Made by a program: the position numbers and the translations under genes
Notes under the pieces: generated by a model
Seen by the model: the letters and a program-made list of their open reading frames with translations, nothing else
Databases searched by the model: none
Told to the model about the DNA's origin: nothing
Assembly: GCA_021154855.1 (NCBI GenBank)
Contig: JAJKHV010000171.1
Coordinates: 1-37,477 of the forward strand
Length of the DNA: 37,477 bases
Direction: 5' to 3'
Origin: Solirubrobacterales bacterium
Lineage (GTDB): Bacteria > Actinomycetota > Thermoleophilia > Solirubrobacterales > 70-9
Shown here: in pieces, positions 1-37,477 of the stretch
Layout of the letters: the number at the start of each line of letters is the position of its first letter
How positions within the stretch are numbered: position 1 is the first letter of the stretch

Positions 1-502
1 CGCAGCGCGCCTTATGGGCGGCATCCCGCGCGCGCCCGCCGCAATCGTAGGAGGCGTAGACGTTCAGGCAGCGGTTGGGCTCGCCGAGGGGTCGGATGTA
101 GGCGGGCATCTTCTTCTCCCAAAACAGCCGATTGAGTCGGATCAGGTAGTCATCTCCGTAGCCCTGCGCGATCGCCCGTGGGTCGATCAGCTCGTGGCCG
201 TCGCCGGTGTCGGCGGTGGTGATGTGCAGAACGGGACGAGCCCGCGCCGCCTGCCAGCGTTCGATCGACTCGGGGAAGTCCGAACCCCAGGTGCGGAAGC
301 TCTCGATCAGCGCCGGGTGCTTGTCGAGCGCCGTGCTGAAATGGCCGAAGTCGGCCGAATCGCCGGTGTCGCTGACCCCGAAGAAGACCTTCTTGCCACG
401 TGGCAGCAGGGCGCCCGCGTTGGCGGCGTGGGGCACGATGGTCAGGCTGAGCAGTGCAAGGGCAAGCGCGACCGGGATGATTCGCTTTGCCATCGGGCGC
501 AT
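1..502 (-). CDS. Secreted glycoside hydrolase, GH26-like (partial, N-terminal 167 codons)
   Basis: The reading frame is open from an ATG at 502 to the left window edge, so only the N-terminal part is visible. It begins with a basic n-region (MRPMAKR), a hydrophobic core and an ANA-type cleavage site, which is a Sec signal peptide. The mature part contains VFFGVSDTG near its start and, around residues 140-150, YIRPLGEPN. The latter resembles the R..HEMN segment of GH26 beta-mannanases, where the Glu is the acid/base catalyst; here His and Met are replaced by Gly and Pro but Glu and Asn remain. An in-frame ATG at 493 is an alternative start. It lies 155 bp downstream of recQ on the same strand. 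The hydrolase assignment is inferred from this short motif and the secreted TIM-barrel-like start; the substrate is unknown. Confidence 0.6.
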   Translation of the reverse strand, partial: MRPMAKRIIPVALALALLSLTIVPHAANAGALLPRGKKVFFGVSDTGDSADFGHFSTALDKHPALIESFRTWGSDFPESIERWQAARARPVLHITTADTGDGHELIDPRAIAQGYGDDYLIRLNRLFWEKKMPAYIRPLGEPNRCLNVYASYDCGGRARDAAHKARC

Positions 503-657
503 CCGAGCCTCATTCGACTGGCGGGGGGCTTGTCCCTCCCGCTGAAGGATCCGGAGTCGGAGGTCGGTAGTTGACAGCCGGCCCGTCAGCGGGGGAGATC
601 TGTGCCCTGTAACACCCGCTGGCGGCGATTGATCCGGTGTGGCGACCGTGGCGGGAC

Positions 658-2219
658 TCAGGCAGCCGACTCGAGCGCGCCGTTGCGACGATGCGCGGCG
701 ACCAACCCGAGGACTTCAGGTGCGAACTTGGTGATGAAGCTGGGACCGATGCCGCGGATCGCGACGAGGCTTGCCTCATCGCCCGGACGGGTCGCCGCTA
801 TTGCCGCCAGGGTCGTGTTGTGGGCGATCGTGAAGGCGGGTTTGCCATCGGCCGCGCGCAACCGCCACGCCTTCAGCTCCTCGAAGAGCGGGCCGTCGGC
901 CTCCGACAGCTCGGCGGGAGGGGCCGCGGCGGCCTTGGCGCGCTTCGGGGCCCGCACCGCGATCGTCTCCGGCTCCGGCAGCCAGTCCTGCGCATCGCAG
1001 ACGTCGCAGCAGCGGGCCAGCGGCCGGCCCGCCTCGCGGTCGCCGAAGTGATCGAGGACGCTGCGCCGCCGGCAACGGTCGGAATAGATGAAGGACTTGA
1101 TCGTGCGGTAGTCACGCCAGCCGCGCTCGCGGGCGATTGCCAGCTCCGGATCGCGCTGTTCGATGAAGCGGACCAGCCGCCCGAGGTCTGCCTTCATGGC
1201 AAGCAGTACGGCTTTTGCGGGCAACCCGTCGCGGCCGCCTCTTCCCGCCTCCTGGTAGTAGGCCTCGAGGCTGGTCGGGATCGCCATGTGCCAGACCGAG
1301 CGCACGTTGGCCTTGTCGACGCCCATGCCGAAGGCATTGGTGGCGACGATCACTTCCGCCTCGCCGGTCATGAAACGGCGCTGCGTCGTGGTCCTCTCCT
1401 CCGCCTCTATGCCGGCGTGGTAGCCGAGCGCCCGCAGGCCGCAATCGCGCAAAGACTGCGCGACCTCGTCGGTGTCGCGCCGGTCCCGCAGTAGACGATC
1501 GCCGGCCGGTTGCCGGGATCGGCGAGCCCCGCTTCGAGCAGCGCCAGCCGCCGTGCCTTCGATCCTTTGCCCTCGAGCCGGACGACGTCGAAGGAGAGGT
1601 TGGGACGGTCGAAGCCGGAGCGCACCTGCAGCGGTTTGCGCAGGCCGAAGCGCGAGACGATCTCGGCCGCCACCGCCTTGGTTGCAGTCGCCGTGCAGGC
1701 CATCACCGCTGGGCGCCCGAGCCGCTCGGCGACTTCAGGCAGGCGCAGGTAGTCGGGCCGGAAGTCGTGGCCCCACTCCGAGACGCAGTGCGCCTCGTCG
1801 ACCGCGATCAGATCGATCCGCCGCTGCGCCAGCGCGTCGAGGAAAACGCCGGAGGCGAAGCGCTCCGGCGAGCAGTAGACGATCCGGGCGGCGCCGCTGC
1901 GGACCTGATCGAGCGCGGCACGCGCGGCATCGGGATTCATCCCCGAGGAGATCATCGCCACGGGATGGCCGGCGGCGATCAGCCGCCGCCACTGGTCGTT
2001 CATCAGCGCGATCAACGGCGAAACGACAATCGTCAGATCCTCCGTCGCCAGCCCCGGCAGCTGGTAGCAGAGGCTCTTGCCCCCACCAGTAGGCATCACG
2101 ACCAAAGAGTCGCGCCCTTCGAGGCCGGCTTCCACGGCCTCCTTCTGTCCAGGCCGCCAACTCTGAAATCCAAGTTGCGCCAGCAGCGCGTCGGCTCGAT
2201 TCTCCGTCTTCGAGGTCAC
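658..2219 (-). pseudogene. recQ: ATP-dependent DNA helicase RecQ, split by a -1 frameshift
   Basis: RecQ is a 3'-5' DNA helicase of recombination and repair. The 5' segment (GTG at 2219 down to about 1484) holds Walker A PTGGGKS (residues 43-49), DEAH (141-144), the aromatic-rich loop SEWGHDFRPDY and motif III TATAT. The 3' segment (about 1484 to 658) holds GMGVDK, the QEAGRGGRDG arginine-finger motif, zinc-binding cysteines (C..RRSVLDHF ... CCDVC) and an HRDC-like C-terminus. The two halves are in different frames. Adding one base at about 1481-1484 (a GG on the plus strand that would be GGG) restores the expected sequence GTRRDTDEVAQSLRDCG. Joined, the product is about 520 residues, normal for a short RecQ. 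No selection-related decay is seen elsewhere, so either a sequencing error or a recent mutation explains it. Confidence 0.9.
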
Positions 2220-2225
2220 AAGCTC

Positions 2226-2231
2226 AGGCTA
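2226..2231 (-). promoter_or_regulatory. Putative -10 hexamer of recQ (leaderless)
   Basis: TAGCCT lies exactly 6 nt before the recQ GTG, so transcription would begin at or next to the start codon. No Shine-Dalgarno sequence is visible. Confidence 0.45.
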
Positions 2232-2254
2232 TGCGGCTGACCGGCGGGTGGCGT

Positions 2255-2305
2255 GGAGATCTGGGGTCTTCGCCCGCAGCTTGCGAGGACGAAGACCCCA
2301 TCTCC
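2255..2305. terminator. Imperfect hairpin between the lipoprotein gene and recQ
   Basis: Left arm 2255-2272 and right arm 2290-2305. Eleven uninterrupted pairs (TGGGGTCTTCG with CGAAGACCCCA) are extended by GGAGA/TCTCC after a 2-nt bulge, with a 17-nt loop. It lies downstream of the lipoprotein stop and upstream of recQ on the same strand. It has no U-tract, so a terminator role is an inference. Confidence 0.4.
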
Positions 2306-2382
2306 GCGACAGGACCCGCCGGCCTACCGCCCCCCGCCCTCTCCGCGACAGGACCCGCCGGCCTACCGCTCCACGCCCTCTG
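2305..2382. repeat. Two tandem copies of a 39-bp unit spanning a stop codon
   Basis: Copy 1 is 2305-2343 and copy 2 is 2344-2382. The first 25 bases of each are identical and the rest differ at about three positions. Copy 2 contains the last codons and TAG of the lipoprotein gene; copy 1 repeats the same TAG downstream. It looks like a local tandem duplication of the gene's 3' end. Confidence 0.75.
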
Positions 2383-2770
2383 CGGTGGCCTTGCTCTCGC
2401 CGCTCACGGTAAGGGTGCCGCGCTCATCCGCTCCGCCCGGGCAGTAGATGGTGTATTCGCCGCCGTCAAGGGTGAGTGAGAAGCTGGCGCTGAAGCCCTC
2501 GGAAAGGTTCTCCTTCTCGCCAAGGATTGTGCTGCCTTCGAGAACCTCAAACTCGCTTACCGTTGAGGTGCCGGCGTTTTCGACTTCAAAGATGATCGGT
2601 CCCGCCGGCGCCTTCGCGGTGTTCGGCACGCAACCGGCATCGGTCAGCTCGAAGGACAGCTTTTTGGCGCCTTTCGGCACTTCTTCGTCGGAGCCACAGC
2701 CGGCAATGAGCAGAGGGGCGAGACCGATGCCGACGGCGATCAATGAGGTACGGAAGGTGGTTCGGTTCAT
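2363..2770 (-). CDS. Cupredoxin-like lipoprotein, EfeO N-domain type
   Basis: This 135-residue exported protein has a lipobox signal peptide ending LLIAGC (Cys25 as lipid anchor). The mature domain reads like a small cupredoxin: FELTDAGCVPNTAKAPAGPIIF and, near the end, GEYTIYCPGG. This pattern matches the N-terminal cupredoxin domain of EfeO/EfeM proteins, which bind Cu or Fe for ferrous-iron uptake. The M75 peptidase domain of full EfeO is absent. The gene sits 143 bp downstream of efeU on the same strand, with an AAGGAG ribosome site and its own iron box 37 bp before the ATG. A periplasmic or surface metal-delivery partner for EfeU is likely, but the metal is not shown by the sequence. Confidence 0.75.
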   Translation of the reverse strand: MNRTTFRTSLIAVGIGLAPLLIAGCGSDEEVPKGAKKLSFELTDAGCVPNTAKAPAGPIIFEVENAGTSTVSEFEVLEGSTILGEKENLSEGFSASFSLTLDGGEYTIYCPGGADERGTLTVSGESKATAEGVER

Positions 2771-2806
2771 TGGCGCGATGGCTCCTTAGTTCGTGTCCGG
2801 GGAGAA

Positions 2807-2820
2807 TTAGGGCACCCTAA
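2807..2820. promoter_or_regulatory. DtxR/IdeR-like iron box before the cupredoxin lipoprotein
   Basis: TTAGGGCACCCTAA matches TTAGG-N4-CCTAA, the inner half-site pattern of DtxR/IdeR operators. Read on the minus strand, it contains a TAGGGT that could itself be the -10 element, which would suit iron-dependent repression. Confidence 0.6.
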
Positions 2821-2913
2821 CAAAACTGGAACAGATCAGTCGGAATTGGCCTGAGCGCGTCTCCGCCGAGCGAGCGCCGCCGTGTGATCCCGTATCGCCT
2901 GGAGAACGGATGC

Positions 2914-3771
2914 TTAAGCGGGGCTCTCGGCGGGAGCGGTCTGCCGCCGCACCGGCGCCCGCCGCAGCCGCAGCCGGTCCGGCCAGAGGACGTAGAGAAC
3001 CATCGGAACCGCGTAGAGCAGGTAGACGAGAGCCTCGCCGACGGTCGGCGTCGGTTGCAGGCCCAGCATCCCGGTCAGCAGGGAGCCCGAGATCGTTCCC
3101 GGCTGGACCAGCCAGGTCAGGTCGATTGCCTGGCCCTGCAGGCCGTTGAACCAGCCCGCCTCATGGGCGGTGTGCAATGAGGTCGAGAGCAGGCCGGCAG
3201 CGACGAAGACAAGGATCAATCCAGTAATCCGGAAGAAGCGCGTGAGGTTGATCCGCACGCCGCCGCGGTAGATGCCGAGGCCGATCGCGATTGCTGCGAC
3301 CAGCCCGATCACCGCGCCGGCTCCGGCGGCGGTCGTATCGCTGGCATCCTGGAACGCGGCGAGCAGGAAGACCGAGGTCTCGAAGCCCTCGCGCAGCACG
3401 GCGAGGAAGGCCATTGCCACGAGTGCCATGGTCGAGCCGCTGGCAAGGGCGCTTGCGGCGTTGCCTTCCAGCACCTTCTTGATCCCGCGGGCGTTGCGCC
3501 GCATCCAGACGATCATGTAGGTGACAGCGGAGACCGCGATCAGTCCGATCACCGTCTCCAGGCCCTCCTGCTCACGCTGGGGAAGCTGCTCGCCGACGAC
3601 TCGCAGGACCACGGCGAGGCCGACGCAGAGCGCCACCGCAACCGCAATCCCGAGCCACATCTGCCGCATCGCGTCCTGTCTGCCCTCCTTGACCAGGAAG
3701 GCGGCGATGATGCCGATGATCAGCGAAGCCTCGACTCCCTCGCGCAGGGCGATGACCAGAGTTGGGATCAT
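2914..3771 (-). CDS. efeU: FTR1-family high-affinity iron permease
   Basis: A 285-residue polytopic membrane protein that imports iron across the cytoplasmic membrane. It carries two FTR1 iron-binding signatures, REGVEAS near residue 10 and REGFETS near residue 127, each inside a hydrophobic helix; about seven helices are visible and the C-terminus is basic. Length is normal for bacterial EfeU. The ATG at 3771 has no good Shine-Dalgarno sequence but overlaps (ATGA) the stop of a 12-codon leader ORF that has one. The cupredoxin lipoprotein follows. No efeB peroxidase or full efeO is in the window, so this is a reduced Efe-type system. Tandem iron boxes upstream suggest iron repression. Confidence 0.93.
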   Translation of the reverse strand: MIPTLVIALREGVEASLIIGIIAAFLVKEGRQDAMRQMWLGIAVAVALCVGLAVVLRVVGEQLPQREQEGLETVIGLIAVSAVTYMIVWMRRNARGIKKVLEGNAASALASGSTMALVAMAFLAVLREGFETSVFLLAAFQDASDTTAAGAGAVIGLVAAIAIGLGIYRGGVRINLTRFFRITGLILVFVAAGLLSTSLHTAHEAGWFNGLQGQAIDLTWLVQPGTISGSLLTGMLGLQPTPTVGEALVYLLYAVPMVLYVLWPDRLRLRRAPVRRQTAPAESPA

Positions 3772-3806
3772 CGCTGCTCGCTGGGCTGTTCGGCGCGGGT
3801 CGACAT
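3768..3806 (-). CDS. Possible 12-residue leader peptide coupled to efeU
   Basis: ATG at 3806 encodes MSTRAEQPSEQR and ends in TGA at 3770-3768, overlapping the efeU ATG as ATGA. An AGGGGGG run lies 8 nt before this ATG, whereas efeU itself lacks a ribosome site. That makes translational coupling plausible. No homology can be claimed for so short a peptide. Confidence 0.35.
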   Translation of the reverse strand: MSTRAEQPSEQR

Positions 3807-3809
3807 GAG

Positions 3810-3830
3810 TTAGGCCCCCCTAATTAGGGG
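3810..3830. promoter_or_regulatory. Overlapping iron boxes upstream of efeU
   Basis: TTAGGCCCCCCTAA (3810-3823) repeats the TTAGG-N4-CCTAA pattern seen at 2807-2820. It overlaps a perfect 14-bp palindrome CCCCTAATTAGGGG (3817-3830), and a degenerate third box continues to about 3837. The arrangement suggests tandem binding of a DtxR/IdeR-type dimer. Confidence 0.6.
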
Positions 3831-3834
3831 TCCC

Positions 3835-3869
3835 AAAAAGTAGCACGGCGCCGCCCTATGTCTCTACTT
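3835..3869 (-). terminator. Possible intrinsic terminator of zwf
   Basis: On the minus strand AAGTAG (3869-3864) pairs with CTACTT (3843-3838), enclosing a GC-rich CGGCGCCG core, and is followed by a run of T. It starts 18 bp after the zwf stop. The stem is short, so support is modest. Confidence 0.35.
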
Positions 3870-3887
3870 CCAGGCCGGTCCGCCGGG

Positions 3888-5282
3888 TTAAGGCAGCCAG
3901 GGCTCGTGCCACTGGCAGATGCCCCGGGTCAGCTTCTCCGCCTCGGGAGGGCCCCAGGTTTCCGGCGCGTATGGGATCACCGGTCCTGGCTCGTCGAGCA
4001 GCGGCTGGACGATCCTCCACGTCTCTTCGACCGTGTCCTGGCGGGTGAAGAGCTGATGGTGGCCGGCGATCGCGTCGCCGAGCAGCCGCTCGTAGGGCTC
4101 GGGATCCTCGCCCGGCGTTTTCTCGAAGAGGACCTCGAGGTTGGCCGGCTCGAAAGCCTCCTCGCCGGCCTGCTTGGCGAAGAGGCGCATGCGCGCGCCC
4201 GGTACGGGCTCGATCCGCACCGTCAGCCGGTTCGGTTCCGGCCGCTTGCCGGCGCCGACGCCGAGTGGCGGCGGGCGCTTGAAGACGACGCTCACCTCGC
4301 TGGACTTGGCCGGCATGCACTTGCCGGTGCGGACAAAGAAGGGCACTCCGTGCCAGCGCCAGTTGTCGACGGCCAGCTCGATCGCGGCAAAGGTCTCCGT
4401 GGTTGAGTCCGGCGCCACGCCGTCGATGTCGAGGAAGCCCTTGTACTGGCCGCGCACGTAGTGCTGCGGGTCCGCCGTGCGCGTCGCCTTGAAGAATTCG
4501 AGCTTCTTATCCCGCACCGAGTCGTGGTGGTTGCCCGTCGGCGGGCCCATGCCGACCAGGGCGAGCACCTGCAGGGCATGGTTCTGGATCACGTCGCGCA
4601 TCGCCCCGACCGCGTCGTAGAAACGACCGCGATCCTCGACGCCGAAGTCCTCCGCGATTGTCATCTGCACGTGGGAGACGTGCTCGCGATTCCAGACCGG
4701 CTCCAGGGTCGCATTGGCAAAGCGCAGGTAGGTGATGTCCATCACCGGCTCCTTGCCGAGGTAGTGGTCGATGCGCAGGATCTGGTTCTCGTCGAGGATC
4801 TCGCAGAGCTCCGCGTTCAGCTTGCGTGCCGATTCGAGATCGTGGCCGAACGGCTTCTCGATCACCACGTGGGCGTTCCCAGTCAGCCCGGCGGCGCCGA
4901 GCCCATGCACGACCGTGGCAAAAAGCGACGGTGGGATCTCGAGGTAAAAGACGGGCCGCTTCGCGGCGGCGATCGCTTCGGCCACCCGCTTGAACGTAGC
5001 GGCGTCGGCGTAGTCGCCCTGCACGTAGGAAAGCCGCGCTGCGAGCCGGGTGAAGACGTCTTCATCGGGATTGCTGACGGTTGTCGCGATCGCCTCGTGG
5101 GCGTGCTTGCGCAGCTGCTCGGTGTCCCACTCATCGATCGCGACGCCGACGATCGGGCAGTCGAGCAGACCGCGCGCCTCCAATCGGTAGAGGGCGCGGA
5201 AGGTCATCTTCTTCGCCAGGTCGCCGCTGATCCCGAAGATCGTCAGGACGTCGGCGGTTCGATCCTTTTCGGCCTTGGCCAT
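3888..5282 (-). CDS. zwf: Glucose-6-phosphate 1-dehydrogenase
   Basis: Oxidises glucose-6-phosphate to 6-phosphogluconolactone, the first step of the oxidative pentose phosphate pathway, in the cytosol. The 464-residue product has the family's nucleotide-binding signature FGISGDLAKK (16-25), EKPFG (142-146) and the active-site motif RIDHYLGKE (170-178), whose His and Lys are catalytic/substrate-binding. Length is normal. It is divergent from gnd, sharing a 69-bp promoter region. TAGCCT lies 9 nt before the ATG, so the transcript may be nearly leaderless. No opcA partner is adjacent. Confidence 0.97.
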   Translation of the reverse strand: MAKAEKDRTADVLTIFGISGDLAKKMTFRALYRLEARGLLDCPIVGVAIDEWDTEQLRKHAHEAIATTVSNPDEDVFTRLAARLSYVQGDYADAATFKRVAEAIAAAKRPVFYLEIPPSLFATVVHGLGAAGLTGNAHVVIEKPFGHDLESARKLNAELCEILDENQILRIDHYLGKEPVMDITYLRFANATLEPVWNREHVSHVQMTIAEDFGVEDRGRFYDAVGAMRDVIQNHALQVLALVGMGPPTGNHHDSVRDKKLEFFKATRTADPQHYVRGQYKGFLDIDGVAPDSTTETFAAIELAVDNWRWHGVPFFVRTGKCMPAKSSEVSVVFKRPPPLGVGAGKRPEPNRLTVRIEPVPGARMRLFAKQAGEEAFEPANLEVLFEKTPGEDPEPYERLLGDAIAGHHQLFTRQDTVEETWRIVQPLLDEPGPVIPYAPETWGPPEAEKLTRGICQWHEPWLP

Positions 5283-5339
5283 GCGTCCGCCAGGCTACCC
5301 GTTGCCCGCCTGCTCTCACACACATCGTCCCGGCTCGCG

Positions 5340-5345
5340 TAGGGT
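5340..5345 (+). promoter_or_regulatory. Putative -10 hexamer of gnd (leaderless)
   Basis: TAGGGT ends 6 nt before the gnd ATG, and no ribosome site is present. This places the expected transcription start at the start codon. Confidence 0.45.
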
Positions 5346-5351
5346 TATGCC

Positions 5352-6368
5352 ATGGAGCTGGGAATGGTCGGCCTCGGCCGCATGGGGGCCAACATGGCGC
5401 GGAGGCTGATGCGCGACGGGCACCGCCTCGTCGTGTACGACGTAAGTGCGGACGCCGTTTCCGCGCTCGCCGCCGAGGGTGCCGAGGGAGCGTCCTCCCT
5501 GCAGGGCCTGGCCTCGAAGCTGAGCGCCCCCCGCTCGGTCTGGGTGATGGTCCCTGCCGGCGAGATCACCGAGAAGACGGTCGGGGACGTCGCGGCTGTT
5601 TTGGACACCGGCGACGCGATCATCGACGGTGGAAACTCCTACTACCGCGACGATATCCGCCGCGCCGCGACGGTCGCCGAGAAGGGAATCGACTACGTCG
5701 ACTGCGGCACCAGTGGCGGGGTCTTCGGCCTCGAGCGCGGCTACTGCTTGATGATCGGGGGCCCGGATCGGGCCGTGGAGCGGCTCGATCCGGTCTTCGC
5801 CTCACTGGCGCCGGGAGTCGAGTCAGCGGCGCGCACGCCGGGCCGCTCGGGCGAGGTCTCACCTTCGGAGAACGGCTACCTGCACTGTGGCCCCAACGGC
5901 GCCGGTCACTTCGTGAAGATGGTCCACAACGGGATCGAGTACGGGATCATGGCCGCCTACGCAGAGGGTCTCAACATTCTCAAGAACGCAAACGCCGGCA
6001 AGGTTCAGCGCGAGGCCGATGCCGAGACCGCGCCACTCGAGCAGCCCGAGTACTACCAGTACGACCTCGACCTTCCCGAGGTGGCGGAGGTCTGGCGGCG
6101 GGGCAGCGTGGTCGGCTCCTGGCTGCTCGACCTGACCGCCGCCTCGATGCAGGAATCCCCCGACCTCTCGGACTTCGCCGGCCGCGTCTCGGACTCCGGC
6201 GAGGGCCGCTGGACCTCGATCGCGGCGATCGACGAGGGCGTGCCGGCTCCAGTCCTCACCACTGCCCTCTACGAGCGCTTCTCCTCGCGCGATCTCGACG
6301 ACTTCGCCAACAAGGTGGTCTCGGCGATGCGCAAGCAGTTCGGCGGCCATGACGAAAAGCCGTCCTAG
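5352..6368 (+). CDS. gnd: 6-phosphogluconate dehydrogenase (decarboxylating), short NAD-type
   Basis: Converts 6-phosphogluconate to ribulose-5-phosphate and CO2. The 338-residue protein is the short form rather than the ~470-residue form. It has the Rossmann GLGRMG motif (7-12), substrate-binding SGG (121-123) and GAGHFVKMVHNG (183-194) with the catalytic Lys189. The second beta strand ends in VVYD (Asp30) where NADP-specific enzymes have an NRT-type sequence; an acidic residue there usually selects NAD, so NAD preference is inferred. It is divergent from zwf and lies 12 bp upstream of pgl, probably as one operon. Confidence 0.94.
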   Translation: MELGMVGLGRMGANMARRLMRDGHRLVVYDVSADAVSALAAEGAEGASSLQGLASKLSAPRSVWVMVPAGEITEKTVGDVAAVLDTGDAIIDGGNSYYRDDIRRAATVAEKGIDYVDCGTSGGVFGLERGYCLMIGGPDRAVERLDPVFASLAPGVESAARTPGRSGEVSPSENGYLHCGPNGAGHFVKMVHNGIEYGIMAAYAEGLNILKNANAGKVQREADAETAPLEQPEYYQYDLDLPEVAEVWRRGSVVGSWLLDLTAASMQESPDLSDFAGRVSDSGEGRWTSIAAIDEGVPAPVLTTALYERFSSRDLDDFANKVVSAMRKQFGGHDEKPS

Positions 6369-6380
6369 GGCGGACCGGCG

Positions 6381-7055
6381 ATGAGCATCGATCTCGAGGT
6401 CGCCGGCGACGAAAAGGCGGCGGCACGGCGCGCGGCCGAGCTGATCGCCGAGGCAGGCCAGGCCGCGGTGGCGGAGCACAACACGTTCTCGCTGGCGATG
6501 AGCGGCGGTCGCAGCCCCTGGGCGATGCTGGCGATCCTCGGTGAATTAAAGGAGATGCCGTGGGCCGAGACGGAGCTCTTCCAGGTCGACGAGCGGATCG
6601 CCTCGCCCGGCAGTGAGGAGCGCAACCTCACGCACATGGTGCTCGGCCTCTCGATGGACCACCAGGCGATGCTGCGGCCGATGCCGGTCACGCAGCGCGA
6701 CCTCGACGGTGCTGCTCGCGATTACGAAAACACGCTCCCCGACCCGCTCGACTGCGTCCACCTCGGCCTCGGCCCGGACGGTCACACCGCCTCGCTCGTC
6801 CCTGGTGACCCGGTCCTCGACGTGACCGACCGCCGGGTCGCGATCACCGAGACCGCCTACCAGGGCCATTCGCGCATGACCCTCACCTATCCGGCCCTCG
6901 CCACCGCTGGCAAGATCGTCTGGCTGATCACCGGCCCCGACAAGGTCGAGGCCCTCACCAAGCTTCGCGCCGGCGACACTTCGATCCCGGCCGGCCGGGT
7001 CGAAAACGACGCCATGATCATCGTCGCCGACGAAGCCGCTGCGGCTGGCCAATAG
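6381..7055 (+). CDS. pgl: 6-phosphogluconolactonase
   Basis: Hydrolyses 6-phosphogluconolactone to 6-phosphogluconate, the step between zwf and gnd. The 224-residue protein belongs to the NagB-like DevB/Pgl family: SLAMSGGRSP (phosphate loop, about 34-43), FQVDERI, the RNLTHMVL segment and the signature LGLGPDGHTASLVPG (about 130-144). It starts 12 bp after gnd, and the spacer GGGCGGACCGGCG gives a weak ribosome site. The operon with gnd and the nearby zwf support the assignment. Confidence 0.94.
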   Translation: MSIDLEVAGDEKAAARRAAELIAEAGQAAVAEHNTFSLAMSGGRSPWAMLAILGELKEMPWAETELFQVDERIASPGSEERNLTHMVLGLSMDHQAMLRPMPVTQRDLDGAARDYENTLPDPLDCVHLGLGPDGHTASLVPGDPVLDVTDRRVAITETAYQGHSRMTLTYPALATAGKIVWLITGPDKVEALTKLRAGDTSIPAGRVENDAMIIVADEAAAAGQ

Positions 7056-7080
7056 ACGTATGCAGAACCGTTTCATCAGC

Positions 7081-7100
7081 TGTTAGCGAATTCGCTAACA
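7081..7100. promoter_or_regulatory. Perfect 20-bp palindromic operator of the Xre/NTase pair
   Basis: TGTTAGCGAATTCGCTAACA is a perfect inverted repeat with no spacer. Its right half overlaps a -10-like TAACAT (7096-7101) that ends 6 nt before the ATG at 7108. This is the expected geometry for autorepression by the HTH protein encoded next. Confidence 0.7.
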
Positions 7101-7101
7101 T
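7096..7101 (+). promoter_or_regulatory. Putative -10 hexamer of the Xre gene (leaderless)
   Basis: TAACAT with a 6-nt gap to the ATG, embedded in the palindrome at 7081-7100. There is no ribosome site. Confidence 0.45.
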
Positions 7102-7107
7102 ATTGCC

Positions 7108-7461
7108 ATGGACCCGATGAAAGCGACGAAGCCAGCCGCATCGTTGGTGGGCCAGATCCAGGCGCGTAGCGGCCTCAGCCAGGCCGAACTTGCCCGCCGG
7201 GCGGGGCTGCCTCGCTCCGTTGTCAACGCCTATCTACGTGGAAATCGGGAGCCCGGGGCGGACGCCCTGGCGCGCCTTGCCGCCGCGGGCGGGTTTGGGC
7301 TCGAGTTGGCTACGCGCGAGCCGCCGGTCGACGTCGACCGCGCGAGCAAGATCCTCGTTCAGGTTCTGGAGCTCGCCGAGGCGCTGCCGTTTCGACCGCG
7401 TCCCGATCTCGACTATCCGAGCCTGGCAGGTCGGATTGCGGTGGGCAGAGTGGCGTCATGA
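7108..7461 (+). CDS. Xre-family HTH protein, probable antitoxin/autorepressor
   Basis: A 117-residue protein with an Xre/Cro-type helix-turn-helix at about residues 12-60 (LVGQIQARSGLSQAELARRAG, then LPRSVVNAYLRG). The C-terminal half is short, without a recognised domain, and may bind the partner. Its stop overlaps the start of the nucleotidyltransferase gene as ATGA, so the two are translationally coupled. A perfect palindrome covers the promoter. Small HTH plus downstream nucleotidyltransferase is a known toxin-antitoxin arrangement (AbiE-like and related pairs). Antitoxin function is inferred from this context. An ATG at 7117 is an alternative start. Confidence 0.8.
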   Translation: MDPMKATKPAASLVGQIQARSGLSQAELARRAGLPRSVVNAYLRGNREPGADALARLAAAGGFGLELATREPPVDVDRASKILVQVLELAEALPFRPRPDLDYPSLAGRIAVGRVAS

Positions 7462-8021
7462 GTGAGCTCGTCGACAAGCTCTTCGCCATCCATGATTCGC
7501 TCACCGATGCGGGTGTTGCTCATGCCTTCGGCGGCGCGATCGCACTCGCATATTGCGTGGAGGAGCCTCGGGGTACGCGTGACCTCGACGTCAACATCTT
7601 CGTTCAGGCATCCGAGGCGGAATCGGTCCTGGCCTCTCTACCGAAAGGAGTCAGGGTCAGAAAAAAGGACGTCGTCAAAGTCGAACGAGACGGCCAGGCC
7701 CGACTCGACTGGGACGGAACCCCAATAGACGTTTTTCTCAACAACGTTCCACTGCACGAGGCAGTCGCGGCTTCTGTCGTCTGGGTGCGGCTGCAGGATC
7801 GCGATGTGCCGGTGCTCGACTGCGCCTCGCTGGCGATCTTCAAGGCCTTCTTCGACCGGACCAAGGACTGGGCTGATCTCGAGGCGATAGCCCAGGCGAC
7901 GCCGGAGGACATCGACGCCGCGGCCGCGACGATCACCAAGCTCGTCGGCGAGGACGACCCGGCCGTTCAGCGACTCGAGAGCCTCATCCCCCTCGACGTC
8001 GGCTCGTCCCCGTCCCGGTAG
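7458..8021 (+). CDS. AbiEii-like nucleotidyltransferase, probable toxin
   Basis: A 187-residue protein with a DNA polymerase beta-type nucleotidyltransferase fold: AFGGAIALAY (helix after the GG motif, about 23-32), then TRDLDVNIFV (about 40-49) with the metal-binding Asp pair DLD, and a third acidic strand PIDVFLNN (about 92-99). A C-terminal FKAFFDRTKDWADLEAI resembles the K..R.KD..DL segment of AbiEii toxins, which block growth by nucleotide transfer to tRNA acceptor ends or related targets. The upstream HTH gene overlaps it by 4 nt. Activity as a toxin is inferred. It is the only element here unrelated to the surrounding metabolic genes. Confidence 0.75.
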   Translation: MSELVDKLFAIHDSLTDAGVAHAFGGAIALAYCVEEPRGTRDLDVNIFVQASEAESVLASLPKGVRVRKKDVVKVERDGQARLDWDGTPIDVFLNNVPLHEAVAASVVWVRLQDRDVPVLDCASLAIFKAFFDRTKDWADLEAIAQATPEDIDAAAATITKLVGEDDPAVQRLESLIPLDVGSSPSR

Positions 8022-8027
8022 GGATTT

Positions 8028-9392
8028 CTACGCGGGAGCGATCGCCACTGCGTGGTTGGAGACGATCCGGTTGTCCGGGTCGTAGCGGCGCTTGACGTCG
8101 GCCAAGCGGGCGCAGACCTCCGGCGGCAGGATCGCGTCGGTGTCGCAGGGGCGCTCGGCGAAGTTGAAGTAGCCGCCCTCGGCTGCCCACGGTTCCATCG
8201 CCTCGTCAAAGCGGTCGAGGTGCGCCTCGATCGCCTGGCCCAGCTCAGGGGTCATCGGCAGGCCGATGCCGAACATGGCGAAGGCCGCGTCGAGGTGGGA
8301 GAGGGCGCCGCCATTCTGGTCCTCGCGACCGAGTGCTCCACCCACGTGGCGCAGCTCGGCCAGCAGCAGCGGCGACTGTGCCGCGGGGCCTGCAAGTCCT
8401 GCGAAGGCCTCGATCGCCTCGTCGGGCAGCTCGCGAAGGATCTGGTGGTGGCCCATGCCCGGCACCGGGTTCTCGGGGTCCATGTGTATCCGGCAGAGGC
8501 CGGCGGCGGGAATCTGGCCGAAGGTATCCATGATCGTCTCGCCGATCTCCCGCAATGGCGCGATCGTCGCTTCGCCCTTTGCCTGGTCGCCGATGCAGGC
8601 GCCGTCGATCGTCAGCAGCGGACGACCGCGGATCGGCTCCGGCACGTCCGGGATCGGCGGTGGGGTGATGAAGCGCACCACCGAGGTGACGTCATCGGAC
8701 ACGCCGGCGGTCCAGTCGCGATAGGCGCGCACCGCCTCGGCGCCGACCTCGGCCGGGAAGACCAGGGCGCCGGCGTAGACGTCGGCAATCGGGACCAGGT
8801 CGAGCTGCAGGGCGGTGACGATCGCGTAGCCGCCTCCGCCGCCGCGCAGCGCCCAGAAGAGGTCGGGGTCGCTTTCGGCGTCGACCGTGCGCGGCTCTCC
8901 TTCGGCGGTGACCAGCTCGATCGTGCGGACGCGGTTGCAGGCGAAGCCGTAGCGGCGGCCGAGCCAGCTCAGCCCGCCGCCGAGCGAGTAGCCGATCACG
9001 CCGACGTCGGGAGAGGAACCCGGCAGCGAGCTGAGGCCGTGGGCGCCCGCGGCTTCGCTCAGCTCGAGGACCAGCACGCCTGCCTCGACCCGTGCCGTCT
9101 CTGCATCGGGGTCGACGGCGATCCCGCGCATCCGCTCGGTCTTGATCAGGATCGTCCCCTCGAGCGATCCCAGCGCGACGGCGCCGTGGCCCGTTCCCTG
9201 GCCCGAGACGCGAAGGTCGTTTTTGCCGGCGAAGCGGACGACCTTGGCGACGTCCTCGGCGCTCTCGACGAAGGCGACGGCCTCCGGCTGCTGATCGGCG
9301 ACCAGGTTCCAGGCGAGGCGAGCCTCGTCCCAGTCGGCGTCGGCGGGGGTTGCGATGCGGCCGGCAATCGCCAGCCCGGTGAAGTCACTCAT
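8028..9392 (-). CDS. FAD-linked oxidoreductase, berberine-bridge (PCMH) family
   Basis: A 454-residue flavoprotein. The N-terminal PCMH FAD domain has RVSGQGTGHGAVALG, where His69 is the usual 8-alpha-histidyl FAD attachment site. The stretch DVGVIGYSLGGGLSWLGRRYG matches the family, but the cysteine that gives the second covalent FAD bond in bicovalent members is replaced by Tyr/Ser. FWALRGGGGGYAIVTALQ follows, and the C-terminal berberine-bridge segment RRYDPDNRIVSNHAV ends the protein. AAGGAGA stands 5-6 nt before the ATG. It probably oxidises an alcohol or sugar-type substrate; the substrate cannot be read from the sequence. It lies 15 bp downstream of rpiA on the same strand. Confidence 0.88.
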   Translation of the reverse strand: MSDFTGLAIAGRIATPADADWDEARLAWNLVADQQPEAVAFVESAEDVAKVVRFAGKNDLRVSGQGTGHGAVALGSLEGTILIKTERMRGIAVDPDAETARVEAGVLVLELSEAAGAHGLSSLPGSSPDVGVIGYSLGGGLSWLGRRYGFACNRVRTIELVTAEGEPRTVDAESDPDLFWALRGGGGGYAIVTALQLDLVPIADVYAGALVFPAEVGAEAVRAYRDWTAGVSDDVTSVVRFITPPPIPDVPEPIRGRPLLTIDGACIGDQAKGEATIAPLREIGETIMDTFGQIPAAGLCRIHMDPENPVPGMGHHQILRELPDEAIEAFAGLAGPAAQSPLLLAELRHVGGALGREDQNGGALSHLDAAFAMFGIGLPMTPELGQAIEAHLDRFDEAMEPWAAEGGYFNFAERPCDTDAILPPEVCARLADVKRRYDPDNRIVSNHAVAIAPA

Positions 9393-9407
9393 TCAAGTCT
9401 CCTTGGA

Positions 9408-10058
9408 TCAGCTCAGCGTCAAGCGTTGGACGGTGCCTCCGGCCCCCACCAGCACCGCGCTCACCATATCTGGAGGGAAAAGGCCGTGTGCGGCAATCCC
9501 AGGGTCGGCCTCGAGACGGGCCGCGAGGGCTTGCGGATCGTCGATCTCGCCTCCGTAGTCGGCGATGATTCCGCCGTCGGGACTGGGCGGGAAGTCGCGC
9601 AATCTGACCTCGGGGCCGAGTCGGTCGAGGGTCGAGCGCAAGCCGAAGGAGAAGAGCTCGAGCGGCACAGGGGCGTTCAGCGAGCCGACCGGCTTGGTCG
9701 AGTCTGCGATGACGACGAAGCGCTCCGCCGCCGCCGCGACGATCTTCTCGCGCAGGTGGGCGCCACCGCCGCCCTTGATCAGCCAGCCGTCGGGCGTGAC
9801 CTGGTCGGTGCCGTCGATCGCGATGTCGAGTCGCTCCAGCTCGCTGAACTCCTCGACCGCGATTCCCAGATCGCGAGCCTGCACCTCGGTCGCAACCGAT
9901 GTCGCAACGCAGCGGATTGCGCTCAGGCCGCGGGCGGCGATCGCCGGCAGCAGAAGGGCGACGGTCGATCCCGTCCCCAGTCCCACCGTCATCCCCTCCT
10001 CGACCAGATCCGCGGCGGCTTCGGCGGCGATGCGCTTCTCGGCGTCGGCGTCGCTCAT
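9408..10058 (-). CDS. rpiA: Ribose-5-phosphate isomerase A
   Basis: Interconverts ribulose-5-phosphate and ribose-5-phosphate, linking the oxidative and non-oxidative pentose phosphate branches. The 216-residue protein shows the RpiA motifs GLGTGSTV (26-33), DGTDQV (82-87), KGGGGAHLREKIV (95-107) with catalytic Glu104, and GLF near the end. The usual DGADE motif reads DGTDQ: both aspartates are kept, while the adjacent Glu is Gln. TAGAGT lies 8 nt before the ATG. It is divergent from the FHA gene across a long palindrome and is followed by the FAD oxidoreductase. Confidence 0.95.
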   Translation of the reverse strand: MSDADAEKRIAAEAAADLVEEGMTVGLGTGSTVALLLPAIAARGLSAIRCVATSVATEVQARDLGIAVEEFSELERLDIAIDGTDQVTPDGWLIKGGGGAHLREKIVAAAAERFVVIADSTKPVGSLNAPVPLELFSFGLRSTLDRLGPEVRLRDFPPSPDGGIIADYGGEIDDPQALAARLEADPGIAAHGLFPPDMVSAVLVGAGGTVQRLTLS

Positions 10059-10083
10059 GGCGTCGCACTCTAGCCCCGCGTTT

Positions 10084-10133
10084 GCTGACTTCGTCTTTAG
10101 TCGCCCTATTGGACGACTAACGACGAAGTCAGC
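10084..10133. repeat. 50-bp inverted repeat centred between rpiA and the FHA gene
   Basis: Arms 10084-10103 and 10114-10133 match at 19 of 20 positions around a 10-nt centre. Each arm lies 25 nt from the flanking start codon (10058 and 10159), so the palindrome is exactly centred between the divergent genes. It occupies the -35 region of both, upstream of TAGAGT (rpiA) and TATGCT (FHA). A shared operator is more likely than a terminator. Confidence 0.7.
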
Positions 10134-10158
10134 GTCGGAGATTTATGCTCGCGACCAG

Positions 10159-10737
10159 ATGGCCGCGCGGATTTGGTTGACGGGACCCGGGGGAGAGCCT
10201 CGGTCGGTGGCGCTGTCTGAGCGCACCGTCGTCGGCCGGGACCCCGAGGCCGACGTCCACATCGACGACGAAAGGGTCTCCTGGAACCACCTCGAGATCG
10301 AGCGCCGCGGCGAGGTTCTGATGGCCACCGACCTCGATAGCCGCAACGGCACCGCCCTAAACGGCGAGCCGCTCGATCGACCTCGCCGCCTGCGCAACGG
10401 CGACACGTTGATCGTCGGCGGCCACCGGCTCGAAGTCTCACTCGGTCCGGCGACCCCGGTCGGCGCGACCGTTCCCAGCACTCAACCCGCGGTTGCGCTG
10501 ACTGAAGAAGAGCGGGCGACCGCCGCGGCCCTGGTCGCTCCCTACCGCAGTGAGGGCGCCTTTGCCGGTCGTCCCGCCACCCGAGCCGAGATCGCCGCCA
10601 CGCTGCAGGTCAGCGAGCGCACCGCCCAGCGGCGACTCGACGCCCTCGCCGCCAAGCTCAATGTCTCAGGCGACTCCGGTCGCGAGCGCCCCCGCCTGAT
10701 CGCCGCCCGCGTGATCGAGCTCGGCCTCGACCGCTGA
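10159..10737 (+). CDS. FHA-domain protein with C-terminal HTH
   Basis: A 192-residue cytosolic protein. The N-terminal forkhead-associated domain (about 1-95) has every phosphothreonine-binding signature: VVGRDPEADVHI (Gly26-Arg27), VSWNHLEIE (Ser41, His44) and DSRNGTALNG (60-69). After a linker, residues about 120-190 form a DNA-binding-like module with TRAEIAATLQVSERTAQRRLDAL. It probably reads Ser/Thr kinase signals (a PknB-type kinase is encoded 1.3 kb downstream) and acts on DNA. The ATG at 10159 was chosen because the FHA strand begins there; the longer open frame upstream is antisense to rpiA. TATGCT 9 nt before it suggests a leaderless message. Confidence 0.85.
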   Translation: MAARIWLTGPGGEPRSVALSERTVVGRDPEADVHIDDERVSWNHLEIERRGEVLMATDLDSRNGTALNGEPLDRPRRLRNGDTLIVGGHRLEVSLGPATPVGATVPSTQPAVALTEEERATAAALVAPYRSEGAFAGRPATRAEIAATLQVSERTAQRRLDALAAKLNVSGDSGRERPRLIAARVIELGLDR

Positions 10738-10742
10738 CCCGG

Positions 10743-10764
10743 ACCGGGCCAAAGCCGGCCCGGT
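10743..10764 (+). terminator. Short GC hairpin after the FHA gene
   Basis: ACCGGGCC and GGCCCGGT form a perfect 8-bp stem with loop AAAGCC, 5 nt after the stop codon. It has no U-tract; a U-less terminator is possible. Confidence 0.45.
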
Positions 10765-10848
10765 GGGGGACACAGGCGTCGTTTTCGCGTGCGGGCCCCA
10801 AGCGGAGCATCGGTTGTGCAAATGCAACCGACCCGAAAGGGGAGTCCC

Positions 10849-11907
10849 ATGTTCAACCGCTCGATCTTCACCGCCCTGCTCGTTCTCCTTGCGCTCGCCG
10901 TACCGGCCACTGCCTCCGCCGCGTCCTCGCGAACCGGCGCAGTGGTCTTCTCGCGTGCGAGCGAAGAAGGCAGCGTGCTCAAAGGCGGCCTCTACGCAGC
11001 CAAGGAAGGCCATCTCAACCAGCTGACCGAAAATCCGGCCGACAGCGAACCGGACTTCTCCGCCGACGGACGCAAGATTGCCTTCATCCGCAGCGGCGAC
11101 GTCTGGGCGATGCGCGCCGACGGCACCGGCCAGCACAAGCTGACCAGCGGCGCCGAGGTCGACAGTCGTCCGCAGTTCTCGCCCGACGGCCATTACGTCG
11201 TCTTCGAGCGTCGCAACGCAGCGGACGGCAGCCTGCGCGATCTCTATCGCGTCAACTTGGGGGGCAGCGCCCACACGCTTGTGACCGGCGCTTACGACGA
11301 GCACGAAGCCTCCTTTTCACCGGACGGACGAGCGCTCGTCTTCGTCCGCAGCACTCCCGAGACCGGCGGTGGCTTCGCCGACGACATCTTTTCGGTGCGG
11401 CCTTCTGGGGCCGGCCTGGCGCGCCTGACGAGCAGCGGTCACATCGACGAGTTCTCGCCCCGCTATTTCAAGGGCGGAATCGTCTTCAGTCGCGGCCAGA
11501 GCGGTGAAGGCCCCGGCGCCTATGCCGACATCTTCACGATGCGGGGCAGCGGCAGCAACGTCCGGGTCCAGGTGGCCGGCGCCGGCTCGTCCTTCGTCGA
11601 AGACGTCGCGCCGGGAGCGCAATTGCTGCTCTTTCGCCGCGATCAGGGCCTCTGGGTGAAGAAGATCGGGCCCGGACGCGCCCACAAGCTGAGCCAGGTC
11701 GCCGACGGCTCCTCGACCAACTCGGTCTTCTCTTCAGACGGCCGCCGTGTGGCGGCCTTCATCGCCACTGAAGAAGAAGAGTCGCTCTCTGCGATCGACG
11801 TCGGCACTCGCCGCAGCGCCGAGCTCGCGGAAGGGTTCTCCCTGGAAAGCGGCTCGGTGGCGACCAGCATCGGACCGGTCATCACCTGGCAGCCGGTGCC
11901 TCGCTAA
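10849..11907 (+). CDS. Secreted TolB/WD40-like beta-propeller protein
   Basis: A 352-residue exported protein. A Sec signal peptide covers about residues 1-25 (ending ATASAA), after a strong AAAGGGGAG ribosome site 4 nt before the ATG at 10849. The mature chain is built from PD40/TolB-type repeats, for example EPDFSADGRKIAFIRSGDVWAM, RPQFSPDGHYVVFERR and EASFSPDGRALVFVRS; about six blades can be traced. Such propellers bind proteins or ligands and need not be the Tol-Pal component, for which there is no other gene here. It lies upstream of a kinase with its own propeller, but the two are separated by a long inverted repeat, so co-transcription is doubtful. Confidence 0.85.
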   Translation: MFNRSIFTALLVLLALAVPATASAASSRTGAVVFSRASEEGSVLKGGLYAAKEGHLNQLTENPADSEPDFSADGRKIAFIRSGDVWAMRADGTGQHKLTSGAEVDSRPQFSPDGHYVVFERRNAADGSLRDLYRVNLGGSAHTLVTGAYDEHEASFSPDGRALVFVRSTPETGGGFADDIFSVRPSGAGLARLTSSGHIDEFSPRYFKGGIVFSRGQSGEGPGAYADIFTMRGSGSNVRVQVAGAGSSFVEDVAPGAQLLLFRRDQGLWVKKIGPGRAHKLSQVADGSSTNSVFSSDGRRVAAFIATEEEESLSAIDVGTRRSAELAEGFSLESGSVATSIGPVITWQPVPR

Positions 11908-11916
11908 GCCCCGCTC

Positions 11917-11970
11917 CGGGGCGTGTCTGAGTTTCCCACGAAATCTGTGGTCAAAATCAGGCACGCCCCG
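11917..11970. repeat. 54-bp imperfect inverted repeat between the propeller and kinase genes
   Basis: Outer arms 11917-11930 and 11957-11970 match at 13 of 14 positions. Pairing continues inward through TTT/AAA and CCAC/GTGG to a 7-nt loop, making an almost full-length stem. It starts 10 nt after the upstream stop codon. A U-less terminator is likely; a mobile palindromic element is the alternative. Confidence 0.6.
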
Positions 11971-12000
11971 TTGCGGGTGTCCCTCGTCTCTCTGCGGCGA

Positions 12001-12006
12001 TATAAC
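12001..12006 (+). promoter_or_regulatory. Putative -10 hexamer of the kinase gene (leaderless)
   Basis: TATAAC ends 6 nt before the GTG at 12013. There is no ribosome site, which supports this start over an upstream GTG at 11923 that lies within the inverted repeat. Confidence 0.45.
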
Positions 12007-12012
12007 CGCCGC

Positions 12013-13830
<1,818 letters not shown>

Positions 13831-13911
13831 AAGCTTTCCGGACTGGGGCCCACCGCTCCAGGCCAAGCGGCCGTCGACGTATCGCTCCATCGGTGGGATT
13901 GCGCGGGGCCT

Positions 13912-13967
13912 CGGGGGAGGGTCTGCGGGAACTCCCGGTCGAAGGCCGGCCCGCAGACCGTCCCCCG
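13912..13967. terminator. Long hairpin between the kinase gene and tkt
   Basis: Arms 13912-13929 and 13950-13967 match at 17 of 18 positions around a 20-nt loop. It lies in the 176-bp gap after the kinase stop and 39 nt before tkt. No U-tract follows. A U-less terminator separating the kinase gene from the tkt operon fits best. Confidence 0.55.
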
Positions 13968-13994
13968 ACGCCCCTCCCCATCACAGCCGTCTCA

Positions 13995-14000
13995 TAGGAT
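13995..14000 (+). promoter_or_regulatory. Putative -10 hexamer of tkt (leaderless)
   Basis: TAGGAT ends 6 nt before the tkt GTG, and there is no ribosome site. Confidence 0.45.
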
Positions 14001-14006
14001 CGATAC

Positions 14007-16076
14007 GTGAGCCGCGACCTCGACCAGCTCTGCATCAACACGATCCGGACGCTTTCGATCGACGCAATTCAGAAGGCCAATTCCGGCCACCCGGGCACCC
14101 CAATGGCGCTTGCCCCCGTCGCCTACACGCTCTGGCAGCGGTTTCTGCGCTTCGACCCGGCTGACCCGATCTGGCCCGGCCGCGATCGCTTCGTCCTCTC
14201 CGCCGGCCACGCTTCGATGCTGCTCTACTCGCTGCTCCACCTCGCCGGTGTCAGGGCGGTCGACCCGGACTACGAGATCGTCGGCGATCCCGCCGTCTCA
14301 CTCGCCGACATCGAAAGCTTCCGCCAGGTCGACTCCCGCGCCCCCGGCCACCCCGAGTACCGCTGGACCTCGGGGGTCGAGACCACCACCGGTCCGCTCG
14401 GCCAGGGTGTCGCCACCTCGGTTGGGATGGCGATCGCCGGCAAATGGCAGGGCGCCCGGTACAACCGGCCGGGCTTCGAGCTCTTCGACTTCGACGTCTA
14501 TGCGATCGCCGGCGACGGCTGCCTGATGGAGGGTGTCTCCAGCGAAGCCGCCTCGATCGCCGGCCACCTCGAGCTCGACAACCTCTGCTGGGTCTACGAC
14601 AACAACCAGATCACGATCGACGGCAAAACCCAGATCACCTATGACGACGATGTCGTAGCCCATTTCATGGGCTACGGCTGGAACGTCACCCGTGTCGGGG
14701 ACGCCAACGACACCGACCTGATCGCCACCGCCTTCGAGGAGTTCAAGGGCGAGGAGGGGCGGCCGACGCTGATCATCGTCGACAGCCATATCGGCTGGGG
14801 CGCTCCGCACAAGGTCGATACCCCGGCGGCCCACGGCGAGCCGCTCGGCGAGGAGGAGGTGCGCGAGACCAAGCGCGCCTACGGCTGGCCCGAGGGCGCC
14901 CAGTTCCGGGTCCCGGACGGGGTGCGCGAGCGCTTCGCCGACGGGATCGGCAAGCGCGGCGCCGAGCTGTCGGCGGCTTGGGCGAGCAAGCTTGCCGACT
15001 ACGCCAGGGACAACGCTGATCTCGCCAATGAGATTGACACCCAGCAGAAGCGCGAGCTGCCCGACGGCTGGGACGCCGGCATCCCGAGCTTCGCGCCCGA
15101 CGAGAAGGGAATCGCCACCCGCAAGGCGTCGCAGCAGGTCGAGAACGCGATCGCCGAGCGCCTGCCCTGGCTGCTGGCCGGCTCCGCCGACCTCACCGAC
15201 TCGACCTCGGTGCGGCTCAACTTCGACGGCGCGGCTGATTTCGAGCCCGGCGCCTACGACGGCCGCCAGCTCCACTACGGCATCCGAGAGCACGAGTCGG
15301 CGGCGATCTCCAACGGCCTTTCACTGACCAAGCTGCGCCCGCTTTGGTCCACCTACCTCACCTTCTCCGACTACGCACGGCCGGCGATCCGGCTCTCGGC
15401 TCTGATGGAGCTACCGGTGATCCACCTCTTCACACATGACTCGATCGGCCTCGGCGAGGACGGCCCGACCCACCAGCCGGTCGAGCAGCTCGCATCCCTG
15501 CGGGCAATCCCCGGCCTCGACGTGATCCGTCCCGCCGATGCCAACGAGGTCGCCGAGGCCTGGCGGGCTGCGATCGATCGCCACCACCAGCCGGTTGCCC
15601 TGATCCTCACCCGCCAGAACGTGCCGGTCTTCGACCGCTCCAAGTACGCCTCGGCCGCGGGCCTGCGGCGGGGCGCCTATGTGCTCGCCGACCCTGAGAA
15701 CGGCGATCCCGAGGTCATCTTGATGGCCACCGGCAGCGAGGTGGCCCTGGCGCTGTCCGCGCACGAGCAGCTGTCCGGCGAGGGAGTTCGCTCGCGGGTC
15801 GTCAGCATGCCGTGCTGCGAGCTCTTCGATGGGCAGGAGAAGGAGCACCGCGACGGGGTCGTGCCGCCGGGGCTGCGTGCACGAGTCTCGATCGAGGAGG
15901 CCTCGACCCTAGGCTGGGACCGCTACGTCGGCCCCGAGGGCGCCCGGATCGGCATGCATACCTTTGGCAGCTCAGCGCCGCTGAAGGACCTTCAGAGCAA
16001 GTTCGGCTTCACCCCTGAGAAGGTCGCCGAGGCGGCGCGCGGGGCGGTCGAGCAAGCTGAGAAAGTGAAAACGTGA
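14007..16076 (+). CDS. tkt: Transketolase
   Basis: Transfers two-carbon ketol units between sugar phosphates using thiamine diphosphate. The 689-residue protein has the expected motifs: KANSGHPGTPMALAP near residue 22, the ThDP-binding GDGCLMEGVSSEA followed by the DNNQITIDG segment (about 168-200), the pyrimidine-domain YGIREHESAAISNG (about 420-435) and DSIGLGEDGPTHQPVEQLA (about 475-493). Length is normal. It begins at GTG 14007. Its stop overlaps a GTG in the tal reading frame, so it is co-transcribed with tal. Confidence 0.97.
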   Translation: MSRDLDQLCINTIRTLSIDAIQKANSGHPGTPMALAPVAYTLWQRFLRFDPADPIWPGRDRFVLSAGHASMLLYSLLHLAGVRAVDPDYEIVGDPAVSLADIESFRQVDSRAPGHPEYRWTSGVETTTGPLGQGVATSVGMAIAGKWQGARYNRPGFELFDFDVYAIAGDGCLMEGVSSEAASIAGHLELDNLCWVYDNNQITIDGKTQITYDDDVVAHFMGYGWNVTRVGDANDTDLIATAFEEFKGEEGRPTLIIVDSHIGWGAPHKVDTPAAHGEPLGEEEVRETKRAYGWPEGAQFRVPDGVRERFADGIGKRGAELSAAWASKLADYARDNADLANEIDTQQKRELPDGWDAGIPSFAPDEKGIATRKASQQVENAIAERLPWLLAGSADLTDSTSVRLNFDGAADFEPGAYDGRQLHYGIREHESAAISNGLSLTKLRPLWSTYLTFSDYARPAIRLSALMELPVIHLFTHDSIGLGEDGPTHQPVEQLASLRAIPGLDVIRPADANEVAEAWRAAIDRHHQPVALILTRQNVPVFDRSKYASAAGLRRGAYVLADPENGDPEVILMATGSEVALALSAHEQLSGEGVRSRVVSMPCCELFDGQEKEHRDGVVPPGLRARVSIEEASTLGWDRYVGPEGARIGMHTFGSSAPLKDLQSKFGFTPEKVAEAARGAVEQAEKVKT

Positions 16077-16096
16077 GCGACGAGAGAGAGGCAACG

Positions 16097-17197
16097 ATGA
16101 AGCCAACCGCGAAGTTGCACGAGGCGGGCCAGAGCCTCTGGCTCGACAACATCACCCGGCCGATGCTGGCCGAAGGGGTCCTGAAGGGCTACATCGAGGA
16201 GCTCTCGGTCACCGGCCTGACCTCCAACCCGACGATCTTCGACAAGGCGATCTCCGCTGGGGATGCCTACGACGAGCAGATCGCTCAGCTCAGCAACACC
16301 GCCGTTCCCGAGCAGGGAATCGGCGCCACTCCCCCCGAGAGGATCTTCTTCGAGCTGGCGCTGGCCGATCTGCGCGACGCCACCGACCTCTTCGCCACGG
16401 TGCACGAGCGCACCGACGGCGTCGACGGCTTCGCCTCGCTCGAGGTCTCGCCCTTGATCGCCGACGACGCCGAGGCGACGATCGAGGAGGCGGCCGCGCT
16501 CCACGCCAAAGCCGAGCGCGACAACCTCTTCATCAAGATTCCCGGCACCGAGGCAGGGCGCAAGGCGATCGAGGAGTCGATCTTCGCGGGGATCCCGATC
16601 AACGTCACCCTGCTGTTCGACGACAAGCAGTACCTGGCTGCCGCCGACGCCTACATGCGGGGGATAGAACGCCGGATCGAGGCTGGCCTCAATGCCAACG
16701 TCGCTTCGGTGGCCTCGATCTTCATGAGCCGCTGGGATGTCGCCGTCTCAGGCGAAGTTCCCGACGAGCTGCACAACCGCCTCGGCCTGGCGATCGGCTT
16801 CCGCGCCTACCGCGCCTACCGAGAGCTGCTCGACTCACCGCGCATGCAGCGGCTGATGAACGAGGGCGCGCGGCCGCAGCGCCTGCTCTGGGCCAGCACC
16901 GGCACCAAGGACCCGGACGCATCCGACGTTCTCTACATCGAGGGCTTCGCCTCGCCGTTCACGATCAACACGATGCCGGAGCCGACCCTGCATGCCTTTG
17001 CCGACCACGGTGAGGTGGCGGAGCTGGTGCCGGCGGACGGCGGCGAGTCTGAGCAGCTGCTGGCGCAGTTCGCGAGCGCCGGGATCGACGTCGACGCGCT
17101 CGCGGAGAGGTTGCAGGAGGAGGGCAAGGCGAGCTTCGCCAAGTCCTGGGACGAGATGCTGAAAACGATCGAGTCGCAGGTCGGGGCGCGCCTGTGA
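16097..17197 (+). CDS. tal: Transaldolase
   Basis: Transfers a dihydroxyacetone unit between sedoheptulose-7-phosphate and glyceraldehyde-3-phosphate. Motifs of the longer actinobacterial TAL subfamily are visible: [12 protein letters not shown] near the start, [15 protein letters not shown] (about 36-50), and [18 protein letters not shown] (about 142-160), whose Lys forms the Schiff base, followed by INVTLLFD. The ATG at 16097 has AGAGAGG 5 nt before it and gives 366 residues; a GTG at 16073 overlapping the tkt stop is an alternative. It belongs to the tkt operon. A perfect inverted repeat begins 2 nt after the stop. Confidence 0.96.
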
Positions 17198-17198
17198 G

Positions 17199-17252
17199 CG
17201 ACCAAATCGACACGGTGATTTCCGCTGCTTCGAGTCCGTGTCGATTTGGTCG
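17199..17252. repeat. Perfect 17-bp inverted repeat between tal and pgi
   Basis: Arms 17199-17215 and 17236-17252 match at 17 of 17 positions with a 20-nt loop. It begins 2 nt after the tal stop and ends at the pgi ribosome site. It may attenuate or terminate transcription, or regulate pgi translation. Confidence 0.7.
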
Positions 17253-17264
17253 GGAGCCAGTGAG

Positions 17265-18914
17265 GTGAGCAAAGCGCCGCCGCTGCGCCGGCGGCCGGCC
17301 TGGCAGGCGCTCGAGAAGCATTTCGCCGAGATCGAGAGAGAGCACCTGCGCGAGCTCTTCGCGTCGGACCCGCAGCGGGGCGAGCGGCTGGTCGCCGACG
17401 GCGCCGGCCTGCACCTCGACTTCTCCAAGAACCGGATCACCGACGAGACGGTGATGCTGCTCGGTCAGCTGGCCAAAGAGTGCGGCTTCGAGCAGCGCCG
17501 CGAAGCAATGTTCGCCGGCGAGCACATCAACGTCTCCGAGGATCGCGCCGTCCTCCACGTGGCGCTGCGCATGCCGCGCGGGCGCTCGCTTATCGTCGAC
17601 GGCGTCGACGTGGTCAAGGGGGTCCACGAGACGCTCGACCGCATGGCCGCCTTCGTCGAGCGCGTCCACTCCGGCGAGTGGACCGGGCACACCGGCAAGC
17701 CGATCCGCAACGTCGTCAACGTCGGCATCGGCGGCTCCGACCTCGGCCCGGTGATGGCTTACGAGGCGCTGCGCCATTACTCGCGCCGCGCACTCTCCTT
17801 CCGCTTCGTCTCCAACGTCGACGGCACCGACTTCGCCGAGTCGACCCGCGACCTCGATCCCGAGGAGACGCTCTTCGTGATCTCCTCGAAGACTTTCACC
17901 ACGCTGGAGACGATGACCAACGCTGTTAGCGCGCGCGAGTGGCTCCTTTCATCGCTGACCGGGCTCGGCGGCGATGAATCCGCTGTCGCCAAGCACTTCG
18001 TCGCAGTCTCGACCAACGCCGAGGAGGTCTCGAAGTTCGGCATCGATACCGAGAACATGTTCGGCTTCTGGGAGTGGGTCGGGGGGCGTTACTCGATGGA
18101 CTCGGCGATCGGTCTCTCGACCATGCTGGCGATCGGACCGGCCCGCTTCGAGGAGATGCTGGCCGGCTTCCACGCCATCGACGAGCACTTCCGAGAGGCG
18201 CCGCTCGCCGAGAACCTACCGGCGTTGATGGGACTGCTCTCCGTTTGGTACGGCGACTTCTTCGGCGCCCAGACCTGCGGCGTCTTTCCCTACGACCAGT
18301 ACCTGCACCGCTTTCCCGCCTACCTGCAGCAGTTGACGATGGAGTCCAACGGCAAGCACGTCACTCTCGACGGCGCCCACGTCGACTACGACACCGGCGC
18401 GATCTTCTGGGGCGAGCCCGGGACCAACGGCCAGCACTCCTTCTACCAGCTGATCCACCAGGGCACGCGACTGATTCCCTGCGATTTCATCGGCTTCTTT
18501 CACTCGAACAACCCGCTCGGTCGCCACCACGACCTGCTGATGTCCAACGTCTTCGCCCAGAGCGAGGCGCTCGCCTTCGGCAAGACGGCGGAGGAGGTGC
18601 GCGCCGAGGGCACGCCGGAGCAGGTCGTGGCCCACCGGGTGATGGAGGGCAACCGTCCCTCCAACACGATCCTCGCCGAGCGCCTCGATCCGCACACGCT
18701 CGGCACCCTCGTCGCCCTCTACGAGCACAGCGTCTTCACCCAAGGCGCGATCTGGGGGATCGACGCCTTCGACCAGTGGGGCGTTGAGCTGGGCAAGGCC
18801 CTGGCGGTGGCGATCATCCCCGAGCTCGAGTCCGACGAGGAGCCGAAGCTGCGCCACGACAGCTCGACCAACGCGCTGATCCGCCGCTACCGCAGCGCCC
18901 GTCGCGGAGAGTAG
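17265..18914 (+). CDS. pgi: Glucose-6-phosphate isomerase
   Basis: Interconverts glucose-6-phosphate and fructose-6-phosphate, which lets the pentose phosphate pathway recycle. Motifs: [50 protein letters not shown], and the C-terminal catalytic region [15 protein letters not shown] with PCDFIGF. The GTG at 17265 is preferred because GGGAG stands 8 nt before it; the longer frame from GTG 17238 begins within the inverted repeat. This gives 549 residues, normal for the large bacterial form. It follows tal by 67 bp and precedes cydA by 9 bp. Confidence 0.96.
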
Positions 18915-18917
18915 GCT
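18912..18917 (+). promoter_or_regulatory. Putative -10 hexamer of cydA (leaderless)
   Basis: TAGGCT overlaps the pgi stop and ends 6 nt before the cydA ATG. It would give the oxidase genes their own promoter despite the tight spacing. Confidence 0.4.
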
Positions 18918-18923
18918 CGCCGC

Positions 18924-20312
18924 ATGCTTTGGCTCGACCCGCTCCCATTGGCGGCGTCGGCCTCGAATCTGCTCGCCGCGCGCGAGCAGATGGCCTTCAC
19001 GCTCGGCTTCCACATCGTCCTCGCTTCGCTCGGAGTCGCCCTCCCGGCGACGATCCTGGTCGCCAACTACATCGGCCTCAAGCGCGACGATGCAGACGCG
19101 ATCGAGCTGGCGCAGCGCTGGTCGAAGGCGATGGCCGTCACCTTCGCCGTCGGCGCCGTCACCGGCACCGTGCTCAGCTTCGAGTTCGGCCTGCTCTGGC
19201 CGCGCTTCATGGATCGCTTCGGCGCCGCCTTCGGCATCGCCTTCGCGATCGAGGGACTCTTCTTCTTCACCGAGGCGATCTTCCTGGCGATCTACATCTA
19301 CGGCTGGAAGCGGCTGAGCGGTTGGGCGCACTTCTGGGCGGGGGTGCCGATGGTGGTCACCGGCATCGGCGGTGCCTTCTCCGTCGTCGCCGCCAACTCT
19401 TGGATGAACCAGCCGCAGGGGTTCACCCTCGACGCCGCCGGCAAGGTCGTCGACACCAACCCGATCGAGATCCTCTTCAACCGGGCGACCGGCTACGAGG
19501 TCCCGCACATGATCCTCGCCGCCTACATGGTGGTCGGCTTCCTCGTCGCCTCGATCTACGCCGCGGGCATGCTGAAGGGACGGCGCGACCGCCTGCACCG
19601 GCTCGGCCTGCTGATCCCGCTGACGATCGCCTTCATCGCCACGCCGGTCCAGCTCTTCGTCGGCGACACCGCCGCCCGGGAAGTGGCCGACGACCAGCCC
19701 GCCAAGTTCGCCGGCTTTGAGTGCATTCAGAAGACCGGCACCCACCAGACCGAGTACGTCGGTGGCATCTGCACCTCGAGCGGGGTCAAGGGGGCGATCC
19801 CGGTCCCCGATCTCGACTCCTTCCTGGTCGGCTTCAACGCCGACACCAAGGTGACCGGCCTCGCCGACATCCCCGAAGACCAGCGTCCCCCCGCGAACAC
19901 GATGCTCCACCTCGCCTTCGATGCGATGGTCGGGATCGGCACGGCCCTGCTCGCGCTTGGCGTCTGGCTCGCCTTCGCCTGGTGGCGGCGGCGCGACATC
20001 CCGAAGACGGCATGGTTCCTGCGCGCCGTGGCGGTCTCGGGGGCGGGGGCAGTGCTGGCGCTCTGGTGTGGCTGGATCGTCACCGAGGTCGGTCGACAGC
20101 CCTGGATCGTGCAGGGCTACATGCGCACCTCCGAAGCGGTCACCGAGGCGAAGGGAATCTGGTTCAGCTTCGCCCTGGTGCTGGCGCTTTACGCAGCGAT
20201 CGGCACGATCGCGATCCTCGTCCTGCGCCGCATGTCGCGCCGCTGGCGCGAGGGCAGCGCGGAACCCCAAGGCACCCCATACGCCCCGCCGGCAGCCGAG
20301 GTGCCCCGATGA
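18924..20312 (+). CDS. cydA: Cytochrome bd quinol oxidase subunit I
   Basis: Haem-bearing, quinol-oxidising subunit of the bd-type terminal oxidase in the cytoplasmic membrane. About nine helices are visible in 462 residues. Haem ligands can be placed: His30 in LGFHIVLASLG, His195 in GYEVPHMILAA and Met335 in FDAMVGIGT. The quinone-site motif GRQPW (390-394) and REQMAF near the N-terminus are also present. The loop between about 250 and 325 is short, so this is the short-Q-loop type. Its TGA overlaps the ATG of the 24-codon ORF that leads into cydB. Confidence 0.96.
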   Translation: MLWLDPLPLAASASNLLAAREQMAFTLGFHIVLASLGVALPATILVANYIGLKRDDADAIELAQRWSKAMAVTFAVGAVTGTVLSFEFGLLWPRFMDRFGAAFGIAFAIEGLFFFTEAIFLAIYIYGWKRLSGWAHFWAGVPMVVTGIGGAFSVVAANSWMNQPQGFTLDAAGKVVDTNPIEILFNRATGYEVPHMILAAYMVVGFLVASIYAAGMLKGRRDRLHRLGLLIPLTIAFIATPVQLFVGDTAAREVADDQPAKFAGFECIQKTGTHQTEYVGGICTSSGVKGAIPVPDLDSFLVGFNADTKVTGLADIPEDQRPPANTMLHLAFDAMVGIGTALLALGVWLAFAWWRRRDIPKTAWFLRAVAVSGAGAVLALWCGWIVTEVGRQPWIVQGYMRTSEAVTEAKGIWFSFALVLALYAAIGTIAILVLRRMSRRWREGSAEPQGTPYAPPAAEVPR

Positions 20313-20383
20313 TCAGGCCGACGGACCTGAAAACCCACTCGGGCTCCGGTTTGATGCCCGTCGACGGGGGGTTTGGGCGATGA
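20309..20383 (+). CDS. 24-residue micro-ORF exactly bridging cydA and cydB
   Basis: The ATG at 20309 overlaps the cydA stop (ATGA), and its own TGA (20381-20383) overlaps the cydB ATG (ATGA), so it fills the 67-bp gap without slack. The peptide starts MIRPTDLK and ends DGGFGR. It is hydrophilic and Gly-rich, with no membrane helix, so it is not CydX/CbdX-like. It may act as a translational relay keeping cydA and cydB coupled, or be a leader. It could also be chance, since no ribosome site precedes it beyond cydA coupling. Confidence 0.45.
   Translation: MIRPTDLKTHSGSGLMPVDGGFGR
20329..20375. repeat. Imperfect inverted repeat between cydA and cydB
   Basis: AAACCC and CGGGC on the left face GCCCG and GGGTTT on the right, with uneven spacers. 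In RNA the stem would sequester the GGGGGG ribosome site of cydB (20365-20371). Confidence 0.35.
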
Positions 20384-21399
20384 CGCGCGCCGACGTCTGT
20401 GCAGTGATCCTCTGGGTCGGGGCGACGTTCTATGCGCTCTTCGGCGGGGCTGACTTCGGCGGCGGCTTTTGGGACCTGGTCGCGGGCGGCGCAGAACGGG
20501 GCGAGCGACCGCGGGCGCTGATCCAGCGCTCGTTGACCCCGGTCTGGGAGGCCAACCACGTCTGGCTGATCTTCATCCTCGTCGTCCTCTGGACAGCCTT
20601 CCCGCCCGCCTTCAGCGCGGTGATGACGACCCTCTACGTTCCGATCGCTCTGGCAGCGCTTGGGATCGTTCTGCGCGGCTCCGGCTTCGCCTTCCGCAAG
20701 TCGATTGAGGGACTCTCGGGCCGCCGCGCGGCCGGGGCCACCTTCGCGATCTCCTCGCTGCTGACGCCGTTCTTCATGGGCGCCACGGTTGGCGCGATTG
20801 CCGCCGGCAACGTGCCCGGCGACGGCAACGGCGCTCCCTTCTCCAGCTGGCTGGCGCCGCTGCCGCTGCTGACCGGGGCGATGTTCGTCGCCAGCGGCGC
20901 CTACCTCGCAGCCGTCTTCCTGATTGGCGACGCCCGCCGCGCCGGCGACGGCGAGCTGCAGCGCTACTTCGCCCGGCGGGCCCTCGCCGCGGCTGCTGTC
21001 GCCGGCCTTGCTGCCGCCTTCGGCCTGATCGAGCTGCACTCCGAAGCCCGCTACATCTTCGACCGCCTCACGGACGAGGGCCTGCCGCTGCTCATCCTCT
21101 CGGTCATCTGCGGGATCGGTGTCCTCGCCCTTCTGCTCTCGGCCGCTCGCCGTCCCGCCGCGGCTTCGCGACACGTCCTGCGGCCGCTGGCCGCCGGGGC
21201 CGTGATCGCGGTCATCTGGGGCTGGGGCGTCGCCCAGTTCCCCTATCTGATCCCGACCTCGCTGAAGATCGCCCAGTCGGCGGCGCCTCCCGACACCCTC
21301 TCCAGCGTGATCGTCGTCTTCGTCGCCGCGGCGATCCTCGTCCTGCCGGCCCTGGCCCTGCTCTACTGGCTCTCACAGAGGGAACTCTTGGGTGAGTGA
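20380..21399 (+). CDS. cydB: Cytochrome bd quinol oxidase subunit II
   Basis: Partner subunit of CydA; both form the membrane-bound oxidase that reduces O2 to water. The 339-residue protein has about eight helices and family motifs FGGADFGGGFWDL (about 19-31), PVWEANHVWLIF (about 55-66) and PPAFS near 78, and a C-terminal WGVAQFPYLIP. The ATG at 20380 was chosen because it begins just before the first helix and follows GGGGGG by 8 nt; the longer open frame upstream is a shadow of cydA. No cydX or cydDC is visible. A HAD phosphatase gene overlaps its end. Confidence 0.95.
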   Translation: MTRADVCAVILWVGATFYALFGGADFGGGFWDLVAGGAERGERPRALIQRSLTPVWEANHVWLIFILVVLWTAFPPAFSAVMTTLYVPIALAALGIVLRGSGFAFRKSIEGLSGRRAAGATFAISSLLTPFFMGATVGAIAAGNVPGDGNGAPFSSWLAPLPLLTGAMFVASGAYLAAVFLIGDARRAGDGELQRYFARRALAAAAVAGLAAAFGLIELHSEARYIFDRLTDEGLPLLILSVICGIGVLALLLSAARRPAAASRHVLRPLAAGAVIAVIWGWGVAQFPYLIPTSLKIAQSAAPPDTLSSVIVVFVAAAILVLPALALLYWLSQRELLGE

Positions 21400-22072
21400 G
21401 GTGAGCGATATCCGCGCCGTCCTCTTCGACATTGACGGAACCCTGCTTGTCACCGGTGGCGCCGGCGCCGTCGCCTGGCAGCGCGCCTTCGACGACCTGC
21501 ATGGGGTCGCGGCCGACATCGCCGAGCACACCGATGCCGGTATGACCGACCCTGAAATCGCCGCGATCGTCTTCCGCGAGGTGATCGGCCGCGAGGGCAG
21601 CCAGGAAGAGCGCGCGAAAGCGATCGGCTGCTACCTCAAGCACCTGCCCGACGCCGTAGCCGAGTCGGCCGGATACCGGGTGATGCCGGGGATCGAGGCA
21701 CTGCTGCCGCGGCTGGTCGAGAACGGGCTCCTGCTCGGCCTCGTCACCGGCAACATCGAAGCGGCCGCCCACATCAAGCTCGCCCGCGGCCACCTCAACC
21801 GATTCTTCAGCTTTGGCGGCTACGGCTCGGACTCTGCCGACCGCACAGAGCTGACCAAGGCGGCCCTCAGGCGAGGCAGTCAGGTCTCCGGCGGCATTCT
21901 CTCCGATGGCGCCTGCATCGCTGTCGGCGACACACCCCGTGATGTAAAAGCCGGCCACGGAGCGAGCATCGCGGTGGTGGGCGTGGCCACCGGCAGCTAC
22001 GGCATCGCGGCGTTGCGCGACGCGGGGGCAGACTGGGCCCTGCAGAGCGTCGAGCACGGCTTCCCCGCTTAG
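21392..22072 (+). CDS. HAD-family phosphatase, phosphoglycolate-phosphatase-like
   Basis: A 226-residue cytosolic HAD hydrolase. Motif I is LFDIDGTLL with nucleophile Asp13 and Asp15, motif II is GLVTGN near 126-131, a conserved Lys lies in TELTKAAL, and motif IV is VGDTPRDVKAG near 188-198. The alpha-helical cap is between motifs I and II. The subfamily matches Gph-like enzymes that hydrolyse small sugar phosphates or phosphoglycolate, but the substrate is not determined. It starts at GTG 21392 within the end of cydB; GTG 21401 is an alternative that begins just before the first strand. Confidence 0.88.
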   Translation: MSEVSDIRAVLFDIDGTLLVTGGAGAVAWQRAFDDLHGVAADIAEHTDAGMTDPEIAAIVFREVIGREGSQEERAKAIGCYLKHLPDAVAESAGYRVMPGIEALLPRLVENGLLLGLVTGNIEAAAHIKLARGHLNRFFSFGGYGSDSADRTELTKAALRRGSQVSGGILSDGACIAVGDTPRDVKAGHGASIAVVGVATGSYGIAALRDAGADWALQSVEHGFPA

Positions 22073-22103
22073 CAGGCGTTATTCACATCTTTGGCAATAA
22101 CCC

Positions 22104-22144
22104 TTGTTCGCTTCGGCCTGCCTGCGTAGCCTGAGCGATCGCTC
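22104..22144 (+). promoter_or_regulatory. Promoter and palindrome of the secreted protein-MMPL operon
   Basis: TTGTTC (22104-22109) and TAGCCT (22127-22132) are 17 bp apart. A perfect 12-bp palindrome GAGCGATCGCTC (22133-22144) covers the expected transcription start and could be an operator. The leader would be about 33 nt. Confidence 0.5.
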
Positions 22145-22172
22145 TCGGGTTGTCGGACGGATTCCCGAGGCC

Positions 22173-24755
22173 ATGGCAAAGGGACGTGTGAAGCTTCAGG
22201 GACGCAGGGGATTAGCGGTGCTGCTCGCATTTTTCGGGTTCTTTGCGATCGCCAGCGCGCCCACCATCGCCCACGCGGAATTTGAAATCAGCAGCTTCAC
22301 GGCCACGATGTTCGATGTCGAAGGGCATCCCGAGAACCGCGCCGGCTCCCATCCCGACCGGGTCAATATCGACTTCGCCCTGAATCTCGACGGCACGACT
22401 CCAAGAGACCTTGTCTTCGAACTCCCAGCGGGCTTCGGCGGCAACACCGGCGCCGTTCAGGAGTGTTCGCGGGCGCTCTTTGAGGCCGGAGAAGAATGCC
22501 CGCCGGAGAGCCAGACGGGGACCTTCAACGTCGTCGTCGCGGGAGGAGGACAGGCAGATCTACCGGTCTTCCAACTCGAACCCGGCCCAGGCGAATTCCT
22601 CTCCTTTGCCTCGAAATCCGCGCTTGAAACCGACCTGGAGACGGAACTGCGGCCAAGCGATTTCGGTATCACGCTGAGGGCGGACGAACTTCCCAAACAG
22701 GCGGTGACCGAAGGCCATATGGAACTCTGGGGAATTCCGGCCGATCATCAGGTCGGGACCGGGATACCACGTCGGCCGATGCTGACCGTGCCAACCCGGT
22801 GCGGCCCGCTCATCTTCAGCTTCCACACTCGCTCCTGGCTCGACGGGGCGCCTTGGCTGAGTGCGAGCAGCGACACCGGTGCGCCGCTCGAAGGCTGCGC
22901 CGATCTCGCCTTCGAGCCGTCGGCGGGAATGGGGTTGAGCAATCCGGTGGCCGACTCACCGACCGGTGTGCGAATGGAATTGACCACTCCCGAAGAAGAC
23001 GACGAAAGCGAATTGGCCGATGCCCTGATCAAGGACGTCACGGTCGACCTGCCCGCCGGGGTCACCGTGTCCCCCTCCGGGGCCGCAGGGCTGATGGCCT
23101 GCACCGATGCCCAGCTCGACCTGGGAAGCACAAATGAAGCCCACTGTCCTCCCGGCTCGAAGGTGGGGAAGATTGAACTGAGCTCGCCGTCGCTGAGCGA
23201 GCCGCTGGTGGGGGCCGTCTACCTCGGCGAGGAACGCGCGCCGGAGCGATTTCGAGTCTTCGTCGTAGCCCCCGGCCCCGGGGTGACCGTCAAGTTCGTC
23301 GGTGCCCTGCACGTCGACCCGACCACCGGTCGGTTCTCGGCAACGCTGACAAACCTTCCTCAGCTTCCCTTTCGCCGCCTCAGCCTGAGTTTCGACGGTG
23401 GGCCAGCCGCACTGCTTGCATCGCCGCTGGCCTGTGGCCCCGCCACCACCGTCGGGCGGTTCGTGCCGTACGGCGACGGCCCGTCGGCCGAATCGCAGGC
23501 GATCGTGGCGGTCGCCGCCCGGATTCCCGGCTCGCAGTGCCCGGGAGCGATTCCCTTCGCCCCGCGGTTGGTGACGCACAGCTCTCAGACCAAAATCGGA
23601 CACCGGACCAGCCTCTCGGTGGACCTGGTGCGCAAGGACGGCGAACAGGTTCCGCGACGGTTTGAGCTCACACTGCCGGCCGGAGTCAGCGCTGCCCTGG
23701 GCAACGTCGAAGCCTGTCCCGATGCCGGCGTGGCAGCCGGGACCTGCACGGCGGCCAGCAGGATCGGCGGGGTGATCGCCGAGGCGGGGCCAGGCCCCAA
23801 CCCGGTGGCGCTGCGCGGCGACGCCTACGTCACCGGTCCATATCGGCATGCCCCCTTCGGCATGCTGATGCAGTTCCACGCTGCGCTCGGCCCCTTCAAC
23901 CTCGGCACGATCTCCTTCCGCGGTGCGGCGACGGTCGACGGCAAGACCGGGCGGGTCACGGTCTCGACCGACAGGCTTCCGGCGCAGATTGAAGGCGTTC
24001 AGATCAGGTTTCAGGCGATCGAGCTGAGCATCGACCGGCCGGGGCTCGTGCGCAACCCGACCTCCTGCCGGCCCGCATCGGTCGATGCCGCGATTGAATC
24101 GAGCAGTGGGGCGCTGGCCAGGGCGACCAGTCCACTCGAGCTGAGCGCCTGCCACCGGCTCGGATTCCGGCCGCGCCTCCAGGTTGCCCTGGAAGACCGG
24201 GCGGAGCTGCATCGACACGGCCATCCCGGCATGCGCATCTCAGCCCGCATGCGTTCCGGCGACACCGGCCTGCGCACGATGAAGATCGTTCTTCCGCGAG
24301 GGCTGGGATTCGGCATTGGCAGCCTCGAGGAAATCTGTTCGCGTGCGGACGCGGAGGCCGGCGCCTGTCCGGCTGGGGCGCGGGTCGGCAGCGCCGTCGC
24401 GCGGAGCGCACTGTTGAGCAAGCCGCTGAAGGGCTCAATCTACATCGTCCGGCCCAAGGGCAACGGCCTGCCGGACCTCGGAATCAGCGTCTCAGCGCTG
24501 GGCACCAAGCTGAATTTCGGCGGCCGGACCGAGACTGAGAACGGCCACCTCATCACTAGGCTGGTCGGCCTCCCAGACGTGCCGCTCTCGAGCTTCACGA
24601 TGCGCCTCGGAAGCGGCGGGGGGTTCAGCTTGGAAACGGGCCTTTGCGCTCGAGGCCGACCGCGGCGCCTCGATTCCCTCTTCCTCGCCCGCGGGCAGGA
24701 TGGGTCCAGGCGCAGGACACAGGTCCCGGTCGAGACTGACGCCCGCTGTCGATGA
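22173..24755 (+). CDS. Large secreted protein of four ~207-residue Cys-pair modules
   Basis: An 860-residue exported protein of unrecognised family. Counted from ATG 22173, a signal peptide with AHA cleavage covers about residues 1-36. Four modules each start with a C-x(7-15)-C(P)-x(3-4)-G motif: VQECSRALFEAGEECP (Cys98), LMACTDAQ...HCPPGS (Cys310), VEACPDAGVAAGTC (Cys515) and EEICSRADAEAGACP (Cys722), spaced 212, 205 and 207 residues apart. Each continues with a G.xY strand and a run of beta strands ending in another Cys. The result looks like four disulfide-stabilised beta domains. Its stop overlaps the MMPL start (ATGA). Surface or exported partner of that transporter is inferred. Confidence 0.75.
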   Translation: MAKGRVKLQGRRGLAVLLAFFGFFAIASAPTIAHAEFEISSFTATMFDVEGHPENRAGSHPDRVNIDFALNLDGTTPRDLVFELPAGFGGNTGAVQECSRALFEAGEECPPESQTGTFNVVVAGGGQADLPVFQLEPGPGEFLSFASKSALETDLETELRPSDFGITLRADELPKQAVTEGHMELWGIPADHQVGTGIPRRPMLTVPTRCGPLIFSFHTRSWLDGAPWLSASSDTGAPLEGCADLAFEPSAGMGLSNPVADSPTGVRMELTTPEEDDESELADALIKDVTVDLPAGVTVSPSGAAGLMACTDAQLDLGSTNEAHCPPGSKVGKIELSSPSLSEPLVGAVYLGEERAPERFRVFVVAPGPGVTVKFVGALHVDPTTGRFSATLTNLPQLPFRRLSLSFDGGPAALLASPLACGPATTVGRFVPYGDGPSAESQAIVAVAARIPGSQCPGAIPFAPRLVTHSSQTKIGHRTSLSVDLVRKDGEQVPRRFELTLPAGVSAALGNVEACPDAGVAAGTCTAASRIGGVIAEAGPGPNPVALRGDAYVTGPYRHAPFGMLMQFHAALGPFNLGTISFRGAATVDGKTGRVTVSTDRLPAQIEGVQIRFQAIELSIDRPGLVRNPTSCRPASVDAAIESSSGALARATSPLELSACHRLGFRPRLQVALEDRAELHRHGHPGMRISARMRSGDTGLRTMKIVLPRGLGFGIGSLEEICSRADAEAGACPAGARVGSAVARSALLSKPLKGSIYIVRPKGNGLPDLGISVSALGTKLNFGGRTETENGHLITRLVGLPDVPLSSFTMRLGSGGGFSLETGLCARGRPRRLDSLFLARGQDGSRRRTQVPVETDARCR

Positions 24756-27700
24756 GCGGTTCCGAGAGTCATGTACGGCCTCCGTTGGGAACGAGGCTGC
24801 TGGAGGGAATCGCCGAGCTGATGACCAGCCGCTCGCGCCTGGTCATCTGTATCTGGATTGTGGCCGTTGCGGCGCTGGCGGTCGAGGGTCGCAACCTCGA
24901 CCGCGACCTGACGATTCATCCCCCTTTCATCGAAGGAACCGCTAGCAAGCGGGCCCACGAAATCTCCCAGCGCGAGTTCGGGGGCGATAACGCCATCGTC
25001 GTGATGCTCCGTGGTCCGCACGCCGAGGTCGAACGCCAGGGGCGCGACCTCGCGAGCCACCTCGATGCGATGCCGGCCACGCTGGCGATCTCGCCCTGGG
25101 CTCGCGGTGCCAAGGTCGAGGGATTGAGCCCCGCCCCCGGAGTTGCGGCGATCGTCGTCCGCTTCGAAAGCGACGAGGAACAGGGGACGGCGGAGCTCTT
25201 GCCTCCGGTCAGGCGGCAGGTCGACGAGCGGGTCTCGAATCCCGTTCGGGCCAGCCTCGCCGGCTTGCCAGTCGTGATCGACTCGCTGCGCAAGGCCGGC
25301 AAAGAATCGAGCACGATCGGTGAGCTGATCGCCGTTCCGATCCTGCTGATCGTGCTGCTGCTGGTCTTCAGGTCGGTGCTCGCGGCGCTGATGCCGGTGA
25401 TCATCGGTGGCGCCGTCGTCGCCGCCACGCGGGGCATATTGAGCCTCCTGCTCGGTTTTGTCCAGATCGACCTCTTCGCGCTCGCGGTCGTGGGAATGAT
25501 GGGACTGGCGCTTGGCGTCGACTACTCGCTGTTGGTGGTCTCGAGGTATCGGGAGGAACTCGAGGGCCGCGATGTCGCCGAGGCTGTTCGCAGGACCGTG
25601 ACGGCAACGGCGCGCTCGATCTTGCCGGCCGGCGGAGGGCTGATCGTCGCCATGTTCATGGCCTCGCTGGTGCTGCCCGGCGGAATCGTTCAGTCGATCG
25701 CCATCGCGGTGGTCACAGCCACCCTGCTCAGCGTGATCTCGGCGATCTTCGTCGTGCCGGCGCTGCTGACCGTCCTCGGTCACAACCTCGACCGCTGGTC
25801 ATTGCCCCGAAGACGTGCCGCTCGGCGGACGCCGTTGCTCTGGTTTCGGAGGTTGGCCACAAACCGGGGAGCCGTCGTCTCGATTCTGGTCGGCTTGGTC
25901 CTGCTTTCCTGCTGGGCCTTCACCCTCGACTCCGGCGCCGCCAGCATCAGCTTCCTGCCGCCCGGCGATTCCGGTCGCCAGGAACAGGAAGAGGTCGAGG
26001 ATGCGCTTGGACCGGGCTGGATCGCTCCGATGGAAGTCATCGTCAACGGCCGCGGCCAGCCGGTTACCTCTGCGCAGCGGCTGCGGTTCCTGGCGGCATT
26101 TCAGCGCCGCGTCGAACGCGACCCCGGGGTCGAGACGATGGCCGGCTTTGCGCGTTTGGAGGCCGGCACGAGGAAAGTGGGGGGTATCGAAAAGGAGCTG
26201 GTTCGCCAAGAACATGGCCTGGAACGTCTTGGCTCGGGGATCTCCCGGTTGCGTACTGGCGCGGCTCTCAACAGCCGCGGCCTGGGCAAAGCCGCCGCCG
26301 GTTCCGGGGAACTCAAAGCGGGTCTCGGCGCCGCAAACAGCGGGGCGGGGATCTTGGCCCACGCCCTGCAGCAGACAAGTAGTGGGTCCAGCCGCCTTTC
26401 CGACGGGCTCGATCGAGCCGACGACGGAAGCGGCAAGCTGGCTCAGGGCACGACGAAGGCGAGCACCGGCGCCGGCCGGCTCGCCGATGCGCTCGAGCGA
26501 GCGCATGAAAAGACCGCCGAATCGGCGGGCAGCACACGGCTCTTGAAGAACGCGATGCGAAGCGGGAACGACCGGCTCGGCGAACTGAATGCGCCGCTTG
26601 ACTCGACCGAAGAACAGCTTGCGGCAGCCTGGCAGGCATTGCAGCGAATGACGACCGGACGAAGCGATTCCGAATACGCGGCCGTGCAGAGCGCGATCGA
26701 AGCGGCGACGCTGCAGCTCACGGGCAAGGACGTGCGCAACGGGGAACAGTCTGACCCCGCATACGCCGGCGTCGGCTCTGGCGTCAATAGAGCCGAAGGC
26801 CAGTTCGGGGTCGGCCTCTATCTGGCTGCCCGTATGGACAAGAGCAACCGTCAGGCGAGCACAGGCATCAAGAAGCTCGCCGACGCCTCGGCGCGCCTCG
26901 ACGATGGTCTGCAGCGCCTCGCGACGGGCAGCCAGCAGGTTTCAGACGGCGTAGGCGCGCTGGCTCAGGGGGGTGCAAAACTTACGCCGGCTTTGCGGCA
27001 GCTGGGCCAGGGGGCCGAACGCCTAGGTGGAGGACTCGGCTTGCTCGAAGGGGGCGCCGGCCAACTCGCCAGCGGCTTGAGCACGGGGGCGCAGAAATCG
27101 AAACTGCTGACCAGCGGACTGAATCGGGTGGACAAGGGCCTCGAAAAATCCGGCTCCGGCGGTTCTGGCTTGTCAGGCCTCCATGAAAAGTCGCCCGGCC
27201 TTTTCCACTCGGCCTACTTCATCCTCGCCAGCCTTGACGGAAGCAAGCCGGCGCAGCGCAATCAACTGGTCTCCCTGGTCAACCTCGACCGCGGCGGCAT
27301 GGACGCCCGGATGCTGGTGATTCCCCGCGACGATCCGACCAGCGATCAGGCACGCGAGACGAAGGACCGCCTTGAAGTCGAGTCCGAACGACTTGCCCGC
27401 CAGACCGGCACCGAAGTGGTCGTGGGCGGGGTTGCTCCCGGCGAGATCGACGTCAACGACGCGATCCGCGGGCAGGCGCCGCTGATGCGGATCGTCCTCT
27501 CGCTGGTCAGCCTGCTGATCTTGATCCCGGTGCTGCGCTCTCTGACGGTGCCGATTCTCGCTGCGCTGATCAACCTACTCACCGTCAGCGCCAGCTTTGG
27601 AGTGCTCGCTCTCTTGTTCGACGGTTCCTTCTTTGGGGGGCCGGGGTTTGTCGACGCCAGCGTGATCGCGGGGACGATGATGGTGATGTTCGGCCTCGCC

Positions 27701-27871
27701 ATTGACTATGAGGTGTTCGTCTTTGCGCGGATCCGTGAGGAATACGTGCGCACCGGCTCGACCGAAACGGCGGTCGCCGGTGGCCTCGATCGGACCGCCC
27801 ATGTCGTCACCGGCGCGGCGATGATCATGATCTCCGTCTTCCTCGCCTTCTCGGTGTCGGACTTCATCTAG
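24752..27871 (+). CDS. MMPL/RND-family exporter, truncated by an in-frame TAG
   Basis: A 1039-residue membrane transporter, translationally coupled to the preceding gene. The first half has an N-terminal helix, an outer domain and a helix bundle with the MMPL signature GVDYSLLVVSRYREEL and ATARSILPAGGG. The second half repeats this as FGLAIDYEVFVFARIREEYV. The outer loop (about residues 470-810) is rich in LxxGxxxL-type repeats resembling coiled heptads, as in Gram-positive MMPL/YhgE proteins. The frame stops at TAG 27869-27871 inside the penultimate helix, but the next 54 codons in the same frame encode the missing last helix. It probably exports lipids or polymers; the substrate is unknown. 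Confidence 0.9.
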   Translation: MSGSESHVRPPLGTRLLEGIAELMTSRSRLVICIWIVAVAALAVEGRNLDRDLTIHPPFIEGTASKRAHEISQREFGGDNAIVVMLRGPHAEVERQGRDLASHLDAMPATLAISPWARGAKVEGLSPAPGVAAIVVRFESDEEQGTAELLPPVRRQVDERVSNPVRASLAGLPVVIDSLRKAGKESSTIGELIAVPILLIVLLLVFRSVLAALMPVIIGGAVVAATRGILSLLLGFVQIDLFALAVVGMMGLALGVDYSLLVVSRYREELEGRDVAEAVRRTVTATARSILPAGGGLIVAMFMASLVLPGGIVQSIAIAVVTATLLSVISAIFVVPALLTVLGHNLDRWSLPRRRAARRTPLLWFRRLATNRGAVVSILVGLVLLSCWAFTLDSGAASISFLPPGDSGRQEQEEVEDALGPGWIAPMEVIVNGRGQPVTSAQRLRFLAAFQRRVERDPGVETMAGFARLEAGTRKVGGIEKELVRQEHGLERLGSGISRLRTGAALNSRGLGKAAAGSGELKAGLGAANSGAGILAHALQQTSSGSSRLSDGLDRADDGSGKLAQGTTKASTGAGRLADALERAHEKTAESAGSTRLLKNAMRSGNDRLGELNAPLDSTEEQLAAAWQALQRMTTGRSDSEYAAVQSAIEAATLQLTGKDVRNGEQSDPAYAGVGSGVNRAEGQFGVGLYLAARMDKSNRQASTGIKKLADASARLDDGLQRLATGSQQVSDGVGALAQGGAKLTPALRQLGQGAERLGGGLGLLEGGAGQLASGLSTGAQKSKLLTSGLNRVDKGLEKSGSGGSGLSGLHEKSPGLFHSAYFILASLDGSKPAQRNQLVSLVNLDRGGMDARMLVIPRDDPTSDQARETKDRLEVESERLARQTGTEVVVGGVAPGEIDVNDAIRGQAPLMRIVLSLVSLLILIPVLRSLTVPILAALINLLTVSASFGVLALLFDGSFFGGPGFVDASVIAGTMMVMFGLAIDYEVFVFARIREEYVRTGSTETAVAGGLDRTAHVVTGAAMIMISVFLAFSVSDFI

Positions 27872-28033
27872 ATCCGCAACTTCGGTGTCGCTCAGGCCGT
27901 CGCCGTCTTCATCGACGCATTCCTGGTCCGGCTTATCGTCGTGCCGGCGATGATGAACTGGATGGGCGAGCGTTGCTGGTGGGCGCCGCGGTGGCTGAGC
28001 GGACGCTCTCGCGCAGGTCCGGGTCGAGGCTGA
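27872..28033 (+). other. Severed C-terminal end of the MMPL exporter
   Basis: In frame after the TAG, these 54 codons read IRNFGVAQAVAVFIDAFLVR and continue with LIVVPAMMNWMGERCWWAP, the standard final helix and WW motif of MMPL proteins, then stop at TGA 28031-28033. A single-base substitution at 27869-27871 or a read error explains the split. The last 101 bp overlap the ArsR gene on the other strand. Confidence 0.8.
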
Positions 28034-28292
28034 ATCGTGCCGCCGGCCGGCCGGACGTCTCGCCGTCGCTGACCCCGGGCCGGGCCCGGATCACCCCGAA
28101 GGCTTCCAGCGCCTCGAGGTGACGTCGCAAGGTTTGGTAGCTGGCTGGGCTGTGTGTGGCCAGCTCGGTGGCGGTCGCATCGGTGACCTGGCTCAGCAGG
28201 CGAAGTATCTGCAGCCGCACCGGGTCCGCCACCACGTCCAACCAGTGCGAATTTCGTTGTGCTCTCGAGGGCGTTGCCGCCGGTGCGCTCAC
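27933..28292 (-). CDS. ArsR-like winged-helix regulator
   Basis: A 119-residue DNA-binding protein. The winged helix spans about residues 17-85: HWLDVVADPVRLQILRLLSQ, then TATELATHSPASYQTLRRHLEALEAFGVIRARPG. The ADPVR..IL and LRRHLEALE segments match ArsR-type repressors. No metal-binding Cys motif is present. It begins at GTG 28292, with GGAGG about 10 nt upstream. The last 20 residues are low-complexity (Ser/Pro/Ala) and are encoded opposite the C-terminal end of the MMPL frame, a tail-to-tail overlap. It lies downstream of the cyclopropane synthase gene on the same strand; its target is unknown. Confidence 0.8.
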   Translation of the reverse strand: MSAPAATPSRAQRNSHWLDVVADPVRLQILRLLSQVTDATATELATHSPASYQTLRRHLEALEAFGVIRARPGVSDGETSGRPAARFSLDPDLRESVRSATAAPTSNARPSSSSSPARR

Positions 28293-28376
28293 CGTGTTCG
28301 AATCCTCCGTTCGCGAATCGCCCCAAAAAAACTAGCCCGTTTACGGCCGTTCAGGAGGTAGCTTCAGTTAAGGCCC

Positions 28377-28395
28377 ATCACTACGTATCACTACG
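28377..28395. repeat. Two direct copies of a 9-bp element with 10-bp period
   Basis: ATCACTACG at 28377-28385 and 28387-28395. The repeat places identical sequence on the same helix face, in the 134-bp gap upstream of the ArsR gene. It may be an operator. Confidence 0.4.
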
Positions 28396-28426
28396 CGAGA
28401 TTCCTCAGGTGAACGCGGAAGTCTCG

Positions 28427-29632
28427 TCAGGCAAGAGTGCAGCGCGCTTGATAAATCGAGAGGAAACCGCTCTCGAAGCCGCGCCGGGCCATGCGCAGGT
28501 AGAGGCGCCAGACGCGCAGCCGTTCGGGGCCCGCGAGGCGCACCGCATCATCGAGGTTCTGGTCCAGCCGCTGCGCCCAGTGGCGCAGGGTCTCGGCGTA
28601 GTCATCGCCGAACTCCTCGACGTGGCGGGTGACGAACCCGGCCCGCTCCAGCGCCAACAGCACTCTCGAGAGGTGCAGCGGTTCGGCGTCAGGGAAGACG
28701 TAGCGCTCCGAGAAGGGCCCGGCCTCGGGGTCGCTGTGGCGCAGGCGGGCGATGCCGTGGTTGAGCAAGCGCCCTCCGGGTTCGAGCAGGCCCGCCAGAG
28801 TGCGGGCATAGACGTCGATCTGGGCCTCGCCGACGTGCTCGACCATGCCGATCGAGGCGATCGCGTCGAAGCGCTCTCCAACCAGGTCGCGATAGTCCAT
28901 CACGCGGATCTCGACCCGGTCGCCGACGCCCGCCGCCTCGGCCCGTTCGCGGGCGCGTTCGGCTTGCGGCGGTGAGAGCGTGATGCCGACGACATTGGCG
29001 CCATGGCGGGTCGCCGCCCAGAGCGGGAAGCTGCCCCAACCGCAGCCGACGTCGAGCACCCGATCGCCCCCTTTCAGCGCCAGCTTGCGGCCCACCATCT
29101 CGAGCTTCTCCTCCTGCGCGGCCTCCAAGGTCTCGGCCCCGCGCGAGAAGACCGCGCAGCTGTAGGTCATCGAGTCGTCGAGGAAGAGCGAGAAGAACTC
29201 GTTGGAGACGTCGTAGTGGTGGCGCACCGCCTCGGCGTCGCGCTCCTTGCTGTGGCGTGTGGCGCTCGGCCGCAGCTCCGCCGCCGGCCGTTTCGGGGGG
29301 CGGTTCAGCCCGGCGGCGCGGACCGCGGCGATCAGCAGCCGTGCCTTGTCGCCGGCCTCCAGGGCGGGCGGCTGCCAGCCGTCGAGCAGCTCGATCACAG
29401 CGTCGATGTCATCGACCTCGATCGCGCCGCTGACATAGGCGCGGCCGAGGCCGAGCTGGCCTGGCGCTCGCAGCGCGTGGGCGGCAGCGCTTGGCGAGCG
29501 CACGTAGAAGGTCGGTCCGTCACCGTTGCTCGCCGGCAGTCGCGTGCCGTCCCAAAACTCGACCGTGAAGGGTCGCTCGGGGAGGCGCGCTTCGATCTCG
29601 CGGCGCAGGGGAGCGGTCCTGGCAAACGGCAT
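28427..29632 (-). CDS. cfa: Cyclopropane-fatty-acyl-phospholipid synthase family methyltransferase
   Basis: Transfers a methylene from S-adenosylmethionine to the double bond of phospholipid acyl chains at the membrane. The 401-residue protein has the HYDVSNEFFSLFLDDSMTYSCAVF segment (139-162; Cys159 corresponds to the family's conserved active-site-region Cys), the SAM site VLDVGCGWGSF (192-202) and the GMVEHVG motif, and ends in a helical region. The ATG at 29632 fits the family length; the longer open frame upstream is antisense to the desaturase. TAAGGT lies 8 nt before the start. It is divergent from an acyl desaturase gene that could supply its unsaturated substrate. Confidence 0.92.
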   Translation of the reverse strand: MPFARTAPLRREIEARLPERPFTVEFWDGTRLPASNGDGPTFYVRSPSAAAHALRAPGQLGLGRAYVSGAIEVDDIDAVIELLDGWQPPALEAGDKARLLIAAVRAAGLNRPPKRPAAELRPSATRHSKERDAEAVRHHYDVSNEFFSLFLDDSMTYSCAVFSRGAETLEAAQEEKLEMVGRKLALKGGDRVLDVGCGWGSFPLWAATRHGANVVGITLSPPQAERARERAEAAGVGDRVEIRVMDYRDLVGERFDAIASIGMVEHVGEAQIDVYARTLAGLLEPGGRLLNHGIARLRHSDPEAGPFSERYVFPDAEPLHLSRVLLALERAGFVTRHVEEFGDDYAETLRHWAQRLDQNLDDAVRLAGPERLRVWRLYLRMARRGFESGFLSIYQARCTLA

Positions 29633-29719
29633 CGGCGCGGACCTTATCGCCGCCGCGCTCCGGCTGAAAGGTCGCCTTGGCTTTTCTCGCGTCCTCGATC
29701 CGTATGATCGCGGCAGCTG

Positions 29720-30646
29720 ATGGAAACCGCGGGACCACTGCCATCCGATATCCAGCCGGTCGCCAACGAGACCCGCGACCGAATCATCACCGGCCTGGTG
29801 ACGCTGGTCCCGTTCGTCGCGATCGGCCTCGCGGGCTGGCAGGTGTGGGGCAAGGCACTGCACTGGAGCGACGTCTTCCTCTTTTTGAGCATGTACCTCT
29901 TCACCGGCCTGGGGATCACGGTCGGCTTTCATCGCCACCTCACCCATCGCAGCTTCAAGGCGAAGAGGTGGCTGCACGGCCTGCTGGCGATCTTCGGCTC
30001 GGCGGCGATCGAGGGCCCGGTGATCTCGTGGGTTGCGGACCATCGCAAGCACCACGCCTTCTCCGACGAAGTGGGCGATCCGCACAGCCCCCACGTCGAT
30101 CACGGCCACGGCTGGTCCGGCGCTATGCGGGGCCTCTTCCACGCCCACATGGGCTGGCTTTTCATTCACACCCAACGCGGCAACAAGGAGCGCTTCGCTC
30201 CCGACCTGATCAAAGACCCGGTGATCAACTGGGTCGACCGTACCTTCCTCTACTGGGCGATCGGCGGCCTGTTTCTGCCCTTCGCGCTCGGCTGGGTGAT
30301 CGGGGGCACTCTCTTCGCCGCCTTTACCGGTCTGCTCTGGGGAGGCCTCGTCCGCGTCTTCGTCCTGCATCACTTCACCTACAGCATCAACTCGCTCTGC
30401 CACGTCTTCGGCAAGCGGGACTTCGAGACCAGCGACGAGTCGCGCAACCTCGCCCTGATCGCAATTCCGACCTTCGGCGAGGCCTGGCACAACAACCACC
30501 ACGCTTTCCCCACCTCCGCCACCCATGGCCTCGGGCGTTGGCAGCTCGACATCTCCGCGCTGGTCATCGATTCGCTCGAGAAGCTGGGCCTCGTCTGGGA
30601 CGTAGTGCGGCCAACGCCGGAGCGCATGGCCGCCAAGTCCAGCTGA
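29720..30646 (+). CDS. Membrane acyl-CoA/acyl-lipid desaturase (delta-9 type)
   Basis: Introduces a cis double bond into fatty-acyl chains using a di-iron centre. The 308-residue protein carries the three histidine boxes: HRHLTH (71-76), HRKHH (108-112) and HNNHH (about 261-265), plus the family's DPHSPH and an upstream helix pair with GITVGFHRHLTHRSFK. About four membrane helices are visible. It is divergent from cfa with 87 bp between starts, and the two could act in sequence on membrane lipids. TATGAT lies 11 nt before the ATG. Substrate (CoA or lipid-linked acyl chain) and position are by family analogy. Confidence 0.94.
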   Translation: METAGPLPSDIQPVANETRDRIITGLVTLVPFVAIGLAGWQVWGKALHWSDVFLFLSMYLFTGLGITVGFHRHLTHRSFKAKRWLHGLLAIFGSAAIEGPVISWVADHRKHHAFSDEVGDPHSPHVDHGHGWSGAMRGLFHAHMGWLFIHTQRGNKERFAPDLIKDPVINWVDRTFLYWAIGGLFLPFALGWVIGGTLFAAFTGLLWGGLVRVFVLHHFTYSINSLCHVFGKRDFETSDESRNLALIAIPTFGEAWHNNHHAFPTSATHGLGRWQLDISALVIDSLEKLGLVWDVVRPTPERMAAKSS

Positions 30647-30721
30647 CCGGCGCACATCGGCGTCCTCTGGTCGCTCGGCGTGCAAAGCGCGTGTGTACTC
30701 GATCTGCTTGGTCCGGCAGCC

Positions 30722-33130
30722 TCAGGGCGCTTCTGGGGATTCGTACCAGTCGATCCATCCGCTGCAAGCCTCGTTCAGGGGCACGACGCGGTGTGACCGG
30801 GCGGGAACTGCCACCAACTCGCCAAGGTTGGCCTTGCCCGCGTAGCCGCTGAGGCTCTGCAGTGTGCTCGCGCCTGCGGCGGAGACCGTGAAGCGGATCG
30901 GCTTGCCGTCGCTCTCGATCTCCCCGGCAGGCCAGAACTGGCCGTCGTTGGCGAGGCTGATCGTATTGGGGCGCTGCCCATCGAGCGCTGGGGGAAGCGA
31001 CTCGTGCAGGCTCGGCGCCACCAGCGTCAAGTCGATGGGAGAGAAGTACTGCAGCGAGAGCAGCCAACGCCCCGCCGGCAAGCTCATCGTCTGCGCTGCA
31101 CTGTCGCCGGTTTCCAGCGCCGCCGCGGGGCTCCAGTGCCCCTTGCCGCCGATCACGGCGCCGGGGAAGAGTCCGGCCCGGCCCTGGCTCGAGGTGAGGA
31201 TGCGGATCTCGGGCGAGGCGCAGTCGGCGTGCGCTGCCGGCTCGATGCCCTCGAGCAGCACGTGGCGATCCTCGGGAACCGGGCCGGCCTTCTTCCAGAG
31301 GACGTAGGAGGGGGTGGCGGCGACTCGCCTGAAGCCGGGCGGTGCTTCGCTGTTCCAGGCGGCGTGCCCGGTGATCACGTAGGGAAAGCGTTCGAGCGTG
31401 CCGTGCGAGAAGGAGTCGAAGTCGATCGGGCTGTAGGCATCGCCGGTGTCGAAGGGCTTTTCCGGGCTGGGGGAGACATCGGCGTCGGGAAACTCGACGA
31501 GAGGCACGTGGGTGTCGGCGCCCTGGAGCTCATAGGCCGCGTAGCGGTCCTGACCTGCGTAGAGCACCGATTCGCCACGCACGATCGGCATAAAGGCCCG
31601 CAGCTCCGCTCCATGTCCAGGCGGCCCCACGGGCGCGTCACGAAGCACCAGCAGGCTCGAGTAGATCGCCCCACCGATGAAAACAACGGCAAGCACGCCC
31701 CAAGCAACCCGCTGCGTCCCGGCCGACGGGCGGATCTCGCTACCGGGAGCCGCGTCTTCGGCCCCTCGATGGGCCTTTTGGCTGCCCAGCTCGAAGAGGA
31801 GGGGTCGGATGGCGATCAGCATCGCCAGCGGGGCGGCGATCATCAGCGCCTTGGCCTGGGAGTACTCGCCGCTGCCGGCCACCGCGGCGATGTAGAGGAC
31901 GGTGCAAGCGGCCAGGGCCAGTGGCACGGCGAGCTGGCGCCGGCGCAGCCACCAGGCGGCACCGAGGATCACCGCGAGCGCTCCGATCGCGGTCGCCAGC
32001 CCGGTCAGCTGAGCGCCGCCGGCAGCGTTGAGGCGATAGCTCGACGCCGGCCAGATGCCGAGCGCCTCGACCGGCGAGACGGGGCCGTAGGTGTTCGTCC
32101 CCGCCACCCGGTTGAAGCCATGGACGAAGGCGTAGGGCCCGACGACGGTCAGGACGACGAGCACGATCAGGACGGCCAGCGTCAGCGCCACGGCCGGTCG
32201 GCGCACCGTCCGCACGAACGCCCGCGGCCGCAGCGCTCGTCTAACCCCAGGCACCGTTGCGCCCCAGAGGATCACGATGGCCACCGGCCAGGCGAGCCCG
32301 GCGAAGCTGTAGGAGAAGAAGATCCCACCGACCAGCGCCAGCGGGGTGAGCGCTGTCAGCGCTCCTTTCAGGCCAGTCCCATCCCAGCCTCGGCCGCCCC
32401 TGTCCCGCCTCCAATCGAAGTCGTGGAGGTAGACGGCGAAGGCGAGCACGAAGAGCGCCTCGGCGGTCTCCTTGAAAGCGCCCTGGGCAAAGTAGGAGGC
32501 GCCGAGATAGGGGATGGCGACCAGGATCGCGGCAAGCGCCCGGCGCACCGGGCGGAGATCGCCAAGCGCGGTCAGCGCCGTCAGCGCGGTGAGGATGCCG
32601 ATAGCGAAGATCTGCCCGACGAAGGCCTGGCCAAGGCCGATGCCCGGCAGCACCGCGACCGCCGCTGCGAGCGCGTGCGGACCCAGCGGGTATCCGGCTT
32701 CGGGCGCAGGCCCGAGGCCGCTGCGCAGCCACTCCGCCCAGGCCAGATGCAGGCCCAGGTCGTTGTTGAAGCCGACCCCGATGATGCCCCACCGTCCACT
32801 CACCGCAAACGGAATCGAGAGAACCAGAGCGACGATGAGGGCGACCGGGATGCCCTCGCGCAGGATGGCGCCGTCGCTTTCGCCGCGACGCGGCTGCCAC
32901 CAGAGCAGCAAAGCCGCCGCAAAGATCAGCGCCACGACGCCGAAGGTCGCGCTGGTCGCGTGTCCCGGCGCCCGCGCGAGCAAGCCGGCAACGCTCAACA
33001 CCGCCCCGAAACCGACGGCCGGCCCAAGCCAGCCTCGCGAGCGATCCTCCCCGGCGAGGCCGAGGATGGCGCGTCCCACCAGCATCGAGGCGGCGCAGAT
33101 CAGCGCCGCCGAGGCATAGGTCCCGATCAT
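30722..33130 (-). CDS. Large GT-C-like membrane protein, probable glycosyltransferase
   Basis: An 802-residue protein. Residues 1 to about 490 contain some 12 hydrophobic helices; the remaining 310 residues are outside the membrane, with beta-rich sequence. After the third or fourth helix comes GFNNDLGLHLAWAEWLRSG, where an acidic residue in the first outer loop is typical of GT-C glycosyltransferases (ArnT/PMT/Alg families) that use polyprenyl-phosphate sugars. Later loops include GAFKETAEALFV. No confident family name can be given, and transport or another envelope role remains possible. TAGTTT lies 9 nt before the ATG. It converges with the desaturase and follows the MBL gene by 45 bp. Confidence 0.65.
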   Translation of the reverse strand: MIGTYASAALICAASMLVGRAILGLAGEDRSRGWLGPAVGFGAVLSVAGLLARAPGHATSATFGVVALIFAAALLLWWQPRRGESDGAILREGIPVALIVALVLSIPFAVSGRWGIIGVGFNNDLGLHLAWAEWLRSGLGPAPEAGYPLGPHALAAAVAVLPGIGLGQAFVGQIFAIGILTALTALTALGDLRPVRRALAAILVAIPYLGASYFAQGAFKETAEALFVLAFAVYLHDFDWRRDRGGRGWDGTGLKGALTALTPLALVGGIFFSYSFAGLAWPVAIVILWGATVPGVRRALRPRAFVRTVRRPAVALTLAVLIVLVVLTVVGPYAFVHGFNRVAGTNTYGPVSPVEALGIWPASSYRLNAAGGAQLTGLATAIGALAVILGAAWWLRRRQLAVPLALAACTVLYIAAVAGSGEYSQAKALMIAAPLAMLIAIRPLLFELGSQKAHRGAEDAAPGSEIRPSAGTQRVAWGVLAVVFIGGAIYSSLLVLRDAPVGPPGHGAELRAFMPIVRGESVLYAGQDRYAAYELQGADTHVPLVEFPDADVSPSPEKPFDTGDAYSPIDFDSFSHGTLERFPYVITGHAAWNSEAPPGFRRVAATPSYVLWKKAGPVPEDRHVLLEGIEPAAHADCASPEIRILTSSQGRAGLFPGAVIGGKGHWSPAAALETGDSAAQTMSLPAGRWLLSLQYFSPIDLTLVAPSLHESLPPALDGQRPNTISLANDGQFWPAGEIESDGKPIRFTVSAAGASTLQSLSGYAGKANLGELVAVPARSHRVVPLNEACSGWIDWYESPEAP

Positions 33131-33175
33131 CAGGGGCGGAAACTACGGCAGCGGGACGACGAGCGCCGCCCCGGC

Positions 33176-33892
33176 TCAGTACTTCTCGGCTGCCCGCTCC
33201 AGGGTCTCGCGCAAGTTCTCATTGCGCAGCGGGCCCTCGTGCCCGGCGCAGACGACCGCCGGTTCCAGCGCCGCCAGCTTGCGAACCGATTCCTTGGCCT
33301 TGGCGTGGTCCCATGCCCAGGCGGGATGTGGGACGCTCGCCTCGCCAGCCGGCAGCGCCCGTCCCAGCCGCACTGCCGAGTCGACCAGGTAGATCACGTC
33401 GCTGACGATCGCCAGCCGGTCGCTTTCGCGCCACAGCCCGATCAGGCCGGGTGCGTGTCCGGGAAAGTGGATGACTCGGAAGCCCGCCACGTCGTCGCCG
33501 TCCGAAACGGTGCCGTCGATCTTCACTGCACCACCGTCCCATCGCTTCATCAGCGTTGGGTAGATCCAGCGCACGGGGGCGAATGGAAGCTGCGAAAGAT
33601 CCATGTAAGGAGTGATCGAGGCATCACTTTCGGCGTCGGCGACGTCGTCGCCGTGACAGAAGACGGGGACGCCCATCGAAGGCGCCGTTCCACGGTGGTC
33701 GGCGTGGGCGTGCCCGAGCACGACCCGCTTCAATCCGCCCAGCTGCGCGGCGGCGGCCTTCGCCTTCTTGACCATTGCCTTGGTCCCGGCGTCGAACTGC
33801 ACTACCCCGTCGCCCTCCTCGAGGAAGTAGACGTTCATCGACTTGCCGAGATCACCCCGCAGCAGCCAGACCCCGTCGGCGACCTTCTCCAT
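33176..33892 (-). CDS. MBL-fold metallo-hydrolase
   Basis: A 238-residue cytosolic protein with the metallo-beta-lactamase fold. The metal-binding signature is GHAHADH (His61, His63, Asp65, His66), completed by His in HFPGHAPG (about 144-151), Asp in IVSDVIYLVDS and His in AGHEGPL. This matches the binuclear zinc site of glyoxalase II/lactonase-type MBL proteins. The substrate cannot be named. TAGGCT lies 9 nt before the ATG. It is followed on the same strand by the GT-C-like gene and is divergent from a very small membrane-protein ORF. Confidence 0.88.
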   Translation of the reverse strand: MEKVADGVWLLRGDLGKSMNVYFLEEGDGVVQFDAGTKAMVKKAKAAAAQLGGLKRVVLGHAHADHRGTAPSMGVPVFCHGDDVADAESDASITPYMDLSQLPFAPVRWIYPTLMKRWDGGAVKIDGTVSDGDDVAGFRVIHFPGHAPGLIGLWRESDRLAIVSDVIYLVDSAVRLGRALPAGEASVPHPAWAWDHAKAKESVRKLAALEPAVVCAGHEGPLRNENLRETLERAAEKY

Positions 33893-33907
33893 GATGAGAT
33901 CAGCCTA

Positions 33908-34060
33908 ATGCCCAGCGTCTGGAAAACCGGAATGGCGGTTCTGATCGTCTGTCTCGTCGCCTCGATGGCGATCGCGATCTACCGCCTTGCCACCACCCCA
34001 CAGGAAATCCTCGGCGACGGCTTCCGCGGCTTGCCGGTTCACGCCCAGCCGCGGCGTTAG
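33908..34060 (+). CDS. Small single-pass membrane protein (50 aa)
   Basis: ATG at 33908 gives 50 residues: a short start (MPSVWKTG), one hydrophobic helix at about 9-27 (MAVLIVCLVASMAIAIYRL) and a polar tail ending in RR. No family is recognised. It lies in the gap between the divergent MBL gene and uspA, with no clear ribosome site. Its start overlaps the proposed -10 of the MBL gene on the other strand. The membrane-helix pattern argues for a real gene, but proof is lacking. Confidence 0.5.
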   Translation: MPSVWKTGMAVLIVCLVASMAIAIYRLATTPQEILGDGFRGLPVHAQPRR

Positions 34061-34099
34061 TATCAGCCCGGTTCAGCGACCGAGTCCCGAGGAGGCGGC

Positions 34100-34543
34100 G
34101 TGTTCACTCGCATCGTGGTTGGAACCGACGGGTCAGATACCGCCGCCGAGGCGGTCCACCAGGCCGTCGACCTGGCCAAGCTGGCCGGCGCCCAGCTCAA
34201 CATCGTCAGCGCTTACGAGCCACTGCCGAAACGCAGGGTGGAGGGCGAGAAGCTCGGTGCCCCGGCAGACGTGCAGTACGAGATCGGTCCGCGCGAGGAC
34301 GTCAACCTGATCCTCGACGCCGCCGCCGCGGCGGCCCGCAAGGAGGGGATCGACGTGCAAACCCATCCCGTCCAGGGCGAACCGGCCGAGGCAATCCTCA
34401 ACGTCGCAGAAGAGACGAAGGCCGACCTGATCGTGGTGGGCAACAAGGGCATGACCGGGGCGCGCCGCTTCCTGCTCGGCAGCGTGCCGAACAACGTCTC
34501 GCATCATGCGCCCTGCAGCGTGATAATCGTCAGGACGACCTAG
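34100..34543 (+). CDS. Universal stress protein (UspA family)
   Basis: A 147-residue cytosolic protein of the ATP-binding Usp class. It begins FTRIVVGTDGSDTAAEAVHQA (strand 1, Asp and helix 1) and ends with the nucleotide motif VVGNKGMTGARRFLLGSVPNNVSHHAPCSVIIV, a G-x2-G-x9-G(S/T)-type loop. The GTG start at 34100 has a strong GAGGAGG site 4 nt before it. Its last 4 bases overlap the 3' end of the subtilase gene on the opposite strand. Usp proteins accumulate in stress or stationary phase; the exact role here is unknown. Confidence 0.93.
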   Translation: MFTRIVVGTDGSDTAAEAVHQAVDLAKLAGAQLNIVSAYEPLPKRRVEGEKLGAPADVQYEIGPREDVNLILDAAAAAARKEGIDVQTHPVQGEPAEAILNVAEETKADLIVVGNKGMTGARRFLLGSVPNNVSHHAPCSVIIVRTT

Positions 34544-35886
34544 GCTGACGGCTCCGTAGCTTTTGCGGCGTCGATCAGGCCGGCGCCCTGACGGGTCGCC
34601 GGCAGGCCGAGATCGCGGGCGGTCTGGCGCAGCCGCTGGGTCACCGCGCCGACCTTGCCCTTCTTCTTCGCCTTCGGATCGATCGTGCCGCTGGCGAGGA
34701 TCATCGCGGCGAGGCCCGAGACGTGGGCGGCCGCCATCGAGGTTCCGACGTAATCGCTCGGCTCACCGAAGTCGCGGGCGCTGCCTTCTTTCAGCGTTAC
34801 CTGGTAGATCGGGTCGGAGAGGACCGAGGGGCAGCCGGTGGCCGGGAAGCCGCCACCGGGGGCGATCACGTCGACTCCCTTGCCGGACAGCGAGTAGCTG
34901 CCGAGACAGCCGCCCTCGGTGCTGCCGCCGACGCCGATCACGTGCGAGCCGGTGGCCGGGGGCGCGACGCAGGTCTCGGAGCCGAGGTTGCCGATCGAGG
35001 CGACCGCGATCACACCCCGGCGGTAAGCCTGCCGCAGCGCTTCTTCGACCCCCGGCACTTCTCGGTCGCAGCCGAAGTTGAAGCTCATGTTGATCACGTC
35101 GGCGCCGCTGGCGACCGCGAAGCGGATCCCCTTGGCGATGTCGTCGGCGCGCCCGCGGCCGTGTTTGTCGAGCACCCGCACCGGCATCAGCTTCGCCCGG
35201 AAGGCGAGCCCGGTCAGCCCGATGCCGTTATTGGTCTTCTCGGCGATCGTCCCGGCGACGTGTGTCCCGTGGCCGTTTTCGTCGAGCGGCAGGCGGTCGT
35301 TGTCGACGAAGTCATAGCCCTTGACGAACTGCCCGCTGGAGAAGTCGGGGCTGCGGCGGAAGTTGGTTCCCTTGGCGCGGTAGGCGACGCCGGTGTCGAG
35401 CACGGCGACCGTGACGCCCTCGCCGCCAGGGTGACCGACTTCTTCCAGGTGCTTCCAGGCCCCGACCGCGTCGATGCCGCCCGGCGAGAGGGGCAGCAGT
35501 GGAGTCGCCCCGCCTTCCCAGGGCAGGAAGTTCCACTGCTTCAACACCCAGCCGCCAGGGGGGCCGGGGGGACCGCTGATCGGGCCGGGATCATTTGGGA
35601 CCGTCGCCAGAGGTTCCTCAGGGGCCGTCGACGCCGTGGCGATGTAGTTGGGCGCCGCATATTGCACTCGGGGGCTGTCGCGCAAAGCAGCCGCCGCCTC
35701 AGGCACGCCAACCCGCGCTGGCAGGGGGACAGTGCGGACCGTCGATGCGCCGGCGAACTTGACCAGCAGCTGATGAGAGGCGAAGCCGTGCGCCGTCCCG
35801 ACGCCGCTCGTCGCACCGGCCGGCGCCGCGCCCAGGCAGAGAGCAACAACCAAGGCTGCGGCGGCGGTCGGAAGGCGTCGGTTCAT
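34540..35886 (-). CDS. Secreted S8 family serine protease (subtilase)
   Basis: A 448-residue exported subtilisin-like protease. Counted from ATG 35886, a Sec signal peptide covers about 1-25, a prodomain-like segment (HQLLVKFAGA, then a helix) runs to about residue 90, and a proline-rich linker follows. The catalytic triad is complete: Asp164 in VAVLDTGV, His206 in NGHGTHVAGT and Ser383 in GTSMAAAHVSG. Oxyanion Asn lies in SIGN (near 300). No C-terminal anchor is seen, so the enzyme should be released or wall-associated. A GTG at 35901 is an alternative start. It converges with uspA and is divergent from tadA. Confidence 0.95.
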   Translation of the reverse strand: MNRRLPTAAAALVVALCLGAAPAGATSGVGTAHGFASHQLLVKFAGASTVRTVPLPARVGVPEAAAALRDSPRVQYAAPNYIATASTAPEEPLATVPNDPGPISGPPGPPGGWVLKQWNFLPWEGGATPLLPLSPGGIDAVGAWKHLEEVGHPGGEGVTVAVLDTGVAYRAKGTNFRRSPDFSSGQFVKGYDFVDNDRLPLDENGHGTHVAGTIAEKTNNGIGLTGLAFRAKLMPVRVLDKHGRGRADDIAKGIRFAVASGADVINMSFNFGCDREVPGVEEALRQAYRRGVIAVASIGNLGSETCVAPPATGSHVIGVGGSTEGGCLGSYSLSGKGVDVIAPGGGFPATGCPSVLSDPIYQVTLKEGSARDFGEPSDYVGTSMAAAHVSGLAAMILASGTIDPKAKKKGKVGAVTQRLRQTARDLGLPATRQGAGLIDAAKATEPSA

Positions 35887-35978
35887 CTCGGTTCGGCGCA
35901 CGCAAATCCCTGCATTGGCGAGCTACTCCCTAACACCAGCCCACCGGCGAAGTTGTAGTGACACATACTCCCGTATGG

Positions 35979-36482
35979 ATGAGCGCCGAGGCCTCGACAT
36001 CCGAAGACGAGCAGTTGATGGCGCTGGCGCTGGAACGCGCCCGCGAGGCCGAGCAACACGGCGACGTGCCGATCGGCGCCGTGATCGCCCGGGACGGCGA
36101 ACCGCTCGCGACCGCGGGTAACGAGCGCGAGCTGCGTGGGGACCCAACGGCCCATGCCGAGATCCTCGCGATCCGTGCGGCAGCCGAGGCGATCGGCGGC
36201 TGGCGGCTGCCGGGCACGACCCTCTACGTCACGCTCGAGCCCTGCGCGATGTGCGCCGGCGCGATCGTCCTCGCCCGCGTCCCGGCGGTCGTCTACGGTG
36301 CCGCCGACCCCAAGGCCGGCGCCGCGGGCAGCGTCCTCGACGTCCTCGGCGAGCCAGCTCTCAATCACCGCCCCACCGTCGCCGGCGGCGTCCTCGAAGC
36401 GGAGTGCGCGGCGCTGCTTCGCGGCTTCTTCGCCGCCCGGCGAAGCGGAGAGGGTGGGATTCGAACCCACGAGGCGGGTTAA
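35979..36482 (+). CDS. tadA: tRNA-specific adenosine deaminase
   Basis: Deaminates A34 to inosine in the anticodon of tRNA-Arg(ACG), an essential decoding step. The zinc-site motifs of the cytidine/deoxycytidylate deaminase fold are present: AHAEI (His59, catalytic Glu61) and EPCAMCAG (Cys89, Cys92). ATG 35979 is preferred over GTG 35958, since the family's first helix starts about 12 residues later. The last 12 codons (GEGGIRTHEAG and stop) lie inside a tRNA-Ser gene on the opposite strand; such GGIRTH-type tails arise wherever tRNA antisense is read through. So the native C-terminus is probably close to FFAARR, though no earlier stop exists. Confidence 0.94.
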   Translation: MSAEASTSEDEQLMALALERAREAEQHGDVPIGAVIARDGEPLATAGNERELRGDPTAHAEILAIRAAAEAIGGWRLPGTTLYVTLEPCAMCAGAIVLARVPAVVYGAADPKAGAAGSVLDVLGEPALNHRPTVAGGVLEAECAALLRGFFAARRSGEGGIRTHEAG

Positions 36483-36535
36483 CCCCGCCCACGCGATTTC
36501 CAATCGCGCTCCTTAAGCCGCTCGGACACCTCTCC
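36447..36535 (-). tRNA. tRNA-Ser, anticodon GGA
   Basis: An 89-nt class II tRNA. The acceptor stem pairs GGAGAGG with CCTCTCC, with discriminator G at 36446 and no encoded CCA. The anticodon arm is CGCGA-TTGGAAA-TCGCG with anticodon GGA at 36501-36499. The long variable arm forms GGCGGGG-TTAA-CCCCGCC, and the T-loop is GGTTCGAATCC. It reads UCC and UCU codons. Its 3' half overlaps the end of the tadA frame by 36 bp on the opposite strand. Confidence 0.97.
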
Positions 36536-36574
36536 GTGGTCCGGCAAGGGTATTGCTTCCGCTGCTGGGGGCGA

Positions 36575-37477
36575 CTACGCGACCGCGGTCCGGGGGGCGG
36601 TGGGCGAAGCTTCCGGCAGCGGCAGCACGATCGCGTCGCGCTCGTCGGTGAAGGCGGCCGGGCGGTGGCCGCGCAGGCGCTCGTGGTTGCAGACGACGTA
36701 GCACCACTCCATCAGCCGCATGCGCGAGGCGGAGTCGATCTCGGTGATCGTCGCGCCGACCAGGTGCCGGCCGTCCGCCCCGCGGCAGGAGCGAACCTCG
36801 ACCTGCGCGGCAACCTCGTGTGGCTTGCCCGCCGCATCCTCGAGTTGCAGAAGGACCGCGGGTCTGGCGCCTACCTCGAGCGGCGCCTCCATCACCAGTC
36901 CGACGCCGGCAGCGCTGGCGTCGATCAGGCGCCCGGGCACGTGGCCCTCCTCGGAAAAGCACTGGGCGGGCGCATCGCCCTCGAAGCGATAGATCAGCCG
37001 TCGCTGCTGGCGGCGGCCGACGGCGAGCAGGGTGCGGCCGATCCGCCGCAGCTCGATCAGGCCGAGCAGCGGCACGACCACCGCGGCGACGCCGGGCAGG
37101 TCGTGCAGCGGCCCGATGCCGACCAGGTCGAGCAGCCGCAGCACCGTTCCAGCTCCGACCAGCAGCGCGCAGAGCAGGACCAGGTGCAACTTGCGCACCG
37201 CCTTCAGCCCGCCGCCGCCGGTCCCCTGCTTCGGCGTCACCTTGAAGGCGGTGTGGCCGGGGCGGAAGGCGCAGCGCAGCGCCCGCGCGTAGATCTCCAT
37301 CGTCAAGAGCTCGTAGTGAGCCGTCTCGCCGATCTTCATGTAGCCGCGGGCGAGCGCGGAGCCGGCGGTCAGGTTCAAAGTCACCGAAGGCAGCCAGAGC
37401 GCCGCCAGCGCCACCAGGCTGATCTTCATCGGCAGCTCCCAGGTCCACAGCACCAGGCCCAGGGTGGCGAGGAGGAG
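36575..37477 (-). CDS. Cellulose-synthase-like glycosyltransferase with PilZ domain (partial, C-terminal part)
   Basis: The frame is open to the right window edge, so the N-terminal catalytic domain is not visible. The remaining ~300 residues contain two helices, then EIYARALRCAFRPGHTAFKVTPKQGTG, the region where BcsA-like enzymes have their F.VTPK motif. Two more helices follow, then a PilZ domain with RxxxR in RRLIYRFEG and D-x-S-x-x-G in LIDASAAGVGL, both intact for cyclic di-GMP binding. It is probably a family 2 membrane glycosyltransferase that makes and extrudes a polysaccharide, allosterically activated by cyclic di-GMP. No bcsB or other partner is visible. Stop at 36575, 40 bp from the tRNA-Ser gene. 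Confidence 0.88.
   Translation of the reverse strand, partial: LLLATLGLVLWTWELPMKISLVALAALWLPSVTLNLTAGSALARGYMKIGETAHYELLTMEIYARALRCAFRPGHTAFKVTPKQGTGGGGLKAVRKLHLVLLCALLVGAGTVLRLLDLVGIGPLHDLPGVAAVVVPLLGLIELRRIGRTLLAVGRRQQRRLIYRFEGDAPAQCFSEEGHVPGRLIDASAAGVGLVMEAPLEVGARPAVLLQLEDAAGKPHEVAAQVEVRSCRGADGRHLVGATITEIDSASRMRLMEWCYVVCNHERLRGHRPAAFTDERDAIVLPLPEASPTAPRTAVA

What the first reader, a model, noticed from the sequence alone, without database searches (positions are those of the whole stretch)
20309..20383. Micro-ORF with ATGA overlaps at both ends joins cydA to cydB
The 24-codon frame starts on the cydA stop (ATGA at 20309-20312) and stops on the cydB start (ATGA at 20380-20383), filling the gap exactly. 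Terminating ribosomes could pass directly from cydA to the micro-ORF and on to cydB, fixing subunit stoichiometry; it is not a CydX homologue, since the peptide has no membrane helix. An inverted repeat in the same gap may hide the cydB ribosome site unless the micro-ORF is translated.
Basis: partly seen in the sequence, partly recalled or inferred. Interest (0 to 1): 0.6.

Follow-up and report, generated by a model that had tools for sequence, protein, structure and literature searches.

The report
Repeat insert relays ribosomes cydA-cydB
A short palindromic repeat has landed where two oxidase genes used to overlap by four bases, yet it carries a tiny reading frame that could still hand ribosomes from the first gene to the second; the same arrangement recurs at many operon junctions in related bacteria, built from unrelated repeat families, much like the MIRU repeats of mycobacteria.

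Summary
Alone it is weak evidence (about 0.17 by chance, given an insert). In most relatives cydA and cydB overlap directly by RTGA, so the window carries a 71-nt insert. Its core (20317-20365) is a diverged copy of a palindromic interspersed repeat (family P here), with other copies in this genome and many in a sister genus. All 7 insert-bearing junctions in this cydAB clade (about 34 junctions; 5-7 events) keep an open, in-register RTGA...RTGA micro-ORF, though lengths (8-71) and sequences differ (chance product 8e-4 to 7e-5). The G215 cyd insert belongs to another repeat family. The window holds a second relay, tal-pgi (17194-17268, also 71 nt), made by a third family: about 17 copies in this genome, 14 of them relays. 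Most likely such inserts survive because the micro-ORF relays terminating ribosomes and keeps translational coupling. The nearest known thing is the mycobacterial MIRU. The peptide shows no sign of selection; the proposed hairpin block of the cydB ribosome site is not supported. Relay translation is inferred, not shown.

The parts
18924..20312 (+). cydA, cytochrome bd oxidase subunit I
   Evidence: PF01654, E 4.8e-122
20298..20303 (+). GAGGTG, Shine-Dalgarno-like site before the micro-ORF start, inside cydA
   Evidence: anti-SD duplex -7.2 kcal/mol; sequence
20309..20383 (+). relay micro-ORF, 24 codons; ATGA overlap with the cydA stop and with the cydB start
   Evidence: register and openness shared by all 7 insert-bearing cydA-cydB junctions of the clade
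20307..20312 (+). left copy of direct repeat CGATGA (possible target-site duplication)
20378..20383 (+). right copy of direct repeat CGATGA
20317..20365 (.). diverged copy of palindromic interspersed repeat family P (49-nt core)
   Evidence: covariance model built without the window: 29.3/28.3 bits, E 1.8e-6/3.5e-6, next best in window 14.5 bits; own-genome copies align better than at least 2999 of 3000 shuffles
20366..20371 (+). GGGGGG, Shine-Dalgarno-like site before the cydB start, at the edge of the repeat
   Evidence: anti-SD duplex -10.1 kcal/mol
20380..21399 (+). cydB, cytochrome bd oxidase subunit II
   Evidence: PF02322, E 1.5e-64
16097..17197 (+). tal, transaldolase, upstream partner of the second relay (the open frame extends to 16073)
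   Evidence: PF00923, E 2.5e-68
17194..17268 (+). second relay micro-ORF, 24 codons, GTGA at the tal stop and GTGA at the pgi start, also 71 nt start to start
17194..17258 (+). interspersed hairpin element, family R1 (65-nt core)
   Evidence: 83.5 bits; about 17 copies in this genome; covarying 18-bp stem
17265..18914 (+). pgi, phosphoglucose isomerase
   Evidence: PF00342, E 8.4e-221

Best explanation
The ancestral cydA and cydB overlapped by four bases (RTGA), the usual arrangement for coupling by termination and reinitiation. In this lineage a palindromic interspersed repeat inserted into the overlap and left an RTGA at each end of a 71-nt insert. The insert is tolerated because its frame stays open and in register: a ribosome that ends cydA restarts at the overlapping ATG, reads 24 codons of repeat, ends on the cydB ATGA and restarts on cydB. 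The peptide is a by-product; the frame is what is kept. The same solution is used at tal-pgi in this window, and at many junctions in related genomes, by several unrelated repeat families. Shown: the ancestral overlap, the repeat identity of the insert core, the recurrent in-register frames. Inferred: that ribosomes take this path and that this preserves cydB output.
For: Direct RTGA overlap in the large majority of relatives. Insert core matches repeat family P. Seven of seven insert-bearing junctions of the clade are in register and open, with start-to-start distances 71, 59, 56, 35, 20, 17 and 8, spread over the cydAB tree in 5-7 places. G215's cyd insert belongs to a separate interspersed family whose six inspected copies all have distance 56 and RTGA/TTGA at both ends. 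R1 copies: 14 of 17 in this genome are relays, including a tandem pair that forms a double relay. G047's family: 25 of 31 copies that follow an upstream open frame are relays, against 9 of 30 background gene ends in G027 (Fisher 7e-5; R1 14/14, 7e-6). tal-pgi overlaps by 4 in most close relatives. Coupling needs overlap or very short gaps (PMC10666635).
Against: No expression, ribosome profiling or reporter data. cydB has its own Shine-Dalgarno-like run (GGGGGG), so it might be started independently. The window insert is a weak, decayed member of family P (11-12 bits with a sequence-only profile). P copies elsewhere are mostly intergenic or inside genes, not relays. Genome-wide enrichment of relays in G027 is modest (6/41 against 10/200, p 0.036). 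Outside the clade one short-gap junction (L142) is out of register and one (L145) is in frame with cydB.
Confidence: 0.72

Rival explanations
1. Neutral insert: the repeat landed between the genes, cydB is now started from its own Shine-Dalgarno site inside the insert, and the micro-ORF is incidental.
For: GGGGGG shortly before the cydB start pairs with the anti-SD at -10.1 kcal/mol; a frame of this kind arises with probability about 0.17 in a single insert; G215 and G047 inserts also carry good Shine-Dalgarno sites before cydB.
Against: All 7 inserts of the clade are in register; relay frames are strongly over-represented among copies of two repeat families, and the insert lengths of these copies vary while the relay register is kept.
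Confidence: 0.2
2. The insert is an RNA hairpin or attenuator that controls cydB, and translation of the micro-ORF opens it.
For: An imperfect inverted repeat is present, and family P is a conserved palindrome.
Against: The fold of the window junction is no better than shuffles (z +0.60 and -0.34); no Rfam match; the palindrome is degraded here (four mismatched pairs flagged in the + strand match).
Confidence: 0.06
3. The micro-ORF encodes a functional small subunit or regulator of the oxidase (a CydX/CydS analogue).
For: Position between cydA and cydB; small oxidase subunits exist in other bacteria (own knowledge).
Against: Peptides at the 7 junctions are unrelated and 3-24 residues long; no Pfam match; no hydrophobic stretch; most relatives lack it; the core of the sequence derives from a repeat found elsewhere.
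Confidence: 0.02

Closest known systems
MIRU, mycobacterial interspersed repetitive units (Supply et al. 1997, as described in PMC12548453 and PMC2734929)
   Same: Short interspersed repeats (40-100 bp) that insert at start codons so that an ORF inside the repeat is coupled to the downstream gene at -4 nt; tandem copies occur. R1 shows all of this; the G047 and G215 families show the insertion site and the coupled ORF.
   Different: A different class (Thermoleophilia), several unrelated repeat families, a strong covarying hairpin in R1; sequence relation to MIRU not tested. The cyd insert itself comes from a generic palindrome family (P) that is mostly not at relay junctions.
Termination-reinitiation at ATGA overlaps (PMC6728339, PMC10666635)
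   Same: RTGA stop-start overlaps at both ends of the micro-ORF; genes for subunits of one complex.
   Different: Two hand-overs in series through a reading frame with no evident product function, instead of one.
REP-type and other interspersed palindromic repeats, including those found inside genes (own knowledge)
   Same: Family P: 49-nt palindrome, many copies in intergenic and genic sites.
   Different: Here one copy sits in a former gene overlap and is read as a relay.
Short upstream ORFs that deliver a ribosome to a downstream gene (reviewed in PMC12548453)
   Same: The short ORF serves delivery, not a peptide.
   Different: It lies between two genes of an operon and is itself entered by reinitiation.

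Membership tests
MIRU-like relay repeats (works-like class) | Insert at a stop-start overlap with an ORF coupled at -4 nt to the downstream gene | tested here: met
   cyd insert: ATGA at both ends, open frame; ancestral -4 overlap in relatives
MIRU-like relay repeats (works-like class) | The element family recurs at many relay junctions in the genome | tested here: not met
   For the cyd insert: only a decayed P copy, and inspected P copies are mostly not relays. Met for the tal-pgi element R1, 14 of 17 copies
MIRU of mycobacteria (as a sequence family) | Sequence homology to mycobacterial MIRU | not tested
   no MIRU sequence was compared
Repeat family P (this work) | Match to a 49-nt palindrome model built without the window | tested here: met
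   29.3 bits, E 1.8e-6, next best in the window 14.5 bits; own-genome copies against shuffles
Repeat family R1 (this work) | Match to the 65-nt R1 model | tested here: not met
   cyd insert gives no hit with filters off at E up to 10; tal-pgi insert scores 83.5 bits
Termination-reinitiation coupled gene pair | Stop and start codons overlap | tested here: met
   both junctions
Termination-reinitiation coupled gene pair | Downstream translation depends on upstream translation | not testable with these tools
   needs reporters
CydX/CydS small subunit | Conserved peptide with a membrane helix | tested here: not met
   no hydrophobic stretch in the 24-residue sequence, no Pfam match, peptides unrelated among relatives

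The most novel reading that the evidence does not exclude
In Solirubrobacterales several unrelated families of short repeats, some dispersed in tens of copies per genome, have specialised independently in RTGA gene overlaps: each unit carries a relay ORF that lets the repeat spread through operons without breaking translational coupling, a convergent, MIRU-type 'ribosome relay' class of selfish DNA. The cydA-cydB insert of the window is an older, decayed case made from a generic palindrome.
Probability: 0.5. Interest if true: 0.75.

Novelty: new variant of a known kind. Interest (0 to 1): 0.6.

Why it matters
It turns an apparently odd micro-ORF into a natural experiment on translational coupling: inserts of many lengths and sequences sit in formerly overlapping genes, and those seen in this clade keep the relay register. 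That gives a sequence-only test of how strictly coupling is selected, and it suggests that MIRU-like relay repeats are not peculiar to mycobacteria. It also warns that such frames can be annotated as small proteins although nothing suggests that the peptide matters.

Tried and rejected
Rfam search of the junction: nothing. RNA folding of the junction: no signal. Direct DNA search for copies of the cyd insert in the own genome: only 17-18-nt chance matches; family-wide it gave weak hits, several of which turned out to be one palindrome family. Idea that all inserts are tandem duplications of the junction: clear only at an 8-nt overlap in G208 (46-nt duplication, L103); rejected as a general account once the repeat families appeared, though it may still hold for the short inserts (8-35 nt) of G023, G037, G038 and G041. 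Idea that the cyd insert is a decayed R1 element: not supported. Idea that the micro-peptide is selected: no third-position excess in the best-sampled relay family. The register column printed is 2 by construction and is not used as evidence; what counts there is the RTGA end and the long open frame that follows.

Full report
What is there. The window is contig C171 of an incomplete genome (2.23 Mb in 198 contigs, about 74% complete); its nearest titled relatives are Solirubrobacterales and Thermoleophilia metagenome assemblies. The stated frame exists exactly: ATGA at 20309-20312 joins the cydA stop to the micro-ORF start, ATGA at 20380-20383 joins the micro-ORF stop to the cydB start, and the 24 codons between are open. 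cydA and cydB are confirmed by Pfam.

Is it more than chance? Taken alone it is not remarkable. If an insert with RTGA at both ends is given, the register is right one time in three and a shuffled insert is open about half the time, so about 0.17. The evidence comes from relatives. I extracted cydA-cydB junctions from the family, order and class. In the clade of cydAB that includes the window (cydA identity about 62% or more, about 34 distinct junctions) nearly all junctions are direct 4-nt RTGA overlaps. Seven have an insert: window 71, G047 59, G215 56, G037 35, G038 20, G041 17, G023 8 (start-to-start distances). All seven start on an RTGA at the cydA stop and run open to an RTGA at the cydB start. 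On the cydAB tree they fall in five to seven separate places. The chance product is 7.4e-5 for seven events and 8e-4 for five. If inserts of a multiple of three were hidden or excluded for other reasons, the register factor per event would be one half instead of one third. One junction of the clade (L076) lacks a cydA stop at the overlap altogether. In more distant cydAB groups ordinary gaps of 2-9 nt without RTGA are common, one RTGA junction (L142) is out of register and one (L145) is in frame with cydB.

A second relay in the window. A genome-wide look with a simple gene finder of my own (trained on 800 kb of G027) pointed to a second relay in the same window: tal to pgi, GTGA at 17194-17197 and GTGA at 17265-17268, 24 codons, again 71 nt start to start. 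That insert is an interspersed repeat: blastn finds seven further copies in this genome, and a covariance model (65-nt core, 18-bp stem with compensatory changes) finds about 17 in all. Fourteen of the 17 start with RTGA at the end of an upstream open frame, or within about 12 nt of one, and run open to an RTGA or TTGA that starts a downstream frame; two copies in tandem on C101 make a double relay. Copies occur in seven other genomes of the family, mostly as relays too, and two junctions appear, from the similarity of the downstream genes, to carry the element in both this genome and another genus. In close relatives tal and pgi overlap by four bases. The exception in the same genus is G047, whose 71-nt insert there belongs to a different family: its peptide begins MSAER, with over 30 matches in G047 and some in other genomes. 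Of 31 such copies that follow an upstream open frame, 25 are relays, against 9 of 30 comparable background gene ends in G027. The G215 insert at cydA-cydB itself is a member of a third family; all six inspected copies are 56-nt inserts with RTGA or TTGA at the start and GTGA at the end.

What the cyd insert is. It is not a member of these relay families. Weak DNA hits in sister genomes led to a palindromic repeat, called P here. A covariance model built from eight copies without the window finds the insert core at 20317-20365 with 28-29 bits, E about 2e-6 to 4e-6, far above everything else in the window. Because some model members were first found through the cyd query, I repeated the test with 24 copies not found that way: the same site is still the best in the window, although weakly (E 0.008-0.014), and all six copies tried, four of them from this genome, align to the insert core better than at least 2999 of 3000 shuffles. 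P copies elsewhere lie between genes or inside them and are mostly not relays.

How it most likely works. Coupling by termination and reinitiation needs an overlap or a very short gap; gaps of about 20 nt nearly abolish it in both species tested (PMC10666635). An insert in a coupled overlap should therefore cost the downstream gene its ribosomes, unless it supplies a new stop-start overlap at each end and an open frame between. That is what all observed inserts in this clade have. I infer that ribosomes ending cydA restart on the micro-ORF and, 24 codons later, on cydB. What is kept is the frame, not the peptide: the peptides of different junctions are unrelated, and in the best-sampled relay family variation is not concentrated at third codon positions. 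The idea that a hairpin hides the cydB ribosome site finds no support in folding. A caution: cydB has a Shine-Dalgarno-like GGGGGG before it, so direct initiation may also contribute.

Relation to known things. The review PMC12548453 describes mycobacterial MIRUs as mobile repeats that insert at start codons so that an ORF inside the repeat is coupled at -4 nt to the gene. The relay families found here work like that and differ in host group, in sequence (not compared) and in the number of unrelated families. I found no report of such elements in Thermoleophilia in the searched library, which does not hold most subscription papers.

Verdict. Observation confirmed; the hand-over interpretation is supported by comparison but untested by experiment; the hairpin and peptide ideas are not supported. 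The case is a new variant of a known kind, and the wider pattern, several repeat families that keep a ribosome relay at gene overlaps, is the interesting part.

Noticed in passing
window 17194-17268: A second relay micro-ORF (tal-pgi), made by the hairpin repeat family R1 with about 17 copies in this genome, 14 of them relays.
   Followed up: yes
L248 and L250 (G000 C101:9091-9226, minus strand): Two tandem R1 units of 71 nt form two relay ORFs in series ahead of a downstream gene, a MIRU-VNTR-like arrangement.
   Followed up: partly
L285, L300-L314, L335-L354 (G047 and g10 genomes): A second relay repeat family with peptide MSAER..., over 30 matches in G047, 25 of 31 testable copies relays.
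   Followed up: partly
L075, L286, L296, L301, L305, L309, L313 (G215): A third relay repeat family, always 56 nt start to start; one copy is the cydA-cydB insert of G215.
   Followed up: partly
L206:16141-16189 (G000 C9), L357, L377, L378: Copies of palindrome family P lie inside predicted coding genes (the L206 one within a 666-nt gene), which recalls palindromic elements inserted within genes in other bacteria.
   Followed up: no
L103 (G208): At a cydA-cydB junction with an 8-nt overlap (ATGGCTGA) a 46-nt tandem duplication gives a 17-codon relay frame with the same 8-nt overlap at both ends.
   Followed up: no
L076 (G109): cydA has no stop at the junction; its frame runs about 180 nt into cydB in another register, either a real long overlap or an assembly error.
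   Followed up: no
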